From assembly GCF_900102745.1 (NCBI RefSeq), contig NZ_FMZF01000004.1:62001-126000 (forward strand): a DNA stretch of 64,000 nt, given 5' to 3'. The position numbers were made by a program, and so were the translations under genes. Numbering within the stretch: the stretch's first letter is position 1; every line of letters begins with the position of its first letter. The DNA is from Geodermatophilus telluris. Lineage in GTDB: Bacteria > Actinomycetota > Actinomycetes > Mycobacteriales > Geodermatophilaceae. The notes under the pieces were generated by a model. It did no database searches. It was given only the letters and a program-made list of their open reading frames with translations, and was not told the DNA's origin. This document shows positions 1-64,000 of this stretch, in pieces.

Positions 1-192
1 CAGGCCGGACTGCCAGCCGCCGAGGTCGGCCACCCCTCCGCCGGTGGCCCACCACCCGGTGACCAGCGCCAGGCCGGCCCAGAGGAGGACGGTCGCGCCG
101 GTGCGGACGGCGGCGTCGGTGCGCGGCCGCCGGTCGGGCCCGGGGACGGCGGCCGCCGTCCCCGGGGCGGGTACCGCGAGGAGGCTGGTCAC
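1..192 (-). CDS. Ferric-reductase-like membrane oxidoreductase, N-terminal fragment
   Basis: Only the first 64 codons lie in the window; the gene continues past the left edge. It starts at a GTG sharing four bases (GTGA) with the stop of the upstream gene, so the two are translationally coupled. The visible residues give an Ala/Pro-rich cytoplasmic leader, then a hydrophobic segment (LLWAGLALVTGWWATGG) and the phrase VADLGGWQSGL. This resembles the first membrane helix of actinobacterial ferric-reductase/ferredoxin-reductase-like proteins, which carry haem-binding helices followed by FAD and NAD domains. The diagnostic domains are off-window, so the family is a recognition from a short segment. 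Confidence 0.5.
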   Translation of the reverse strand, partial: MTSLLAVPAPGTAAAVPGPDRRPRTDAAVRTGATVLLWAGLALVTGWWATGGGVADLGGWQSGL

Positions 193-677
193 GCCGCGTC
201 GCCGGTGGTGTCGTCGTCCGGGGTGGTGCCGTCGTCGGTCGTGCCGTCGTCGGTGGTGCCGTCGTCGAAGCCGGGCGGGGTGCCGCCGAAGCCGGGCGGG
301 GTGCCCTGGCCGAAGTCGGGTCGGCCGCCGAGGAAGCCGTCGCCGTCCGGGTCGGTGGTGGTGCCGCCCTGCTGCACCGCCGGCGAGGCGGCCCCGTCGC
401 CGGTCGCGGCCTGACCGACGGCGAACCCGCCGACGCCGCCGATGGCCAGCAGCGCGGCGGTCGCGGCACCGACGGCGGCGCGCTGCCGCAGCTTCGCGGG
501 CAGCCGGCGCGGCTTCCCGGTCGCCAGTGCGCCCGACGGGGCCGGGGCGGCCGGCATCTGCGCCGTCGTGGTGGCGTGCGGGGTGCCCGTCGCGGCGTCC
601 GGCGTGTGCTCGGGGTGCCAGGTCGGGGCGCCCGAGGGCTCCCAGCGGTTGCCGCTCGGGGTCTGCTGCTCGTTCAC
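189..677 (-). CDS. Small membrane-anchored protein with acidic Gly/Thr/Asp-rich tail
   Basis: A 162-residue protein of unknown function. The GTG start is chosen because GAGGAG lies 5 nt upstream; longer in-frame starts have no such site. Residues 1-65 are polar and Pro-rich, about 66-90 form one membrane helix (VGAATAALLAIGGVGGFAVG), and the rest is an extracytoplasmic Gly/Asp/Thr tail ending in near-perfect DDGTT repeats encoded by a 15-nt tandem repeat. The stop overlaps the start of the ferric-reductase-like gene, so it may be an accessory of that redox protein. The acidic tail could bind metal ions, but that is inference. Confidence 0.7.
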   Translation of the reverse strand: MNEQQTPSGNRWEPSGAPTWHPEHTPDAATGTPHATTTAQMPAAPAPSGALATGKPRRLPAKLRQRAAVGAATAALLAIGGVGGFAVGQAATGDGAASPAVQQGGTTTDPDGDGFLGGRPDFGQGTPPGFGGTPPGFDDGTTDDGTTDDGTTPDDDTTGDAA

Positions 678-809
678 GGTGCTCCTCGTCGTCCGGGGAG
701 CTCTCACGCTGGAGGTCGTGACTGAGATGTGACCGGAAGGTGACTGTGAGTTGCCTGGACGCCGGTCGAGCGGGATGACGGCGTCTGGCAGGCTGGAGCG
801 CACTCGTTC

Positions 810-883
810 GGGGCGGTAGCTCAGCCGGTCAGAGCACGGGACTCATAATCCCTGGGTCGTGGGTTCGAGCCCCACCCGCCCCA
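810..883 (+). tRNA. tRNA with CAU anticodon (Met or Ile2)
   Basis: A full cloverleaf can be folded. The acceptor stem is GGGGCGG (810-816) with CCGCCCC (876-882), the D-stem GCTC/GAGC, the anticodon loop CTCATAA (842-848), the T-stem GTGGG/CCCAC with loop TTCGAGC, and the discriminator A883. The CCA end is not encoded. The anticodon CAU fits elongator Met, or Ile2 if TilS converts C34 to lysidine; sequence alone does not settle this. The anticodon stem has a C837-U853 mismatch at its outer pair. Confidence 0.93.
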
Positions 884-929
884 CCGGTGGAACCCCAGGT
901 CGACAGCGTGCCCCTCGGTCTCCGATCGT

Positions 930-1175
930 GAGGTTCGGGTCCCGTGCCAGCACGGTGCCCACGGTCCGCGGGGTGTCGCTGCTGCCGGAGGGCTTGCCCG
1001 TGACGGTGCCCGACGCCGGCTGGTCCGGTCCCGTGGTCGTGCGCACGGTCGTGGACCCGCCGGCGCCGTTCGGGCCGAGGGACCCGGTGACGGTCCCGGG
1101 CGCGATCGTGGAGCTGAGGGAGTGCCCGACGGTGGTGCCGCCGTGCGGCTCGGTGAGCTCTTGTGCCTCGATCAC
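930..1175 (-). pseudogene. Decayed N-terminus of an ABC transporter ATPase
   Basis: From the ATG at 1175 the frame reads MIEAQELTEPHGGTT, then a recognisable Walker A region GPNGAGGSTT and QPASGTVTGKPSG. It follows the first ~80 residues of multidrug-type ABC ATPases, where the usual text is MIEAxxLTKRYGGTTAV, GPNGAGKSTT and RPTSGTVxVNG. The invariant Walker A lysine is glycine, codons are missing, and the frame then runs into the tRNA gene. There is no Q-loop, signature motif or Walker B, and no permease gene is adjacent. This looks like a remnant of a drug-transport ATPase of the kind often found beside NarL-type two-component systems. Confidence 0.75.
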
Positions 1176-1209
1176 GACCGGACCGCCTCTGGGGACGTGC
1201 GGCGGGCGG

Positions 1210-1728
1210 TCAGGCCCGCTGCGCCGCGCGGAGCGGCTCGTCGTCGAGGCTGATCGCCCCGGTCGCCGGCGACGGGGTGCGGCGTGGCCAGGTCCAGGCG
1301 GAGCGCAGGACGAAGGCCAGGATCAGCACCTCGAGTCCGATCGTGAGGCCGAAGAACCAGGTCCAGGACTCCCCGACCGCGTTGTACACCGAGACGGGGA
1401 CGTAGAGCGTTGCCACGACGAGGTTGGTGGCGCGGTTCACACGGGCCGGCAGTGTCGTGGAGAACAGGACCATGAGGCTCGGGATGGCCACGACCGTGAC
1501 CCCGATGACGACGAAGGTCTGGCCGATGTCGTAGGTGTGGATCCTGCCGGCCAGTATCTCGTCGACGTACCCGGGCGTGAACAGCTGGAAGTAGTCGACG
1601 TAGATGTAGAGGAACATGACGCTGGTCCACGCTGCTGCGAGCTTCGCTCGCACGGGCACGCGCGAGTCCTCCAGCGTGCTCCGGGACGGCGAGGTCTCCA
1701 GCGCGGTGTGGGATCGAGGCGCTCTCAT
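1210..1728 (-). CDS. DUF6326-family four-helix membrane protein
   Basis: A 172-residue membrane protein. The ATG at 1728 is chosen because AAGGAG precedes it by 7 nt. After a ~30-residue polar leader come four hydrophobic segments: KLAAAWTSVMFLYIYVDYF, the IGVTVVAIPSLMVLFS region, VVATLYVPVSVYNAVG and FFGLTIGLEVLILAFVLRS. The YIYVDYFQLFTPGYVDEILAGRI stretch and the terminal AWTWPR motif are features I recall for DUF6326. Function is unknown. It is divergent from the two-component system at 1890, whose regulator may control it. Confidence 0.8.
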   Translation of the reverse strand: MRAPRSHTALETSPSRSTLEDSRVPVRAKLAAAWTSVMFLYIYVDYFQLFTPGYVDEILAGRIHTYDIGQTFVVIGVTVVAIPSLMVLFSTTLPARVNRATNLVVATLYVPVSVYNAVGESWTWFFGLTIGLEVLILAFVLRSAWTWPRRTPSPATGAISLDDEPLRAAQRA

Positions 1729-1889
1729 CACAGTGCTCCTTGGTCGGACCGGGTAGGTGCTGCCACCGTCACGGATGGCGGCGGCGGGCACATCGGCCCC
1801 GAGGCCCCCTCCGACCTGGCCGTCGGCACAGCCGAGCCCTCGTACTTTCGGCCGATACCCCGAGCACGCGGGCTACCTAGGCTGGTCAG

Positions 1890-3038
1890 GTGGCCACCAG
1901 CGCACTCCGCTCGCTGTGGGCCGAACCTCGACCCACGGGTGCCCCTGAGCAGGGGCCGCGGGACTGGGCCCTGGTCGCAGCACTGGTCGGCTGGTCCCTC
2001 GGGGAGCTGGTGCTCCGCCAGGACCCGGCGCCGCGCCCGCTGCTCCTGCTCTACGTGCTCGCGGTCCTCGGCCCCCTGCTGTGGCGACGCACGCACCCGC
2101 TCGCCGCGGTCGCGGTCTCCTTCGGCACGTTGACGATCCTCGACGTCGTCAGGATCCTCACCGGGTCGCAGGGCGTCCTGCTCGACATGAACAGCATGTC
2201 CGCGGCGCTGATCCTGCCCTACGCCCTGTTCCGGTGGGGCTCCGGTCGGGAAGCCGCGATCGGCCTCGGCGTCATCCTGCTCTGGCTGCCCGTCACCAGC
2301 ACCGCCGACCCCACCGGCCTGGTGGGGACGGTCGAGGGTTACGGGCTCTTCCTGTTCGCCGCCGCGCTCGGCGCCGCGGTCCGCTACCGCGCGAAGAGCC
2401 GCGTCCGCGACATCGACCGGGCCAAGGCCCGCGAACGCGAACAGCTCGCCCGTGAGCTCCACGACACCGTCGCCCACCACGTCTCGGGCATCGCCGTCCA
2501 GGCCCAGGCAGGACGCGCCGTCGCGGCCAGCCACCCCGAGCGTGCCGTCGAGGCCCTGGCCACCATCGAGGACGCGGCGACCCGCACCCTCACCGAGCTG
2601 CGCGCCATCGTCGGGGTGCTCCGCGCCTCGCAGGACACCGGGTTGGCACCGCAACCCGGCGTCGCCGAGGTCGAGCAGCTCGCCACCGACGGCCAGGCCC
2701 GTCCGTGCGTCGAGGTGGCGCTCTCCGGCGAGCTCGACGACCTCAGCCCGGCGGTCGGCGCCGCGATCTACCGCCTGGCCCAGGAGTCCGTCACCAACGC
2801 CCGACGGCACGCCCGCCACGCGACCCAGGTCACCGTCGCCGTCACCGGCGACGCCGACCGGGTACGGCTGACGATCGAGGACGACGGCTCCCCCGCCGGC
2901 GGCCGCGCCCCAGCGGGCTACGGCCTGGTGGGCATGCGGGAACGCGCCTCACTGCTCGGCGGCACCTTCTCCGCAGGCCCCGCCGCCGAGCGGGGCTGGC
3001 GGGTGGAGGCGGTCCTGCCCCGGACCAGGAGGCCATGA
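1890..3038 (+). CDS. NarL-type sensor histidine kinase (HisKA_3)
   Basis: A 382-residue membrane histidine kinase that would phosphorylate the response regulator encoded next. Residues ~27-160 hold four or five membrane helices with short loops and no separate extracellular domain, the layout of an intramembrane-sensing kinase. The dimerisation/phosphoacceptor motif RELHDTVAHH places the histidine at ~181. The ATPase domain shows the N-box QESVTNARRHA (~N293), DDGS (~321) and GYGLVGMRER (~333-342). No Shine-Dalgarno is seen at the GTG start, so the mRNA is probably leaderless. The stop overlaps the next start codon. Confidence 0.93.
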   Translation: MATSALRSLWAEPRPTGAPEQGPRDWALVAALVGWSLGELVLRQDPAPRPLLLLYVLAVLGPLLWRRTHPLAAVAVSFGTLTILDVVRILTGSQGVLLDMNSMSAALILPYALFRWGSGREAAIGLGVILLWLPVTSTADPTGLVGTVEGYGLFLFAAALGAAVRYRAKSRVRDIDRAKAREREQLARELHDTVAHHVSGIAVQAQAGRAVAASHPERAVEALATIEDAATRTLTELRAIVGVLRASQDTGLAPQPGVAEVEQLATDGQARPCVEVALSGELDDLSPAVGAAIYRLAQESVTNARRHARHATQVTVAVTGDADRVRLTIEDDGSPAGGRAPAGYGLVGMRERASLLGGTFSAGPAAERGWRVEAVLPRTRRP

Positions 3039-3685
3039 TGAGCATCAGGGTCCTCGTCGCCGACGACCAGCCCATCGTGCGCACCGGGCTGACGATGCTG
3101 CTCGACGCGCAACCCGACATCGACGTGGTCGGCGCGGCCGCCGACGGGCGCGAGGCCGTCCGCCTGGCGCTCCGGCTGCGCCCCGACGTCGGCCTGTTCG
3201 ACATCCGGATGCCGCTCATGGACGGCATCGAAGCCACCCGGCGCCTCGCCGGCCCCGACGTGCCCGACCCCCTGCCGATCGTGGTCATCACCACCTTCGA
3301 CCTCGACGAGTACGTCCACGGGGCGCTCCGGGCCGGCGCCCGCGGGTTCCTGCTCAAGGACGCCGGACCCGCCCTGCTGACCCAGGCCATCCACGCCGCC
3401 GCCGACGGAGACGCACTGATCGCACCGAGTGTCACGGTCCGACTGCTCGCAGCGTTCGCCCACGGACAGACCTCACCACCGAGGCAGCCGGTGGAACCGC
3501 TCACCGCCCGCGAGGAGGAGGTCCTCGTGCCCGTGGCCCGAGGCCGCACCAACGACGAGATCGCCGGCGAGCTCTACATCACCCAGAGCACCGTCAAGGC
3601 CCACCTCGCCAGCCTCATGCGGAAGTTGGGCGCCCGGAACCGCGTCGAGCTCGCCATGTGGGCCCACGAGACCGGCCGCGCCTGA
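3038..3685 (+). CDS. LuxR/NarL-family response regulator
   Basis: A 215-residue DNA-binding regulator, partner of the preceding kinase. The ATG at 3038 is preferred over the in-frame ATG at 3035 because AGGAGG (3027-3032) then sits 5 nt away. The receiver domain has the acidic pair (VADDQ), the phospho-acceptor Asp ~55 in LFDIRMP, and the conserved Lys in FLLKDAG. The C-terminal LuxR helix-turn-helix (~148-210) reads LTAREEEVLVPVARGRTNDE and then STVKAHLASLMRKLG. Likely targets are the divergent DUF6326 gene or the now-decayed ABC transporter; that is inference. Confidence 0.94.
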   Translation: MSIRVLVADDQPIVRTGLTMLLDAQPDIDVVGAAADGREAVRLALRLRPDVGLFDIRMPLMDGIEATRRLAGPDVPDPLPIVVITTFDLDEYVHGALRAGARGFLLKDAGPALLTQAIHAAADGDALIAPSVTVRLLAAFAHGQTSPPRQPVEPLTAREEEVLVPVARGRTNDEIAGELYITQSTVKAHLASLMRKLGARNRVELAMWAHETGRA

Positions 3686-4347
3686 CGCCGCAGAGTCTCC
3701 CGCAGCCGTCCGCCGCACCCGCAGCGTCCCCGGGGGCGGATCGGTCGAGAGCACGAGCCGTCCCCATCGGCCAGGCCGACCCGGACCCGCGGACGGATGT
3801 CCCCGTCGAGTCGCCCCCCTCATCGTGACGTCCATGGCGATCGACCACCGAGGGCTCGTCACTGCGGGGACGGGCCCCTCGGGCAGCCGGCGCCCTGTAC
3901 CTGCTCGTGGTCGTCCTGGGCGGCGCCGCCCAGCTGGCCGCCCGCGCCGGCACCCGCCTGTACCGGGCACCGCACCTCCTGCCGGACAGCACATGGACGC
4001 CCAGCCGGCCACGTTCTAGGGCAGCCCGGTCGGCGACATCGCGATGGCCGCGCTGTTCGTCACCGTCGGGGTCGCCCTGTACCTGCTGTTCCGACACATC
4101 CAGCGCGACGCAAGGTCAGGTCGGCCACCCACCTCACCAGCAGCGTCTCCACCACGTGAATAGAGGGAGGGCCCGGCACAGCGTCATCATCCTGATGCAC
4201 CTGCATCCACGGACGAGGCCGTCCCCGATAGGGACAGCGGCCGTGTGACTCCCATCCGCGCCAGGACGGTTGAACGTTGCACTGTCACCAACGGCGCACC
4301 CTTCCGCATGGCGAAGACCCCACGCGATCACGAAGATGGTGCGAGCC
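3686..4347. other. Gene-poor stretch between regulator and orphan membrane gene
   Basis: No intact gene is supported in these ~660 nt. Open frames here have no ribosome-binding sites, and most are Arg/Pro-rich readings typical of a wrong frame. The only coding-like signal is the hydrophobic remnant listed separately at 3880-4163. Base composition falls below the flanks towards the right end. No terminator-like hairpin stands out. Confidence 0.6.
3880..4163 (+). pseudogene. Possible remnant of a membrane-protein gene, frameshifted and interrupted
   Basis: Two membrane-helix-like stretches lie in different frames. From 3889 the frame gives GALYLLVVVLGGAAQLAARA and then TRLYRAPHLLPD. From 3993 another frame gives MDAQPATF, an in-frame TAG at 4017, then PVGDIAMAALFVTVGVALYL, LFRHIQRDA and a stop at 4161. 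Neither half has a ribosome-binding site. The simplest reading is a small membrane-protein gene broken by a frameshift and a nonsense codon. Alternatively the second half from the internal ATG at 4044 is a ~39-residue one-helix protein, or both matches are chance. Confidence 0.35.
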
Positions 4348-5358
4348 TCAGGCCGTCCTCGTCACAGCGTCGACCTCCTCCAACACGGAGGCGGCACGCC
4401 TGTCAATGACTCCGGTGAACAGTTGTTGGGCGTATCCCAATACGAGTGCCCATGCGATTATCTCGCTGCTGGTGTCCAGCACTTCGATACCTGGGACCAG
4501 ACCTGCGTTCACCAGGATGATGCCGAACAGAGCAATCAGAGCGCCGGTGGCCGTCTTCAACAGCACGAGAGCCAGCGAGAGGTTGTACGGATCGCCACTG
4601 CCTCTGAGGTTCTTGATCGCTATGGCAGTCGACAGAGCCGCGCCGAGAACCCCCAGGAACTCGAGGAAGACGATGTTGATCGGATCCGCGAGCTGAGCTG
4701 TGACTTCGTCCACGTCCCCGAATGACCCGTCAGGTATGGAGGAAGTCAAGGGACTGGTTGCGGTCGGGCAGGCGACCTGCACGCGGTCGGCCACGGTGCT
4801 GGTGAAGCAGACCGGGAAGAGGCTGGGATATGCAGAGCCCAGCACCCCGGCGATCGTTGCCAGGATCACGAGGGAGCCCGTGGTCGCCAGGATGATGCGT
4901 CGAAAACTCTCCAACCGAAGACGATTGCGTCGATCCTCCTCGTTGACTGCTACGGCGCTTGCGACGATCACCTGCCTGTCGTCCTCGGTGTACTCGACGG
5001 ATTGCGTGACGGTGGCGAGCTGCTCGAGCCTGAGGAGTCGCAGGTCATCGGGAGCCAGTGCCTTGCGAGCCTGCATGACGAGGTTGGGAAGCGCTCCGTG
5101 GAGAAAAGAGGTGGGCGCCAGCCGCAGAAGGTCCGTTTGCGCGGAGTCCAGATGAGCGAGGATCACCGTGAGGCTTGACGCGGACGGCGTCTTCCCCAGT
5201 TGCTCCTCCGCGGCGTCCAGGTTGGACGAGATGACCTCGATGAGCTCCTGTGGCTCCGAGATCTGAGTTTGTGTCTGCACCCAGCCCTGAAGGTGCCGAA
5301 GCCGCTTGGTGAGCGCCGTCAACTCTACTTGCCAATCACTTCGGCGCCGGCGTCGCAT
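4348..5358 (-). CDS. Orphan four-helix membrane protein with helical N-terminus, lower GC
   Basis: A 336-residue protein of unrecognised function. The ATG at 5358 is supported by GGGGAG 7 nt upstream. Residues 1-140 are charged and helix-rich ([26 protein letters not shown]). Four hydrophobic segments follow: [20 protein letters not shown], a second at [20 protein letters not shown], a third at [20 protein letters not shown], and the last around [20 protein letters not shown]. Between the first two is a ~50-residue loop with two cysteines. Codon choice is much less GC-biased than in neighbours, which suggests transfer. There is no operon partner. Confidence 0.72.
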
Positions 5359-5809
5359 CCTCTCACTCCCCTGTCCGGAACTGCACGTCGAGCTGATCGA
5401 AATCCCGCGCGACGATCCTCGGGAGTCGTTGCGCCTCTGGAGCCGCGTTGAGTGGGGACCAGAGGTCAAATGGATGGAGGAAAGACCTGTGGCAGCCCTC
5501 GGGGCGTCGCTGTTGCGGTTCATCGGTAGCCGAGGCGAACCTCGGGCCCGACACCGTAGGCACCGGGCCGTCACGACGCCGTCAACGTGGGATGACCCCG
5601 AAGGCCCTGCCCACAGCGGACCTAGCGACCGCTCGAGATCAGCACCGGCGCGACGTGCACAGGGCGTGCGGCCGGTGAGATCTCGTCCTCCGCCGCAGAC
5701 CCCGAGGGTGAGAACAGGGGCTCCCTCCGCCGAGGACGGCATCCGTAGCGTGGACCTCGCGGTGAGGCGGTCCTCCCCGACGCACTTCGACACCCCGCAG
5801 GAGGAGCCC
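5359..5809. other. Intergenic stretch upstream of the alcohol dehydrogenase
   Basis: About 450 nt with no supportable gene; open frames through it are extensions of neighbours in the wrong context and lack start signals. Its left half shares the lower GC of the orphan membrane gene. Near the right end a TAGCGT hexamer (5746-5751) could be the -10 box for the dehydrogenase, leaving a ~50-nt leader with a strong Shine-Dalgarno. Confidence 0.55.
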
Positions 5810-6856
5810 GTGCCCACGACCGTCAAGGCGTACGCCGCCACGTCCCCCACGGCGCCGTTGACGCCGACGACGGTCGAGCTCCGGGACGTCGGCCCGCACG
5901 ACGTGCGCATCGACGTCCGCTACTGCGGCATCTGCCACTCCGACATCCACACCGCCCGCGGCGAGTGGGGGGCCACCGCCTACCCCGTCGTGCTGGGCCA
6001 CGAGATCACCGGGGTCGTCGCCGAGGTGGGCCCCGAGGTGACCCGGTTCCGGGTCGGCGACCGCGTCGGCGTCGGCTGCCTGGTCGACTCCTGCCGCGAG
6101 TGCCGGTACTGCCGGCGCGGGGACGAGCAGTTCTGCACCGAGGGCTACGTCGAGACCTACTCGAGCACCGGCCGGGACGGCCGGCCGACGCAGGGCGGCT
6201 ACGCCGAGGGCATCGTGGTCACCGAGGACTTCGTCCTGCGCATCCCCGACGGCCTCGCGCTCGACGTCGCCGCGCCGCTGCTGTGCGCGGGCGTCACCGC
6301 CTGGTCCCCGCTGCGCCACTGGGGCGCCGGTCCCGGCACGCGGGTCGCCGTCGTCGGCCTCGGCGGGCTGGGCCACGTGGCCGTCCAGCTGGGCTCCGCC
6401 CTGGGGGCCGAGGTCACCGTGCTGTCGCAGTCGCTGAAGAAGCAGGAGGACGGCCTGCGGCTGGGCGCGACCCACTACGCCGCCACCAGCGCCCCGGACA
6501 CCTTCGCCCGGCTGGCGGCCTCCTTCGACCTCGTCCTCAACACGGTCAGCGCGTCGGTCGACGTCGACGCCCTGCTGTCCCTGCTGGCGGTGGACGGCAC
6601 GCTGGTCAACCTCGGCATCCCCGAGCACCCGCAGTCGCTGGACGTCCTGTCGCTGCTCATGCGGCGCGTCTCCTACGCCGCCTCGAACATCGGCGGCATC
6701 CGGGAGACCCAGGAGGTGCTCGACTTCTGCGCCGGACACGGCATCGCCGCGCTGGTCGAGACGATCGCGGCGGACCGGCTCGACGAGGCCTTCGACCGGG
6801 TCGTGGCCTCCGACGTGCGCTACCGCTTCGTGCTCGACACGGCCACGCTCGCCTGA
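5810..6856 (+). CDS. Zinc-dependent NAD(P) alcohol dehydrogenase (YahK/cinnamyl-ADH type)
   Basis: A 348-residue cytoplasmic medium-chain dehydrogenase that oxidises alcohols or, more often in this subfamily, reduces aldehydes with NADPH. The GTG start has GGAGGAG just upstream. Catalytic zinc ligands are visible in YCGICHSD and [12 protein letters not shown], with the third at LLCAGVTAW. The structural zinc cysteines lie in [15 protein letters not shown]. The Rossmann motif [13 protein letters not shown] and the C-terminal YRFVLD are typical. Physiological substrate is unknown and no pathway neighbour helps. Confidence 0.93.
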
Positions 6857-6906
6857 TCCGCGGTCCTCGAGAGCGGGGCACCCCCGCAGGTGCGGTGCCG
6901 GTGGCG

Positions 6907-7689
6907 TCAGCCTCGGCTCGGTTCCGCGGTGGCCGTCGGGGGAGCCGGTGCCGGCACCGGGAGGACCGGTCGGGGCCACGGGCCGTCCAGCGTCGTGCCC
7001 CCGTCGCACTCCAGCGGGCGCGGGGCCGTCTCGGTGACCGAGAAGCCCGCGCCGCGCGCCGTGACCGTCGCGGGCACTGCGCGCTCACACGTGCCCCCGT
7101 AGGCGAAGTCCACTCCGAACCCAGCGGTGAACGGGTTCCAGGAACCCTCCGCTGTCGTCATCGCCAGCGGAGCGACCCGGGTGTTGCCGTAGGTGTCGGA
7201 ACCGCTGATCTCGACCACCGTGTCAGGCGGGAAGCCGAGTAGACCGACCCGCCAGTACCACTGCCCATTGGTCGAGTCGCGCGACGGTCCGACGAACGCG
7301 ATGTCGGGCACGCCCTGGAACGGCGGGGGCTCCGCCGGCGCGAGCGCCCGGGCCGGCGTGCTGGGGATCTCCGGGGCGGCACCCGTCGGGCGCACCGGGG
7401 ACGAGGACGGATCCGCGGCCTGGCTGGGGGCTGGCGGTGGCGGTGCCGTCGGCTGTGCCGTCGTGGCACTCGCCGGCGCAGGACTCGGCGTCGACGCGGA
7501 CGTCGCCGGACCACCGGACGGATGGACCTCCGCCTTGCTGCTCGGTCCTGCAGCGGACGTCGACCCAGCACCGTCGGCGCCCACCACCGAGCCACCCCAG
7601 CCGGCCAGTCCGGCCACGAGCACGCCGCCGGCCGTCAGAGCAGCCACCTTCACGCGCGCGTCGAGCAGCCGTGAGCCAGGGCGCACCAT
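6907..7689 (-). CDS. Membrane-anchored or secreted Pro/Ala/Ser-rich protein
   Basis: A 260-residue exported protein with AGGAGG upstream of its ATG. After a basic N-terminus, residues ~13-33 (VKVAALTAGGVLVAGLAGWG) form a signal-anchor. A long Ser/Pro/Ala linker (~40-125) leads to a compact C-terminal domain (~128-240) containing PDIAFVGPSRDSTNGQWYWR, a GFPPDTVVEISGSDTYGN phrase and two cysteines (CERAVP, LECDGG) that could pair. The C-terminal part looks like a beta-rich extracellular domain, but I do not recognise the family. It is divergent from the LCP ligase at 7843. Confidence 0.75.
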   Translation of the reverse strand: MVRPGSRLLDARVKVAALTAGGVLVAGLAGWGGSVVGADGAGSTSAAGPSSKAEVHPSGGPATSASTPSPAPASATTAQPTAPPPPAPSQAADPSSSPVRPTGAAPEIPSTPARALAPAEPPPFQGVPDIAFVGPSRDSTNGQWYWRVGLLGFPPDTVVEISGSDTYGNTRVAPLAMTTAEGSWNPFTAGFGVDFAYGGTCERAVPATVTARGAGFSVTETAPRPLECDGGTTLDGPWPRPVLPVPAPAPPTATAEPSRG

Positions 7690-7830
7690 GGGCCTCCTGT
7701 CGGGTCGCGGCGGTCTCGGAACACCGCCGACTCCTCCTATCGGCTTGGGCAGCGCAGCGTTGAGCCGACGCCACCTCCGCCGACCCCCGGCCCCGCGCGC
7801 CGCGGGCCCCTGCGGGACGCCGACCGCCCC

Positions 7831-7843
7831 TAACCTCGCCCCG
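7831..7843 (+). promoter_or_regulatory. -10 box of a leaderless promoter for the LCP gene
   Basis: TAACCT (7831-7836) lies 6 nt before the GTG start at 7843, and no Shine-Dalgarno is present. This is the spacing expected when transcription begins at the first base of the start codon. Confidence 0.55.
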
Positions 7844-9411
7844 TGGACCGGGACCGGGACGAGGACGGCGCAGGCCGTCCCCTGCCCCCGCGGCTGGACC
7901 CGCGTGCCGGCCGCCCCGCGCACCCGCACGGCGCCGCCGCAGCCCCGGGGCCGCCGACCCCGCAGCCGCCGGCGTCGCGCGCCGGCCGGGGCGCGGTCGT
8001 GGCGCGCGCGGTCGCCGCCGTCCTGTCGGTGGTGCTGCTCGGGGTGAGCGGCTGGGGCTGGTACCTCACCCGGGTCGCCGAGGCGACGGTCACCCGCACC
8101 GACGCCATCCCCGGCTCGGGCAACGCCGACGCCGACGGCACCGCCGAGGCGGTGAACCTGCTGCTGGTCGGCAACGACAGCCGGGCCGACCTCACCCCCG
8201 AGCAGCTCGAGGACCTCAGCGCCGGCACCGACTCCGGCACCAACACCGACACGATGATCCTGGTGCACCTCCCGGCCGACGGGTCGAGCGCCTCGTTCGT
8301 CTCCTTCCCCCGCGACTCCTACGTGGAGATCCCCGGGCACGGGACGGACAAGCTCAACGCCGCCTACGCGTACGGCTACGGCGACGTCGACGGGTCCGCC
8401 CCGGACGAGGAGCGCCGGGCCGGTGGCCGGCAGCTGCTGGTGCAGACCATCAGCGGGCTCACCGGGCTGCGCATCGACCACTACGCCGAGGTGGACCTGC
8501 TCGGCTTCTTCGAGCTCAGCAGCGTCGTCGGCGGCGTGGAGGTCAACCTGTGCTCGGCCGTGGACGACTCGGCGTACTCCGGCGCGAGGTTCGACGCCGG
8601 CGTGCAGACGATCGAGGGCGCCGACGCGCTCGCCTTCGTCCGCCAGCGGCACGGCGTCCGCCCGGACGGCAGCCCGGCGCTGCCCCGCGGCGACCTCGAC
8701 CGCATCGTGCGCCAGCAGGTGTTCATCGGCGGGGTGCTGCGCAAGGTCCTCTCCCAGGACACGCTGCTCGACCTCGGCAGGCAGCGGCGGCTCATCGAGG
8801 CGGTCTCGCGCTCGCTGACCATCGACCGCGACCTGGTGCTGCTCGACCTCGCCCAGCAGATGCAGGCGGTGCGCCTCGACGACATCCGGTTCCAGACCGT
8901 GCCGATCGCCGACCCCGACGCGGAGGACGACGACGGCCGCTCGATCGTGCGGCTGGCCGACGAGGAGACGCTGCGGGCGTTCTTCGCCGAGCTGTCGGCC
9001 GAGCCGGAGGCCGCTCCGCCCGCGCCCGAGGCACCGGCCACCGTGGCGCCGTCGGAGGTGTCGGTGGAGGTCTACAACGGCTCGGGCATCCCCGGCCTGG
9101 CCGCCGACACCGCCGCCGGGCTCGAGGCCGCCGGGTTCGTCGTCACCGCGACCGGCAACGCCGCCACCAGCGACCACGAGCAGACCGTCGTCCGCCACGC
9201 GCCGGGCGACGAGGTCCTGGCCGCGACGCTCGCGGCCGCCGTCCCCGGTGCCACCACCGAGGTCGGCGACGACGTGGAGCCCGGGACGGTCCAGCTGGTC
9301 CTGGGCAGCGACGCCGCGGGCGGCGGCGCGGCGGAGGCGCCGGACGGGTCCGCGGCGCCCGCTCCCGCCGAGGGGGGCCGGACCGCCGACGACACCAGCT
9401 GCATCAACTGA
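7843..9411 (+). CDS. LytR-CpsA-Psr family cell-wall glycopolymer ligase
   Basis: A 522-residue membrane protein that would attach undecaprenyl-linked glycopolymers to peptidoglycan outside the cell. Residues 1-50 are a Pro-rich cytoplasmic tail and ~51-75 a single membrane helix. The LCP domain (~105-300) begins NLLLVGNDSRAD and shows TDTMILVHL, SFPRDSYVEIPGHGTDKLNA and FVRQRHG, with the conserved Asp and Arg residues that bind the pyrophosphate lipid. A LytR_C domain (~390-480) starts SVEVYNGSGIPGLA. The last 8 bp overlap the convergent nucleoside hydrolase gene. Confidence 0.95.
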   Translation: MDRDRDEDGAGRPLPPRLDPRAGRPAHPHGAAAAPGPPTPQPPASRAGRGAVVARAVAAVLSVVLLGVSGWGWYLTRVAEATVTRTDAIPGSGNADADGTAEAVNLLLVGNDSRADLTPEQLEDLSAGTDSGTNTDTMILVHLPADGSSASFVSFPRDSYVEIPGHGTDKLNAAYAYGYGDVDGSAPDEERRAGGRQLLVQTISGLTGLRIDHYAEVDLLGFFELSSVVGGVEVNLCSAVDDSAYSGARFDAGVQTIEGADALAFVRQRHGVRPDGSPALPRGDLDRIVRQQVFIGGVLRKVLSQDTLLDLGRQRRLIEAVSRSLTIDRDLVLLDLAQQMQAVRLDDIRFQTVPIADPDAEDDDGRSIVRLADEETLRAFFAELSAEPEAAPPAPEAPATVAPSEVSVEVYNGSGIPGLAADTAAGLEAAGFVVTATGNAATSDHEQTVVRHAPGDEVLAATLAAAVPGATTEVGDDVEPGTVQLVLGSDAAGGGAAEAPDGSAAPAPAEGGRTADDTSCIN

Positions 9412-10282
9412 GCCCGGGCCGCCACGACCGGTCCTCGTGCCGGCGGAGCTTGGCCAGCATGTCGCCGAACAGCAGCCGGACGTCGACGTCGGTGTAGACG
9501 CGGCGCGCGGGGGCGTCCGCCGCGGACGGGACCTCCCGGGAGGTGCTCGACTCGTCGCTCAGCGCGGTGAGGAGCACCGGCGGGCTGTCCCCGAGCGGCC
9601 AGACGCCGCCGAGCCGCACCCACTCCGGCAGCGGCAGCTCGACGAACCGGTCCCACAGCCACCGGCCCACCCGGCCGCTGCCGGCGAGGTCGTGCTCCAG
9701 CTCGGCGACGGAGTACGCGCACCGGCGGTAGGTCTCCAGCGGGAACTGCCGGACGGCGAGGTCCGGCTGCGCGAGCACCGCCTCGGCGGCCCGCGGGTCG
9801 GTGTCGCGGTTGTACTCGGGGGCCTCCGGAGCCAGGGCGCCACCGACCCACACCAGCGTCAGCCGGGTGGCGACGTCGGGTGCCTGCTCCAGCGCCGCGG
9901 CGACGTTGGTCAGCGGGCCCGCGCAGACGACGATCAGCGGCAGGTCGTCGTCCCGCCGCGCCGCGGCGACGATCGCCGCGGACGCCGCCGAACCCGGGCC
10001 GCCGGGCTCGAACGCCGCCTCCGCCCCCGTGTGCACCGGTGGCCGCTGCAGACCGCCGACCAGGTCCACCAGCTCCTGCGCCAGCGCCGCACCCCGCTGC
10101 GCGGTGCCGTCCCCCTGCCCGAACACCGGGTTCAGGAAGGAGCTGGTGACCGCGACGACCCGGTTGGTGGGCGAGAGCAGGTGGTGGGCGAGGGCGACGA
10201 GGCCGTCGGGGTCGCCGGCCCAGTCGTTGTCGACGACCACGCGGCACTGCTCGGCCAGTCGCAGCTGTCCTGCGGGGGTCAT
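9404..10282 (-). CDS. Nucleoside hydrolase (IunH/RihA-like)
   Basis: A 292-residue enzyme that would split nucleosides into base and ribose in salvage. The ATG at 10282 follows AGGAGG; a longer in-frame start lacks one. The N-terminal calcium-binding loop is VVVDNDWAGDPDGLVAL, a variant of the family's DTDxxxDD, so the ligand set should be checked. VVCAGPLTNVAAAL and PEYNRDTDPRAAEAVL are the conserved core and nucleoside-binding segments. The change in the Asp cluster leaves open a related substrate. Its 3' end overlaps the LCP gene by 8 bp. Confidence 0.88.
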   Translation of the reverse strand: MTPAGQLRLAEQCRVVVDNDWAGDPDGLVALAHHLLSPTNRVVAVTSSFLNPVFGQGDGTAQRGAALAQELVDLVGGLQRPPVHTGAEAAFEPGGPGSAASAAIVAAARRDDDLPLIVVCAGPLTNVAAALEQAPDVATRLTLVWVGGALAPEAPEYNRDTDPRAAEAVLAQPDLAVRQFPLETYRRCAYSVAELEHDLAGSGRVGRWLWDRFVELPLPEWVRLGGVWPLGDSPPVLLTALSDESSTSREVPSAADAPARRVYTDVDVRLLFGDMLAKLRRHEDRSWRPGLS

Positions 10283-10454
10283 CGGGTCCTCCTGCGGCTC
10301 GGCACGGTGCGGCGCGCACACGATGACCCGGACGCCGTCGTCCCGGCAGGCCCGCTGCCGGTGGATGGCACGGCTGCGCGGGAACCCGGGGGCGGAGGGA
10401 GAGGACGGAGGAGAGGGACCACACCTCCTCCCACTTCAACCTATAGCGCAGCCC

Positions 10455-10473
10455 CGGGCTTGCGGCAAGACCC
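10455..10473 (+). promoter_or_regulatory. Rifamycin-associated-element-like palindrome upstream of helR
   Basis: The 19-bp site CGGGCTTGCGGCAAGACCC is centred on the perfect palindrome CTTGC-G-GCAAG (10459-10469). It matches the core I recall for the rifamycin-associated element found upstream of rifamycin-inactivation genes and helR in actinomycetes. It sits 59 bp before the helR start. TTGCGG within it (10460-10465) and CACACT (10485-10490), 19 bp apart, could be -35 and -10 boxes. Identity rests on memory of the motif plus the neighbouring gene. Confidence 0.75.
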
Positions 10474-10531
10474 GGGTGGGGCCGCACACTCGCCGGCCGG
10501 AGCGGGGACCTGCGGACTCGGGAGGCACCAG

Positions 10532-12711
10532 GTGCAGACGTCGACGACAGCGGGGACCGGGGCGACGGCGCGGGTGACCAGCGCCTTCGACCTCCCCGCA
10601 CACCTCGCCGCCAAAGCCGACCCGGCGCTCGTCGGCCGGGACGAGGAGCACCTCGCCGCCGTGGCCGAGGCCTCCGGGCGACGGTGGCCGACCTGTCCGA
10701 CCGTCTCGCCGCCGAGCGCCGCGCCCCGGGCGGGTCCGGCCAGGCGGCGCTGGACCGGGACCTGGAGGTGCACCGGCTCACCGCCCGGCTGCGCACGCTG
10801 CGCCGCTTCGGCCTGGACCTCTGCCTCGGCCGCACGGTGGGCGCCGACGGCGGCGAGCCGGTGTACGTCGGGCGCCTCGGCCTCACCGACGCCGCCGGCC
10901 GCCGGCTGCTGGTCGACTGGCGCTCCCCCGCGGCCGAGCCGTTCTTCGGCGCCACCCACGCGAACCCGATGGGGCTGGCCAGCCGTCGCCGCTACCGCTG
11001 GACCCGCGGCCGGGTCACCGACTACTGGGACGAGGTGTTCACGCCCGACGGGCTGGAGGGGCACGCGGCGCTCGACGACCAGTCCGCGTTCATCGCCAGC
11101 CTGGGCAGCAGCCGGTCCCCCCGCATGCGCGACGTGCTCGGCACCATCCAGGCCGACCAGGACGCGATCGTCCGCGCCGGCTCGCAGGGCCCGCTCGTCG
11201 TCGACGGCGGCCCGGGCACCGGCAAGACCGTCGTCGCGCTGCACCGCACCGCCTACCTGCTCTACTCCGACCCGCGGCTGGGCCACCACCGCGGCGGCGT
11301 GCTGTTCGTCGGCCCGCACCAGCCCTACCTGGCCTACGTCTCCGACGTCCTGCCCGGTCTCGGCGAGGAGGGCGTGCTCACCTGCACCCTGCGCGACCTG
11401 GTCCCCGAGGGGGCCGCGGCCACGGTCGAGACCGACCCGCGGGTGGCCGCCCTCAAGGGGTCGGCGGACCTCGTCGCCGCCGTCGAGACGGCCGTCCGCT
11501 TCTACGAGGAGCCCCCGACGCGGCGGACGACGGTGGGGACCCCCTGGGGCGACCTGCCCCTGGACGCCGCCGACTGGGCCGAGGCGTTCGACGCGCGCGA
11601 GCCCGGGACACCGCACAACGAGGCACGCGAGCAGGTGTGGGAGGAGCTGCTGGCGATGCTGGCCGACCGGCTGGAGGACGGCGGCGTCGACCCCGACCGG
11701 GTCCGCGAGGCGCTGCGGCGGGACCGGCAGCTGCGCGCGGCGTTCACCCGGGCGTGGCCGCTGCTCGAGCCGACCGACGTCGTCGCGGACCTGTGGTCGG
11801 TGCCGGCGTACCTGCGCCGGTGCGCGCCCTGGCTCGACGCGGAGGAGGTGCGGCTGCTGCAGCGCGCCGAGCCCCGGGCCTGGACGGTGTCCGACCTGCC
11901 GCTGCTCGACGCCGCCCGGCAGCGGCTCGGCGACCCGGAGCACGCCCGCCGTCAGCACCGGCACCGCGCCACCGTGGCCGCCGAGCAGGAGCGCATGTCC
12001 GCGGTGATCGACGAGCTGATCGCGACCGACGACTCCGAGCTGCTGCTGATGACCAGCCTGCGCCACGCCGACCTCCGCGACGCCCTGGTCGACCGGGCGG
12101 CCCTGCCCGTCGCCGACCGGGACGCCCTCGCCGGCCCGTTCGCGCACGTCGTCGTGGACGAGGCCCAGGAGCTGACCGACGCCGAGTGGCAGGTGCTGCT
12201 GCTGCGCTGCCCGTCCCGGAGCCTCACCGTCGTCGGCGACCGCGCCCAGGCCCGGCACGGCTTCCCCGAGTCGTGGCAGGAGCGGCTGCGCAGGGTCGGG
12301 CTGGGCGAGGTGCGGCTGGCCTCGCTCACCGTCAACTACCGGACACCGGCGGAGGTCATGGCCGAGGCCGAGCCGGTCATCCGCGCGGTGCTCCCCGACG
12401 CCAACGTGCCCACCTCCGTCCGCAGCACCGGCGTGCCCGTCGTCCACGGGTCGGTGGCCGAGCGGGACGCGGTGCTCGACCGCTGGCTCGCCGCGCACGC
12501 CGAGGGGACCGCCTGCGTCGTCGGCGACCCCGGGTTCCGCGCGACGGCGCGCGTGCAGTCGCTGAGCCCGGAGCTGGCGAAGGGCCTCGAGTTCGACCTC
12601 GTCGTCCTCGTCGACCCCCAGGCGTTCGGCGGCGGTGTCGAGGGGGCGGTGGACCGCTACGTCGCGATGACCCGGGCCACCCAGCAGCTCGTCGTCCTCA
12701 CCAGCGGCTGA
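10532..12711 (+). CDS. helR: HelR, RNA-polymerase recycling ATPase, with an apparent 1-nt frameshift
   Basis: HelR is a UvrD-like helicase-family protein that displaces rifamycins from RNA polymerase. Translation should start at GTG 10532 (GGGAGG 6 nt upstream), reading TSAFDLPAHLAAKADPALVG and then HLAAVAEA. At ~10672-10675 the frame breaks, and homology resumes in another frame as VADLSDRLAAERRAPGG. One extra C would restore EALRATVADLSDRL and give ~726 residues, the usual HelR size. The intact remainder from GTG 10684 (675 codons) has Walker A GGPGTGKT, a helicase motif DEAQELTDAEW and SKGLEFDLVVL-like motif V. The break may be a sequencing error or a real mutation. Confidence 0.9.
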
Positions 12712-12726
12712 CGCGGGGCGCCGTCG

Positions 12727-14748
12727 TCAGCCCACCCGGACCAGGACGACGACCTCGGCCGGCGGCACGTCGCGGACCTCGACGTAGGCGGGTTCGCCCG
12801 GCGCCGTCCGGCCCCGGACGGGGAGCCGGTCGCCGACCCGGTGGGGACCGCGGTAGCCGGCCGGGTCGGCGGCCTGCGCGGTGTTGGCCACCACTTCGTA
12901 CCGGCTGCCGGGTGGGGCCAGCTCGGCGGCGACGACGACGTCCCCGCCGCGGGCGGCCGTGCCGTTCGGGTTGACCGCGACGACGGCCTCCTGCACGTCG
13001 AGGACGCGCGACCACGCGACCAGCTCCCCCGCCGGCGGCAGCTCGAAGCCCCGCCCCGGCAGCCGCAGCGGTCGCGGGTACTGCCGGCCGATGCGCAGCG
13101 CCGGGTGGGCGGCGCGGACCGCGCACAGTGCGGCGATGCGCACGTAGGCCGGGCTGTCCGGGTCGAAGGCGTGCCGGCCGCTGGTGCCGAACGGGCCGAA
13201 GCCCGGCAGCGACGCGTCCACCTCGGCCACCTGGGTCGCCAGGGGCTCGGTGTGCGCGGCCCGCGGGTGCTCCGGCCCGAACATCGCCTCCCGCAGGTAG
13301 CGGTCCGCGCTCCCCCAGCCCTCCTCCCGCAGGTGCTCCAGCTGGGAGTGCGCCGGGCCGGCGAAGGCCTGCTCCGTGCCGTAGTAGACGCACGGGATGC
13401 CGAGGGTGAACAGCTGGACCGCGGTGGCGGCGCACACCTGGTGGTCCTTGACCGGGGAGTCGTCGGGGATCTCCGCCGAGAACCGCAGCTTCGCCCCGAA
13501 GACGTGGTCGTGGTCGTCGAGCACCGAGACGTGCCGGTCGCCGAGGGACCGGTGCGAGCCGAACCCCTGGCTGGCCGCGTCGAAGCCGGACAGGTACTCC
13601 GCCCCGGGGACGAGCCCCTTGCCCACCGCCGTCAGCGCGAGCCGGGCCGACCCGATGTCGAGCGCGGCACCGAGGTTGTGCTGCAGCACCGCCAGGTGGT
13701 CGAGCACGAAGTCCTGCTGGTCGTCGCCACCGGCGATCTCGCCGACCAGCAGGAAGTTGCGCTTGCCCAGGGAGTCGGCGTACTCGCGGATGGCGCCGCA
13801 GAAGGCGCGGGCCTCCTCCAGGGCCATGTGCTTGACGGTGTCGATGCGGAACCCGTCGCAGTCGGTGAGCGCGATCCAGTACCGGTAGCAGGCGACGAGC
13901 TCGGCGAGGACGTCGCCGGTGTCGAGCGCGAAGTCCTTGAGGGTGAGGAAGTCGGTGCGCTTGTGCTCGGCGTGCGGGTCGGCGATCGAGCCGGCGCCGA
14001 GGACGCCACAGCCGGCCCGCGTGTAGCACCCCGGGTGCCGCAGCTCCTCCGGCCAGACGCCGTCGTCGGCCTCGTCGACCGCGTCCCCGTCGACGGTGGC
14101 GGGCCGTCCGGCGGAGTCGCGCCACGCGAGCCGCCAGTCCCGGCCCTCCCCGGACGCGGGGTCGGTGTAGTGACCGGGCCACGGGAGGTAGGGCGGCCGG
14201 ACGGTCTCCGCGTCCAGGTCGTGCCCCGGGGGGACGTAGGCCCAGTTGTCGCCGCTGTGGTTGACGATCACGTCGAGGACCACCCGCAGCCCGTGACCGT
14301 GCGCCGCCGCGACGAGGTCGACGAGGTCCTGCCGGGTGCCGAAGCGGGGGTCGACGTCGAGGAAGTCCTGGATGCCGTACCCGTGGTAGGTGTCCAGGTG
14401 CGCCCGCTGCCGGAAGACCGGTCCGATCCACAGGGCGGTGACGCCCAGCCCCCGCAGGTAGTCCAGGCGACCCCGGACGCCGTCCAGCGTGCCGCCCTGC
14501 CAGCGGCCGCCCGACTCGGCCCACCGCTGCCAGCTCCACCCGTCCCGGTCCACCCGGCTGCGCAGGTCGCGGACCTCCTGCCGGGTCAGCAGCGGCCGGC
14601 CCGCCTCGCCACCGTCGCTGAACCGGTCCGGCAGGAGGAAGTACAGGACCTCGTCGCGCCAGTCCACCGGGGAGGGCCAGGAGCCCGTCCCGGCCTGCGC
14701 CCGTGCCGCGACGGACCGGGCCTGCCCCGTGGACGTGAGCCGTTCCAT
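12727..14748 (-). CDS. GH13 alpha-amylase-family glycoside hydrolase
   Basis: A 673-residue enzyme acting on alpha-glucans or related oligosaccharides. No signal peptide is seen, so it is probably cytoplasmic. ATG 14748 follows GGGGGAGA. The TIM-barrel regions are visible: DVIVNHS (region I), GFRIDTVKH with the nucleophile Asp ~293, LLVGEIAG with the acid/base Glu ~327, and LDDHDHV with the transition-state Asp ~404. A beta-sandwich C-terminal domain occupies ~560-673. The insertion around residues 165-260 contains a potential metal site (HPGCYTRAGCG). Specificity cannot be assigned. It converges on helR with a 15-bp gap. Confidence 0.92.
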   Translation of the reverse strand: MERLTSTGQARSVAARAQAGTGSWPSPVDWRDEVLYFLLPDRFSDGGEAGRPLLTRQEVRDLRSRVDRDGWSWQRWAESGGRWQGGTLDGVRGRLDYLRGLGVTALWIGPVFRQRAHLDTYHGYGIQDFLDVDPRFGTRQDLVDLVAAAHGHGLRVVLDVIVNHSGDNWAYVPPGHDLDAETVRPPYLPWPGHYTDPASGEGRDWRLAWRDSAGRPATVDGDAVDEADDGVWPEELRHPGCYTRAGCGVLGAGSIADPHAEHKRTDFLTLKDFALDTGDVLAELVACYRYWIALTDCDGFRIDTVKHMALEEARAFCGAIREYADSLGKRNFLLVGEIAGGDDQQDFVLDHLAVLQHNLGAALDIGSARLALTAVGKGLVPGAEYLSGFDAASQGFGSHRSLGDRHVSVLDDHDHVFGAKLRFSAEIPDDSPVKDHQVCAATAVQLFTLGIPCVYYGTEQAFAGPAHSQLEHLREEGWGSADRYLREAMFGPEHPRAAHTEPLATQVAEVDASLPGFGPFGTSGRHAFDPDSPAYVRIAALCAVRAAHPALRIGRQYPRPLRLPGRGFELPPAGELVAWSRVLDVQEAVVAVNPNGTAARGGDVVVAAELAPPGSRYEVVANTAQAADPAGYRGPHRVGDRLPVRGRTAPGEPAYVEVRDVPPAEVVVLVRVG

Positions 14749-14870
14749 CGCGTCTCCCCCCGACGCAGGCCGGGTGCCCGCGGACCGCACGGACGCTAGG
14801 GCCGCTGCGTCACCGGGCCGTCACGGCTGCGTTCGTGCACCGGCGCGCCGGTCAGGAGGAGGGTGCCGGC

Positions 14871-15806
14871 GTGCGCAGTCCCTGGTCGACGCTCCCCGCC
14901 GCGGTGCGCCGGGCGGTGGCCGACGCCGTCGGCGCGCCCGTGGCCTCCGCCGCGTCGCCGCCGGGCGGGCACACGCCCGGGATCGCCGCCCGGCTGGTGC
15001 TGGCCGACGGGCGGCGGTGCTTCGCCAAGGCGGCGTCGGCGGCCCACGGCGAGTGGGTGGTCACCGCCTACCGGCACGAGGCCGCGGTCAACGCCGCCCT
15101 GCCGCCGGCGGTGCCCGCGCCGCGGATGTGGACGCACCTCGACGACGGCGACTGGGTGTGCCTGGTCTTCGACGACGTCGCCGGCCGCTTCCCCTCGCCG
15201 GACTGGGACGACGGCGACCTGGCCCGCGTCCTGGACGCCGTGGACCGCAGCGCCCGTGCGCTCACGCCCAACCCGGTGCCCGGCGCGGCGCCGGTGCGGG
15301 ACGCCTTCGCCGGTGTCCTCGGCGGCGCCTGGGCCGGGCTCTCCGGGCACCCGGCGCTGCCCGCCGTCGACCCGTGGGCCGCCGGCCACCTGGCCGAGCT
15401 GGCCGCCCGCGAGCCGCGCTGGGCCGACGGCGTGGACGGGGACACCCTGCTGCACCTCGACCTGCGCCGGGACAACGTGCTGCTCACCGCCACGGAGGTG
15501 GCGTTCGTCGACTGGGCGTGGCCGGCCGTGGGGGCGCCCTGGCTGGACCTGGTGTGCCTCCTGCCGACCGTGGCCGGGCGCAGCGGGCGGCACGACGTCG
15601 AGGCCGTCTTCCGGTCCCGGGCCGCGGGCCGCGCCGCGCCGCCGGCCGCCGTCGACGCCGTCCTCGTCGCCCTGGCCGGCTACTGGCGGGCGGGCTCCCT
15701 GCTGCCCCCTCCCCCGTACGCGCCGGGCCTCCGCGAGGAGCAGCGCCGCGCCGCCGACGGCGCCACCCGCTGGCTGCGGACCCGTGCCGCGGACTGGTCC
15801 CGCTGA
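14871..15806 (+). CDS. Aminoglycoside-phosphotransferase-fold kinase
   Basis: A 311-residue APH-family protein that would transfer phosphate from ATP to a small molecule. GTG 14871 is chosen for the AGGAGGAGG 8 nt upstream. The ATP-site lysine is in RCFAKAAS, the catalytic loop is LLHLDLRRDNVLL (HxDxxxxN) and the Mg-binding motif is FVDWAWP. The family includes antibiotic, choline and sugar kinases; nothing here points to a true resistance enzyme. It stands alone, divergent from the GH13 gene. Confidence 0.88.
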   Translation: MRSPWSTLPAAVRRAVADAVGAPVASAASPPGGHTPGIAARLVLADGRRCFAKAASAAHGEWVVTAYRHEAAVNAALPPAVPAPRMWTHLDDGDWVCLVFDDVAGRFPSPDWDDGDLARVLDAVDRSARALTPNPVPGAAPVRDAFAGVLGGAWAGLSGHPALPAVDPWAAGHLAELAAREPRWADGVDGDTLLHLDLRRDNVLLTATEVAFVDWAWPAVGAPWLDLVCLLPTVAGRSGRHDVEAVFRSRAAGRAAPPAAVDAVLVALAGYWRAGSLLPPPPYAPGLREEQRRAADGATRWLRTRAADWSR

Positions 15807-15831
15807 CCGCGGGGCCGGCGGGCCGCGGGCG

Positions 15832-16257
15832 TCAGCCGCCCCGGGCCCGTCGCCGCGGGATGCGGGTGGTGACCGCCGAGACGAGCAGGAGCTTGACCAG
15901 CCAGTCGCCGGCGTGGATGGCGGCCTGCTGCCACGGGACCTTCTCGTGGACGACCGACCCGGTGAGCAGCACTCCGGGGAAGGCCGCCCACAGCCCGAGG
16001 GCCAGCCGGGCGGCGTCGGCCGGGGCGGTGGCCCCGGTGCGGACGGCGAGGGTGCGCACCGCCGCGGCCACGACGGCGCTGCGGGCGAACTCCACCGGCG
16101 GCAGCCACGGCGGCGGGGGTCCGCCGGCGGCGTAGACCTCGTCGAGCTGCGCCAGGCGCCGGCCGAAGGCGGTGTACCAGGCGGTGCTCGACGCGACGGC
16201 GGCCGCGGCGGCCAGGCCGACGGCCGGGAGACCGGACGGTGCGGTGGTCGACGGCAT
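15832..16257 (-). CDS. DUF1761-like membrane protein
   Basis: A 141-residue protein with four hydrophobic segments. ATG 16257 is preceded by GAGGAG. The first helix runs into TAWYTAFGRRLAQLDE, which matches the YxxFGKxW-type motif I recall for DUF1761. The third and fourth helices flank SVVHEKVPWQQAAIHAGDWL. Function is unknown. It is divergent from the TspO gene with a 79-bp spacer. Confidence 0.8.
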   Translation of the reverse strand: MPSTTAPSGLPAVGLAAAAAVASSTAWYTAFGRRLAQLDEVYAAGGPPPPWLPPVEFARSAVVAAAVRTLAVRTGATAPADAARLALGLWAAFPGVLLTGSVVHEKVPWQQAAIHAGDWLVKLLLVSAVTTRIPRRRARGG

Positions 16258-16336
16258 GCGGGCTCCTCGGCTCGGGGACGTGCAGCACCGACCCGCTCGG
16301 GCCGCGGGACTCATCGGTGCGGAGCATGCTCGGCTG

Positions 16337-16786
16337 ATGCGGTCCACCACCCTGGCCACCTCCGCCGCCGTCGCCGCGACCGCGCTGGTCGGCTCGGCGG
16401 CCACCGACGTCACCTCACCGTGGTACCGGCGGCTGGACAAGCCGCGCTGGCAGCCGCCCGGCCCGGTCTTCGGCGTCGTCTGGACGGTGCTGTACGTGCT
16501 GCTGGCGGCGGCCGGCTCCCGGGCGGTGCCGCGCGGCGGGCGGGGCTACGTCCGCGCCTACGCCGCCAACCTGCTCCTCAACGCCGGCTGGAGCTGGACG
16601 TTCTTCCGCGCGCACCGGCCGCCGCTGGCCACGGTGGAGGCCGCCGTGCTCGCCTCCACCGCGGACCTGACCCGGCGGAGCGCGCGGCTGGACCGGGTCG
16701 CCGGCCGGCTGCTGCTCCCCTACGCCGGCTGGACCGCCTTCGCCGTCGTCCTCAGCGCGGACATCGCCCGCCGCAACGCGGGCTGA
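16337..16786 (+). CDS. TspO/MBR family tryptophan-rich sensor protein
   Basis: A 149-residue five-helix membrane protein of the TspO/peripheral benzodiazepine receptor family, which binds porphyrins and acts in stress or tetrapyrrole regulation. The diagnostic segment SPWYRRLDKPRWQPPGPVFG, followed by VVWTVLYVLLA, is present, as are NAGWSWTFFR and the C-terminal YAGWTAFA. Start ATG 16337 puts the family's usual N-terminus in place. The next gene starts 3 nt after the stop, so the two are probably cotranscribed. Confidence 0.93.
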   Translation: MRSTTLATSAAVAATALVGSAATDVTSPWYRRLDKPRWQPPGPVFGVVWTVLYVLLAAAGSRAVPRGGRGYVRAYAANLLLNAGWSWTFFRAHRPPLATVEAAVLASTADLTRRSARLDRVAGRLLLPYAGWTAFAVVLSADIARRNAG

Positions 16787-16789
16787 CCC

Positions 16790-17197
16790 GTGCCGGGGTG
16801 GGCCTGGACGCTGCTCGCCGTCGCCGGCGGCCTGGTGCTGTGCTGGGCCGTCCTCGTCGCCGTCCTGTGGTGGCGGCGGCCGGAGGAGACCCGGCTGCGG
16901 GACCTGCTGCGGCTGCTGCCCGACGTCCTGCGCCTGGTCCGCCGGCTGGCCGGCGACCGCACGCTGCCCCGCGGGGTGCGCGTCCGGCTGTGGCTGCTGG
17001 TGCTCTACCTGGCCTCGCCGGTCGACCTCGTGCCCGACGTCGTGCCCGTCCTCGGGTACGCCGACGACGCGGTGGTGACCGTCCTGGTGCTGCGCTCGGT
17101 GGTCCGGCGGGCCGGACCGGAGGCCCTGGCGCGCCACTGGCCGGGCACGCCGGAGGGGCTGGCCGCGCTGCGCCGGGCCGCCGGCCTGCCCGCGTGA
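16790..17197 (+). CDS. YkvA/DUF1232 family membrane protein
   Basis: A 135-residue protein. An N-terminal helix (AWTLLAVAGGLVLCWAVLVA) precedes a basic linker and the DUF1232 signature SPVDLVPDVVPVLGYADDAV, which continues VVTVLVLRSVVRR. Function of the family is unknown. The GTG start lies 3 nt past the TspO stop, so expression is likely coupled. Confidence 0.88.
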   Translation: MPGWAWTLLAVAGGLVLCWAVLVAVLWWRRPEETRLRDLLRLLPDVLRLVRRLAGDRTLPRGVRVRLWLLVLYLASPVDLVPDVVPVLGYADDAVVTVLVLRSVVRRAGPEALARHWPGTPEGLAALRRAAGLPA

Positions 17198-17212
17198 GCG
17201 GCAGCGGTGCAC

Positions 17213-17243
17213 CCGTCCGGCTGACGGCGGCCGGCCCGGACGG
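17213..17243 (+). terminator. Hairpin after the tspO-DUF1232 pair
   Basis: CCGTCCGG (17213-17220) pairs with CCGGACGG (17236-17243) across a 15-nt loop that can itself fold. It starts 15 nt after the DUF1232 stop and precedes the next promoter region. There is no T-run. Confidence 0.4.
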
Positions 17244-17329
17244 CTGACCGTGGCCGTTCCCCTGGCCCGCCTCCCCGGGTCCGGGTCACGATGGGGTCCG
17301 CGTCGGCCGACAGCTCAGGGGGAGAGCGC

Positions 17330-18331
17330 GTGGGGAGGTCATCGGGACGCGGGCGCGGAGCCCGCCTCGTCCCGGTCATCGGCGCGAGCGCCTGCGCCCT
17401 CGGGGTGACGGCGGCGCTGGCGGCGACCTCCGCGCTGCCCACCGCGGCCGCCCGCACCCCGGCGTCCGCGACGTCGGCGGCCACGTCGTCGGCGGCCAGC
17501 AGCGCGGCGAGGGTGGCCGAGCCCCCGCCCCCGCCGGCCGGCCCGCTGGAGGTCCCGAGCATCGGCGTGCTGGCTCCGGGCTTCGAGGACGGGTGGGCGC
17601 CCGCGCCTCCGCCCGCGCCGGCGACGAGCCTCCCGCCGCCGTCGCCGATTGCGCCTCCCGGGACGCCGGTCGCGCCGCCGCCGGCCCCTGAGACCCCGGC
17701 GGACGTCCCGGCCCCGCCCTCGGCGCCCACCCCGGATCCGGTTCCGCCGCCGAGCCCGGAGCCCAGCCCGACCCCGGACGCGGTGCCGACGCCGGCCGAG
17801 CCTCCGGCGCCGCAGGAGGCCCCGGCCGAGCCGACCCCCGAGCCCACGCCCGAGCCGACGCCGGAGCCCACCCTCACGCCGGAGCCCACGCCCGAGCCGA
17901 CCCCCGAGCCCACGCCGGAGCCCACCCTCACGCCGGAGCCGACCCCCACCTCCGAGCCCACGACCCCGGCGCCCGAGCCCACGCCGACCGTGGAGCCCAC
18001 ACCGGAGCCCACCCCCGGCCCGGACGCCGTGTCGACGCCCACCACCGACCCGACGCCCACCGCAGAGGTCACCCCGGAGCCGGCGCCCGAGCCGGCACCC
18101 GCGGCTGCGGAGTGCACCCCGGCCGAGCCGGCCGCCGAGCCGACCGCGGCACCGGACCCCACCGCCCCGCCGACCGACCCCGCCGCCGTGCCGAGCGAGA
18201 CCACCACCGAGCCGAGCGGGACCACCACCGAGCCGACCGTGGCGCCCGACTCCACAGCCGAGCCGACCGACCCCGCCGTCCCGCCCGCCGAGCCGACCTG
18301 CGCCCCGGTCGAGCCGGCACCCGCGCCCTGA
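17330..18331 (+). CDS. Secreted or anchored Pro/Thr/Glu-rich repeat protein
   Basis: A 333-residue low-complexity protein. GTG 17330 is preferred because GGGGGAGA lies 4 nt upstream. Residues ~14-40 (VPVIGASACALGVTAALAAT) form a signal peptide or anchor. A short possible motif, LEVPSIGVLAPGFEDGW, follows at ~82. From ~90 to the end it is Pro-rich, with a PEPTPEPT core (~165-235) and later EPT/DPT units; only two cysteines occur, near the C-terminus. It probably forms an extended cell-wall stalk. No catalytic domain is visible. Confidence 0.75.
   Translation: MGRSSGRGRGARLVPVIGASACALGVTAALAATSALPTAAARTPASATSAATSSAASSAARVAEPPPPPAGPLEVPSIGVLAPGFEDGWAPAPPPAPATSLPPPSPIAPPGTPVAPPPAPETPADVPAPPSAPTPDPVPPPSPEPSPTPDAVPTPAEPPAPQEAPAEPTPEPTPEPTPEPTLTPEPTPEPTPEPTPEPTLTPEPTPTSEPTTPAPEPTPTVEPTPEPTPGPDAVSTPTTDPTPTAEVTPEPAPEPAPAAAECTPAEPAAEPTAAPDPTAPPTDPAAVPSETTTEPSGTTTEPTVAPDSTAEPTDPAVPPAEPTCAPVEPAPAP
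17839..17940 (+). repeat. Tandem DNA repeat encoding PEPT units
   Basis: Two near-identical ~50-bp blocks encode PEPTPEPTPEPTLT-type text; within each, the 12-bp unit GAGCCCACGCCC is repeated with synonymous changes. It is coding low-complexity sequence that could expand or contract by slippage. Confidence 0.7.
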
Positions 18332-18362
18332 CGCACCCGCCCCGACACCGGCCGACCGCACG

Positions 18363-18836
18363 TCAGCCCGGGAGGTCCAGGGCGTACCAGACCTCGCGCA
18401 GCCGCCGCCCGGCCCACTCCCGCTCCCCGACCTCCCCGGTCGGGCGCCACCCGGCCCGCTCGTAGAACGCCCGCGGGCCGGCGTTGCGCTCCTCGGTGCG
18501 CAGCCGGGCGCGGTCCCACCCGGCTGCCCGCAGCCGGTCCACGACGGCCGCCAGCAGCGCGCGCCCGGTGCCCCGTCCCTGCTCGGCCGGGTCCACGTAC
18601 AGCAGCGCCACCTCACCGGTGGCCGCGTCGGCCCGGGCGAACCCGACGACGGTGCCGTCCCGCTCGGCGACCAGGAACCCGTCCGCGCGCACCCGGTCCC
18701 GCCACAGCGGCACGTCGGGCTCGGCGAGCACGTCGCCGAGGAAGGACGACCACGCCGCCCGCCCGGCCCGCGCGAACACGCCCGCGACCGGTCCGGCGTC
18801 CGCCGGTCCCGCCGTCCGGACCACCACCGCCCCCAT
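18363..18836 (-). CDS. GNAT-family N-acetyltransferase
   Basis: A 157-residue acetyltransferase-fold protein. ATG 18836 begins MGAVVVRTAGPADAGPVAGV, the usual first strand and helix; an upstream CAGACT could serve as -10 for a leaderless mRNA. The acetyl-CoA motif VALLYVDPAEQGRGTGRALL and the NAGPRAFYERAGW motif are both intact. The acceptor substrate is unknown. Confidence 0.92.
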   Translation of the reverse strand: MGAVVVRTAGPADAGPVAGVFARAGRAAWSSFLGDVLAEPDVPLWRDRVRADGFLVAERDGTVVGFARADAATGEVALLYVDPAEQGRGTGRALLAAVVDRLRAAGWDRARLRTEERNAGPRAFYERAGWRPTGEVGEREWAGRRLREVWYALDLPG

Positions 18837-18900
18837 GGCGGGAGTCTGGCCCCCCGCGACCCGGGTGGGCGGCCCAGCCTCGCCCGGACGAGGATGAGGC

Positions 18901-19401
18901 GTGCCCATCGACGTCACCCGGACCTACGCCGCCGACCCCGACCGCGTGCTCGCCGTCCTCACCGACGAGGCCTTCCTCCGGGAGGTGGCCCGGGAGCTGG
19001 AGGCGCAGGTGCAGGAGGTGTCCACCGGCACCGAGGGCACGGCGACGACCACGCGGGTGCGGCTGTCGGCGCCGACCACCGGCATCCCACCCGTCTTCGC
19101 CCGGTTCGTCGGCGCCACGGTGCCGGTCGCGCAGGTGACCACCTGGACGCCGGACGGCGGCGGCGGCCACCGCGGCGACCTCGACCTGCGCGCGGAGATC
19201 ATGGGCCGCAGCGCGCTGGTGACCTGCGAGCGGCGGCTGGCGCCGGCGGACGGCGGCACGCGCTCCACGGTGACCGGTGACGCGCGCGTCGACGCGCCGC
19301 TCATCGGCCGGCAGGCCGAGGGCGCCGTGCGCGACCTGGTCACCCAGGTCGTGCTGCGCCTCGAGCACGAGGTGCTGCTGCGCCGCCTCGGCCCGGCCTG
19401 A
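18901..19401 (+). CDS. DUF2505-family protein (START-like fold)
   Basis: A 166-residue protein with the N-terminal pattern of DUF2505, a SRPBCC/START-like family: PIDVTRTYAADPDRVLAVLT followed by DEAFLREVARE. START-like domains form a hydrophobic cavity, but no ligand is known for this group. The GTG start has no Shine-Dalgarno and is likely leaderless. The stop abuts the convergent small gene that follows. Confidence 0.88.
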   Translation: MPIDVTRTYAADPDRVLAVLTDEAFLREVARELEAQVQEVSTGTEGTATTTRVRLSAPTTGIPPVFARFVGATVPVAQVTTWTPDGGGGHRGDLDLRAEIMGRSALVTCERRLAPADGGTRSTVTGDARVDAPLIGRQAEGAVRDLVTQVVLRLEHEVLLRRLGPA

Positions 19402-19599
19402 TCAGGGCGCGACCGGACCCCAGCGGGCGACGTCGCCACCGCTCTCGTCGGTGAGCAGGTACTCCGCCGCACCCTGCGGGTCGCCGGCGCGGTGCTCCTC
19501 GACGGTGCGCACCGCCTCGTCCTCGGCGGTCGCGGCGTCGGCGGCGTCCCACTCGCGGAGCACGGAGCCGTCCGCGGTGGTCAGGCGGTATCGGGGCAC
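19402..19599 (-). CDS. Small hypothetical protein (65 residues)
   Basis: It begins PRYRLTTADGSVLREWDAAD and is acidic, Ala-rich and without membrane segments or cysteines; the pattern of two strands, a helix and a strand suggests a small alpha/beta domain. Start is GTG 19599, 9 nt beyond the stop of the acyl-CoA carboxylase gene, so it may be the last gene of that transcript. Family not recognised. Confidence 0.65.
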   Translation of the reverse strand: MPRYRLTTADGSVLREWDAADAATAEDEAVRTVEEHRAGDPQGAAEYLLTDESGGDVARWGPVAP

Positions 19600-19608
19600 G
19601 ACCGGACG

Positions 19609-22600
19609 CTAGGGGGCCGGGGCGAGTCCGGCCAGCGCACGCACCAGCACGTCGCGGGTGTCGGCCGGGTCGACGACGTCGTCGACCTCGAACGCCGACG
19701 CGACGTTGAGCGCCCTGCCCTGCGCGTAGGACCCGGCGACCAGCTCGGCGAAGCGGGCCTCGCGCGCCTCCGGGCCGAGCGCCTCGAGCTCGCGCCGGTG
19801 CCCGAGCCGGACGGCGCCCTCCAGGCTCATCGGCCCGAACTCGCCGGTGGGCCAGGCCAGCGTGAGCAGCGGGGCACGCAGGTCGCCGCCGAGCATCGCC
19901 ATCGCGCCCAGGCCGTAGGCCTTGCGCAGCACGACCGCCAGCAGCGGCACCGGCAGCTGCGCACCCGCCGTGTAGAGCCCGCCGAAGCGCCGCACGGTGC
20001 CGGTGCGCTCGGACTCCGGCCCGACCATGAAGCCGGGGGTGTCCACCAGCGAGACCACCGGCAGCCCGGCCGAGGCGCACAGCCGCAGGAACGCCGCCGC
20101 CTTGTCGGCCGACTCGCCGTCGATCGCGCCGCCGAGGTGCCGCGGGTCGTTGGCGACGACGCCGACCGGCCGCCCGTCGAGGCGGGCCAGCGCGGTGACG
20201 ACCCCGCGGCCGAAGGCGGGCCGCAGCTCCAGCACGCTGCCCGTGTCGGCCAGCGTGGTGACCACCGGGCGCACGTCGTAGCTGCGCACCCGGTTCACCG
20301 GCAGCGCCGTCCGCAGGGCCCGCTGGTCGGCGCACTCCCCCGGGCGCACCCGCCCGGTGAGCAGGCCGACCGCCTGCCGGGCGGCGGCCACGGCGGCCGC
20401 GTCGTCGGGCACCACGACGTCGACCACGCCGGTGGCCGCCTGCACCGCGGTCGGCCCGACGTCCTCCGGCGCGACGACGCCCAGCCCGCCGGCCTCGATC
20501 ATCGCCGGGCCGCCCATGCCGATGCTGCTGTCCTCGGTGGCGATGACGACGTCGCAGCACCCGACCAGCGCGGCGTTGCCGGCGAAGCAGTACCCCGAGA
20601 CGACGGCGACGGTGGGCACCCGCCCGGCCAGCCGCGCCATCGTGGTGAACGTCGGGACGTCGAGCCAGGAGACGCCGGCGCCGTCGGTGTCCCCGGGCCG
20701 CCCGCCGCCGCCCTCGGCCACCAGCACCACCGGCAGGGCCCGTTCGGCGGCCAGCTCGAGCAGCCGGTCGGTCTTGCGGTGGTTGACGTGGCCCTGCGTC
20801 CCGGCCAGCACCGTGTAGTCGTAGGCGAGGACCGCGCACGGCACGCCGTCGACCTCCCCGACGCCGGTGACCATGCCGTCGGCCGGCGTCCGCGCGACCA
20901 GCTCGGCCAGCGACCGGCGGGCGCGCTGCGCGGCGAGGCCGAGCTGCCCGTACTCGACGAAGGTGTCCTCGTCGACCAGCGCGGCGACCGTCTCGCGCGC
21001 GGTCATCCGCCCGGCCGCGCGCCGGCGGGCGACCACCTCGGGGCGGGCCTCGTCGAGGGTGGCGGCGCGGCGCTCGACCAGCTCGGCGAGCTCGGGACGC
21101 ACGGCGCCGGGGTCGCCGCCGTCCGGCCGGGCGGCGTCGTCGCCGACCTCGCCCGGGACGACGCCGCCGAGCACCGCGCCGGCGCGCACCACGTCGCCGG
21201 GCCGCACCCGCAGCCCGGTGACCACGCCGCCGGCCGGGGCGGGGACGACGTGCTCCATCTTCATCGCCTCGAGCACCAGCAGGGCCGCGCCGGCGGCCAC
21301 CGCGTCGCCCTCGGCGGCGGCCACCTCGACCACCGCGCCCGACAGCGGCGCGGTCACCGGCAGGACGCCGTCCACGGCCACCGGCGCCGTGGCCGGTCGT
21401 TGCGGCACCAGCTCGGCGACGCGGGCGTCGACGAGGTCGGTGCCCGCCCGCCCCGCCGCGACCTCGGGCAGCGCGAGCAGCGCCGCGAGCAGGTCGCGGT
21501 TGGTGGCGACGCCGGCGACGTCGAGCTCGGCCAGGGCCCGAGACGCGCCGTTGAGCGCCCGCGGCAGGTCGCGGTCGTGCACGACCACCTTGGCCAGCAG
21601 CGGGTCGTAGCGCGGGCTGACCTCCCCGCCGGGCTCGGCGGCGGTGTCCACGCGCACGCCGCGGCCGGTGGGCGGGACGAACCGCTCGAGCACCCCGGCC
21701 GCCGGCTGCACGGTGCCGTCGGGCAGCAGCGTCTCGGCGTTGACCCGCGCCTGGACGGCGACCCCGCGCGCGGGCGGCGGCACGGCCAGGTCCAGCTCGG
21801 CGAGCGTGGCCCCCTCGGCCAGTCGCAGCGCGACCTCCACCAGGTCCAGGCCGGTGACCTCCTCGGTGACCGTGTGCTCGACCTGCAGCCGCGGGTTGAC
21901 CTCCAGGAGGACCACCTCCTCGCCCCGGACGAGGAACTCCACCGTCGCCAGCCCGCGGTAGGACACCGACCCGCACAGCGTGGCGGCGTGCGCGGCGAGC
22001 CGGGCGCGCAGCGCGTCGTCCAGCCCGGGCGCCGGGGCGACCTCCACCAGCTTCTGCCGGCGGCGCTGCAGCGAGCAGTCGCGGTCGCCGAGCGCGACCA
22101 CCGCCGCGCCGTCGCCGGCCACCTGGACCTCGACGTGCCGTGCCCCGGTGAGGAGCCGCTCCAGGTAGACGGCGCCGTCGCCGAAGGCCGCCCGCGCCTC
22201 CGACCGGCAGCGCTCCACGGCACCGGCCAGCTCGGCCGGGTCGCGCACCGGGCGCATCCCGCGGCCACCGCCGCCCGCGCGCGCCTTGACCATCACCGCC
22301 GCGCCCTCCCCCAGGCCGGCCAGGAAGCGGGTGGCCGTCTCCGGGTCGGGGTCGGCCTCCGTCGCGGCGAGCACGGGCAGGCCGAGCGCGGCGGCACGCG
22401 CCCGCGTGGCGGCCTTGTCGCCGAACAGCGCCAGCGCGGCGGGGTCGGGGCCGACGAAGGTGACCCCGGCCCCGGCGCAGGCCCGGGCGAGCTCGGCGCT
22501 CTCGGCGAGGAACCCCCAGCCGGGGTGCAGCGCGCCGGCGCCGGACTCCCGCGCCGCGCCCACCACCGCCGCGACGTCGAGGTAGGCCGCCGGGCCGGCA

Positions 22601-22761
22601 CCGGGCAGCCGGACCCAGGAGTCGGCCCGGCGCACGTGCAGCGCGCCGGCGTCGTCCTCCGGGGCGACGGCGACGGTGGCCAGGCCGAGGGCGGCGGCGG
22701 TGCGCAGGACGCGGACGGCGACGTCGCCGCGGTTGGCGACCAGCAGCCGGGGAGGGCTCAC
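19609..22761 (-). CDS. Single-chain biotin-dependent acyl-CoA carboxylase
   Basis: A 1050-residue protein with all three activities that are usually split over two subunits. Residues ~1-440 are biotin carboxylase, with the ATP-grasp loop KARAGGGGRGM and EVNPRLQVEHTVTEE. About 475-545 is the biotin carrier with EAMKMEH. About 560-1050 is the carboxyltransferase, with GTQGHVNHRKTDRLLELA, then VVSGYCFAGNAALVG and VVANDPRHLGGAIDG. The order matches the long single-chain carboxylases some bacteria use for long- or short-chain acyl-CoA. Substrate (acetyl, propionyl or longer) is not decided by what I can see. Start GTG 22761. Confidence 0.93.
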   Translation of the reverse strand: MSPPRLLVANRGDVAVRVLRTAAALGLATVAVAPEDDAGALHVRRADSWVRLPGAGPAAYLDVAAVVGAARESGAGALHPGWGFLAESAELARACAGAGVTFVGPDPAALALFGDKAATRARAAALGLPVLAATEADPDPETATRFLAGLGEGAAVMVKARAGGGGRGMRPVRDPAELAGAVERCRSEARAAFGDGAVYLERLLTGARHVEVQVAGDGAAVVALGDRDCSLQRRRQKLVEVAPAPGLDDALRARLAAHAATLCGSVSYRGLATVEFLVRGEEVVLLEVNPRLQVEHTVTEEVTGLDLVEVALRLAEGATLAELDLAVPPPARGVAVQARVNAETLLPDGTVQPAAGVLERFVPPTGRGVRVDTAAEPGGEVSPRYDPLLAKVVVHDRDLPRALNGASRALAELDVAGVATNRDLLAALLALPEVAAGRAGTDLVDARVAELVPQRPATAPVAVDGVLPVTAPLSGAVVEVAAAEGDAVAAGAALLVLEAMKMEHVVPAPAGGVVTGLRVRPGDVVRAGAVLGGVVPGEVGDDAARPDGGDPGAVRPELAELVERRAATLDEARPEVVARRRAAGRMTARETVAALVDEDTFVEYGQLGLAAQRARRSLAELVARTPADGMVTGVGEVDGVPCAVLAYDYTVLAGTQGHVNHRKTDRLLELAAERALPVVLVAEGGGGRPGDTDGAGVSWLDVPTFTTMARLAGRVPTVAVVSGYCFAGNAALVGCCDVVIATEDSSIGMGGPAMIEAGGLGVVAPEDVGPTAVQAATGVVDVVVPDDAAAVAAARQAVGLLTGRVRPGECADQRALRTALPVNRVRSYDVRPVVTTLADTGSVLELRPAFGRGVVTALARLDGRPVGVVANDPRHLGGAIDGESADKAAAFLRLCASAGLPVVSLVDTPGFMVGPESERTGTVRRFGGLYTAGAQLPVPLLAVVLRKAYGLGAMAMLGGDLRAPLLTLAWPTGEFGPMSLEGAVRLGHRRELEALGPEAREARFAELVAGSYAQGRALNVASAFEVDDVVDPADTRDVLVRALAGLAPAP

Positions 22762-22814
22762 GGTCGCCGGAGTCTAGGGAGCGGGCCGGAGCGATCCGGG
22801 GCAGGCTGCCGGGC

Positions 22815-22946
22815 ATGACGACGCCGCAGCAGCCCGACCCGGAGACCCCGCAGCCGCGCGACATCGCCCTGGAGATGGAGGACGAGCGCACCGCCGCCGA
22901 CCTCGAGGCACAGAGCGACCCGGAGGCGCCCACGAACCCCGCGTGA
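22815..22946 (+). CDS. Small acidic hypothetical protein (43 residues)
   Basis: ATG 22815 opens a 43-codon frame with strongly GC-rich third positions. The product starts MTTPQQPDPETPQPRDIALE and is acidic and Pro/Glu-rich, with no membrane segment. It lies between the divergent carboxylase and the kinase gene, whose promoter box begins 29 nt after its stop. Function unknown; codon usage and clean boundaries are the only evidence. Confidence 0.55.
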   Translation: MTTPQQPDPETPQPRDIALEMEDERTAADLEAQSDPEAPTNPA

Positions 22947-22974
22947 TGCCGGGGCAGCGGCCAGGCTCCGGGCG

Positions 22975-22987
22975 TACTGTCCGGCCC
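22975..22987 (+). promoter_or_regulatory. -10 box of a leaderless promoter for the Ser/Thr kinase
   Basis: TACTGT (22975-22980) is 7 nt before ATG 22988, with no Shine-Dalgarno between, matching the other leaderless starts in this window. Confidence 0.5.
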
Positions 22988-24313
22988 ATGTCCGCCGAAG
23001 CGGGTACCGGACGCCTGGTCGCCGGGCGCTACGCCGTCGACGGCGTGCTCGGCCGGGGCGGCATGGGCGTGGTCTGGAGCGCCACCGACCGGGTCCTGGG
23101 CCGCACCGTGGCGCTCAAGGAGGTCGACTTCCCGGCCCACCTGAGCACCGAGGAGCGCGACGCGCTGCGCCGCCGCACCCTGCGCGAGGCCCGGGTCGCG
23201 GCGCGCTTCGAGCACCCGTGCGCCACCTCGGTGTACGACGTGGTCGAGGAGGACGGCCGGCCCTGGCTGGTCATGGAGCGGGTCGACGCGCGCAGCCTGC
23301 AGGAGGTCGTGCACCAGCACGGGCCGCTGCCGTGGGCCACCGTCGCGCGCATCGGCCTCGACGTGCTCGGCGCGCTGGAGGCCGCGCACACCGCGGGCAT
23401 CGTGCACCGCGACGTGAAGCCGGCCAACGTGCTCGTCGGGCGCGACTGCACCGCCCACCTCACCGACTTCGGCATCGCGGTGACCACCGACGACCCGTCG
23501 ATCACCACCACCGGGGCGATCATCGGCTCGCCGTCCTACATGGCCCCCGAGCGGGCCCGCGGCGAGGACGCCGGCCCGGCCGCCGACCTGTGGTCGCTGG
23601 GCGCCACGCTCTACACCGCCGTCGAGGGCCGGCTGGCCTTCGAGCGCGGCGAGCCGATGTCCACGCTCTACGCCGTCGTCACCGACGACCCCGCGCCGGT
23701 GGAGCGCGCCGGGCCGCTGGAACCGGTGCTGCGCGGGCTGCTCACCAAGGACCCGGCCGCCCGGATGGACGTGCCCGCGGCCCGCGCCGCGCTGCAGCGG
23801 GCCCTGGCCGGCAGCGCCCCCGGGGCCACGTGGACGCCGCCGGACGCCGGGGACGCTCCTCCGCGCGACGCGGGCGCGACGCTCGGCGGCGGGGTGGAGC
23901 GCTTCGACGCCGACGACCTGCGGGCGCTGGCCTCGCTGCTCGGCACCGTGGCGCGCGACGCCCGCGACCAGGCCCGGCACCTCGCCGAGCGGCACCGCGA
24001 GCGCAAGGAGCGCCGCGCCGCCCGTGCCGCCGCTCCCCCGTCCCGGGCCACGCCGTCCCGGGCCACGCCGTCCGGGGCAGCGGCACCGGACGCAGCGCCG
24101 CGGGCAGCGGCACCGGCAACGCCGCCGCGGGCACCGGCACCGGCACCACCGCGGTCGCCGGCACCGTCCCCCGCGCCGGCCCCGGCCCGCACCCGGCGCC
24201 GGCGGTTCAAGCGCCGCTGGGTCGTCGTCCCCGTCGTGCTCGTGGCGATCGCCGTGCTGGCGGCGCTGGCCGGGCTGGCCGCGCTGGTGGCCGCCGCCCT
24301 CGGCGCCCTCTGA
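22988..24313 (+). CDS. Membrane Ser/Thr protein kinase (PknB-like, no PASTA)
   Basis: A 441-residue eukaryote-like kinase. The kinase domain (~12-275) has the glycine loop GRGGMGVVW (22-30), VALKEVDF with Lys ~44, HRDVKPANVL (~140-149), the DFG Asp ~160 and GSPSYMAPERARGEDAG. A ~140-residue linker rich in Arg, Ala and Pro follows, then a basic stop-transfer and one C-terminal membrane helix (~418-441) with no extracellular sensor. It probably responds to a partner rather than binding muropeptides itself. Confidence 0.94.
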   Translation: MSAEAGTGRLVAGRYAVDGVLGRGGMGVVWSATDRVLGRTVALKEVDFPAHLSTEERDALRRRTLREARVAARFEHPCATSVYDVVEEDGRPWLVMERVDARSLQEVVHQHGPLPWATVARIGLDVLGALEAAHTAGIVHRDVKPANVLVGRDCTAHLTDFGIAVTTDDPSITTTGAIIGSPSYMAPERARGEDAGPAADLWSLGATLYTAVEGRLAFERGEPMSTLYAVVTDDPAPVERAGPLEPVLRGLLTKDPAARMDVPAARAALQRALAGSAPGATWTPPDAGDAPPRDAGATLGGGVERFDADDLRALASLLGTVARDARDQARHLAERHRERKERRAARAAAPPSRATPSRATPSGAAAPDAAPRAAAPATPPRAPAPAPPRSPAPSPAPAPARTRRRRFKRRWVVVPVVLVAIAVLAALAGLAALVAAALGAL

Positions 24314-24322
24314 CCTCCCGGC

Positions 24323-25354
24323 TCAGCGCCGGGCGGTCAGCCGGGCGGGGTCGAGCCGCTCCTCGGCGACGTAGTACAGCGTCGCCCCTGCGGGGACCGG
24401 GGTGTCCCAGCGCGGGCTCACCACCAGGCCGTCGCCGGTGCGCAGGGCCAGCAGGGTGGCGCCGAAGTCGCGGCCGACGGCGGTCTGCCAGTCGCCGTAG
24501 CTGCGCGGCGCCGGGCCGGGCGGCACCTGCAGCGAGTAGGTGTTGCCGTGCCCGCCGGCGGTCATCAGCTCGTTGTAGACCTGGGTCAGCCCCGGGTCGG
24601 CCGCCTCCTCCGACAGCAGGAACGGCATGTGCCACTGCACCACCTGCACGCCGGCGTTGACGTAGCGCAGGCTCTCGCGGCGGCCCAGGTCGCGCACCGC
24701 CGCCACCAGGTGCACCCGCGGGTTGGCGTGGTCGACGGCCACCGCGATGGCCAGCGTCTCGTTGTCGTCGCGGCCGTCGACGACGACCGTGCGCGCGCGG
24801 TCGACGCCGGCGCGCACCATGACGTCGGCGCGCGTCAGGTCGCCGCGGACGAAGGACACCTGCTGCTGCTCGGGCATCGGGTTGACCGGCACGTCGTCGT
24901 GGGCGCACAGCGCGATCCGGGTGCCCGGCTCCACGCACAGCTCGGCGACGATCCGCTCGGTCCGCCCGGCCGTGTAGCCCAGGACGACGACGTGGTCCCG
25001 GAGGTCCAGGGCCACCACTCCTCTCAGCCGCCGGCCCCGCACGGTCTGCAGGGCGGTGGCCAGCTCGGTGAACAGCAGGGTCAGCGTCACGATGCCGCCG
25101 ACGATCACGTAGACGCCGACGAGGCGGCCGGCGGCCGACACCGGGAAGAGGTCGCCGTAGCCGACGGTGGCGGCGGTGACCACGAAGTACCACCAGTAGC
25201 TGCCCGGGGCGACGATCCCGCTGCCGGCCGGCTCGGCCAGCGCCATCAGCCCCCAGCTGGTCAGGAAGACCAGCAGCGCCACCGCCAGCGGCAGCCGCCA
25301 GCCGCGGAGCCGGACGCGGACGGTGCGCAGCAGCCGGAGCAGCAGGAACGGCAA
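24323..25354 (-). CDS. Two-helix potassium channel with RCK (TrkA-N) domain
   Basis: A 343-residue KcsA/MthK-type channel. The only start with a ribosome-binding site is TTG 25354 (GAGGGG 7 nt upstream), giving LPFLLLRLLRTVRVRLRG. Two membrane helices (~25-45, ~78-100) flank a pore helix and the selectivity filter TAATVGYGDLFP. The cytoplasmic RCK domain begins DHVVVLGYTAGRTERIV and continues through VRGDLTRADVMVRAGVDRA. The filter TVGYGD indicates K+ selectivity. The RCK part would gate the pore in response to nucleotide or ion. Confidence 0.9.
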   Translation of the reverse strand: MPFLLLRLLRTVRVRLRGWRLPLAVALLVFLTSWGLMALAEPAGSGIVAPGSYWWYFVVTAATVGYGDLFPVSAAGRLVGVYVIVGGIVTLTLLFTELATALQTVRGRRLRGVVALDLRDHVVVLGYTAGRTERIVAELCVEPGTRIALCAHDDVPVNPMPEQQQVSFVRGDLTRADVMVRAGVDRARTVVVDGRDDNETLAIAVAVDHANPRVHLVAAVRDLGRRESLRYVNAGVQVVQWHMPFLLSEEAADPGLTQVYNELMTAGGHGNTYSLQVPPGPAPRSYGDWQTAVGRDFGATLLALRTGDGLVVSPRWDTPVPAGATLYYVAEERLDPARLTARR

Positions 25355-25450
25355 CGCGGGACCCCTCGACGCACCCGGGCGGACACCGCAACCTACCGTC
25401 GCCCGGCCGCCGCAGGCGTCCCCCGCGAGCGCGACGGGTAGCGCTGCGGC

Positions 25451-25957
25451 ATGCGCAGCAGCGACCTCCTCTCCTACGCCTACGGCCAGGTCGGCGAGCA
25501 CCTGCGGACCGCGGTCGAGGGCCTGTCCCCCGAGCAGCTGGCGCAGCGCCCGGGCCCCGGCGCCAACCCGGTCGGCTGGCTGGTCTGGCACGCGCTGCGG
25601 GTGCAGGACGACCACGTGGCCGAGGTGGCCGGCACCGAGCAGGTGTGGACCGCGGAGGGCCACGCCGGCCGGTTCGCCCTCCCGGTCGACGACGCCGCGA
25701 CCGGCTACGGGATGTCGCCGGAGGAGGTCGCCTCGGTGCGGGTGTCCTCGGCCGGCCTGCTGCTGGAGTACCTCGACGCGGTGCTCGCCCGCAGCCGGGA
25801 GTTCCTCGGCGGGCTGTCCGACGACGACCTCGACCGCGTCGTCGACGAGCGGTGGGACCCGCCGGTCACCCTCGGCGTCCGGCTGGTCTCCGTGCTCGAC
25901 GACGACCTGCAGCACGCCGGCCAGGCGGCCTACGCACGGGGGCTGCTCGGCGGCTGA
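25451..25957 (+). CDS. DinB/DUF664 family protein (mycothiol-transferase type)
   Basis: A 168-residue four-helix-bundle protein. The family's metal site is suggested by GWLVWHALRVQDDHVAEVAG (His, then DDH) and the C-terminal DDDLQHAGQAAYARGLL. In actinobacteria this DinB_2 group includes mycothiol-dependent transferases. It starts MRSSDLLSYAYGQVGEHLR. The 3' end overlaps the convergent glycerate kinase gene by 28 bp. Confidence 0.88.
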   Translation: MRSSDLLSYAYGQVGEHLRTAVEGLSPEQLAQRPGPGANPVGWLVWHALRVQDDHVAEVAGTEQVWTAEGHAGRFALPVDDAATGYGMSPEEVASVRVSSAGLLLEYLDAVLARSREFLGGLSDDDLDRVVDERWDPPVTLGVRLVSVLDDDLQHAGQAAYARGLLGG

Positions 25958-27078
25958 GGCAGGTGCGCGGGCAGCAGCCGGGCGGCGAGCTCGGTGAGCA
26001 CCGGCGCGGGCTCGGCGAGGCAGCGGGCGACGTCGGGCTCGACGTCGGTCAGCGCGCCGGCGCCGGCGAACCCGGCCGCGCGCCACTCGTCCTCGCCCAG
26101 CTGGACCCGCCCGGCCAGGCCGACGCAGGGGACGCCGGCGGCGCGGGCCCGCGCGAGCACCACGGCGGGCGCCTTGCCGCGCAGCGTCTGCCCGTCGAGG
26201 CTGCCCTCCCCTGTGACCACCAGGTCGGCGCCGGCCAGCGCCGCGTCCAGCCCGACCAGGTCGGCGACCAGCTCCGCGCCGGAGGAGACCGACGAGGTGA
26301 GGACGGCGGCGATCCCCGCCGTGGTGCCGCCGGCCGCGCCCATCGCCGGGACACCCTCCAGCTCGACGCCGAGGTCGCGGCGGACGACGGCGGCGAAGCG
26401 GGCCAGCGCCGCGTCGAGCTCGGCGACCTGCTCGGGGGTGGCGCCCTTCTGCGGCCCGTAGACGGCGGCGGCGCCGGCCGGGCCGGTCAGCGGGTTGTCG
26501 ACGTCGGTGGCCACCAGCACCTCGACGTCGCGCAGGCGGGGGTCGGCGCCCCCGGCGTCCACGCGGTCGAGCCGGGCCAGGCCCGCGCCACCGGGGGGGA
26601 CGTCGGCGCCGTCGGCATCGAGCAACCGCACCCCCAGGGCCTGCAGCAGGCCGGCGCCGCCGTCGGTGGTGGCGCTGCCGCCCAGGCCGACGACGACGCG
26701 CGTGGCACCGGCGTCCAGGGCGGCCAGCAGCAGCTCGCCGACGCCGCGGGTGGTGGCGGTGGTCGGCGCCGGCTCCGCGAGCAGCCCCAGCCCGGCGGCC
26801 GCGGCCATCTCCACCACCGCCGTCGTCCCGTCGACGGCGAACTCCGCCTCGACGGGGCGGCCGTCGGGACCGGTGACGGTCACCGCCCGCGCGGTGTAGC
26901 CCGCGCGGAGGGCGGCGGCGACCGTGCCCTCCCCGCCGTCGGCCATCGGGCGCAGCAGCACCTCGGCGTCGGGGCGCTCGCGGAGCAGGCCGCGGGCGAC
27001 CGCCTCGGCGGCGTCCGCGGCGGCCAGGGAGCCCTTGAAGGAGTCGGGGGCGATCACGATCCGCACGCCCGGCAGCAT
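25930..27078 (-). CDS. glxK: Glycerate kinase (GlxK/GarK family)
   Basis: A 382-residue enzyme that phosphorylates D-glycerate, feeding glyoxylate or sugar-acid carbon into glycolysis. It starts RIVIAPDSFKGSLAAADAAE, the family's hallmark. RPMADGGEGTVAAAL, VGLGGSATTDGGAG and VVTGEGSLDGQTLRGKAP are also conserved. GTG 27066 (VRIVIAPD) is an equally good start to ATG 27078; neither has a Shine-Dalgarno. Its start is 26 bp from the divergent acyl-CoA dehydrogenase. Confidence 0.94.
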   Translation of the reverse strand: MLPGVRIVIAPDSFKGSLAAADAAEAVARGLLRERPDAEVLLRPMADGGEGTVAAALRAGYTARAVTVTGPDGRPVEAEFAVDGTTAVVEMAAAAGLGLLAEPAPTTATTRGVGELLLAALDAGATRVVVGLGGSATTDGGAGLLQALGVRLLDADGADVPPGGAGLARLDRVDAGGADPRLRDVEVLVATDVDNPLTGPAGAAAVYGPQKGATPEQVAELDAALARFAAVVRRDLGVELEGVPAMGAAGGTTAGIAAVLTSSVSSGAELVADLVGLDAALAGADLVVTGEGSLDGQTLRGKAPAVVLARARAAGVPCVGLAGRVQLGEDEWRAAGFAGAGALTDVEPDVARCLAEPAPVLTELAARLLPAHLPQPPSSPRA

Positions 27079-27092
27079 GCCCCACCCGCGCG

Positions 27093-27105
27093 TAGCGTCG
27101 GCTCG
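27093..27105 (+). promoter_or_regulatory. -10 box of a leaderless promoter for the acyl-CoA dehydrogenase
   Basis: TAGCGT (27093-27098) lies 6 nt before GTG 27105 in a 26-bp divergent spacer, so both promoters must overlap neighbouring coding sequence. Confidence 0.5.
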
Positions 27106-28286
27106 TGACCGAGCCGTCGTCGCCCGACTTCTACGCCCTCGAGGACCTGCTCACGCCCGAGGAGGTCGCCGTCCGCGACCGCGTGCGCAAGTGGTGCGAC
27201 ACCGAGGTGCTGCCGCGGATCAACGACTACTGGGAGCGCGCGGAGTTCCCCTTCGAGCTGGTGCCCGGCTTCGCCGAGCTCGGCATCGCCGGCGGCACCG
27301 TGCAGGGCTACGGCTCCCCGGGCATGAGCGCCGTCGCCGCCGGGCTGGTGGCCGCCGAGCTGGCCCGCGCCGACGGCAGCATCGGCACCTTCAACGGGGT
27401 GCACAGCTTCCTGGCGATGCAGTCGATCGCGATGCTGGGCTCGGAGGAGCAGAAGCAGCGCTACCTCCCCGCGATGGCGCGGATGGAGAAGATCGGCGCG
27501 TTCGGCCTGACCGAGCCCCGGCACGGCTCGGACGCCGTCGCCCTGGAGACCCGTGCCCGCCGCGACGGCGACGTCTTCGTCCTCGACGGGCAGAAGAAGT
27601 GGATCGGCAACGGCACGATCGCCGACCACGTGATCATCTGGGCGCGCGACGAGGAGGGAGCCGTCGGCGGGTACGTCGTCGACAAGGGCACCCCCGGCTT
27701 CACCGCGACGGTGATGACCGGCAAGACGGCGCTGCGGGCGGTGTGGCAGGCCGAGATCACCCTCGAGGGCGCCCGCGTCCCGGTGGAGGACAAGCTGGCG
27801 AACTGCCGGTCGTTCAAGGACGTCTCCACCGTCCTCGACCGCACCCGCTACACCGTGGCCTGGCGGGCGCTCGGCGTGGCGACGGCGGCCTACGAGCTGG
27901 CCCTGGCGCACTGCCTCCAGCGCGAGCAGTTCGGCCAGCCGATCGCCGGCTACCAGCTGGTGCAGGAGAAGCTCGCGACGATGCTCGCCGAGATCACCAC
28001 CATGCAGCTCATGTGCTGGCGGCTGTCCAGCCTGGCCGACGCCGGCCGGATGACCGCGGCGATGGCCTCGCTGGCCAAGCGGCACTGCTGCGCGACCGCC
28101 CGGCGGATCGTGGCCGACGCCCGCGACCTCTTCGGTGGCGACGGCATCCTGCTCGAGCACCACATCGCCCGGCACCACGCCGACATCGAGGCGATCTACA
28201 CCTTCGAGGGCACCGACCACGTGCAGGCGCTCATCATCGGCCGGGAGATCACCGGCCACTCGGCGATCAGCGGCCGGCGCCGCTGA
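27105..28286 (+). CDS. Acyl-CoA dehydrogenase, glutaryl-CoA-dehydrogenase-like
   Basis: A 393-residue FAD enzyme oxidising an acyl-CoA at the alpha-beta bond. The helical N-terminal domain, the FAD segment AFGLTEPRHGSDAVALETRA, KKWIGNGTIADHVIIWARD and the C-terminal domain all align with the family. The catalytic base is Glu in IYTFEGTDHVQALIIGREIT, at the glutaryl-CoA/isovaleryl-type position; the surrounding text is closest to glutaryl-CoA dehydrogenases. Substrate is not proven and there is no lysine-degradation neighbour. Confidence 0.92.
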   Translation: MTEPSSPDFYALEDLLTPEEVAVRDRVRKWCDTEVLPRINDYWERAEFPFELVPGFAELGIAGGTVQGYGSPGMSAVAAGLVAAELARADGSIGTFNGVHSFLAMQSIAMLGSEEQKQRYLPAMARMEKIGAFGLTEPRHGSDAVALETRARRDGDVFVLDGQKKWIGNGTIADHVIIWARDEEGAVGGYVVDKGTPGFTATVMTGKTALRAVWQAEITLEGARVPVEDKLANCRSFKDVSTVLDRTRYTVAWRALGVATAAYELALAHCLQREQFGQPIAGYQLVQEKLATMLAEITTMQLMCWRLSSLADAGRMTAAMASLAKRHCCATARRIVADARDLFGGDGILLEHHIARHHADIEAIYTFEGTDHVQALIIGREITGHSAISGRRR

Positions 28287-28296
28287 CCCGCGGCGC

Positions 28297-28563
28297 TCAG
28301 CCGGCGCGGCTGAGCGGAGGTGCGAGCGCCGGCCCGCTGATCCGGCGGCACTCGGGGCAGGCCGTGCGGCCGGTGCCCACGCGCTCCCACTGCTGGGACC
28401 CCCACACCTGCACGATGGCCCCGCAGACCGCCAGCTCCACCTCCCCGTCGAGCTCGTTGGGCGGACGATGGGCCTCGACGGCGTGCCAGGGGCGGCTCTC
28501 CCCGGCCGGCCGGCCCCGGGACCACCGGTCAGGCCGGGCGAACCCGACCGCGTACGCATCCAC
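28297..28563 (-). CDS. Small hypothetical protein with a Cys-X2-Cys motif
   Basis: An 88-residue protein starting at GTG 28563 (VDAYAVGFARPDRWSRGRP). It has the conserved-looking stretch EVELAVCGAIVQVWG, then TGRTACPECRRISG, so three cysteines could form part of a zinc site. There is no membrane segment. It converges on the acyl-CoA dehydrogenase gene. Family not recognised; coding status rests on composition and the clean start. Confidence 0.6.
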   Translation of the reverse strand: MDAYAVGFARPDRWSRGRPAGESRPWHAVEAHRPPNELDGEVELAVCGAIVQVWGSQQWERVGTGRTACPECRRISGPALAPPLSRAG

Positions 28564-28734
28564 GATCGAGGTGTGCCCCGGGCCACAGCGGGCCTAACCA
28601 CCTGATCAGGGGCCCGGCGCCGGCCTCGCCGGGGGCGTTCCCCGCGCTCCGGGGGTCCGGCAGCGCCCCCGGTGGACGGGGAACACCCCAGGAGGCGCGG
28701 TCGCGCCGGGGCACCGCGGCCGCTCTCCCGGCGT

Positions 28735-28772
28735 TACCGTCGGGGAGCAGCGCGTCGGGAGGAGCAGGGACG
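28735..28772 (+). promoter_or_regulatory. Promoter -10 and ribosome-binding site of the Cys-rich protein gene
   Basis: TACCGT (28735-28740) is a good actinobacterial -10 box; a start point ~28747 leaves a ~26-nt leader with GGAGGAG before GTG 28773. This contrasts with the many leaderless genes nearby. Confidence 0.4.
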
Positions 28773-29081
28773 GTGGAACCAGTCAGCCTGGTGGTCGGTG
28801 CGGTGTTGCTGGCCCTCGGCTTCGCGGCCGGGCGGATCGGCCGCCGCCGTCCCCCCGCCGGGCCGCCGCCCCTCCCGACGCCGGTGTGCGGCTGCGGCCA
28901 CCCGCTCAGCCAGCACGACACCGCCACCAACACCTGCTACGCCGAGCTGCGCCGCGACGCCTACGACCGGCGCGGCCGCTGGGCCGGCCACACCTGGGTG
29001 CCCTGCACCTGCCGGCAGTACGTGGGCCCGCGCCCGATCGACGAGGTCTTCCTCCCCCGGGTGCTGCCGCCCTCGGACTGA
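28773..29081 (+). CDS. Membrane-anchored Cys/His-rich small protein
   Basis: A 102-residue protein. One N-terminal helix (SLVVGAVLLALGFAAGRIG) is followed by a Pro-rich linker and a cytoplasmic Cys/His cluster: VCGCGHPLSQHDTATNTCY and TWVPCTCRQY. CxCGH with later C and CxC could bind one zinc, like a small zinc ribbon. GTG 28773 has GGAGGAG upstream. Function unknown. Confidence 0.75.
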   Translation: MEPVSLVVGAVLLALGFAAGRIGRRRPPAGPPPLPTPVCGCGHPLSQHDTATNTCYAELRRDAYDRRGRWAGHTWVPCTCRQYVGPRPIDEVFLPRVLPPSD

Positions 29082-29096
29082 CCGGCCCTGCCCGCC

Positions 29097-29540
29097 TCAG
29101 ACGAGGTCGGTGAGCGCGCGGACCAGGGCGCTGACCCGCCCGGCCCCCAGCTCGGCGGCCAGCGCGGACTCGTGCGCGGCCACCAGCGCCTCCAGCCGGT
29201 CCAGCCGCAGCCGCCCGCGCGGGGAGAGGTGCACCCGCACCCGGCGGCCGTCGGCGGGGTCGGGCAGCCGGTGGGCCAGCGCGGCGTCGACCAGTCCGTC
29301 GACGAGGCGGGTGGCGGTCGGCGGGGGCAGGCACAGCACGGTGCCCAGCTCGCTCATCGAGCGCCCGGGACCGGCGGCCAGCGCGCGCATCACCCGGTAG
29401 GAGTCCAGGCTGGCGCCGTCCTCGGCCAGCGCCGCGGTCACGCCCCGCGCCACCCGCCGGGACACCACGGTGAGCAGCTCCACCAGGGAGGCGGGACACG
29501 TCGCGCCGTCCACCCCCGCGGCCCGCTGCTCGACCGACAT
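29097..29540 (-). CDS. MarR-family transcriptional regulator
   Basis: A 147-residue winged-helix repressor or activator. The helix-turn-helix is RSMSELGTVLCLPPPTATRL, and the wing is DPADGRRVRVHLSPRGR. ATG 29540 is 20 bp from the divergent AmiC-like gene. TATGGT on this strand (29552 down to 29547) stands 6 nt before the ATG as a leaderless -10 and overlaps the -10 of the opposite gene. Expected role: ligand-dependent control of the amide cluster to its right; inference. Confidence 0.93.
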   Translation of the reverse strand: MSVEQRAAGVDGATCPASLVELLTVVSRRVARGVTAALAEDGASLDSYRVMRALAAGPGRSMSELGTVLCLPPPTATRLVDGLVDAALAHRLPDPADGRRVRVHLSPRGRLRLDRLEALVAAHESALAAELGAGRVSALVRALTDLV

Positions 29541-29546
29541 GAGCGC

Positions 29547-29554
29547 ACCATACT
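29547..29554. promoter_or_regulatory. Overlapping divergent -10 boxes of marR and the amide-sensor gene
   Basis: The eight bases ACCATACT hold TATGGT on the minus strand (6 nt before ATG 29540) and CATACT on the plus strand (6 nt before GTG 29561). Polymerase cannot occupy both, so the two leaderless promoters should exclude each other. Confidence 0.5.
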
Positions 29555-29560
29555 CAGCCC

Positions 29561-30604
29561 GTGCCGCGATGGACCGTCCCGATGGACGCGTGGGAGGCCG
29601 CCGTCACCGGCCGTGCCCCGGGCGTCGTCCGGGTGGGGCTGGCGGTGCCGCTGTCGGGCCCGCTGGCGATGACCGCGCCCTCGGCGCTGGGGCTGGCCAC
29701 CCTGGCCGCCGGTGAGCTCACCGACGCCGGCGGGGTCCGCGGCCGCCCGCTCGAGCTGGTCACCGTGGACGCCGGGCGCCGTCCGGCCGAGGTGGGTGCC
29801 GACGTCGCCGCGCTGCAGGCCGCGGGCGCGGTGGACGCCGTCGTCGGCTTCTCCACCAGCGACGTCTCGCGGGCCGTCGCCGCCGTCCTCGCCGGCCGCA
29901 CGCCCTACGTGTTCACCCCGCCGCACGAGGGCGGCCGCGGCACCCGCGGGGCGCTGCGGATCGGCTCCTCGCCGCCGGTCCAGCACGCCGCCGCGCTCGC
30001 CTGGCTGGTGCGGCACCGGCGCGCCCGGCGCTGGGTGCTGCTGGGCACCGACTACGTGTGGCCGCAGGCGGTGCACCACGCCGCCCGCGCCGTGCTGCGC
30101 GACCTGGGGGCCGACGTCGTCGGCGAGCTGCTGGTGCCCTTCGGCCCGGCCGACCCGGGTCCGGCGCTCGACCTGGTCCGCCGCACCCGCGCCGACGCGG
30201 TCCTGCTCAGCCTGGTCGGCCGCGACCTGGTGGCGTTCAACCGCGCCTTCGGCCGCGCAGGCCTCGGCCGCCGCGTCGTGCGCCTGTCCGGAGCGCTGGA
30301 GGAGAACGGCCTCTACGCGATCGGCGGGGACGACACCGGCGAGCTCTACGCCTGCATGCCCTCCTTCGCCGCCGCCGCGTCCGACGCCGCCGACGAGGGG
30401 CAGCTCGCCCTGCAGGAGCGGCTGGCCGCGCACGCCGGGCCGGACGCGCCGGTCGTGTGCGCCTACGCCCGTGGGGTGCACGACGGCGTCCGGACCGCGG
30501 CCGCCCTGCTCGACGACCGGACGCCGGCCCGCCCCCGCCCGCCCCGCGCCCGGCTGGCCCGCGCCGACGGGCTGGTCTTCCGGGAGGTGGGTCACCCGGC
30601 CTGA
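29561..30604 (+). CDS. AmiC-like cytoplasmic amide-binding sensor
   Basis: A 347-residue type I periplasmic-binding-fold protein without a signal peptide, so a cytoplasmic sensor. It matches Pseudomonas AmiC in the segments VRVGLAVPLSGPLAMTAPSA, VLLGTDYVWPQAVHHAARAV (AmiC: GSDYIYPRESNHVMRHLY) and TRADAVLLSLVGRDLVAFNR. AmiC binds small amides and restrains the antiterminator AmiR. No AmiR is present here; the divergent MarR is the likely partner. The permease and acetamidase downstream fit an amide inducer. Confidence 0.85.
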   Translation: MPRWTVPMDAWEAAVTGRAPGVVRVGLAVPLSGPLAMTAPSALGLATLAAGELTDAGGVRGRPLELVTVDAGRRPAEVGADVAALQAAGAVDAVVGFSTSDVSRAVAAVLAGRTPYVFTPPHEGGRGTRGALRIGSSPPVQHAAALAWLVRHRRARRWVLLGTDYVWPQAVHHAARAVLRDLGADVVGELLVPFGPADPGPALDLVRRTRADAVLLSLVGRDLVAFNRAFGRAGLGRRVVRLSGALEENGLYAIGGDDTGELYACMPSFAAAASDAADEGQLALQERLAAHAGPDAPVVCAYARGVHDGVRTAAALLDDRTPARPRPPRARLARADGLVFREVGHPA

Positions 30605-30636
30605 CCCCGGTGCTTCCGCTTGGAAGGATCTCGGCC

Positions 30637-30642
30637 TACCCT
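30637..30642 (+). promoter_or_regulatory. Possible -10 box for the permease-amidase pair
   Basis: TACCCT lies 40 nt before GTG 30682, just after a small perfect hairpin CTTCC-gctt-GGAAG (30613-30626). No convincing -35 is seen, so regulation by the flanking sensor is possible but unproved. Confidence 0.3.
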
Positions 30643-30681
30643 CCCCGCGTCCGGCACGCGAGCCGGCCGAGAGGAGGAGTC

Positions 30682-32124
30682 GTGAGCGACCCCCGCACCA
30701 CCCAGTCCTCGCCCGCCGGGAGCACCGGTGCCGGCGCGGTGCCCGCCGCCGGGGCCGCCGGCGTCGAGGAGTTCGGCTACCGCCAGGAGCTCAAGCGCTC
30801 GCTGAGCTTCACCGACCTGCTGGTCTACGGCCTGGTCTTCATGGTGCCGATCGCCCCGTTCGGCATCTTCGGCGGCGTCTTCCAGGCGTCGGGCGGCATG
30901 GTCGCCCTGGCCTACGCGATCGGCGGCCTGGCGATGGCCTTCACCGCGGCGTCGTACTCGCAGATGTCGCGCGCCTTCCCGATGGCCGGCTCGGTCTACA
31001 CCTACGCCGGGCGTGGCATCGCCCAGCCGGTCGGGTTCATCGCCGGCTGGATGATCCTGCTCGACTACGTGCTGGTCCCGGCGCTGCTCTACCTCATCGC
31101 CGCGATCGCGATGAACTCGATCGTCCCCTCGGTGCCGGTGATCGTGTGGTTGGTCGGCTTCGTCGTCCTCAACACCGTGGTCAACTACTTCGGCATCGAG
31201 TTCACCGCGCGGGTCAACAAGGTCATGCTGGTCGGCGAGCTCGTCGTGCTGGCGGTCTTCCTGGTGATCGGCGTCGTCGCGCTGGCCTCCGGCGAGGGCC
31301 GCGGCTTCGACTTCTCCCCGGTCTACAACGCCGACACGTTCTCCCTCGAGCTGGTCTTCGGCGCGGTGTCGGTCGCGGTGCTGAGCTTCCTCGGCTTCGA
31401 CGGCATCTCCACCCTCGCCGAGGAGAACCGCGACTCGGCCCGCTCGATCGGCAAGGCGATGATCGCCGCGCTGGCGCTGGCCGGGACGCTGTTCATCGTG
31501 CAGACCTGGGTCGCCGCGCTGCTGGTGCCCGACCCCGACACGCTCATCGCCGAGGGCGACGCCGCGGGCACCGCGTTCTACGACGCGGCCGACGTCGCCG
31601 GCGGCGCCTGGCTGGCCACCCTGACGGCGCTGGCGACGGCCATCGCGTGGGGCTTCGCCAACTCCCTCGTCGCGCAGGCGGCCACCTCGCGGCTGCTGTT
31701 CGCGATGGCCCGCGACCGCCAGCTGCCCGCCTTCCTCAAGCAGGTGCACCCGACCCGGCGCGTCCCCGTCAACGCCACCTTCGTCGTGGCCGCGGTCTCC
31801 CTCGTCCTGGGCTGGTACATGACCACCCGCGAGGACGGCATCACGCTGCTGTCCACGCTGGTGAACTTCGGTGCCCTGTCGGCGTTCCTGCTGCTGCACG
31901 TCTCGGTCGTCGTCCACCACGTCGTCCGGAACGGCAGCAGGAACTGGTGGCTGCACCTGGCGGTGCCGGTCATCGGGTTCGCGATCCTCGTGTACGTGAT
32001 CATCAACGCCCAGGTGGCGGCGCAGACGCTGGGCTTCGTCTGGCTGGTCGTCGGCCTGGTCCTCATGGGCGTGCTGGTCGCCACCGGCCGCAAGCCCGAG
32101 ATCCGGGCGGAGGAGAGCCTGTGA
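30682..32124 (+). CDS. APC-family amino acid/amide permease
   Basis: A 480-residue permease with about 12 membrane helices. GTG 30682 follows GAGGAGGAG. The first helix region SLSFTDLLVYGLVFMVPIAP and the GIFGGVFQASGGMVALAYAI segment match the APC superfamily; FLGFDGISTLAEENRDSARS is the typical helix 6-7 loop. Coupling by a 4-nt overlap to the acetamidase suggests uptake of a short amide or an amino-acid amide. Confidence 0.93.
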   Translation: MSDPRTTQSSPAGSTGAGAVPAAGAAGVEEFGYRQELKRSLSFTDLLVYGLVFMVPIAPFGIFGGVFQASGGMVALAYAIGGLAMAFTAASYSQMSRAFPMAGSVYTYAGRGIAQPVGFIAGWMILLDYVLVPALLYLIAAIAMNSIVPSVPVIVWLVGFVVLNTVVNYFGIEFTARVNKVMLVGELVVLAVFLVIGVVALASGEGRGFDFSPVYNADTFSLELVFGAVSVAVLSFLGFDGISTLAEENRDSARSIGKAMIAALALAGTLFIVQTWVAALLVPDPDTLIAEGDAAGTAFYDAADVAGGAWLATLTALATAIAWGFANSLVAQAATSRLLFAMARDRQLPAFLKQVHPTRRVPVNATFVVAAVSLVLGWYMTTREDGITLLSTLVNFGALSAFLLLHVSVVVHHVVRNGSRNWWLHLAVPVIGFAILVYVIINAQVAAQTLGFVWLVVGLVLMGVLVATGRKPEIRAEESL

Positions 32125-33143
32125 CGGCGTCCCTGGAGGTCGTCCGGCTGGAGCCGACGCCGGAGCAGTACCGCTTCTCGTTCGGCGGTGGCGAGCCGCT
32201 GCTGACGGTGCGGCCGGGCACCGTGGTGGAGCTGACCACCGAGGACTGCTACGGCGGCGAGGTGCGCTCCGTCGACGACCTGCCCAGCCAGGTGTGCCGG
32301 TTCCCCTACCTCAACCCGGTCACCGGGCCGATCGCGGTGGAGGGCGCCGAGCCCGGGGACACCCTCGCGGTGCACCTGGTCGACATCGCACCGGCCCGCG
32401 ACTGGGCGGTGTCGAGCACGTTCCCGCACTTCGGCGCGCTGACCACCACCCACTCGACGGCGATGCTGCACGACGCCCTCGAGGAGCTCGTCTGGCTCTA
32501 CGAGATCGACCGCGAGCGCGGCACCTGCCTGTTCCGCCCTCGCCGGGGCGGCCCGGAGGTGGAGCTCCCGCTCGACCCCATGCACGGCACGATCGGCGTC
32601 GCCCCGGCGTCCGGCGAGGTGTTCGCCAGCATCACGCCCGGCGCGCACGGCGGGAACATGGACACCCCCGAGGTGCGGGCCGGCACGACGGTGTACTTCG
32701 GCGTCAACGTGCCCGGCGGTCAGCTGTCCCTCGGTGACGGGCACTGCCGGCAGGGGGAGGGCGAGGTGTGCGGGACGGCGGTCGAGTCGGCGATGCACAC
32801 CGTCGTCGTGGTGGACCTGGTGAAGGGCGGCGGCCCGGCGTGGCCGCGGCTGGAGACCGACGAGTTCCTCGCCTCGACCGGCTCGGTGCGGCCGCTTGAG
32901 GACGCCTTCCGGGTCAGCCAGCACGACCTGGTCACCTGGGCGGCGGAGCTCACCGGCTGGGACCGCCTCGACGCCCTGCAGCTGGTCAGCCAGGCGGGGC
33001 TGGCTCCGGTGGGCAACGTGGTCGACACCAACTACACGATGGTCGCCAAGCTGGCCAAGCGGTACCTGCCCGGCGCCGTCGCGGCCGACGGCGTGCACGA
33101 GCGGCTGCGGGCCACCGCGGATGCCTACCTGACCCAGCGCTGA
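32121..33143 (+). CDS. Acetamidase/formamidase family hydrolase
   Basis: A 340-residue FmdA/AmdA-family enzyme that would hydrolyse formamide or acetamide to acid and ammonia in the cytoplasm. GTG 32121 overlaps the permease stop (GTGA), with AGGAG upstream. Conserved features are VELTTEDCYGGEV, NPVTGPIAVEGAEPGDTLAV, PHFGALTT, MHGTIGVAPASGE, PGAHGGNMDTPEVRAGTTVY and LGDGHCRQGEGEVCGTAVES. The amide is likely also sensed by the AmiC-like protein two genes upstream. Confidence 0.94.
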   Translation: MTASLEVVRLEPTPEQYRFSFGGGEPLLTVRPGTVVELTTEDCYGGEVRSVDDLPSQVCRFPYLNPVTGPIAVEGAEPGDTLAVHLVDIAPARDWAVSSTFPHFGALTTTHSTAMLHDALEELVWLYEIDRERGTCLFRPRRGGPEVELPLDPMHGTIGVAPASGEVFASITPGAHGGNMDTPEVRAGTTVYFGVNVPGGQLSLGDGHCRQGEGEVCGTAVESAMHTVVVVDLVKGGGPAWPRLETDEFLASTGSVRPLEDAFRVSQHDLVTWAAELTGWDRLDALQLVSQAGLAPVGNVVDTNYTMVAKLAKRYLPGAVAADGVHERLRATADAYLTQR

Positions 33144-33146
33144 GCC

Positions 33147-33197
33147 CCCGGACGGCCGCCCCCGCGTGCGTACGACACGCCGGGGCGGCCGTCCGGG
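33147..33197 (+). terminator. 22-bp hairpin between amidase and stressosome operons
   Basis: The arms 33147-33168 and 33176-33197 pair with one mismatch around the 7-nt loop CGTACGA. It starts 3 nt after the amidase stop, with no T-run. Its right arm ends 2 bp before the -10 box of the next gene, so it also covers that promoter's -35 zone. Confidence 0.75.
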
Positions 33198-33199
33198 CG

Positions 33200-33213
33200 T
33201 AGCGTCCGCGCGG
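33200..33213 (+). promoter_or_regulatory. -10 box of a leaderless promoter for the sigma-RsbT gene
   Basis: TAGCGT (33200-33205) precedes GTG 33213 by 7 nt with no Shine-Dalgarno. The same hexamer serves other leaderless genes here, so the operon appears to be read by the housekeeping sigma factor. Confidence 0.5.
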
Positions 33214-34292
33214 TGGAGGCGACGGGGTGCGTCGGGCGGTCGGCGGCCGGTGCCTCCGACGCCGTGGCCGCGCTGATCCCGATGGTCCGCCGGATCGTGG
33301 GGGCCCGCGTCGCCGACGTCACCACCGCCGAGGACCTCGTGCAGGAGACCCTGGCCCGCGTGCTCGCCGCCTCCGGCCGGGTCGAGCCGGGCATGCTCGA
33401 GCCCTACGCCATCGCCACCGCGCGCAACGTGGTGGCGACCGCCTGGCGCGAGGAGGACCGGCAGCGGCGCAACCGGCACCGGGTGGTCGACCTCACCGCG
33501 CCGGACCTCCCCGAGGGCGGGCTGCTCGCCGAGGAGGAGCGCTCCGCCGTCGCCGCGGCGCTGGCCCGGCTCTCCGAGCGGGACCGCGAGGCGCTGGTCG
33601 CGCACGAGGTGTCCGGCCGGGACACCCGCTCGCTGGCCACCGACCTCGGCTCGACCGCCGGCGCCGTCGCCGCGCAGCTGCACCGCGCCCGGGCCCGGCT
33701 GCGGGTGGAGTACCTGCTCGCCCGGGACCGCACCGAGCCCCCGACCGACCGCTGCCGCCCGGTGCTCTTCGCCCTCTCCAGCGGTGACCGCCGCCGCCAG
33801 CGCGAGGTCGACGCCGGGCGGCACCTGCTCGAGTGCGACGTCTGCGCCGCGCTCAGCCAGCCGCTGCTGGAGCGGGCGCCGCAGCGGGACGACGAGGTGC
33901 GCATCCCGATCGACGGCGACGCCGACGTGGTCGCGGCCCGGCAGGCCGCGCGGGAGCTGGCCGGCCGGCTCGGCTGCTTCTCCCCCACCGACCTGACGCT
34001 GATCGCCACCGCCGTGTCCGAGGTGACCCGCAACATCGTCAAGTTCGCGGGGTCCGGCGAGGTGGTGGTGGAGGTCCTCGAGCAGCCCCGCCGGGGCGTG
34101 CAGGTGACCGCCCGGGACGCCGGCCCCGGCATCCCCGACGTCGAGCGGGCGCTGCAGGACGGCTACAGCACCTACGCCGGCCTGGGCCTGGGGCTGCCCG
34201 GCGCCCGGCGGTTGATGGACGAGTTCGCGATCGCCTCCGAGGTGGGGCGGGGCACGACGGTGACGATGACGAGGTGGTGTGCGGACCGATGA
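33213..34292 (+). CDS. Fusion: ECF sigma factor, zinc anti-sigma motif and RsbT kinase
   Basis: A 359-residue protein with three modules. Residues ~15-90 are sigma region 2 (TTAEDLVQETLARVLA), ~112-168 sigma region 4 (SERDREALVAHEVSGRDTRS, then AAQLHRARARLRVEYL). Cys181, His204, Cys208 and Cys211 (HLLECDVC) form the Cx22Hx3CxxC pattern of zinc-binding anti-sigma domains. About 228-359 is a full RsbT-type GHKL kinase: AVSEVTRNIVKFAG (Asn274), RDAGPGIPDV and GLGLGLPGARRLMDEF, very close to Bacillus RsbT. The next three genes encode RsbT's partners, all with 4-nt overlaps. Inferred role: a sigma factor held and freed by a stressosome through its own RsbT domain. Confidence 0.92.
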   Translation: MEATGCVGRSAAGASDAVAALIPMVRRIVGARVADVTTAEDLVQETLARVLAASGRVEPGMLEPYAIATARNVVATAWREEDRQRRNRHRVVDLTAPDLPEGGLLAEEERSAVAAALARLSERDREALVAHEVSGRDTRSLATDLGSTAGAVAAQLHRARARLRVEYLLARDRTEPPTDRCRPVLFALSSGDRRRQREVDAGRHLLECDVCAALSQPLLERAPQRDDEVRIPIDGDADVVAARQAARELAGRLGCFSPTDLTLIATAVSEVTRNIVKFAGSGEVVVEVLEQPRRGVQVTARDAGPGIPDVERALQDGYSTYAGLGLGLPGARRLMDEFAIASEVGRGTTVTMTRWCADR

Positions 34293-35185
34293 GCAGCAGC
34301 CAGGGACCGGCGACGACGACGGCCGGCTTCGACAGCCCCGGTGAGGACCAGCTGCTGCCGCAGCTGGTCGCGCACCTGCGCGAGCACCGCGCCCGGCTGC
34401 GGCACGAGTGGTCCGAGCGCATCCAGCAGGCGGGCCTGCTGCACGCGATGACCCCGCAGGAGATGGCGGCCGAGACGACGTCGGTCTACGACAACTACGT
34501 CGAGGTGCTCGAGACGGGCAGCGTCGAGGCGCTGCAGCGCTACGCCCGCGACCTCTCCGAGCGGATCATCCCGCGCGGGGTGGAGACCCACGAGGTTGTC
34601 GGCATCGTGCTGCTCCTGCGCGACGTGCTGGCGCGCTCGCTGTTCGAGAAGTACCAGCGGGACTTCGGCCTGCTCAACCGCGTGCTCGACGCCTACGAGC
34701 CGGCGGCCAACCGGATCGCCAACACCGTCGCGGTGAGCTTCGTCGAGGAGCGCGAGCGGGTCATCCGGCAGCAGCAGGACGCGCTGCGCGAGCTGTCCAC
34801 CCCGGTGCTGCCGGTGCGCGAGCGGCTGCTCATCCTGCCGATCATCGGGGTGCTGGACAGCGAGCGGGCCCGCCAGCTCACCGAGCAGCTGCTCACCGGC
34901 ATCCGCACGCACCGCGCCCGGGTGGTCGTCGTCGACATCACCGGCGTCCCCGAGGTCGACGAGTCGGTGGCCAACCACCTCGTGCAGACCGTGGACGCCT
35001 CCCGCCTCATGGGCGCCAGCGTCATCATCACGGGGCTGTCGCCGAAGATCGCCCAGACGCTGGTGACCATCGGCGTGGACCTGAGCAAGATGGACACCAT
35101 CGGCGACCTGCAGGGCGGCCTCGAGGAGGCCGAGCGCCTCCTCGGCTACACGACGAGCAGGGACGACGGGACGGGTGGGCCGTGA
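34289..35185 (+). CDS. rsbR: RsbR-type stressosome scaffold protein
   Basis: A 298-residue protein starting at ATG 34289 inside the preceding stop (ATGA). Residues ~20-160 are a helical, globin-like sensor domain with SVYDNYVEVLETG and EVVGIVLLLRDVLARSLFEK. The linker RELSTPVLPVRERLLILPII leads to a STAS domain (~172-285). Of the two RsbT target threonines in Bacillus RsbRA, the second is kept as Thr257 (KIAQTLVTIG). The first appears to be Glu225 (PEVDESVANH), a negative charge in place of phosphate. It would assemble with RsbS into the stressosome core. Confidence 0.92.
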   Translation: MSSSQGPATTTAGFDSPGEDQLLPQLVAHLREHRARLRHEWSERIQQAGLLHAMTPQEMAAETTSVYDNYVEVLETGSVEALQRYARDLSERIIPRGVETHEVVGIVLLLRDVLARSLFEKYQRDFGLLNRVLDAYEPAANRIANTVAVSFVEERERVIRQQQDALRELSTPVLPVRERLLILPIIGVLDSERARQLTEQLLTGIRTHRARVVVVDITGVPEVDESVANHLVQTVDASRLMGASVIITGLSPKIAQTLVTIGVDLSKMDTIGDLQGGLEEAERLLGYTTSRDDGTGGP

Positions 35186-35586
35186 CCGGACCCCGGCTGG
35201 TCTCCATCCTGCGGCAGGGGCCCTACCTGATCGCCTCGATCCACACCGCGCTCGACGACTCGCAGATGACCGCCTTCCAACACGACCTGGTCGACCGCAT
35301 CGGCCGCGACCGCGCGCGCGGGGTGGTCATCGACGTCGCCGCGCTCGACGTGCTGGACTCCTTCGCCACCCGGACGCTGCGCACGATCGGCGAGGTCGCC
35401 CGGCTGCGCGGCGCGGTGACCGTGGTGGTGGGCATCCAGCCGGAGGTGGCCTTCACGATGGTGGCGCTGGGCATGGACACCGGGTCGCTGCACACCGCGC
35501 TCGACCTGGAGGAGGGCCTGGCCCTCCTCGACCGGGCGGTCGGTCCCCGGCGCCCGGTGACGGCCCTGCGGGGCGGTGCGGCGTGA
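35182..35586 (+). CDS. rsbS: RsbS-type STAS stressosome protein
   Basis: A 134-residue single STAS domain. GTG 35182 overlaps the rsbR stop by four bases. The RsbT phosphorylation site of Bacillus RsbS (IDSF) is present as LDSF with Ser ~60; GIQPEVAFTMVALGM and TALDLEEGLALLD also match RsbS. It should bind the RsbT module when unphosphorylated and release it once phosphorylated. The C-terminus is ~12 residues longer than in Bacillus. Confidence 0.93.
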   Translation: MTGPRLVSILRQGPYLIASIHTALDDSQMTAFQHDLVDRIGRDRARGVVIDVAALDVLDSFATRTLRTIGEVARLRGAVTVVVGIQPEVAFTMVALGMDTGSLHTALDLEEGLALLDRAVGPRRPVTALRGGAA

Positions 35587-35873
35587 CCGGCGCGGAGGGG
35601 TTCGCCCGCGACTACCGCGTCGGGTTCCTGTCCCACCTCGCCCGCCGCAGCGAGGCCTCGCTGAACCGCGGGTACGAGCTCGGCCGGGCCGCGGTCACCG
35701 GGGGCCTCGGGATCCTCGAGGTCGCGCGCGTGCACCACGAGGTGCTGCTCGACGTGCTGCGCGGCACCCCCGCCGGCGAGCTGGCCGACGTCGCCGGGGC
35801 GGCGTCGGAGTTCCTCAGCGAGGTGCTGGCCACCTCGGACATGGCCCAGCGGACGCTCCTGCACCCGCGCTGA
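35583..35873 (+). CDS. Stand-alone RsbU N-terminal (RsbT-binding) domain
   Basis: A 96-residue helical protein; GTG 35583 overlaps the rsbS stop by four bases. The pattern YRVGFLSHLARRSEASLNRG, then ARVHHEVLLDVL and a final ASEFLSEVLATSDMAQR, follows the first ~85 residues of Bacillus RsbU, the part that binds RsbT. The PP2C phosphatase domain is absent, and the gene ends cleanly before a hairpin, so this is not a window-edge truncation. It could compete with RsbS for the fused RsbT module. Confidence 0.8.
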   Translation: MTGAEGFARDYRVGFLSHLARRSEASLNRGYELGRAAVTGGLGILEVARVHHEVLLDVLRGTPAGELADVAGAASEFLSEVLATSDMAQRTLLHPR

Positions 35874-35922
35874 GGCCCCTCCGCCGGGGCCGGGGGACGG
35901 TTCCCGACGGAGGGGCGAGGCG

Positions 35923-35968
35923 CCCCGACCGGGGACGGTGACGGGGGGTTCCCGTCCCCGGTCAGGGG
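35923..35968. terminator. Long hairpin after the stressosome operon
   Basis: CCCCGACCGGGGACGG (35923-35938) pairs with the segment 35952-35968, with one bulged A, around a 13-nt loop. It lies between convergent genes and could stop transcription from the stressosome operon. No T-run. Confidence 0.65.
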
Positions 35969-35974
35969 GTCTCG

Positions 35975-35997
35975 GGTGCGGTCAGCAGGACCGCACC
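35975..35997. terminator. 9-bp hairpin 3' of the small secreted protein gene
   Basis: GGTGCGGTC and GACCGCACC form a perfect stem around AGCAG, 8 bp beyond the stop of the minus-strand gene ending at 36005. It is a likely terminator for that gene. Confidence 0.6.
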
Positions 35998-36004
35998 GGG
36001 CGGG

Positions 36005-36307
36005 TCAGTTCTGCGTGATCGTCACCGGCTCCATGTTGCTCTCGCAGACGGTGCTGTCGGTGCCGCTGCGGTCGACCGCGCGCCCGAGGACGGCCACGGG
36101 TCCGACGTTCACCCCGCAGATCTGGGCCACGACCTGGGCGGCGACGCCGATGTTGACGTCCTCGAGGATCGTGACGTCACCGACGGCGACGTTCACCAGG
36201 CCGTCCTGGACGGCGACCGGCTGGGCGCTCGCCGTGCCGGCGACGCCGGTGACGAGCGCGGTGGTCGCGGCCAGACAGAAGGCCGAGCGCTTGAGCGTGC
36301 TGGTCAT
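36005..36307 (-). CDS. Small secreted protein of unknown function
   Basis: A 100-residue precursor; ATG 36307 follows GGAGGAG. A classical signal peptide (KRSAFCLAATTALVTGVAGT, then ASAQP) would be cut after ASA. The mature part is Val-rich and strand-forming (GLVNVAVGDVTILEDVNIGV, then AAQVVAQICGVNVGP), with two cysteines likely disulphide-bonded. The alternating hydrophobic pattern recalls small surface-active or chaplin/rodlin-like actinobacterial proteins, but I cannot assign a family. Confidence 0.75.
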   Translation of the reverse strand: MTSTLKRSAFCLAATTALVTGVAGTASAQPVAVQDGLVNVAVGDVTILEDVNIGVAAQVVAQICGVNVGPVAVLGRAVDRSGTDSTVCESNMEPVTITQN

Positions 36308-36387
36308 GGGGGCTCCTCCGTGTGTGGCCCGGTGCGGCGCCGTCGCCGCGGGGGCCGTGCACGGGTGAAGACCCCTCCGGCCGCCCG

Positions 36388-36448
36388 GCATGACGCGAGG
36401 GTCCGGGCGGGGAGCGGCCCGGAGGAGGTGACCGATCCCGCGTCATGC
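36388..36448. promoter_or_regulatory. Perfect 10-bp inverted repeat between divergent genes
   Basis: GCATGACGCG (36388-36397) and CGCGTCATGC (36439-36448) are exact reverse complements 41 nt apart. The heptamer AGGGTCC also occurs beside each arm. Placed between the divergent secreted-protein and hydrolase genes, it could be a paired operator. Confidence 0.4.
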
Positions 36449-36516
36449 GGAGGGTCCCCGCGCGTCCGGCCGGGTATGCGCCCCGGGCACCACCCGACTG
36501 CCGCCGGAGGAAGCCC

Positions 36517-37278
36517 GTGCCCTGGTCTCCCGACCGCCGCCTGCTCGCCGCGACCGAACCGGTGCGCGCGGCCGCCAGCGCGGGCGCGCTCGCCGTCACC
36601 TGGCCGCTGTTGCGCGGCGCCCCGCGCGGGGAACGGCACGCCGTCCTCGTGCTGCCGGGGCTGCTCGCCTCCGACGCCTCCACGCTCACCCTGCGGCGCT
36701 GGCTGCGCGGGCTGGGCTACCCGGTGGTGGGGTGGGAGCTCGGCCGCAACCGGGGGCCGACCAGGGAGGTCACCGACGAGCTGCCGCGGCTGGTGCGGCG
36801 GCTGGCCGAGCAGCACGGCGGGCCGGTGAGCATCGTCGGGCAGAGCCTGGGCGGGATCTACGCGCGGCGGCTGGCGCTGCGCGTCCCGCGGCAGGTGCGC
36901 CAGGTGGTGAGCCTCGGGTCCCCCTTCGGCCTGGCCGGCGGGCCCGGCGACGGCAGCCCCGGCGCCCGCGCCTACGCCCGCCACCGGCCGCTGCACGCCG
37001 TCCCGCCCCGCGGCGGCCTCGGCGGCCCGCTGCCGGTGCCGAGCACCGCGGTCTGGTCGCGGTGGGACGGCGTCGTCGACTGGCGGGCCTGCCGGCAGGC
37101 GACCGGGCCGACCGCGGAGAACGTCGGCGTCCTGGCCAGCCACCTCGGCATGGGCCACGACCCGGCGGTGCTGTGGCTGGTGGCCGACCGCCTCGCGCAG
37201 AGCCGGGAGGGCTGGCGGCCCTTCACCCCGCCCGCCCGGCTCCGCCCGCTCTACACCGCCGAGCCCGACGACGGCTGA
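36517..37278 (+). CDS. Alpha/beta-hydrolase, lipase-like
   Basis: A 253-residue cytoplasmic hydrolase. GTG 36517 follows GGAGGAAG. The oxyanion segment VLVLPGLLASDAST, the nucleophile elbow VSIVGQSLGGIYARRLA (Ser in GQSLG), VSLGSPFGLAGG and the late HLGMGHDPAVLWLVADRL (catalytic His) are in the usual order. STAVWSRWDGVVDW supplies the likely acid Asp. Similar proteins are annotated as PGAP1-like or triacylglycerol-lipase-like; substrate unknown. The 3' end overlaps the next gene by 28 bp, tail to tail. Confidence 0.88.
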   Translation: MPWSPDRRLLAATEPVRAAASAGALAVTWPLLRGAPRGERHAVLVLPGLLASDASTLTLRRWLRGLGYPVVGWELGRNRGPTREVTDELPRLVRRLAEQHGGPVSIVGQSLGGIYARRLALRVPRQVRQVVSLGSPFGLAGGPGDGSPGARAYARHRPLHAVPPRGGLGGPLPVPSTAVWSRWDGVVDWRACRQATGPTAENVGVLASHLGMGHDPAVLWLVADRLAQSREGWRPFTPPARLRPLYTAEPDDG

Positions 37279-38858
37279 CGGCGCCGCGCCCGCAGCACGG
37301 CGTCGGCCACGTGCACGTGGTCGCCGTGGCCGTGCGCCTCGTGCACGCGGGCCTGTCGCGGACGGCTCTCGGCCACCTGGACCTCCCACTCGGCGGGCTC
37401 GAGGACGGCGGCCAGCTGCGCGCCGGTGGCGTACCACTCGGGCAGGCCCGGTCGCTGGACGCCGTGGGAGACGTCGCTGCCGTCGTGCATCGTCACCAGC
37501 AGCGTGCCGCCGGGGGTGACCGCCGAGGCCAGCGTCCGCAGCACGTCGTCGCGGGTGGCGGGCGGGAAGTGCAGGAACGACGCCGTCACCAGGTCCCAGC
37601 GCTCCTCGCCCGGCTGCCACGAGGAGACGTCGGCCTTGCGGGTGTCGAGCGTCAGCCCGGCCGCCCCGGCCGCGGCGGCGGCGCGGTCGAGCGCCGTGCG
37701 GGAGAGGTCCAGCGCGGTGACCGCCCACCCGCGGCGGGCCAGCCACACGGCGTCCCCGCCCTCGCCGGCCCCGGCGTCCAGCGCGCGGCCCGGGGGCAGG
37801 TCGGCGGCCTCGGTGGCCAGCACGTCGTTGACCCGGCCGCTCCAGACGCCGTCCCCGTGCGAGCGGTAGCGCTCCTCCCACCACTGCTCGCCGTACTCCG
37901 GGTCGCTCTGCGCGCGGAGCACCTCGACCGCGGCCCGGGTGTCCTCGGCGACCAGGTCGGCGTTGACCGCGGCACCGGCCAGGAGGCCGGCGGCCGCCGC
38001 GCCGATGACCTGCGCACCCGGGTCGGCGACGTTGCCCGCCGCCCAGACGCCGGGCACCGCGGTGGCGCCGCGCGGGTCGACCGGCACGTGCGAGCCGACG
38101 ACCGCATCGCCCATCCGGAACGGCTCGGGCTCCAGCCCGAGACCGGCGAGCACGGCCGAGCGGGCGGTGAACCGCGGGGCGACGACGACCGCGGCGCGGG
38201 GCACGACCTCCCCGCCCGCCAGCCGGACGCCGGTCAGCCGGCCGCCGTCGGTCTCCAGGGCCGCCACCTCGCCGCGCACCACCCGGACCCCGCGGGCCGC
38301 GAGCGCCTCGGCGGTGGCGTCGTCGAGCTCCGGCGCGGTGTGCAGGAAGAAGACGACGTCGGCGCTCCACTGCCGCCACAGCTGGGCCTGGTGCAGCGAC
38401 ATCGGTCCGGTGGCCAGCACGCCGACCGGCTGGTCGCGCACCTCCCAGCCGTGGCAGTACGGGCAGTGCAGGACGTCGGTGCCCCACAGCTCCCGCACCC
38501 CCGGGATCTCCGGCAGCTCGTCGGTCAGGCCGGTGGTGACCAGCAGCCGACGCGCGCCCAGCACCCGGCCGCCGGCCAGCTCGACGGTGAACGCGCCGGC
38601 CGTCCCGCCGACCGCGGTCACCGTGTCCTCGACCAGCACGCCGCCGTAGCCGGCCACCTCGGCCCGCCCCGCGGCGAGCAGCTCCCCGGGCGGCGTGCCG
38701 TCGCGGCCCAGGTAGTTGTGCATCTCGTGCGCGGGCGCGTTCCGCGGCGTGCCGTCGTCCACCACGGCCACCGAGCGGCGCGCCCGTCCCAGGGCGAGGG
38801 CGCCGGAAAGCCCGGCCGCTCCCCCACCGACGACCACCACGTCGTACGTCTCGTCCAT
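37251..38858 (-). CDS. Fusion of thioredoxin-reductase-like flavoprotein and SAM methyltransferase
   Basis: A 535-residue two-domain protein. Residues ~1-300 are a class II pyridine-nucleotide oxidoreductase: FAD motif DVVVVGGGAAGLSGALALGR, the redox pair in HCPYCHGWEV and GVWAAGNVADPG. About 325-500 is a class I methyltransferase with motif I ALDAGAGEGGDAVWLARRGW, VTALDLSRTALDRA and LVTASFLHFPP. ATG 38858 is chosen over GTG 38867 by homology to the usual N-terminus. It is divergent from a XRE-cupin regulator across an operator-like palindrome. Disulphide or thiol detoxification is a plausible role. Confidence 0.88.
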   Translation of the reverse strand: MDETYDVVVVGGGAAGLSGALALGRARRSVAVVDDGTPRNAPAHEMHNYLGRDGTPPGELLAAGRAEVAGYGGVLVEDTVTAVGGTAGAFTVELAGGRVLGARRLLVTTGLTDELPEIPGVRELWGTDVLHCPYCHGWEVRDQPVGVLATGPMSLHQAQLWRQWSADVVFFLHTAPELDDATAEALAARGVRVVRGEVAALETDGGRLTGVRLAGGEVVPRAAVVVAPRFTARSAVLAGLGLEPEPFRMGDAVVGSHVPVDPRGATAVPGVWAAGNVADPGAQVIGAAAAGLLAGAAVNADLVAEDTRAAVEVLRAQSDPEYGEQWWEERYRSHGDGVWSGRVNDVLATEAADLPPGRALDAGAGEGGDAVWLARRGWAVTALDLSRTALDRAAAAAGAAGLTLDTRKADVSSWQPGEERWDLVTASFLHFPPATRDDVLRTLASAVTPGGTLLVTMHDGSDVSHGVQRPGLPEWYATGAQLAAVLEPAEWEVQVAESRPRQARVHEAHGHGDHVHVADAVLRARRRQPSSGSAV

Positions 38859-38888
38859 GCCCGACACGGTGCACCCGCCCGTGCCGAC

Positions 38889-38919
38889 TTGACAAACTCT
38901 GTTGCTGAAACGGCAAACT
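38889..38919 (+). promoter_or_regulatory. Promoter and palindromic operator of the XRE-cupin regulator
   Basis: TTGACA (38889-38894) and CAAACT (38914-38919), 19 bp apart, precede the leaderless-type GTG 38927. Between and over them lies TTGCTGAAACGGCAA (38902-38916), a 15-bp palindrome with one mismatch. Binding there by the regulator would block both divergent genes. Confidence 0.5.
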
Positions 38920-38926
38920 GAGCCGC

Positions 38927-39508
38927 GTGACCGACCTCGACGGCGTCCTGGACGCCGTGGGCCCCCGCCTGCGCGAGCTGCGCCGGCAGCGCGGCGCCAC
39001 CCTGCAGCAGCTCGCCGAGGACACCGGCATCTCGGTGTCCACCCTCTCGCGGCTGGAGTCGGGGCAGCGCCGTCCCACCCTGGAGCTGCTGCTGCCGCTG
39101 GCCCGTGCCCACCAGGTGCCGCTCGACGAGCTCGTCGACGCGCCCGAGACCGGCGACCCGCGGGTGCGGCTGCGGCCCCTCACCCGCCACGGCGCGACGT
39201 TCCTGCCGCTGACCCGGCGTCCGGGCGGGCTGCAGGCCTACAAGATGGTGCTGCCGCCGCGCTGGGGCGGGGAGCCCGGCGAGCTGCGCTCGCACGAGGG
39301 CTGGGAGTGGGTCTACGTGCTGTCGGGGCGGCTGCGGCTGCTGCTCGGCGACGCCGACGTGACCCTGACGCCCGGCGAGGTGGCCGAGTTCGACACCCGC
39401 ACCCCGCACTGGCTCGGCAACCCCGACGACCGGGCCGCCGAGGTGCTCGGCCTCTTCGGCCCGCAGGGTGAGCGCATCCACGTGCGCGCCGCCCCGGCCG
39501 GACGCTAG
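38927..39508 (+). CDS. XRE-family regulator with C-terminal cupin
   Basis: A 193-residue regulator. The helix-turn-helix (~13-68) reads LRELRRQRGATLQQLAEDTG, then ISVSTLSRLESGQRRPTLEL. The cupin (~95-190) contains LRSHEGWEWVYVLSGRLRLL and LTPGEVAEFDTRTPHWLGNP, with His residues for metal or ligand binding. Such proteins repress neighbours until a small molecule binds the cupin. The divergent flavoprotein-methyltransferase gene is the obvious target. The 3' end overlaps the next gene by 4 bp. Confidence 0.92.
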   Translation: MTDLDGVLDAVGPRLRELRRQRGATLQQLAEDTGISVSTLSRLESGQRRPTLELLLPLARAHQVPLDELVDAPETGDPRVRLRPLTRHGATFLPLTRRPGGLQAYKMVLPPRWGGEPGELRSHEGWEWVYVLSGRLRLLLGDADVTLTPGEVAEFDTRTPHWLGNPDDRAAEVLGLFGPQGERIHVRAAPAGR

Positions 39509-40476
39509 GGCGTGACCACCAGCCGCACCCCGGCCTCGCCGGTGGCCTGGCGCTGCCAGGCGGCGGTGACGCCGGCCAGCGGGACGGTCTCGTGCGCGAC
39601 GGCGACCCGGCCTGCGGCGGCCGCGTCGAGGACCGCCCCCAGCGCGTCGCGGCGCTGCGCCGGGGTCAGCGCGTTGTTGGTGTAGCCGAGCACCTCCGCC
39701 GACCGGCCGCGCAGCACCGCCGAGGAGAACACCGCCTCGTCACCGGACGCACCGCCCAGGTTGACAAGCCGCCCACCCGGGGCCAGCACGCGCGAGGCCG
39801 CCGTCGCCGCGACGCCGAACACCGGGTCGACGACGACGTGCGCGCCGTCCGGACAGGCCCGCGCCAGCGCGGCGGTGAGCGCGTCGGCGTCCCCCGCCAT
39901 CGGCACGACGGCGTCGGCGCCGGCCGCCCGGGCGCGCTCCTGCGCGGCGGCCGAGCGGCACACCGCGACCACCCGTCCCGCGCCGAGCACGCGCGCCGCC
40001 CCGACGGCGACCTGCCCGACCGCCCCGCCGGCCCCGAGGACGACGACGGCCTCCCCCGGCTGAAGCCGGCCCCGCCAGGTCAGGCTCGTCCACGCGGCCA
40101 CCGCGGACGTGCCCAGCGCCGCGACCGCCGGGTCCGGCAGGTCCGCCGTCAGCGGCACGAGGTCGTCGTCGGCGACGGCGCAGCGCTCCGCGAGGCCGCC
40201 GTCGCCGGGGGCCATCCCGGCCGGCGTCGCGAACCACACCCGCGTGCCCACCGGCAGCGCGCCGGACCGCTCGACGACGCCGACGCCCTGCACGCCCGGC
40301 ACGTAGGGCACCGACGGGACCCCGAAGTAGGACGTGCCCGAGGCGCAGAGCAGGTCCAGCGGCACGATCGGCGCGGCGGTGACCCGCACCAGGCTGCGGC
40401 CGGGCCCGGCGACCGGGTCGGGGTGCCCGGCGTGCTCGGGCGGCGTCCCGGGCGTGCGGACGACGGCGGCGCGCAC
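39505..40476 (-). CDS. Quinone-oxidoreductase-like medium-chain dehydrogenase
   Basis: A 323-residue zinc-less MDR protein, last gene of the ring-cleavage operon; its GTG is 1 nt after the ligA-like stop. The NADPH motif VVVLGAGGAVGQVAVGAARV, PYVPGVQGVGVVERSGALPV and LGTSAVAAWTSL are typical, and the structural zinc cysteines are missing. It may reduce a quinone or an unsaturated intermediate of the aromatic pathway; that is inference from position. Confidence 0.88.
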   Translation of the reverse strand: MRAAVVRTPGTPPEHAGHPDPVAGPGRSLVRVTAAPIVPLDLLCASGTSYFGVPSVPYVPGVQGVGVVERSGALPVGTRVWFATPAGMAPGDGGLAERCAVADDDLVPLTADLPDPAVAALGTSAVAAWTSLTWRGRLQPGEAVVVLGAGGAVGQVAVGAARVLGAGRVVAVCRSAAAQERARAAGADAVVPMAGDADALTAALARACPDGAHVVVDPVFGVAATAASRVLAPGGRLVNLGGASGDEAVFSSAVLRGRSAEVLGYTNNALTPAQRRDALGAVLDAAAAGRVAVAHETVPLAGVTAAWQRQATGEAGVRLVVTP

Positions 40477-40477
40477 G

Positions 40478-40837
40478 TCAGGTGCTGATGTCGGGGTAGG
40501 GCAGCGAGAGGTGCGCCATCGCCTGCCCGTAGGCCTTCTGGTACTCCAGCGGCCCGTGGTCGCGCTCGAACATCGCGATGAACAGCGTGAGCGTGAGGAA
40601 CGGGTGGGCGCCCATCTGGAACAGCGTCACGTGGTCGTGCTGGCGCAGGGCCCGCCGCTCGTCCTCGGTGAACGCCAGCCAGGTGGAGCGCTCGTCGGCG
40701 GTGCAGTTGAGGATCCGGTTGGCCATCTCGGCCTCCCACCACGCCACCGTGCCGGCCGGGTCCTCGCGGTAGCGCTCGACGAGCTCGGGGTCGCGGTCGA
40801 CGGTGTAGAGGAACTTGTCCAGCAGGTACCGGCTCAT
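40478..40837 (-). CDS. LigA-like small subunit of an extradiol dioxygenase
   Basis: A 119-residue helical protein matching the alpha subunit of protocatechuate 4,5-dioxygenase (LigA), which caps the active site of LigB. RYLLDKFLYTVDRDPELVER, ERSTWLAFTEDERRALRQHD and GAHPFLTLTLFIAMFE are visible. ATG 40837 overlaps the ligB-like stop by four bases (ATGA), as expected for stoichiometric subunits. Confidence 0.88.
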   Translation of the reverse strand: MSRYLLDKFLYTVDRDPELVERYREDPAGTVAWWEAEMANRILNCTADERSTWLAFTEDERRALRQHDHVTLFQMGAHPFLTLTLFIAMFERDHGPLEYQKAYGQAMAHLSLPYPDIST

Positions 40838-41712
40838 GCCGAGGCCGCCTCTCCGGGGACGCCGTTCGGGTACCAGGTGAAGTAGGCCTCCATGGTGTGG
40901 AACAGGTCGAGGGTGTCGACGTGGTCGGCCTTGGCACCCTCGCCGGCCACGCCCATCATCAGCATGAAGTCCATGAACCCGTGGGTGGCGTTGCCCGGGG
41001 CGTGCAGGCTGTCCAGCGACACCTCGGCCAGGCAGCCCTCGACGTCGCCGGAGGCGATCCACTCCACCGCCCTGCGGTCGAACTCCGGGTCGGGACCGTG
41101 CTCGCCGAACTGGCGCGGGCCGCCGAGCTCCAGCGACAGGTGGCCGGTGCCGATGACGGCGACCCGCTTGTCCGACTCCCAGGACTCGACCATCTCCCGG
41201 ATGGCCTTCCCCAGCGCCACGAACCGCCGCGGCTGCGGCAGCGGCGGGGCGAAGATGTTGGTGTAGACCGGCACGATCGGCAGGTCGGCCTGCGGGCGCA
41301 GCGTGATGATCGGGCACGTGATGCTGTGGTCGATCCGCAGCTCGTTGGAGAAGGCCAGGTCGAAGTCGCGGTCGAGGCCGTCGCGCAGCAGGTGCGCGGC
41401 CAGGTCCTCCTCGCCGCGCAGCGTCATCCGCGGCAGGCCGAACTCGCGTTCCTCGTTGTAGAAGTTGGCGTCGAAGAAGGGCGCCTTGCCGACGAGGAAC
41501 TGCGGCATGTTGTCCAGCCACAGCTGGTGGAAGTGGTCGCTGCCGACCATCACCAGCACGTCGGGCTCGGCGCGGGTGAGCGTCTCCCGGAACCGCTCGA
41601 TCTTGGCCACCCACTCGTCGGCGAACGGCGGCCGGTCGGCACCGGTCGCGGTGCTCGCGCGATGGTAGAAGGGGTGGTGGGTGGACGCGATGACCGCGGC
41701 CAGCTCAGCCAT
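40834..41712 (-). CDS. LigB-like catalytic subunit of a class III extradiol dioxygenase
   Basis: A 292-residue Fe(II) ring-cleaving dioxygenase subunit. The N-terminal STHHPFY gives the first metal histidine, and MVGSDHFHQLWLDNMPQFLV and VAVIGTGHLSLELGG supply further active-site residues. Together with LigA it should open a catechol-type ring next to a hydroxyl. Protocatechuate or gallate-type substrates are the family precedent, but the neighbours differ from classical lig operons. ATG 41712 lies inside the 3' end of the upstream gene, with GGAGG just before it. Confidence 0.9.
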   Translation of the reverse strand: MAELAAVIASTHHPFYHRASTATGADRPPFADEWVAKIERFRETLTRAEPDVLVMVGSDHFHQLWLDNMPQFLVGKAPFFDANFYNEEREFGLPRMTLRGEEDLAAHLLRDGLDRDFDLAFSNELRIDHSITCPIITLRPQADLPIVPVYTNIFAPPLPQPRRFVALGKAIREMVESWESDKRVAVIGTGHLSLELGGPRQFGEHGPDPEFDRRAVEWIASGDVEGCLAEVSLDSLHAPGNATHGFMDFMLMMGVAGEGAKADHVDTLDLFHTMEAYFTWYPNGVPGEAASA

Positions 41713-42529
41713 GGGTGCCTCCCAGGTCGTCGGGCTCGTAGGGGTCAGGGGCGACGGAGCGGTTGTGCAGGTCGACGGACAGGAAGACGTCGTTGGCGAC
41801 GGGGTGCCGGATCTCCTCGGCGAGCTGGCCGATCAGCCCGGCGGTGCGGGCCAGCAGGGCGAACCCGCGCAGCAGCTCCAGCGGTAGGCCGAGGTCGGCC
41901 AGCGCGGCACCGCAGACGCCGGCGCCGTTGAGCGGCAGCGTCCGCCCCAGCACCTGCGGGTGCACCCGGCCGATGGCGGCGAACAGCCGCAGGTGCGGGC
42001 CGGTGAGCCCCTCCTCGGCGGCGATCTGGAACAGCCGTGGGGTGCGCGGGTCGCCGTCCTTGTGCACGTGGTGGCCCAGGCCCGGGACGAACCGGCCGGC
42101 CGCGCGCTGCGCGGTGACCGTCTCCAGCGCGAGGGCGTCCCAGCCGGCGTCGTCGGCGGGCAGTCCGCCCGCCCCGGCGAGCACCTCGTGCAGGAAGCGG
42201 CCGCAGTCCTCGGTGACGCCGAGGAAGCGCGAGCCCCCGCCGAGCAGCCCGGCGGCCAGCGCGCCCTGCACCGAGTCCGGCGCGGACAGCCAGGTCAGCC
42301 GGGTGACGATCGCGGTCGGGGTGAACCCGTGGTCGGCGAGCGCGGCGAGCACCGCCTCGAACACCCGCGTCTCCCCCGGCGTGGGCCGGCGCTGGGTGGC
42401 CAGCCAGAACGCCAGCTCGCCGAAACCGACGCTGCCCATGACGTCGCGCGCGAGGTCGGTGCCCAGCAGGGTGATGGACTCCCGGCTGGAGGCGCCCAGC
42501 GCGGTCGGGTACCCCTCCCCGGAGGTCAC
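41705..42529 (-). CDS. Citryl-CoA-lyase/citrate-synthase-family protein
   Basis: A 274-residue citrate-synthase-superfamily enzyme, shorter than citrate synthases. RFVPGLGHHVHKDGDPRTPR contains the conserved GxGHxxHKxxDPR motif, and the C-terminus is LAEEIRHPVANDVF. Citryl-CoA-lyase-like proteins cleave a CoA thioester to acetyl-CoA and an oxo acid. GTG 42529 follows GAGGAGG and overlaps the CoA-transferase stop by four bases. Paired with that transferase, it may activate and cleave a tricarboxylic ring-fission product. Confidence 0.88.
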   Translation of the reverse strand: MTSGEGYPTALGASSRESITLLGTDLARDVMGSVGFGELAFWLATQRRPTPGETRVFEAVLAALADHGFTPTAIVTRLTWLSAPDSVQGALAAGLLGGGSRFLGVTEDCGRFLHEVLAGAGGLPADDAGWDALALETVTAQRAAGRFVPGLGHHVHKDGDPRTPRLFQIAAEEGLTGPHLRLFAAIGRVHPQVLGRTLPLNGAGVCGAALADLGLPLELLRGFALLARTAGLIGQLAEEIRHPVANDVFLSVDLHNRSVAPDPYEPDDLGGTHG

Positions 42530-43716
42530 GGCGCCTCCTCCCTCTCGGCCAGCCAGCGGCGGATCTCCTCGCCGTGCTCGTCGACCGCCGGCGGCGGCAG
42601 CCGGTACTCGGCGGCGGTGTCGGAGAAGGTGATCGGGTTGCGGATCGAGGGCACGGCGGCGGCGCCCTCCCCGGCGGTGACGACGGGGTCGAGACCGATC
42701 TCCTCGGCGAACGCGACGCCCTGGTCGATCGTGTTGATCGGCCCGCACGGGACGCCCGCGGCGCTGATGTCGCGGAACCACTCCGTCTTCGTCCGGGTCG
42801 CCAGCCGCTCGACCAGCAGCGGGCGCAGCTGCCCGCGGTTGGCGGTGCGGTCCTCGTTGCGCAGGAACCGCGGGTCGTCGGCCAGCTCCGGGACGCCGAG
42901 GACCTGGACCAGCTTGCGGAACTGGCCGTCGTTGCCGGCGGTGACGATGAGGTCCCCGTCGGCGCAGGGCAGCGGCTCGTAGGGGAACAGGCTCGGGTGG
43001 CTGTTGCCCATCCGGAACGGGACGACGTCGCCGGCGACGTAGGCCGAGGTCTGGTTGACCAGCCCCGACAGCGCGCTGGCGAGCAGGTTGACCTCGACGT
43101 GCTGGCCCCGGCCGGTGGTGTGCCGCAGGTTGAGCGCCGACAGGACGCCGATGGTGGCGTGCAGCCCGGCCATCACGTCGAAGACCGCGACCCCGGCGCG
43201 GTAGGGGTCGCCGTCGGGGTCGCCGGTGAGGCTCATCAGCCCGGAGATGGCCTGCACGATGAGGTCGTAGCCGGGCAGCGACCGGCCGCCGGGCCCGCTG
43301 CCGAAGCCGCTGATCGAGGCGTAGACGACCGCCGGGTTGGTCGCGGCCACCGTCTCGTAGTCCAGGCCGAAGCGGGCCAGTCCGCCGGGCTTGAAGTTCT
43401 CCACCAGCACGTCGGCGCGGCGGGCCAGCTCGCGGGCGGCGGCCAGGTCGGCGTCGTCCCCGAGGTCCAGCGCCACCGACCGCTTGTTGCGGTTGACGCC
43501 CAGGTAGTAGGTGGAGACGCCGTCCCGGACGGGGGGCTGCCAGGTGCGGGTGTCGTCGCCGCCGGGGCCCTCGACCTTGACCACCTCGGCGCCGAGGTCG
43601 GCCAGCAGCATCGTGGCGTAGGGGCCGGCCAGGATGCGGGAGAAGTCGGCCACCAGCACGCCCGCGAGCGGCCCCCGGGGTGGTGGGGCGCCGGCTCCGG
43701 CGGGTCCTGGCGTCAT
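42526..43716 (-). CDS. CaiB/BaiF family (class III) CoA-transferase
   Basis: A 396-residue enzyme that moves CoA between carboxylic acids. LAGVLVADFSRILAGPYATM, ADLGAEVVKVEGPGGDDTR, NRNKRSVALDL and GYDLIVQAISGLMSLTG (with the Asp that forms the acyl anhydride) are all conserved. ATG 43716 has GAGGAG upstream. It is the first gene of a five-gene operon whose members overlap or nearly touch, so it probably activates a substrate for the citryl-CoA-lyase homologue. Confidence 0.93.
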   Translation of the reverse strand: MTPGPAGAGAPPPRGPLAGVLVADFSRILAGPYATMLLADLGAEVVKVEGPGGDDTRTWQPPVRDGVSTYYLGVNRNKRSVALDLGDDADLAAARELARRADVLVENFKPGGLARFGLDYETVAATNPAVVYASISGFGSGPGGRSLPGYDLIVQAISGLMSLTGDPDGDPYRAGVAVFDVMAGLHATIGVLSALNLRHTTGRGQHVEVNLLASALSGLVNQTSAYVAGDVVPFRMGNSHPSLFPYEPLPCADGDLIVTAGNDGQFRKLVQVLGVPELADDPRFLRNEDRTANRGQLRPLLVERLATRTKTEWFRDISAAGVPCGPINTIDQGVAFAEEIGLDPVVTAGEGAAAVPSIRNPITFSDTAAEYRLPPPAVDEHGEEIRRWLAEREEAP

Positions 43717-43791
43717 CGTCGCTCCTCGCCGTCGCGTCGCGCACGGACACCCGTCCGCCGTCGCCACCGATCCTCGGCACCGTCGTCGGGC

Positions 43792-43822
43792 CCTGTCAAC
43801 TGCAGGAGGACCGGGTTGACAG
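43792..43822. promoter_or_regulatory. Inverted repeat carrying back-to-back -35 boxes
   Basis: CCTGTCAAC (43792-43800) and GTTGACAGG (43814-43822) are perfect reverse complements 13 nt apart. Each arm contains TTGACA facing outward. On the minus strand GAGGAT (43775 down to 43770) sits 17 bp away as -10 for the CoA-transferase operon. On the plus strand CAGGGT (43840-43845) is a weaker -10 for the amidohydrolase. The IclR regulator downstream is the likely binder. Confidence 0.6.
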
Positions 43823-43917
43823 GTGCCGCAGGTCACGCGCAGGGTGACGCCGTCCCGCCCCGGTGTCCGTTCAGCGGACGACCGTCCGCACCTGCTGCCG
43901 ATGCCCGAGGAGTCCCC

Positions 43918-45411
43918 ATGACCGAGCCCGCGTCCCCGGCCCCGCAGGCCGGGCGTCCCGTCGTCCTCCGCGGCGGCACGGTGCTGACCATGGACGACGC
44001 CGGCACCGTGCTGCGCGACGCCGACGTGCTGGTGGTCGGTGACCGGATCGCGGCCGTCGGGCCGGGCCTGGAGGTTCCCGAGGGCACCCGGGAGGTCGAC
44101 GCCACCGACGGCGTCGTCCTGCCCGGGATGATCGACACCCACCGGCACATGTGGCAGACGGCGATGCGCGGCTACGGCGCCGACTGGTCGCTCACCCAGT
44201 ACTTCGTCTGGTACTACCTCGAGCACGGCCGCCGCTTCCGCCCCGAGGACGTCGCCGCGGGCAACCGGCTGGCCGCGGTCGAGGCGCTCGACGCCGGTGT
44301 CACCACCGTCGTCGACTGGTCGCACGGGCTGCAGACGGTCGACCACGCGGAGGCCGCCGTCGACGCGCTGCAGTCGGTGCCCGGCCGGTACGTGCTCGCC
44401 TACGGCAACATCCAGGCCGCGCCGTGGGAGTGGACCGCCGACGGGGACGTCCAGGCCTTCCTCGAGCGCCGCCGCACCGGCGCCGGTGACCTGCTCGACT
44501 TCCAGCTCGCCTTCGACGTCACCGGCGACCCGGCGTTCCCCGAGAAGGCCGCGTTCGAGGTGGCCCGCGAGCTCGGGCTGCCGGTGACCACGCACGCCGG
44601 CGTCTGGGGCGCCACCAACGACGAGGGCATCCGGCTCATGCACGAGCACGGCTTCGCGACGCCGGGGACCGTCTACGTGCACGCCGCCTCGCTCTCCCCC
44701 GACAGCTACCACCGCATCGCGGCCACCGGCGGGTCGATCTCGGTGTCCACCGAGTCCGAGCAGAGCGCCGGGCAGGGCTACCCGCCCACCTGGCAGGTGC
44801 GCGCGCACGGCATCCCGGTGTCGCTGTCGATGGACACCAGCGTGTGGTGGAGCGGCGACCTGTTCTCCGCGATGCGCACGACGCTGGGCGCCGACCGCTC
44901 GCGCGAGCACTTCGAGGCCCACCTGCAGGGCGAGACGGTCACCCAGCTGGCGCTGCGGGCCCAGCACGTCGTCGAGTGGGCGACCCGCGGCGGCGCGACG
45001 GCGCTGGGCCGCGACGACCTCGGCCGGCTGGTGCCCGGCGCGAAGGCCGACGTCGTGCTGCTGAAGAACGACACCTCGCCGGTGTCGTTCCCGCTGCTCA
45101 ACCCCTTCGGGCACGTGGCCTTCCAGGCCCAGCGCGGCGACGTGCACACCGTGCTGGTCGACGGCCGGGTCGTGAAGTCCGACCACCGGCTCGTCGGCGT
45201 CGACCTCGGGGCGGTGCGCCGCGAGGTCGAGGCGACCGTGGAGCACCTGCGCGCCGAGATGGGCGAGGAGGTCTGGCAGGCGGGCATGGACCCGGCGCTG
45301 CCCGAGGGCAAGGTGCTCGACAACCCCTACCAGTACACCGACTACCGGTCGGACAGCACGCACGCCGCCCGCGAGGCGGCCTACGGACGACACCTGGCCG
45401 GGGAGCACTGA
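43918..45411 (+). CDS. Amidohydrolase (cytosine-deaminase/TrzN-like)
   Basis: A 497-residue metal-dependent deaminase or dechlorinase-type hydrolase. ATG 43918 has GAGGAG 6 nt upstream. Metal ligands appear in GMIDTHRHMWQTAMRG (HxH), LPVTTHAGVW, VYVHAASLS and LSMDTSVWW (Asp). The composite beta domain frames the barrel (VLRGGTVLTMDDAGT, PGAKADVVLLKNDT). It is divergent from the ring-cleavage operon, so it may convert an amino- or N-heterocyclic compound into the phenol that LigAB opens; inference. Confidence 0.9.
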   Translation: MTEPASPAPQAGRPVVLRGGTVLTMDDAGTVLRDADVLVVGDRIAAVGPGLEVPEGTREVDATDGVVLPGMIDTHRHMWQTAMRGYGADWSLTQYFVWYYLEHGRRFRPEDVAAGNRLAAVEALDAGVTTVVDWSHGLQTVDHAEAAVDALQSVPGRYVLAYGNIQAAPWEWTADGDVQAFLERRRTGAGDLLDFQLAFDVTGDPAFPEKAAFEVARELGLPVTTHAGVWGATNDEGIRLMHEHGFATPGTVYVHAASLSPDSYHRIAATGGSISVSTESEQSAGQGYPPTWQVRAHGIPVSLSMDTSVWWSGDLFSAMRTTLGADRSREHFEAHLQGETVTQLALRAQHVVEWATRGGATALGRDDLGRLVPGAKADVVLLKNDTSPVSFPLLNPFGHVAFQAQRGDVHTVLVDGRVVKSDHRLVGVDLGAVRREVEATVEHLRAEMGEEVWQAGMDPALPEGKVLDNPYQYTDYRSDSTHAAREAAYGRHLAGEH

Positions 45412-45462
45412 GCGCGCTGCCGGGGTACCGGAGGAGCCGGCACCGGACGAGGGGGAGACGTC

Positions 45463-46281
45463 GTGGCCGGACGTGGTGAGGGACCGGACTTCGTCGAGGC
45501 GCTGGCCCGCGGGCTCGACGTGCTGACCTGCTTCGGGGCCGACCGGCCGGCGCTGTCGCTGAGCGAGGTGGCGGCCGCGGCCGGGCTGGCCCGCCCGACG
45601 GCGCGGCGGCTGCTGCTCACGCTGGAGGAGCTCGGCTACGTCCGGTCGGCCGGCGGGGTCTTCTCGCTGACCCCGCGCGTGCTGTCGCTGGGGATGGCCT
45701 ACGTCGGGTCCCTCGGCCTCTGGGACGTCGCCCGGCCGCACCTGGAGGCGCTGGTCGCCCGCACCGGGGAGTCGTCGTCCATGGCGCAGCTCGACGGGTC
45801 CGACATCGTCTACGTGGCGCGGGTGTCGGTGCCCAAGCTGATCGCGCTGCGGGTCGAGATCGGCACCCGCTTCCCCGCCGTCCGGACCTCGCAGGGCAAG
45901 GTGCTGCTCGCCGCCCTGCCGGTCGGGGAGCTCGACGACGTGCTCGCCCAGCCGAGCCGCTCCGGCCTGCCGCCCTGCACCGGGCGCACGCCCGAGCAGC
46001 TGCGGGAGGAGCTCACCGAGGTGCGCGCCCGCGGCTGGGCGCTGGCCGACGAGGAGCTGGCGCCCGGCGTCCGCTCGGTCGCCGTCCCGGTGCGCGACGG
46101 GACCGGTGCCGTCCGGGCGGCGATGAACGTGACGGTGCACGCCGCGGAGACCTCCACCGAGCGCCTGCTCGGCGACCACCTGCCCGCACTGCTGCGCACC
46201 GCCGGCGAGGTGAGCGCCGACTGGGCGCGCTGGCAGTCCCGACCGCACGTCGAGGCGGACCGGTCGCGCTCCGCCGGGTGA
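45463..46281 (+). CDS. IclR-family regulator (PcaR/PobR type)
   Basis: A 272-residue regulator. The winged helix (~10-70) has FVEALARGLDVLTCFGADRP and AAAAGLARPTARRLLLTLEE. The effector domain contains PALSL-type strands, VARVSVPKLIALRVEIGTRF, TSQGKVLLAALP and ELAPGVRSVAVPVRD. PcaR/PobR relatives sense aromatic acids. GTG 45463 follows GGGGGAGA. Position after the amidohydrolase and facing the divergent promoter suggests control of the whole aromatic module. Confidence 0.93.
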   Translation: MAGRGEGPDFVEALARGLDVLTCFGADRPALSLSEVAAAAGLARPTARRLLLTLEELGYVRSAGGVFSLTPRVLSLGMAYVGSLGLWDVARPHLEALVARTGESSSMAQLDGSDIVYVARVSVPKLIALRVEIGTRFPAVRTSQGKVLLAALPVGELDDVLAQPSRSGLPPCTGRTPEQLREELTEVRARGWALADEELAPGVRSVAVPVRDGTGAVRAAMNVTVHAAETSTERLLGDHLPALLRTAGEVSADWARWQSRPHVEADRSRSAG

Positions 46282-46298
46282 CCTCCCGCCGGATCGGG

Positions 46299-46311
46299 TA
46301 CTGCCGGTCCA
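46299..46311 (+). promoter_or_regulatory. -10 box of a leaderless promoter for the DUF5872 gene
   Basis: TACTGC (46299-46304) is 6 nt before ATG 46311 without a Shine-Dalgarno. Confidence 0.4.
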
Positions 46312-46880
46312 TGAGCGGGAAGTCGGCGGAGGACTACGCGAGGGACTACACGGACCCGGAGCTGCGCGAGCGGCTCAAGGAGGAGATCAAGGCCGGCGAC
46401 CGGGGCGGGCGGCCCGGGCAGTGGTCGGCGCGCAAGAGCCAGCTGCTCACCGCCGAGTACGAGGCGGCCGGCGGCGGCTACCGGCACGAGGGCGAGCGCA
46501 CCGAGTCGCAGCGGCACCTGCAGGAGTGGACCGACCAGGACTGGCGCACCGCCCACGGCGGCGACCGGGCCCGCGGCTCCGGCGGGACGGGCCGCTACCT
46601 CCCCGACGCCGCCTGGCAGCTGCTCTCCGACGAGGAGAAGCAGGCCACCGACTCCCGCAAGCGGCAGGGGACGCAGCAGCACGTCGCGAACACCGAGGCC
46701 GCCCGGGAGGCCCGCAGGGCCGCCGAGCTGCTCGACGTGAACGCTCCCGAGGCGCGGAGACGGGTGGGGGAGATGTCCGGCGACTCCCAGCTCGACCGGG
46801 CCGAGAAGGCGGAGGAGGAGCTCGGGACGGGCCGCAAGACGGTCCTCGAGGCGATCGAGCGGCAGCGCACCCGCGACTGA
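46311..46880 (+). CDS. DUF5872-like highly charged protein
   Basis: A 189-residue hydrophilic protein rich in Glu, Arg and Lys. It begins MSGKSAEDYARDYTDPELRE and contains GGRPGQWSARKSQLLTAEYE, a RYLPDAAWQLLSDEEKQATD stretch and NTEAAREARRAAELL. The RPGQWSARK-type core is what I recall for DUF5872, found in bacteria, phages and some algae and viruses. It is probably nucleic-acid associated; no catalytic motif is seen. It stands alone, followed by a strong hairpin. Confidence 0.75.
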   Translation: MSGKSAEDYARDYTDPELRERLKEEIKAGDRGGRPGQWSARKSQLLTAEYEAAGGGYRHEGERTESQRHLQEWTDQDWRTAHGGDRARGSGGTGRYLPDAAWQLLSDEEKQATDSRKRQGTQQHVANTEAAREARRAAELLDVNAPEARRRVGEMSGDSQLDRAEKAEEELGTGRKTVLEAIERQRTRD

Positions 46881-46895
46881 GGCGGGGGCGGCGAT

Positions 46896-49427
<2,532 letters not shown>

Positions 49428-49430
49428 CCC

Positions 49431-49475
49431 GTGCACTTCCGCGGACGTGCCCCGTGCACGTCCGCGGAAGTGCAC
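49431..49475. terminator. Perfect 20-bp hairpin between convergent genes
   Basis: The segment 49431-49450 (GTGCACTTCCGCGGACGTGC) pairs without mismatch with 49456-49475 around CCCGT. It fills the 49-bp gap between the exporter and glucosidase stops, so it should act in both directions. Confidence 0.85.
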
Positions 49476-49476
49476 G

Positions 49477-51699
49477 TCAGCGGGCGGCGCGGGCGGCGGC
49501 GGTCTCGGCGGCCAGCCGGTCGAGCAGGCCGGCCGGCAGCGCGGAGCCGAAGTCCGTGGCGAACCGGCGCATCGGCATCGAGCCGACCATCCGCAGCAGC
49601 AGCTCCCGGTCCCCCGGCGAGGCCGCGTCCGCGGGGAGGCTCTCGGCCAGTGCCGCCGCGAGCGCCGGCCCCGCGGCCGGGTGGGCGAACCACTCGGCGA
49701 CGGAGGACTCCATCGTCAGCACCCGCACCAGGTCGTCGCCGGCCAGGGCCACGGTCTCCTCGAGCAGGACCGTCTCCGCGTCGGCGCAGACCTGCACCGC
49801 GTACTGCCCGGGGGCGACCACCCAGCCGGACTCGACGACGTCCCAGTAGGCGAAGGCGCGCCGGTCCAGGTCGAGCGCCACCTCGCGGCTCTCCCCCGGC
49901 TCCAGCGTGACCTTGGTGAACGCCCGCAGCTCCCGCAGCGGGCGGCGCACCGGCCCGGCCGCCGTGGACACGTACACCTGGACGACGTGCGCCCCGGCCC
50001 GGTCGCCGGTGTTCCGCACCGTCACCGCGACCGACGCCGCGTCGTCGCCGGTGACCGCCACGCGCAGGTCCGACGTGCTGAACGTCGTGTAGGACAGGCC
50101 GTGGCCGAAGGGGTACCGCGCCGGGCGACCCTGGGTGACCAGCCCGCGGTAGCCCACCAGCACGCCCTCGCCGTAGACCACCCGGCCCTGCTCGCCCGGG
50201 AAGGACAGGGAGCTCGGGGAGTCCGCCAGCCGCACCGGCAGCGTCTCGGCGAGCCGGCCCGAGGGGTTCGCGACGCCGTAGAGCAGGTCGGCCAGCGCGC
50301 CGCCGCCGGCCTGGCCGAGCAGCGCGCCGTCGAGCACCGCGTCGACGTCGTCGTGCCAGCCCTCCAGGGACACGACCCCGCCGTGGGAGAGGACGACGAC
50401 CGTCCGCGGCGCGACCGCCGCCACCGCGCGCACCAGCGCCACCTGCTCGGCGGGCAGGTCGATGGTCGTGCGGTCGAAGCCCTCGGACTCGTCGGCGTCG
50501 GCCAGGCCCACGAAGACGACGGCGACCTCGGCCGCGCGGGCCAGCGCGACGGCCTCCTCCCGTGCCGCCATGGCGTCGGCCCCGACACCGGGGGCGAACG
50601 GGAGCTCCCGTCCGGCCAGTGCAGCCAGGGCGGCGAGGGCGGACTCGACCCGCGTCGGGGTGACGTTCGAGCTGCCGCCGCCCTGGAACCGCGGCGTGCG
50701 GGCGAACTCGCCGACGACGGCGACGCGGGTGCCCGGGGACAGCGGCAGGGTGCCGCGCTCGTTGCGCAGCAGCACCGCGCACTGCGAGGCCAGCTCCCGG
50801 GCGAGGGCGTGGTGGCCCTCGGCGTCGACCTCCTCGACGGGCCCGCCGGCGTACCGGGCGAGCGCGGCCACCCGGGCGGCGCTCGCGTCGACGAACGCCT
50901 CGTCGAGCTCCCCGGCCCGCACCGCCTCGACCACCCGCCGGTCGCCCGCGCCGCCGTCGCCGGGCATCTGCAGGTCCAGCCCCGCCGCCAGCGCCGCGGC
51001 CCGGTCGTCCACCGCGCCCCAGTCGGAGACGACGACGCCCTCGAAGCCCCACTGCTCGCGCAGCACCTCGGTGAGCAGCCACCGGTGCTGCGACGCGTAG
51101 ACGCCGTTGACCTTGTTGTAGGCGCACATGACGGTGGCCGGCGCCGCCTCGGTGACCACCCGCTCGAAGGCCGGCAGGTAGACCTCGCGCAGCGTCCGCT
51201 CGTCGACCTCGGCGCTGACCCGCATGCGCTCGGTCTCCTGGTTGTTGGCCGCGAAGTGCTTGACCGAGGCGCCGGCGCCCTGCGCCTGCTGGCCGCGGAC
51301 GTGCGCGGCGCCCAGCACGCCGGACAGCAGCGGGTCCTCCGAGTAGTACTCGAAGTTCCGCCCGCCCAGCGGCGAGCGCTTGATGTTCACCCCCGGCCCG
51401 AGGACGACGTGCACGCCCAGCGCCCGCGCCTCCCGGCCGACCGCCGCACCGGTGCGCTCGGCGACCGACGGGTCCCAGCTGTTGCCGACCGCCACCGCGG
51501 GCGGGAAGCAGGTGGCCGGGAGGTTGTCGGTGATGCCCATCCCGGTGAGGTCGCCGGCCTGGCGGCGGACGCCGTGCGGGCCGTCGGTGAGGACGAGCGA
51601 GGGCAGCCCCACCGCCTCGACCGGCGGGGTCGACCAGAAGTCCTGGCCGGAGAGCAGGGTGGCCCTCTCCTCGAGCGACAGGGCGGCCAGGTCGGTCAC
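49477..51699 (-). CDS. GH3-family beta-glucosidase-like glycosidase
   Basis: A 740-residue enzyme without a signal peptide, so acting on imported oligosaccharides. The GH3 N-domain begins LPSLVLTDGPHGVRRQ. It has RNFEYYSEDPLLSG, SVKHFAANNQETERMR and the nucleophile in GVVVSDWGAVDD. The C-domain has GGGSSNVTP and VVVLSHGGVVSLEGW, and a fibronectin-like domain ends it (SYTTFSTSDL onward). GTG 51699 overlaps a 31-codon frame by four bases. It probably supplies glucose or another sugar to the oxidation genes nearby. Confidence 0.93.
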   Translation of the reverse strand: MTDLAALSLEERATLLSGQDFWSTPPVEAVGLPSLVLTDGPHGVRRQAGDLTGMGITDNLPATCFPPAVAVGNSWDPSVAERTGAAVGREARALGVHVVLGPGVNIKRSPLGGRNFEYYSEDPLLSGVLGAAHVRGQQAQGAGASVKHFAANNQETERMRVSAEVDERTLREVYLPAFERVVTEAAPATVMCAYNKVNGVYASQHRWLLTEVLREQWGFEGVVVSDWGAVDDRAAALAAGLDLQMPGDGGAGDRRVVEAVRAGELDEAFVDASAARVAALARYAGGPVEEVDAEGHHALARELASQCAVLLRNERGTLPLSPGTRVAVVGEFARTPRFQGGGSSNVTPTRVESALAALAALAGRELPFAPGVGADAMAAREEAVALARAAEVAVVFVGLADADESEGFDRTTIDLPAEQVALVRAVAAVAPRTVVVLSHGGVVSLEGWHDDVDAVLDGALLGQAGGGALADLLYGVANPSGRLAETLPVRLADSPSSLSFPGEQGRVVYGEGVLVGYRGLVTQGRPARYPFGHGLSYTTFSTSDLRVAVTGDDAASVAVTVRNTGDRAGAHVVQVYVSTAAGPVRRPLRELRAFTKVTLEPGESREVALDLDRRAFAYWDVVESGWVVAPGQYAVQVCADAETVLLEETVALAGDDLVRVLTMESSVAEWFAHPAAGPALAAALAESLPADAASPGDRELLLRMVGSMPMRRFATDFGSALPAGLLDRLAAETAAARAAR

Positions 51700-51791
51700 G
51701 GGAGCTCCCGGGGGTCGTCGGCACCGGCGTACGCGGAGGAGCGCACCACGAGCGAGCCGCGGGTGCACCAGGGTCCGGCCGCTCCGTTCAC
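51696..51791 (-). CDS. Possible 31-residue coupling ORF, maybe a vestigial regulator tail
   Basis: GTG 51791 overlaps the dehydrogenase stop by four bases, and its TGA overlaps the GH3 start by four bases. The peptide reads VNGAAGPWCTRGSLVVRSSA and then YAGADD. The phrase SLVVRSS resembles the C-terminal end of LacI-type regulators (LVVRxS), so it may be the remnant of a deleted regulator kept as a translational link. It may also simply carry ribosomes from gene to gene. The evidence is only its exact fit. Confidence 0.35.
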   Translation of the reverse strand: MNGAAGPWCTRGSLVVRSSAYAGADDPRELP

Positions 51792-52807
51792 GCGTCCAGC
51801 CGCGGGTCGACGTGGACCTTGGGTCCCGCGCCGCAGCCGCCCGGTCGCTCCCCGGCCAGCACCGCGCCGACCTGCCCGAGACCGACGGTGGCGGCGACCA
51901 GCGGCCGCGGGTCGACCGCGCCGGCCCGGTAGGCGGCGATGGCGGGCGCGAGTCCCGGGGACGCCGAGAGGACCCCGACCGCCGTGACGTCGGCGAGCAG
52001 CAGCGCGCGGGTGTCGACGGTGCTCGGGGTTCCCGCGATGCCGATGCAGACGACCCGGCCGCCGGGCTCCACCAGCTCGAGGGCCAGCGCCGGCGACCCG
52101 GGCGCGGTCGAGGCGTCGACGACGGCGTCGAACGGCAGCTGCGGGAGGGTGTCGCGGGTCCAGGCGTCGGGGAAGCCGAGACCGCGGGCGAAGTCCAGCG
52201 AGGGGCCGGTGACGCCCAGCAGGTGGACCTCGGCGCCCTGGGCGCGGAGGAACAGCGCCGTCAGCAGCCCGATCGTCCCCGGCCCGACCACCAGCGCGCG
52301 GTCGCCGGCGGCCACCGCGGCCGCCTGCGCCGCCCGCCAGGCGTTGCCCCCCGGCTCGACCAGCGCGCCGAGCACCGGGTCGACGGGGTCGAGCAGCTCG
52401 TACAACGACCACGCCGGGACGGCGAGCTGCTCGGCCAGCGCACCCGCCCGGCCACCGCGGATGCCGACCTCCTGCCGGTGCTCGCACACGTGCTGCCGCC
52501 CGCGCCGGCACCGGCGGCAGACCCGGTCGCCGAGCATCGTGTCCCCCGTGACGCGCCGGCCGAGCCAGGCCGGGTCGACCCCCTCGCCCACCGCGGTGAC
52601 CCGGCCGCACCACTCGTGGCCGGGCTGCAGCGGGTAGGAGGAGTGCCCGGTCCGCAGGTAGGAGAGCTCCCCGGTGAACAGCTCGACGTCGGTGCCGCAG
52701 ACGCCGACCCGCTCGACGTCGACGACCACCTCGCCCGGGACGGCGGCCGGGGCGGGCACCTCCTCCACCGTGCACCGCCCCGGCCCGGAGAGCACGACCG
52801 CGCGCAT
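51788..52807 (-). CDS. Zinc-dependent medium-chain alcohol/polyol dehydrogenase
   Basis: A 339-residue MDR enzyme. Catalytic zinc residues are in RVGVCGTDVELF and PGHEWCGRVTAVGEG. The structural zinc motif CRRCRRGRQHVC is present in shortened form. The cofactor site is ALVVGPGTIGLLTALFLRAQ. Relatives act on threonine, sorbitol, galactitol or sugar lactols. With a dehydratase and an aldolase next door, sugar oxidation to the acid is the likely role. ATG 52807 is 21 bp from the divergent dehydratase gene. Confidence 0.9.
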   Translation of the reverse strand: MRAVVLSGPGRCTVEEVPAPAAVPGEVVVDVERVGVCGTDVELFTGELSYLRTGHSSYPLQPGHEWCGRVTAVGEGVDPAWLGRRVTGDTMLGDRVCRRCRRGRQHVCEHRQEVGIRGGRAGALAEQLAVPAWSLYELLDPVDPVLGALVEPGGNAWRAAQAAAVAAGDRALVVGPGTIGLLTALFLRAQGAEVHLLGVTGPSLDFARGLGFPDAWTRDTLPQLPFDAVVDASTAPGSPALALELVEPGGRVVCIGIAGTPSTVDTRALLLADVTAVGVLSASPGLAPAIAAYRAGAVDPRPLVAATVGLGQVGAVLAGERPGGCGAGPKVHVDPRLDA

Positions 52808-52828
52808 GGTCCTCGACACAGCGCCAGG

Positions 52829-54547
52829 ATGGCGGGCGTGACCCTGCGCAGCGCGGCGTGGTACTCCGGGGACGTCCGCAACGCCTACATCCACCGGGCC
52901 TGGATGCGCCGCGGACTCCCGGACGACGCGTTCGGGCGCCCGCAGATCGCCATCGCGAACACCGCCTCCGACCTCGTGCCCTGCAACCGGCACCTGACCG
53001 AGGTGGCGGCCGCCGTCCGGGACGGCGTCCACGCCGCCGGCGGCACCCCGCTCGAGCTGCCGGTGTTCGGCCTCGGCGAGACGCAGGTCCGGCCCACGGC
53101 GATGCTCTGGCGCAACCTGGCCGCGATGCAGATGGAGGAGGCCTTCCGGGCCAACCCGGTCGACGGGTTGGTGCTGCTCGGCGGGTGCGACAAGACGATC
53201 CCGTCGCTGCTCATGGCCGCCGCCTCGGTCGACCTGCCCGCCGTCGTCGTCCCGGGCGGCCCGATGCTGACCGGCACCTTCCGCGGGGTGCCCCTGGGCT
53301 GCGGCACCGACGTCTTCCGGCTGTCGGAGGAGGTCCGCGCCGGCGCCCTGTCCGCCGCGGAGTTCACCCGCTCGGAGTCGGCGATGATCCGCAGCCGCGG
53401 GCACTGCAACACCATGGGCACCGCCTCGACCATGGCGGTCGTCGCCGAGGCGCTGGGCACCGTCGTGCCCGGGGTCGCCGGCACCCCGGCCGCGGACAGC
53501 CGACTGCTGGAGGCCGCGCACGCCACCGGCCGGCTGGCCGTGGAGATGGTCGCCGCCGACCGCCGTCCGTCCACCTTCCTGACGAAGGCGTCGTTCGCCA
53601 ACGCCATCGTCGCGCTCGCCGCCGTCGGCGGGTCGACGAACGCCGTCGTCCACCTGCTGGCCGTCGCCGGCCGGCTGGGCGTCGACCTGACGCTGGACGA
53701 CTTCGACCGGATCGGCTCGGGCGTGCCGGTGCTCGTCGACCTGCTCCCGGCGGGCCGCTTCCTGATGGAGGACCTGTACCGCGCCGGGGGCCTGCTCGCC
53801 GTGCTGCGCGAGGTCCGCGACCTGCTCGACCCGACCGCGCTCACCGTCACCGGCGAGCCGCTGGTGGCCGCCCTCGACGACGCCGCGGTCTGGGACCCGG
53901 AGGTCATCCGGCCGCGCGGGGAGCCGCTGGTGGAGCACGGCGGCATCGCGGTGCTGCGCGGCAACCTCGCCCCCGACGGCGCGCTCATCAAGCCGGCCGC
54001 GGCCTCACCGCGGCTGATGCGCCACCGCGGCCGAGCCGTTGTGTTCGACTCGATCGAGGACTTCCGTGCCCGGGTCGACGACCCCGACCTCGACGTCGAC
54101 GCCGACTCCGTGCTCGTCCTGCGCGGCTGCGGCCCGCGGGGCTACCCCGGCATGCCCGAGGTCTCCAACATGCCGCTGCCGCGCAAGCTGCTCGAGCAGG
54201 GGGTGCGCGACGTGGTGCGGGTCTGCGACGGCCGGATGAGCGGCACCGCCTACGGCACCGTCGTCCTGCACGTGGCGCCGGAGGCCGCGGCCGGCGGACC
54301 GCTCGGACGGGTGCGCACCGGCGACGTCGTCGCACTCGACGTCGCCGCCCGGCGGATCGACGTCGAGGTCCCGGACGACGAGCTGGCCGCCCGCTCGCCG
54401 AGCGCGGCCACCGTCGCGGGCTTCGCCGCCCCCCGGCGCGGCTGGGAGCGGCTCTACGTCGACCACGTGCTGCAGGCCGACACGGGCGCGGACCTGGACT
54501 TCCTCGTCGGCTCGAGCGGGTCGGCGGTGAGCCGCGAGTCCCACTGA
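52829..54547 (+). CDS. IlvD/Edd-family sugar-acid dehydratase
   Basis: A 572-residue dehydratase that removes water from a sugar acid, or from dihydroxy acids in valine synthesis. The Fe-S cysteines lie in LVPCNRHLTEV, LLGGCDKTIPSL and RGHCNTMGTAST. RGCGPRGYPGMPEVSNMPLP and CDGRMSGTAYGTVVLHVAPE are also conserved. The N-terminus TLRSAAWYSGDVRNAYIHRA is typical of arabonate/xylonate/galactonate-type enzymes rather than IlvD. GTG 52838 is an alternative start. It converges on the DapA-type aldolase gene with one base between stops. Confidence 0.92.
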   Translation: MAGVTLRSAAWYSGDVRNAYIHRAWMRRGLPDDAFGRPQIAIANTASDLVPCNRHLTEVAAAVRDGVHAAGGTPLELPVFGLGETQVRPTAMLWRNLAAMQMEEAFRANPVDGLVLLGGCDKTIPSLLMAAASVDLPAVVVPGGPMLTGTFRGVPLGCGTDVFRLSEEVRAGALSAAEFTRSESAMIRSRGHCNTMGTASTMAVVAEALGTVVPGVAGTPAADSRLLEAAHATGRLAVEMVAADRRPSTFLTKASFANAIVALAAVGGSTNAVVHLLAVAGRLGVDLTLDDFDRIGSGVPVLVDLLPAGRFLMEDLYRAGGLLAVLREVRDLLDPTALTVTGEPLVAALDDAAVWDPEVIRPRGEPLVEHGGIAVLRGNLAPDGALIKPAAASPRLMRHRGRAVVFDSIEDFRARVDDPDLDVDADSVLVLRGCGPRGYPGMPEVSNMPLPRKLLEQGVRDVVRVCDGRMSGTAYGTVVLHVAPEAAAGGPLGRVRTGDVVALDVAARRIDVEVPDDELAARSPSAATVAGFAAPRRGWERLYVDHVLQADTGADLDFLVGSSGSAVSRESH

Positions 54548-54548
54548 G

Positions 54549-55319
54549 TCAGGCGCCCACCCGGGTGACCGCCGACGTGCCGAACCGCTCGGCGGCGGCC
54601 CGCTTGTAGCCCGCGGGGAAGTCGGCGGAGGCACCGCGGTCGACCGCGGCGAGCCGCACCTGGGCGTCCGCGTCGCCGCCGGCGGCCGCGACGCACAGCT
54701 CGGGCGCGACGTTGGCGGCCGCCACCAGCGCGCCGGCGGCCCCGATCGCGCCGCACAGCCCCACCAGGGACGCCGCCCCGGTGTAGAGGTCGCCGGCGAG
54801 GACCTCGCGCTCGTGCAGCAGCCGGGCGGCGTCCCCCGAGGAGTCCTTGAGCCCGGACACCGGCAGGTCGGGCAGCAGGTCGACGGGGATCCCGGGCGCG
54901 GAGGCCCCCGGGAAGTGGTAGGCCAGCAGCGGTCCCGTGGCCGCCGTCGCGACCGCCGCGTAGTACGGCCGCGGGTCGGGGACGCCGGGCGGCGAGAGCG
55001 CCAGGACGGCGTCCGCGCCGACGGCGAAGGCGCGCTCGGTCAGCGCCGCCGCCTGCCGGCCGGTGGGTGCGCCGGTGCCGGCGAGCACGGGCACCTCCGC
55101 CGGCAGCGCCGCCCGCACCGTGCCGACGAGCGCGTCCCGCTCCTCGGCGGTGAGGGCGGACGCCTCCCCTGTCGTCCCGGCCACGAGCACGCACCGCACG
55201 CCGAGGTCGACCAGCTGGGCCGCCAGGTCGGCGGTGGCCGGGGCGTCCAGCGCCCCGTCCTCGCGGAAGAGGGTGACCAGGGCGACGCCGACGCCGGTGA
55301 ACAGGGGCATGCCGAGCAT
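54549..55319 (-). CDS. DapA-family aldolase (2-keto-3-deoxy sugar acid type)
   Basis: A 256-residue class I aldolase, shorter than the usual ~290. GTTGEASALTAEERDALV holds the substrate loop, LLAYHFPGAS the conserved Tyr, and SGLKDSSGD the Schiff-base Lys. The family also includes dihydrodipicolinate synthase, but the dehydratase next door favours cleavage of a 2-keto-3-deoxy sugar acid into pyruvate and an aldehyde. The start could also be ATG 55310; ATG 55319 is better spaced from GGGAG. Confidence 0.9.
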   Translation of the reverse strand: MLGMPLFTGVGVALVTLFREDGALDAPATADLAAQLVDLGVRCVLVAGTTGEASALTAEERDALVGTVRAALPAEVPVLAGTGAPTGRQAAALTERAFAVGADAVLALSPPGVPDPRPYYAAVATAATGPLLAYHFPGASAPGIPVDLLPDLPVSGLKDSSGDAARLLHEREVLAGDLYTGAASLVGLCGAIGAAGALVAAANVAPELCVAAAGGDADAQVRLAAVDRGASADFPAGYKRAAAERFGTSAVTRVGA

Positions 55320-55484
55320 CCTGCTCCCGGCTCACCGCCCGGCGCGGGCAGGGTCGCCGCGGCCACCGGCGGCCGCCCTCCGGCCGACCCGCGGCGGCGC
55401 GGAACCCCCTTTGCCCGGCCGCGCGTCCGTGGTCGACTCCCTCCCAGCCCTCCCGGCGGTGGTCGGAGCGATCTGGAGGCAGCG

Positions 55485-55739
55485 ATGTCCCTGGAGCAGG
55501 ACGTGGCGGCGGCTCGCGGAGCCATCGAGGCGCTCGAACGGGCGTGCGCGCCCCTGACGAGGCACTTCGGGGACACCGTGGACGCCCGCCGGCTGCGGCA
55601 GGACGTCGGGCGGCTGCGCGACGACCTCACCCTGCTGTGCGGGGCACCGGTGCACGGCGCGTACGAACCGTTCGCCGCCGCCGTCTACGGCGACGGGGAC
55701 GACGAGGGCCTGGGCGGGTCGGGCCGCACCCGGCGGTGA
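55485..55739 (+). CDS. Small protein leading the succinate dehydrogenase operon
   Basis: An 84-residue soluble protein (MSLEQDVAAARGAIEALERA). Its first 60 residues look like two amphipathic helices (DARRLRQDVGRLRDDLTLLC), followed by a short acidic tail. ATG 55485 follows GGAGG, and the TGA overlaps the sdhC-like start by four bases, so it is translated with the complex. Family not recognised; an assembly factor or small subunit is possible. Confidence 0.75.
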   Translation: MSLEQDVAAARGAIEALERACAPLTRHFGDTVDARRLRQDVGRLRDDLTLLCGAPVHGAYEPFAAAVYGDGDDEGLGGSGRTRR

Positions 55740-56566
55740 CCACCACCGCGCCGCGCGGGTCGGGAGCGACCTCGGCGGGAGGGGGCGACGGCGAGCCGGC
55801 CGGGCGACGGGCGGCCATCGCGGCCCGGACGCTGCGCACCGACCGCTGGTGGGTGCAGCCGGCGGTCACCGTCGTCGCGCTGGTGCTGTTCGTCGTCTAC
55901 TCGACGGTCCGCGCGTTCCAGAACGCGCACTACTTCGCCGAGCCCTACATCTCGCCCTTCTACTCGCCCTGCCTCACCACCGGCTGCGAGGGCGACACGT
56001 TCCCCGAGCTGTTCACCGGGCCGTCGTGGATCTCGCCGGCGATCTACATCCTGGTCGTCCCGCTGGGCTTCCGGCTGACCTGCTACTACTACCGGAAGGC
56101 CTACTACCGGTCGTTCTGGCTGTCCCCGCCGGCCTGCGCGGTGGCCGAGCCGCACCGGCGCTACACCGGCGAGACGCGCTTCCCGCTCATCGGGCAGAAC
56201 GTGCACCGGTACTTCTTCTACCTGGGCCTGCTGTTCAACGTCGTGCTCACCTACGACGCCGTCCTGGCCTTCCGCGACGAGACAGGCGCGTGGGGGCACA
56301 TGGGCCTGGGGACGCTCGTGCTGCTGGCCAACGCCGCCCTGCTGTGGCTGTACTCGCTGTCCTGCCACTCCTGCCGGCACGTGGTGGGCGGCCGGCTGAA
56401 CTCCTTCTCCCGGCACCCGCTGCGCTACCGCGCCTGGACGCTGGTCTCACGGCTCAACGCCCACCACATGAGGTTCGCGTGGGTCTCGCTGTTCGGCGTC
56501 GCCCTCGCCGACCTCTACGTCCTCCTCCTGGCCACCGGCACGATCCCGGATCCGAGGTTCTTCTGA
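55736..56566 (+). CDS. sdhC: Succinate dehydrogenase membrane-anchor subunit, Sdh1 type
   Basis: A 276-residue membrane subunit with five or six helices. Its size and position match the single anchor of mycobacterial Sdh1 (about 273 residues, directly before the flavoprotein gene) rather than a split SdhC/SdhD. Histidines suited to haem or quinone binding occur in FQNAHYFAEPY, QNVHRYFFYLGLLFN, SLSCHSCRHVVGG and RLNAHHMRFAW. The stop overlaps the sdhA start by one base. Confidence 0.88.
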   Translation: MTTTAPRGSGATSAGGGDGEPAGRRAAIAARTLRTDRWWVQPAVTVVALVLFVVYSTVRAFQNAHYFAEPYISPFYSPCLTTGCEGDTFPELFTGPSWISPAIYILVVPLGFRLTCYYYRKAYYRSFWLSPPACAVAEPHRRYTGETRFPLIGQNVHRYFFYLGLLFNVVLTYDAVLAFRDETGAWGHMGLGTLVLLANAALLWLYSLSCHSCRHVVGGRLNSFSRHPLRYRAWTLVSRLNAHHMRFAWVSLFGVALADLYVLLLATGTIPDPRFF

Positions 56567-58362
56567 TGGAGCTCGAGCGGCACGCGTACGACGTCGTGGT
56601 CGTCGGGGCCGGCGGCGCGGGCCTGCGGGCCGCGATCGCCGCGCACGAGGCGGGGGCGCGCACCGCCGTCGTCTGCAAGTCCCTGCTCGGCAAGGCGCAC
56701 ACGGTCATGGCCGAGGGCGGCATCGCCGCGGCGATGGGCAACGCCTGGCCGGAGGACGGCTGGCGGGTGCACTTCCGGGACACCATGCGCGGCGGGAAGA
56801 TGCTCAACCACTGGCGCATGGCCCAGATCCACGCGCAGGAGGCGCCCGACCGGGTCCGCGAGCTCGAGGACTGGGGCGCGCTGTTCGACCGCACCCCCGA
56901 CGGGCTGATCAGCCAGCGCGACTTCGGCGGGCACCGCTACGCTCGGCTGGCCCACGTCGGCGACCGCACCGGCCTGGAGCTCATCCGCACCCTGCAGCAG
57001 CGCACCGTCGCCCTCGGCGTCGACGTGTTCATGGAGTGCACGGTCACCCGGCTGCTGACCGACGCCGACGGCGTCACCGGGGCGTTCGGCTACTGGCGGG
57101 AGTCCGGCCGGTTCGTCGCCTGGGAGGCCCCGTCGGTCGTGCTGGCCACCGGCGGCATCGGCAAGGCCTGGAAGGTCACCTCGAACTCCTGGGAGTACAC
57201 CGGCGACGGGCACTCGCTGGCGCTGCACGCCGGTGCCGGGCTGGTCAACATGGAGTTCGTCCAGTTCCACCCGACCGGGATGGTCTGGCCGCCGTCGGTG
57301 CGCGGCATCCTGGTGACCGAGAGCGTCCGCGGCGACGGCGGCGTGCTGCGCAACTCGGCCGGCAACCGGTTCATGTTCGACTACATCCCCGACTTCTTCC
57401 GCAAGGAGACGGCGGAGACCGAGGACGAGGCCGACCGCTGGTACGAGGACAAGAAGAACAACCGCCGGCCGCCCGAGCTGCTGCCCCGCGACGAGGTCGC
57501 CCGCGCCATCAACAGCGAGGTCAAGGCCGGCCGCGGCTCGCCGCACGGCGGGGTCTTCCTCGACATCGCCAGCCGCCGCCCGGCCGAGTACGTGCGCCGG
57601 CGGCTGCCGTCGATGTACCACCAGTTCAAGGAGCTGGCCGACGTCGACATCACCGCCGAGGCGATGGAGGTCGGCCCGACCTGCCACTACGTGATGGGCG
57701 GCGTCGAGGTGGACCCGGACACCGCCGCGGCGTCGGTCCCGGGCCTGTTCGCCGCCGGCGAGGTGGCCGGCGGGATGCACGGCTCCAACCGGCTGGGCGG
57801 CAACTCGCTGTCGGACCTGCTGGTGTTCGGCCGCCGCGCGGGTGCGGCCGCCGCCGAGCACGCGGCCAAGCGGGCCGGCGTGGTGGCGCTCGCCGAGGAG
57901 GCGCTGGCCGACGCGGCGCGGGCCGCGCTGGCGCCGTTCGAGCGGGAGGGCGGGGAGAACCCGTACACGGTGCAGTCGGAGCTGCAGCAGACGATGCACG
58001 ACCTCGTCGGCATCATCCGCACCCGGGCGGAGGTGGAGCAGGCGCTCGGCCGGATCGCCGCGCTCCGGGAGCGGGTCGCCGCGGTGTCGGTCGAGGGGCA
58101 CCGGCAGTACAACCCCGGCTGGCACCTGGCGCTGGACCTGCCGCACCTGCTGCTGGTCAGCGAGTGCGTCGCCCGCGCGGCCCTCGAGCGCGAGGAGAGC
58201 CGCGGCGGGCACACCCGCGACGACTTCCCCGCGGCCGACCCGGAGTGGGGCCGCACCAACCTGGTCTGCACGCGGACGGCGGACGGCGCGGTGACCGTGG
58301 CCCGCCAGCCGCTGCCGCAGATGCCGCCGGAGCTCGCCGAGGTCTTCGAGGAGCAGTCGTGA
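56566..58362 (+). CDS. sdhA: Succinate dehydrogenase/fumarate reductase flavoprotein
   Basis: A 598-residue catalytic subunit with covalent FAD. The dinucleotide motif DVVVVGAGGAGLRAAIAAHE is followed by KSLLGKAHTVMAEGGIAAAM, where His is the FAD attachment site. EFVQFHPTGMVWPP and PTCHYVMGGVEVD bind substrate, and GLFAAGEVAGGMHGSNRLGG closes the fold. The long helical C-domain has QYNPGWHLALDL. It feeds electrons to the SdhB clusters. Confidence 0.95.
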   Translation: MELERHAYDVVVVGAGGAGLRAAIAAHEAGARTAVVCKSLLGKAHTVMAEGGIAAAMGNAWPEDGWRVHFRDTMRGGKMLNHWRMAQIHAQEAPDRVRELEDWGALFDRTPDGLISQRDFGGHRYARLAHVGDRTGLELIRTLQQRTVALGVDVFMECTVTRLLTDADGVTGAFGYWRESGRFVAWEAPSVVLATGGIGKAWKVTSNSWEYTGDGHSLALHAGAGLVNMEFVQFHPTGMVWPPSVRGILVTESVRGDGGVLRNSAGNRFMFDYIPDFFRKETAETEDEADRWYEDKKNNRRPPELLPRDEVARAINSEVKAGRGSPHGGVFLDIASRRPAEYVRRRLPSMYHQFKELADVDITAEAMEVGPTCHYVMGGVEVDPDTAAASVPGLFAAGEVAGGMHGSNRLGGNSLSDLLVFGRRAGAAAAEHAAKRAGVVALAEEALADAARAALAPFEREGGENPYTVQSELQQTMHDLVGIIRTRAEVEQALGRIAALRERVAAVSVEGHRQYNPGWHLALDLPHLLLVSECVARAALEREESRGGHTRDDFPAADPEWGRTNLVCTRTADGAVTVARQPLPQMPPELAEVFEEQS

Positions 58363-59174
58363 CGGAGGTCGGGGAACCCAGTGTCGGCGCGGTCGACGAG
58401 GGTGGTCAGGAGCGCCGCGGCGGCTACGACGCCACGTTCCGGATCTGGCGCGGTGACGGCTCCGGCGGGGCGCTGCAGACCTTCACGGTGCCGGTGAACG
58501 AGGGCGAGGTCGTCCTCGACGTCGTCCACCGGATCCAGGCCACCCAGGCCGGCGACCTCGCCGTCCGGTGGAACTGCAAGGCCGGCAAGTGCGGCTCGTG
58601 CAGTGCCGAGGTCAACGGCCGGCCGCGACTGATGTGCCTGACCCGGATGAGCACCTTCGCCGAGGACGAGCCGGTCACCGTCACCCCGCTGCGGACGTTC
58701 CCGGTCATCCGGGACCTGGTCACCGACGTCTCCTACAACTACGAGAAGGCCGCGCAGATCCCGGCGTTCACCCCGCGTCCCCGCGACCCCGACGGCAACC
58801 ACCGCGTGCAGCAGGTGGACGTCGAGCGGTCCCAGGAGTTCCGCAAGTGCATCGAGTGCTGGCTGTGCCAGGACACCTGCCACGTCATCCGCGACCACGA
58901 GGAGAACAAGCGGGCCTTCGCCGGGCCGCGCTTCCTCATCCGGCTGGCCGAGCTGGACATGAACCCGCTGGACGTGCGCGACCGCCGGGACGCCGCCCAG
59001 GACGAGTTCGGCCTGGGCTACTGCAACATCACCAAGTGCTGCTCGGAGGTCTGCCCCGAGGGCATCCACCTCACCGACAACGGCATCATCCCGCTCAAGG
59101 AGCGGGTGGTGGACCGCCGGTTCGACCCGCTCACCTGGCTGGGCTCGCGGATCGGCCGGCGGCCGCGGGCGTGA
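58359..59174 (+). CDS. sdhB: Succinate dehydrogenase iron-sulfur subunit
   Basis: A 271-residue subunit. The [2Fe-2S] cysteines are in NCKAGKCGSCSAEVNGRPRL and LMC. The ferredoxin half has CIECWLCQDTC and YCNITKCCSEVCPEGIH, giving the [4Fe-4S] and [3Fe-4S] ligands. GTG 58359 overlaps the sdhA stop by four bases. A ~35-residue N-terminal extension precedes the ferredoxin fold. Confidence 0.95.
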   Translation: MTEVGEPSVGAVDEGGQERRGGYDATFRIWRGDGSGGALQTFTVPVNEGEVVLDVVHRIQATQAGDLAVRWNCKAGKCGSCSAEVNGRPRLMCLTRMSTFAEDEPVTVTPLRTFPVIRDLVTDVSYNYEKAAQIPAFTPRPRDPDGNHRVQQVDVERSQEFRKCIECWLCQDTCHVIRDHEENKRAFAGPRFLIRLAELDMNPLDVRDRRDAAQDEFGLGYCNITKCCSEVCPEGIHLTDNGIIPLKERVVDRRFDPLTWLGSRIGRRPRA

Positions 59175-59193
59175 CCCCGCGCGACGGGACGCG

Positions 59194-60579
59194 GTGACGG
59201 CCGTGTCCCGTCCCGGCTCGCGGACCGGACGGCGCCGCGTCGCGGCGGCCGCCGGACTGCTCTGCGCCGGCTGGACGCTGCTGCTCGGCGTGGTCGCGGG
59301 CTTCCACGACTTCCCGCGGGGCCTGCTCGTGCTGGTCTGCGCGGTGCTGGTCGCCGCCGGCGTCTGGCAGGGCGTGCTCCGCCGCGGCTCGGCGCGGGTG
59401 GCGGCGCTCGCGGGTGCCGCCGTCGCGCTGGCGGGCACGGTGTGGCTGCTGGTCGACGAGGGCTTCCTGCGCGTCCTGCTGCTGCTCGGCCTCGGTGCGC
59501 TCGGGTGGTACGTGGCCGCGCGGATCGCGTTCCGGCCCGTCGTCGAGCTGCCGGCCGCCGAGCCCCCGCGCCACCCGGTCCTGGTGGTCAACCCCCGCTC
59601 CGGCGACGGGCGCGCGGCGCGGGTGGGGCTGGTCGCGGCGGCCCGCGAGCGCGGCATCGAGACCGTCGAGCTCGGCCCCGGACAGGACCTCGCGGCGCTG
59701 GTCCGCGAGCGGATCGCCGCCGGTGCCGACGCCGTGGCGATGGCCGGCGGGGACGGCTCGCAGGCGGTGGCGGCCGGCCTCGCGGCCGAGGCGGGGCTGC
59801 CCTTCGCCTGCATCCCCTCGGGCACCCGCAACCACTTCGCCCTCGACCTCGGCGTGGACCGCGACGACGTCGTGGGCGCCCTCGACGCCCTCGTCGAGGG
59901 CGGGGAGCGGCGGGTCGACCTCGGCGAGGTGAACGGCCGGGTCTTCGTCAACAACGTGTCGCTCGGGGTGTACGCCGAGGCGGTGCAGCAGGCGGCCTAC
60001 CGGGCGTCGAAGGTGCGGACGCTGCTGGGCACCGTGCCGCTCTCCCTCGGGGCGGACGGCGCTTCCCGCGACCTGCGCTGGGTCACCCCGGGCGGCCGGC
60101 AGCTGCACGGGGCCGCGGTGATCCTGGTCGGCAACAACCAGTACCGCCTCTCGGGCGCGGCCGGTGCCGGGACGCGGCCGGCGATCGACCAGGGTCTCCT
60201 CGGCATCACCGTCGTCGACCCGCCGGACGGCCGCACCCGGCCGCGGCGGCGCCCCGTGCGCCAGTGGTCGGCGCCCGAGTTCACCGTCGGGGGGTGCGGG
60301 CCGGTGGCCGCCGGCATCGACGGCGAGGCGGCCGTGCTCGACCCGCCGGTGCTCTTCCGGAGCCGGCCCGCGGTGCTGCGGGTGCGGATCGCGGCGCGGC
60401 ACCCCGGTGCCTCGCCGTCGGCCGTCGAGCCGGTGGGCGCGGTCCGGGCGCTGCGCGCGCTCGCCCGCATCGCCGCCGGCCACGACCCGACCCCCGCGCC
60501 GCCGGTCAGCCCGCGGCGCGCAGCACCTGCTCCAGCGTCGTCGCCGGCCGGCCGAGCAGGTCGGGGACCGCGCTGCTGA
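59194..60579 (+). CDS. Diacylglycerol-kinase-fold lipid kinase with membrane N-terminus
   Basis: A 461-residue protein. Residues ~16-110 hold four membrane helices. The kinase catalytic domain (~127-260) shows VLVVNPRSGDGRAARVGL, AMAGGDGSQAVAAGLA and FACIPSGTRNHFALDLG, the family's GGDGT and PxGTxNxxA motifs in slightly altered form. The C-terminal part (~270-410) is the usual beta domain. The last 74 bp overlap the convergent NmrA-like gene, and the final ~25 residues are low-complexity. Lipid substrate unknown. Confidence 0.88.
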   Translation: MTAVSRPGSRTGRRRVAAAAGLLCAGWTLLLGVVAGFHDFPRGLLVLVCAVLVAAGVWQGVLRRGSARVAALAGAAVALAGTVWLLVDEGFLRVLLLLGLGALGWYVAARIAFRPVVELPAAEPPRHPVLVVNPRSGDGRAARVGLVAAARERGIETVELGPGQDLAALVRERIAAGADAVAMAGGDGSQAVAAGLAAEAGLPFACIPSGTRNHFALDLGVDRDDVVGALDALVEGGERRVDLGEVNGRVFVNNVSLGVYAEAVQQAAYRASKVRTLLGTVPLSLGADGASRDLRWVTPGGRQLHGAAVILVGNNQYRLSGAAGAGTRPAIDQGLLGITVVDPPDGRTRPRRRPVRQWSAPEFTVGGCGPVAAGIDGEAAVLDPPVLFRSRPAVLRVRIAARHPGASPSAVEPVGAVRALRALARIAAGHDPTPAPPVSPRRAAPAPASSPAGRAGRGPRC

Positions 60580-61351
60580 CGGCGGCCAGCTCGCCGGCCG
60601 CGATCGCGGTGTAGGTGGACACCCACGCGTCGACCTGCCAGTCCGGCGCCCCGTACGACGCCCGGGACGCGTGGGCCTCCTCCGGCGTCTCGGGCACGTA
60701 GCGCACCGCCCGGCCGGTGACGGCGGCCAGGGTCGCCGCCACCTCGTGCAGCGTGAGCGCCTCCGGGCCGGTGAGGTCGTAGGTGCGGCCGGCGTGCGCG
60801 GCCGGGTCGCGCAGCACGAGCGCGGCGACGTCGGCGATGTCGTCCTGCGCCACGAGCGCCACCCGCCCGTCGCCGGCCGGCCCGCGGATCGCGCCGTCCT
60901 CCCCCACCAGCGCCGGCGCGAAGTCGGCGTAGAGGGAGTCGCGGAGGAACGTCGCGGTCAGCCCGCGGGCGCGCACGTGCTCCTCGGTGGCCCCGTGGTC
61001 GCGGGCGAGGGTGAAGGTGGCGTCGGGGGCGGCGCCGGCGAAGGACACGTACACCAGGTGCTCCACCCCGGCGGCCACCGCGGCGTCGACGAAGGTCCGG
61101 TGCTGCCCGACCCGGTCGGGGCTCTCCGACGCCGACACCATGAGCACCGTCGCGGCGCCCTCCAGCGCGGCGCGGACGGCGCCCGCGTCGCCGTAGGGCG
61201 CGCGGACGGCGGTGGCGCCGGGCAGCCGCGGTGCCCGGTCGGGGTCGCGCACCAGCAGCCGCTGCGCCACCCCGGCGTCGGCGAGCCGGCGGGCGACCCG
61301 CCCCCCGAGCCGTCCGGTGGCGCCGGTGATCGCGAGCGGGGCGGGAGGCAC
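60506..61351 (-). CDS. NmrA/SDR-type NAD(P)-binding oxidoreductase
   Basis: A 281-residue atypical short-chain dehydrogenase. The Rossmann motif LAITGATGRLGGRVARRLAD starts at residue 6; GVEHLVYVSFAGAAPDATFT replaces the catalytic YxxxK region, as in quinone-oxidoreductase-2/NmrA relatives; YDLTGPEALTLHEVAATLAA is typical of the C-terminal half. It may act as a redox sensor or reductase. Start GTG 61351. Confidence 0.9.
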   Translation of the reverse strand: MPPAPLAITGATGRLGGRVARRLADAGVAQRLLVRDPDRAPRLPGATAVRAPYGDAGAVRAALEGAATVLMVSASESPDRVGQHRTFVDAAVAAGVEHLVYVSFAGAAPDATFTLARDHGATEEHVRARGLTATFLRDSLYADFAPALVGEDGAIRGPAGDGRVALVAQDDIADVAALVLRDPAAHAGRTYDLTGPEALTLHEVAATLAAVTGRAVRYVPETPEEAHASRASYGAPDWQVDAWVSTYTAIAAGELAAVSSAVPDLLGRPATTLEQVLRAAG

Positions 61352-61446
61352 GGGCGTCTCCTGACCGGTCGGGAGCGGACACGTCCGACAACCCCGCCAC
61401 CCGGCGCGACCTTCCCCGGGCGGCGTCCCGCGAGCACCATGCGCGC

Positions 61447-62352
61447 GTGGACTACGCTCAGGCGCAGCAGGTCTTCCTCACCCCGCAGGCCGGCGAGCGC
61501 CCGGCCGCCGCCGTCCCCGACACCCCCGGCCGGCGGCTGCGGGACGCCGCCGAGCCGATCGCGACGATCAGCTGGTGGGGCAGGCCCGTCAACGACCGGC
61601 TCGCCGCCCTCGGGCTGGACTTCCTCACCGGCTACGTGTGGGGCCGGGCCGCCCCGATGGGTCAGCCGGCCGCGCCGGTCGTCGTCGCCGCGTTCGGCGT
61701 CTTCGAGCCCGGGGCGCTCACCGCCTGGTACGAGCAGGCCCGCGCCACCGCCGGCCGCGACGCGGTGCTCGCGGCCCGGGAGGAGGGCGTGGTGGAGTCG
61801 CTGCGCGAGCTGCTGCCCGGCGCCGACGTCCGGGACGCCGTCGAGGTGCTGCGCCGCGCGGTCGACGCCGCCGCCCCGCACGTCGTGGGCCGCCCGCTGT
61901 TCGCCGGCCAGCTCTCGCTGTCCTGGCCGGCCGACCCGCTGGGCGCGCTCTGGCACGCCGCGACGCTGCTGCGCGAGTTCCGCGGCGACGCCCACCAGGC
62001 CGCCAACGTGGCCGCCGGCCTCACCGCGGTGCAGATGAACCTGCTGACCGAGTACTGGGTCGGCTGGGAGCACGGCGCCTACGCCGGCACCCGCGGCTGG
62101 TCACCGGAGGCGATGGCCGCCGCCGACGCCGACCTCGAGCGCCGCGGGCTGGTCGCCGACGGGCGGCTCACCCCCGAGGGACGGCGGCTGCGCGACGACG
62201 TCGAGGCGCGCACCGAGGCCGCCACCGCACCCGCTCTCGACGCGCTCGGGGCCGACCTCCCGGAGCTGACGCGGCAGCTGGACGCGTGGTCGGCGGCCGT
62301 CGTGGCCGGCGGGGCGGCACCTCCCGATCTCTACAAGCGGATCAGCGGTTGA
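61447..62352 (+). CDS. SCO6745-family protein
   Basis: A 301-residue protein matching the actinobacterial SCO6745 group. ISWWGRPVNDRLAALGLDFL, the TGYVWGRAAPMG segment and LLTEYWVGWEHGAYAGTRGW are the recognisable parts. The C-terminal half looks like a winged-helix-style domain (DLERRGLVADGRLTPEGRRL). It may be regulatory; function is not established. The GTG 61447 start lacks a Shine-Dalgarno. Confidence 0.88.
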   Translation: MDYAQAQQVFLTPQAGERPAAAVPDTPGRRLRDAAEPIATISWWGRPVNDRLAALGLDFLTGYVWGRAAPMGQPAAPVVVAAFGVFEPGALTAWYEQARATAGRDAVLAAREEGVVESLRELLPGADVRDAVEVLRRAVDAAAPHVVGRPLFAGQLSLSWPADPLGALWHAATLLREFRGDAHQAANVAAGLTAVQMNLLTEYWVGWEHGAYAGTRGWSPEAMAAADADLERRGLVADGRLTPEGRRLRDDVEARTEAATAPALDALGADLPELTRQLDAWSAAVVAGGAAPPDLYKRISG

Positions 62353-62370
62353 CGCGAGGGGGCCGGCCCG

Positions 62371-63840
62371 TCACGACAGGCGGGCCTCGGCGGCGTCCCA
62401 GGCGGCGGCCGAGCCCGCGGGCCGGTACTCCACCAGCGCCTGCGTGCCGCGCAGCAGCCGCCGCATCTCCCCGAGGCCGCCCTCGATCCCGCCGAGGGCC
62501 CGCGCCTGCACCAGCGCGTTGCCCAGCGCCGCGGCCTCGACCGGCCCGGCGAGCACCGGCAGGCCGCAGGCGTCGGCGGTCAGCTGGCACAGCAGTGCGT
62601 TGCGCGCTCCCCCGCCGACGACGTGGACGACCTCGACCTCGCGCCCGGACAGCTCGACGGCGCGGCGGACGGTCCGCCGGTAGGCCAGCGCCAGGCTGTC
62701 GACGATGCAGCGCACCGTCTCGGCCTGGCCCTGGGGCGGCGCCTGGCCGGTCGCGGCGCAGGCCAGCGCGATCCGGCTCGGCACGTCACCGGGCGGCAGG
62801 AAGCGCGGGTCGTCGACGTCGACCACCGCGGTGAACGCCGGCACCCGGGCCGCCGCGGCGAGCAGGTCGGGCAGGTCGGCAGGCAGGCCCGCCGCCGCCC
62901 AGGTGCGCAGCGACTCCTGCAGCAGCCACAGGCCCATGACGTTGTGCAGGTGGCGCACCGTGCCGTCGACGCCGAGCTCGTTGGTGAACCCCGCCTCCCG
63001 GCTCGCCGCGGTGAGCACCGGCTTCTCCAGCTCCACGCCCACCAGCGACCAGGTGCCGCAGGAGACGTAGGCGAACCGGTCGCCCTCCGCGGGGACGCCG
63101 ACCACCGCCGAGGCCGTGTCGTGCGACCCGACGGCGACCACCGGGACCTCGCCCAGCCCGGTCTCCGCGCGCACCTCGGCGGTCAGCCGGCCGATCTCCT
63201 CCCCCGGCTGCACCAGCGCGGGCAGCAGGTCGCGGGGCAGGTCGAGCCGGTCGAGCAGGCCGGTCGCCCACTGCCGCGTCGTCGCGTCGAGCAGCCCGGT
63301 GGTGGAGGCGTTGGTGACCTCCGCCCGGCGCGCCCCGGTGAGCCAGTAGGCCAGCAGGTCGGGCACCAGCAGCGCCTGCCGGGCGGCGGCGAACCGCGCC
63401 GTCCCGCGCATCGCGGCGAGCTGGAACACCGTGTTGAACGGCAGGTGCTGCAGGCCGTTGACGGCGTAGAGCTCGTCGGGCGGGACGAGCGCGTGCACCC
63501 CCGGCACCGCGGTCTCGTGCCGGGCGTCGCGGTAGTGCACCGGGTTGCCCAGCAGCGCGCCGTCGGCGTCGAGCAGGCCGACGTCGACCGCCCAGCTGTC
63601 GATGCCGACGCCGTCGACCGCGCCGCCGTTGGCCTCCCGCCCGGCGGCGCGCAGCCCGTCGAGCACCCCGGCGTAGAGGCCGAGGACGTCCCAGTGCAGC
63701 GTGCCCGCCGTGCGCACCGGCCGGTTGGGGAACCGGTGCACCTCGGTGAGGTCCAGCCGCCCGGGGCCGACCCGCGCGGCCATCACCCGGCCGCTCGAGG
63801 CGCCCAGGTCGACAGCCGCGAGGGTCAGCTCGCGGGTCAT
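62371..63840 (-). CDS. rhaB: Rhamnulokinase
   Basis: A 489-residue FGGY-family sugar kinase that phosphorylates L-rhamnulose. AAVDLGASSGRVMAARVGPG is the N-terminal ATPase motif in its rhamnulokinase form. GVGIDSWAVDVGLLD, NPVHYRDARHE and VAVGSHDTASAVVGVPA are typical, and VHVVGGGARNALLCQLTADA binds ATP. ATG 63840 overlaps the stop of the aldolase/dehydrogenase gene by four bases, confirming a rhamnose operon. Confidence 0.95.
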   Translation of the reverse strand: MTRELTLAAVDLGASSGRVMAARVGPGRLDLTEVHRFPNRPVRTAGTLHWDVLGLYAGVLDGLRAAGREANGGAVDGVGIDSWAVDVGLLDADGALLGNPVHYRDARHETAVPGVHALVPPDELYAVNGLQHLPFNTVFQLAAMRGTARFAAARQALLVPDLLAYWLTGARRAEVTNASTTGLLDATTRQWATGLLDRLDLPRDLLPALVQPGEEIGRLTAEVRAETGLGEVPVVAVGSHDTASAVVGVPAEGDRFAYVSCGTWSLVGVELEKPVLTAASREAGFTNELGVDGTVRHLHNVMGLWLLQESLRTWAAAGLPADLPDLLAAAARVPAFTAVVDVDDPRFLPPGDVPSRIALACAATGQAPPQGQAETVRCIVDSLALAYRRTVRRAVELSGREVEVVHVVGGGARNALLCQLTADACGLPVLAGPVEAAALGNALVQARALGGIEGGLGEMRRLLRGTQALVEYRPAGSAAAWDAAEARLS

Positions 63841-64000
63841 CGCAGGAAGGCCGCGGCGACGCCGGAGTCGACCGGGACGTGCAGGCCGGTCGTCCGGGTG
63901 AGGTCGCCGCCGGTGAGGGCGAAGACGGCGTCGGCGACGTGCTCGGGCAGCACCTCGCGCTTGAGCAGGGTGCGCTGGGCGTAGAACTGGCCCAGCTCCT
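63837..64000 (-). CDS. Bifunctional rhamnulose-1-phosphate aldolase/short-chain dehydrogenase, C-terminal end
   Basis: Only the last ~53 codons are in the window; the gene enters from the right edge. The readable tail, ELGQFYAQRTLLKREVLPEH followed by LTGGDLTRTTGLHVPVDSGV and AAAFLR, is the end of a short-chain dehydrogenase. It matches the C-terminus I recall for RhaEW-type fusions, which split rhamnulose-1-phosphate and oxidise lactaldehyde. Coupling to rhaB supports this. Confidence 0.85.
   Translation of the reverse strand, partial: ELGQFYAQRTLLKREVLPEHVADAVFALTGGDLTRTTGLHVPVDSGVAAAFLR

Follow-up and report, generated by a model that had tools for sequence, protein, structure and literature searches.

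A sigma factor fused to an RsbT kinase domain and encoded with stressosome proteins in Actinobacteria: a candidate direct route from stressosome to promoter

The stressosome, a large assembly of STAS proteins, normally traps the kinase RsbT and lets it go under stress, and the locus described here raises the question of what it would do with an RsbT that carries a sigma factor. In a 64,000-nucleotide stretch of the Geodermatophilus telluris genome (the window; contig NZ_FMZF01000004.1, positions 62,001 to 126,000), an ECF sigma factor and an RsbT domain share one reading frame, followed by genes for RsbR, RsbS and the N-terminal domain of RsbU (RsbU_N) (Table 1). Judging from sequence, we put at roughly two in three the probability that the fusion protein is stored inactive on the co-encoded RsbR-RsbS stressosome, is released upon stress, and starts transcription itself.

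Table 1. Features of the sigma-RsbT locus, in coordinates of the window.
Feature	Position	Strand	Basis or remark
TAGCGT, -10-like TAnnnT box	33200..33205	+	7 nt before fusion GTG
sigma-RsbT fusion ORF	33213..34292	+	359 aa, GTG start
sigma region 2, residues 18-83	33264..33461	+	PF04542 (Sigma70_r2) 39.3 bits, cut-off 24
sigma region 4, residues 112-163	33546..33701	+	PF08281 (Sigma70_r4_2) 38.9 bits, cut-off 25.7
C181-x22-H204-x3-C208-x2-C211 segment	33753..33845	+	anti-sigma zinc-domain-like by motif alone
RsbT kinase domain, residues 228-357	33894..34283	+	HATPase_c 46.9 bits, cut-off 26.4
RsbR, N-domain and STAS	34289..35185	+	matches PDB 9o4h, residues 29-284, 131.8 bits
RsbS, single STAS with Ser60	35182..35586	+	matches PDB 6qcm, 84.6 bits
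bare RsbU_N, 96 aa, no linker or phosphatase	35583..35873	+	PF08673 34.3 bits, cut-off 25.5
100-aa protein whose N-terminus looks like a signal peptide by eye	36005..36307	-	proposed main target
CGTCAT-N18-TCTTCA, proposed sigma-RsbT promoter	36366..36395	-	comparative genomics

A preliminary description of this DNA had reported a 359-residue protein holding sigma2, sigma4, a Cx22Hx3CxxC motif and a complete RsbT domain, and that architecture holds, with the Pfam domains above their cut-offs and the motif in place. The protein additionally scores 68.3 bits against TIGR02937 (cut-off 42.9). It has the ECF arrangement of sigma2 and sigma4 without sigma3, both above the Pfam cut-offs, and its kinase part has the GHKL/HATPase fold of RsbT with an N-box Asn and DxGPG. 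The same description had made its case depend on homologues keeping both functions, and they do: Sigma70_r2 and Sigma70_r4_2 are matched by 84/84 homologues (E up to 1), and the RsbT ATP-site residues E270, N274, D302, G304 and G306 are kept in 227/227 alignment rows. A gene-calling artefact, frame fusion or chance joining is ruled out because full-length homologues from ten family codes are free of internal stops and the same three genes lie next door in other genomes.

The fusion belongs to Geodermatophilus and soil bacteria akin to it: the full form was found in 24 sampled genomes from 10 actinobacterial families, and many further homologues are present in protein and contig collections. 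Conservation of rsbR and rsbS beside fusion homologues, proposed earlier as a check, was complete: the order fusion-RsbR-RsbS-RsbU_N recurs in 21/21 loci and, within contig limits, in 17/17 named loci, with RsbU_N seen in 16 of these (locus L102 ends early). RsbS is present in 22/22 fusion genomes versus 0/19 fusion-free family relatives (E 1e-10), and exactly one copy of RsbU_N occurs in each of the 22 fusion genomes and in none of 8 fusion-free relatives. The four-gene module is all-or-none among the sampled genomes.

The 4-nt overlaps and the identities first assigned to the three downstream genes agree with the coordinates and with PDB and Pfam matches; each ORF overlaps the preceding one by exactly 4 nt. 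The best-matching structures for RsbS and RsbR (6qcm and 9o4h) are presumably Listeria proteins, and the RsbR N-domain scores 20.3 bits against RsbRD_N, under the cut-off of 24.3. Ser60 of RsbS, named in the preliminary description, is present, and together with RsbR Thr257 it is found in 38/38 fusion loci, a set that includes four second records of genomes already counted. RsbR keeps T257 and has E225 at its first phospho-site; Glu occupies this site in 31/38 fusion loci versus 1 of 41 scorable stand-alone loci (43 chosen) and may be seen as a natural, evolutionary version of a phosphomimetic. The PPM phosphatase of RsbU is missing, since the ORF stops at 96 aa, and at most 40 aa extend past the matched domain in 21/21 loci. 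In the window's genome, a profile search matched RsbU_N in this ORF alone, and scoring of all 51 candidates showed no separate RsbT, the next-best match to the fusion's RsbT part (E 5.1e-4) lying within a 946-residue ORF. We know of no function for an RsbU_N that lacks a linked effector.

Conserved residues also suggest which partners the kinase part would recognize. Two arginines of the fusion, R243 and R247, are invariant in 38/38 fusion loci and align with RsbT R19 and R23, positions that we take to be numbered on the B. subtilis sequence. These two RsbT residues belong to the RsbU interface in the portion of PMC12143880 consulted. On the RsbU_N side, E24 is present in 37/37 scorable fusion loci. 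With the acceptor residues and both interface arginines kept, the RsbT domain is predicted to be an RsbS/RsbR kinase that binds RsbU_N.

The RsbT domain might instead act in cis as an anti-sigma factor and be drawn away from the sigma part by RsbS/RsbR; stressosome binding would then mean ON rather than OFF. SpoIIAB and RsbW, the anti-sigma kinases that the domain matches best in the PDB, belong to the GHKL proteins and have STAS partners as their switches. The sigma factors they are known to bind are of group 3 rather than ECF, however, and by sequence the stand-alone relatives of the domain are mostly RsbT from rsbR-rsbS operons, with RsbS adjoining 51 of 60 named stand-alone RsbT matches; to our knowledge, RsbT of such operons binds no sigma factor in known systems. 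In a tree of 87 RsbT rows, the 37 fusion rows fill one side of a branch with SH-aLRT support of 92. Because RsbU_N has been kept, we favor RsbT-type use of the domain and regard an anti-sigma role in cis as unlikely. The structure model of the fusion (pTM 0.52) gives nothing firm on the relative placement of the sigma and RsbT parts.

A second candidate for the brake is the segment between sigma4 and RsbT, which would act as a fused zinc anti-sigma domain as in ECF48/52/53, leaving RsbT only to place the protein on the stressosome or to report stress. The segment has the Hx3Cx2C with an upstream Cys that defines the ZAS motif (an upstream His also serves), at a spacing of 22 where 24-26 is usual. 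C181, H204, C208 and C211 are invariant in 227/227 rows, and the segment is common to sigma relatives without RsbT, in which a hydrophobic segment plus another domain occupies the place that RsbT has in the fusion; both observations speak for a braking role, as do the sigma-zinc-finger-transmembrane fusions described in the consulted part of PMC8999054. In the fusion protein, no transmembrane segment follows and RsbT comes directly. Against the braking role, zf-HC2 was not matched in Pfam by the fusion protein or by five excised segments, and was absent among the 25 of 35 families listed for 84 members; modelled alone, the segment had no good PDB fold among the matches listed, which rules nothing out; and only about 60 residues in all separate sigma4 from RsbT. 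The redox gating that the preliminary description attached to the motif would be a further possible role of this segment, to which neither Pfam nor the fold searches gave a name. It seems improbable that this segment is the main brake, and we retain storage on the stressosome through RsbT as the preferred reading.

The preliminary description overlooked a likely target promoter and a secreted-protein gene beside the operon. Of 34 non-redundant fusion loci, 20 have CGTCAT-N18-TCTTCA in its exact form next to the operon (shuffles: mean 0.07, maximum 1), as against 0/60 other loci of the RsbT scan. When spacers of 8 to 30 between the half-sites were tried, 18 was found in 20 loci, 26 in one, and none elsewhere. 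The motif was present in 7/15 loci outside those from which it was read, and six named loci outside Geodermatophilaceae carry it. The CGTCAY form stands beside the operon in 12/22 fusion genomes, all of family f1, and in 0/8 others; G037 has none. Three later fusion loci (L227, L228 and L230) are without the exact motif; L228 is cut by its contig, and L230 keeps CGTCAT at the right spacing but has TTATCA. Ten sigma relatives lacking RsbT had no copy of the motif in the flanks examined. ECF sigma factors work with core polymerase at bipartite promoters. We report the motif here as a new candidate for the promoter of the fusion's sigma part, proposed from its distribution across genomes.

Genes behind the motif are varied. 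Small secreted-protein genes follow it in 14/20 loci; they belong to different families, the targets in L102 and L105 are stress-protein-like by eye, and 3/20 loci offer no convincing target. In the window, the ATG of the target gene follows 58 nt after the motif, and its product, which had no Pfam match, may bear some resemblance to chaplins. Two of the secreted families had appeared mutually exclusive (0/11 genomes with both), a pattern overturned by a genome that has both (G511).

How far the motif extends beyond the operon was assessed across genomes. Among 41 genomes the CGTCAY form gave 31 matches and its reversed control 14; most isolated matches outside the operon's surroundings are therefore background. 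In the window's genome, the site in Table 1 is the single match of the extended motif with fewer than two mismatches. A relaxed search of four close genomes found no wider regulon, only the neighbor site being present in all four, and one site with two mismatches is common to two genomes (G055 and G004).

The motif's owner could be a different regulator or sigma factor, one that happens to control the neighboring secreted genes, with the fusion controlling something else. Its absence in exact form from 14/34 fusion loci would fit this, as would an inverted copy in the window (GCATGACGCG / CGCGTCATGC at 36448-36439 / 36397-36388) that could be an operator. Yet the motif tracks the fusion rather than one gene family, with varied targets and one spacing. 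In G023 a copy apart from the operon precedes a gene resembling the operon-side target of another fusion genome, G021 (L194, L189); 19 fusion-free relatives have only four scattered matches, none before such genes. We therefore give ownership by another regulator little credence and keep the motif as the proposed promoter of the fusion.

The operon itself appears to be started differently. A TAnnnT box lies 6-7 nt before an in-frame start in 15/21 loci, versus 0.06 expected for random positions in the same loci, and the fusion operon is likely leaderless, starting from this box. Autoregulation through the CGTCAT motif was rejected, the TAnnnT box standing upstream instead.

From the sequence and its conservation we infer a course of events, every step of which, from binding and trapping through phosphorylation and release to what RsbU_N does and which promoters are used, is a proposal. 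The TAnnnT box would probably give a leaderless operon mRNA from which all four proteins are made together. Without stress, the RsbT domain docked on RsbS/RsbR would keep the sigma part from RNA polymerase; under stress, it would phosphorylate RsbS Ser60 and RsbR Thr257, and the fusion would leave the stressosome. The bare RsbU_N dimer would then capture the freed RsbT domain and prevent its return. Transcription by the sigma part would begin at CGTCAT-N18-TCTTCA promoters, represented in the window by the site that precedes the secreted gene. The preliminary description had pictured a cascade collapsed into one molecule; the loss of the RsbU phosphatase agrees with that picture, while RsbS/RsbR binding, sigma release and transcription stay at the level of proposals. 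The fuller version, which we hold to be about evenly balanced, is an inverted stressosome: the sigma factor would be stored on the surface of the sensor complex through its fused RsbT and passed upon stress to a bare RsbU_N dimer, serving a near-private regulon (in the window's close relatives, just one promoter, that of a secreted-protein gene). No phosphatase, anti-sigma or anti-anti-sigma factor would take part.

If true, this would be the shortest stressosome-to-promoter route among those we found described, and, as the effector sits on RsbT, the release of sigma would directly report that of RsbT. RsbT would appear as an exchangeable module for the control of sigma factors, and the bare RsbU_N as a domain in search of a role. 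Among the matches listed, the titles and beginnings of abstracts mention no sigma-RsbT fusion, although the main ECF classification (10.1093/nar/gkaa1229) may do so, and our literature search found nothing joining the stressosome with Geodermatophil-.

Several known systems resemble parts of this arrangement. The RsbRST-RsbU-RsbV-RsbW-sigma-B pathway of Bacillus and Listeria shares RsbR, RsbS, RsbT, the RsbU N-domain and the key residues checked, but here RsbT is fused to sigma and RsbU lacks linker and phosphatase. Known outputs (PPM phosphatase, histidine kinase, GGDEF) have the effector on the RsbU_N side in the part of PMC12143880 consulted, whereas here it is on RsbT. ECF48/52/53 and SCO4117, as presented in the consulted parts of PMC8999054 and PMC5826349, likewise have sigma2-sigma4 followed by a Cys/His segment; here RsbT replaces the membrane part, and control would be by binding of a cytoplasmic partner rather than by proteolysis. 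The alphaproteobacterial EcfG-NepR-PhyR system (PMC8999054) also combines an ECF sigma factor, partner exchange and general stress, but there a response regulator mimics sigma, and here sigma carries the switching kinase domain. Mycobacteria have actinobacterial stressosome genes in an RsbR-RsbS-RsbT-RsbUVW system in which, within the consulted part of PMC8115616, RsbT is a separate gene and sigma-F is reached through RsbUVW.

The factual points of the preliminary description of the sigma-RsbT fusion and its operon hold. Sigma region 2, sigma region 4 and the HATPase domain each scored above their curated Pfam cut-offs, and C181-x22-H204-x3-C208-x2-C211 lies between sigma4 and the kinase domain, all within one 359-residue protein. 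The RsbR, RsbS and RsbU N-domain (RsbU_N) series that the description reported behind the fusion is borne out by open reading frame coordinates and by 4-nt overlaps at successive junctions; RsbR and RsbS match the solved Listeria stressosome proteins 9o4h and 6qcm.

Features of the fusion operon and its neighborhood
Feature	Coordinates	Strand	Remarks
Fusion ORF	33213-34292	+	359 residues; sigma region 2, sigma region 4, HATPase domain
RsbR	34289-35185	+	matches 9o4h, 131.8 bits
RsbR E225	34961-34963	+	Glu occurs naturally at this phospho-Thr site
RsbS	35182-35586	+	matches 6qcm, 84.6 bits
RsbU N-domain	35583-35873	+	last of three genes after the fusion
Small secreted-type protein gene	36307-36005	-	100 residues; signal-peptide-like start
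CGTCAT-N18-TCTTCA	36366-36395	-	bipartite; common to the window and 19 other fusion loci

The proposed search for proteins joining sigma2, sigma4 and HATPase found full-length fusions in 24 genomes with ten family codes (f1, f2, f3, f4, f9, f10, f20, f61, f90, f118). Within the window's family, 13/57 genomes have the full fusion and another has a copy cut by a contig end. Full-length matches occur in 17/298 order, 4/296 phylum and 4/394 class genomes, in three scans that scored no more than 5 or 6 candidates per genome; the genome sets overlap. A species-genome scan yielded 17 full fusions among the best 80 of 315 named loci, in Geodermatophilus, Blastococcus, Modestobacter, Phycicoccus, Knoellia, Humibacillus, a Geodermatophilaceae strain, a Tetrasphaera bin, and Nocardioidaceae and Propionibacteriaceae bins; a Euzebyaceae bin was also among the protein matches. 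The RsbT ATP-site residues do not vary: E270, N274, D302, G304 and G306, together with the four Cys/His residues, are invariant in 227 aligned rows (the window plus 226 proteins of 331-399 aa, from 228 listed).

Conservation of the rsbR-rsbS neighbors, also raised in the preliminary description, extends to the whole operon. The fusion is followed by RsbR, RsbS and a short RsbU_N, in this order, at 21/21 loci (eight family codes) and, to contig limits, at 17/17 named loci, four of which repeat genomes of the former set and one of which (L102) lies on a contig that stops before RsbU_N. Each of 22 fusion genomes has a single RsbU_N, against 0/8 fusion-free relatives; for RsbS the counts are 22/22 versus 0/19 (E 1e-10). 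Because of these counts, we see neither a second stressosome nor an RsbU phosphatase carrying this N-domain in the fusion genomes searched for RsbS and RsbU_N. Where found at loci with RsbT as a separate protein, RsbU_N is mostly the beginning of a longer protein. One such Acidobacteria locus (L144, 4003-5355 and 6072-6383) has two RsbU_N matches, one of which falls in a short open reading frame (~100 residues).

In a tree of 87 RsbT rows, one branch separates the RsbT domains of 37 fusions from the others (SH-aLRT 92, under the starred level), and a single origin is likely. Relatives with the sigma part and the C-H-C-C segment (C181/H204/C208/C211) but no RsbT (L057-L062, L064, L110-L112) bear, by eye, a hydrophobic segment and another domain in its place, which suggests that the C-terminal module was exchanged. 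This further domain has an EGFW-type motif.

Residue counts across loci share ancestry and are not independent. RsbS Ser60 is present in 38/38 fusion loci and in 43/43 chosen stand-alone loci (32 of 60 named plus 11 from other genomes), and RsbR Thr257 in 38/38 fusion loci. The first RsbR phospho-site position is Glu in 31/38 fusion loci versus 1/41 scorable stand-alone loci, which most often have Ser (27 of 41); solved RsbR structures have Thr (9o3o, 9o4r, 9o5l), Ala (9o3z) or Glu (9o4h). Fusion residues R243 and R247 are kept, as is E24 of RsbU_N; the RsbT residues aligned with both arginines are assigned to the RsbU interface in PMC12143880.

Most simply, the system would be a partner switch: the fusion would alternate between the stressosome and RsbU_N, and its freed sigma part would act on a few promoters; the sign of control and the roles of RsbU_N and the C-H-C-C segment are inferred. 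Alternatively, the RsbT domain may serve as an in-cis anti-sigma factor, or the C-H-C-C segment as a zinc brake.

A candidate target of the partner switch lies beside the operon. The family of the small secreted-type protein, which has no Pfam match, is single copy in 8/33 family genomes, all with the fusion (8/14 fusion genomes); all eight copies adjoin the operon, and 0/19 fusion-free relatives have one. A second secreted family has one copy in 8/19 fusion genomes, seven adjoining the operon. Nearby, 37251-38867 (-) encodes by eye a 538-residue thioredoxin-reductase-like oxidoreductase plus SAM methyltransferase, and six relatives have an ORF of its cluster close to the operon.

Reading the DNA upstream of both secreted families revealed CGTCAT-N18-TCTTCA, likely a promoter recognized by the fusion's sigma part. 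The motif occurs in 20/34 non-redundant fusion loci, where first-order shuffles predict 0.07, and 60 other loci from the same scan have none. Six of the 20 loci, all named, come from outside Geodermatophilaceae (L102, L103, L105, L107, L108, L109). Among spacers of 8 to 30, 18 matched 20 loci, 26 matched one, and no other matched. Of 15 loci outside those from which the motif was read, seven carry it. The exact motif is in none of three additional fusion loci, including the contig-cut L228; in one of the three, CGTCAT-N18-TTATCA precedes a gene belonging to the window's secreted family. Judged by eye and by match, 14 of the 20 sites precede secreted-type genes. The sites in L102 and L105 precede PRC-barrel-like stress genes, that in L103 a gene of unclear type, and those in L094, L095 and L104 nothing convincing.

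Genome-wide, the CGTCAY form had 31 matches versus 14 for a reversed control (41 genomes). It adjoins the operon in 12/22 fusion genomes, all in family f1 (12/14 of f1 fusion genomes); genome G037 has no match, and 19 fusion-free relatives have four scattered ones. In genome G023 a match distant from the operon (L194) precedes a gene like the motif-following gene of G021 (L189), which by eye shares only a short GLVNV-type stretch with the window's secreted protein. The window's genome has three extended-motif matches at ≤2 mismatches, only the neighboring site being exact. Another regulator may instead own the motif. Ten-base inverted copies (CGCGTCATGC / GCATGACGCG) also lie at 36388-36397 and 36439-36448. 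The copy at 36388-36397 overlaps the proposed -35 part, and several of the loci read upstream of the secreted families show similar CATGACG copies.

In the cited passages, described stressosome outputs tie the effector to RsbU_N (PMC12143880), and described sigma-zinc fusions terminate in membrane parts (PMC8999054, PMC5826349). No sigma-RsbT fusion was found among the papers listed by the literature searches, a coverage that excludes the main ECF classification paper. Every part of the fusion operon comes from a known family; the wiring is new to us.
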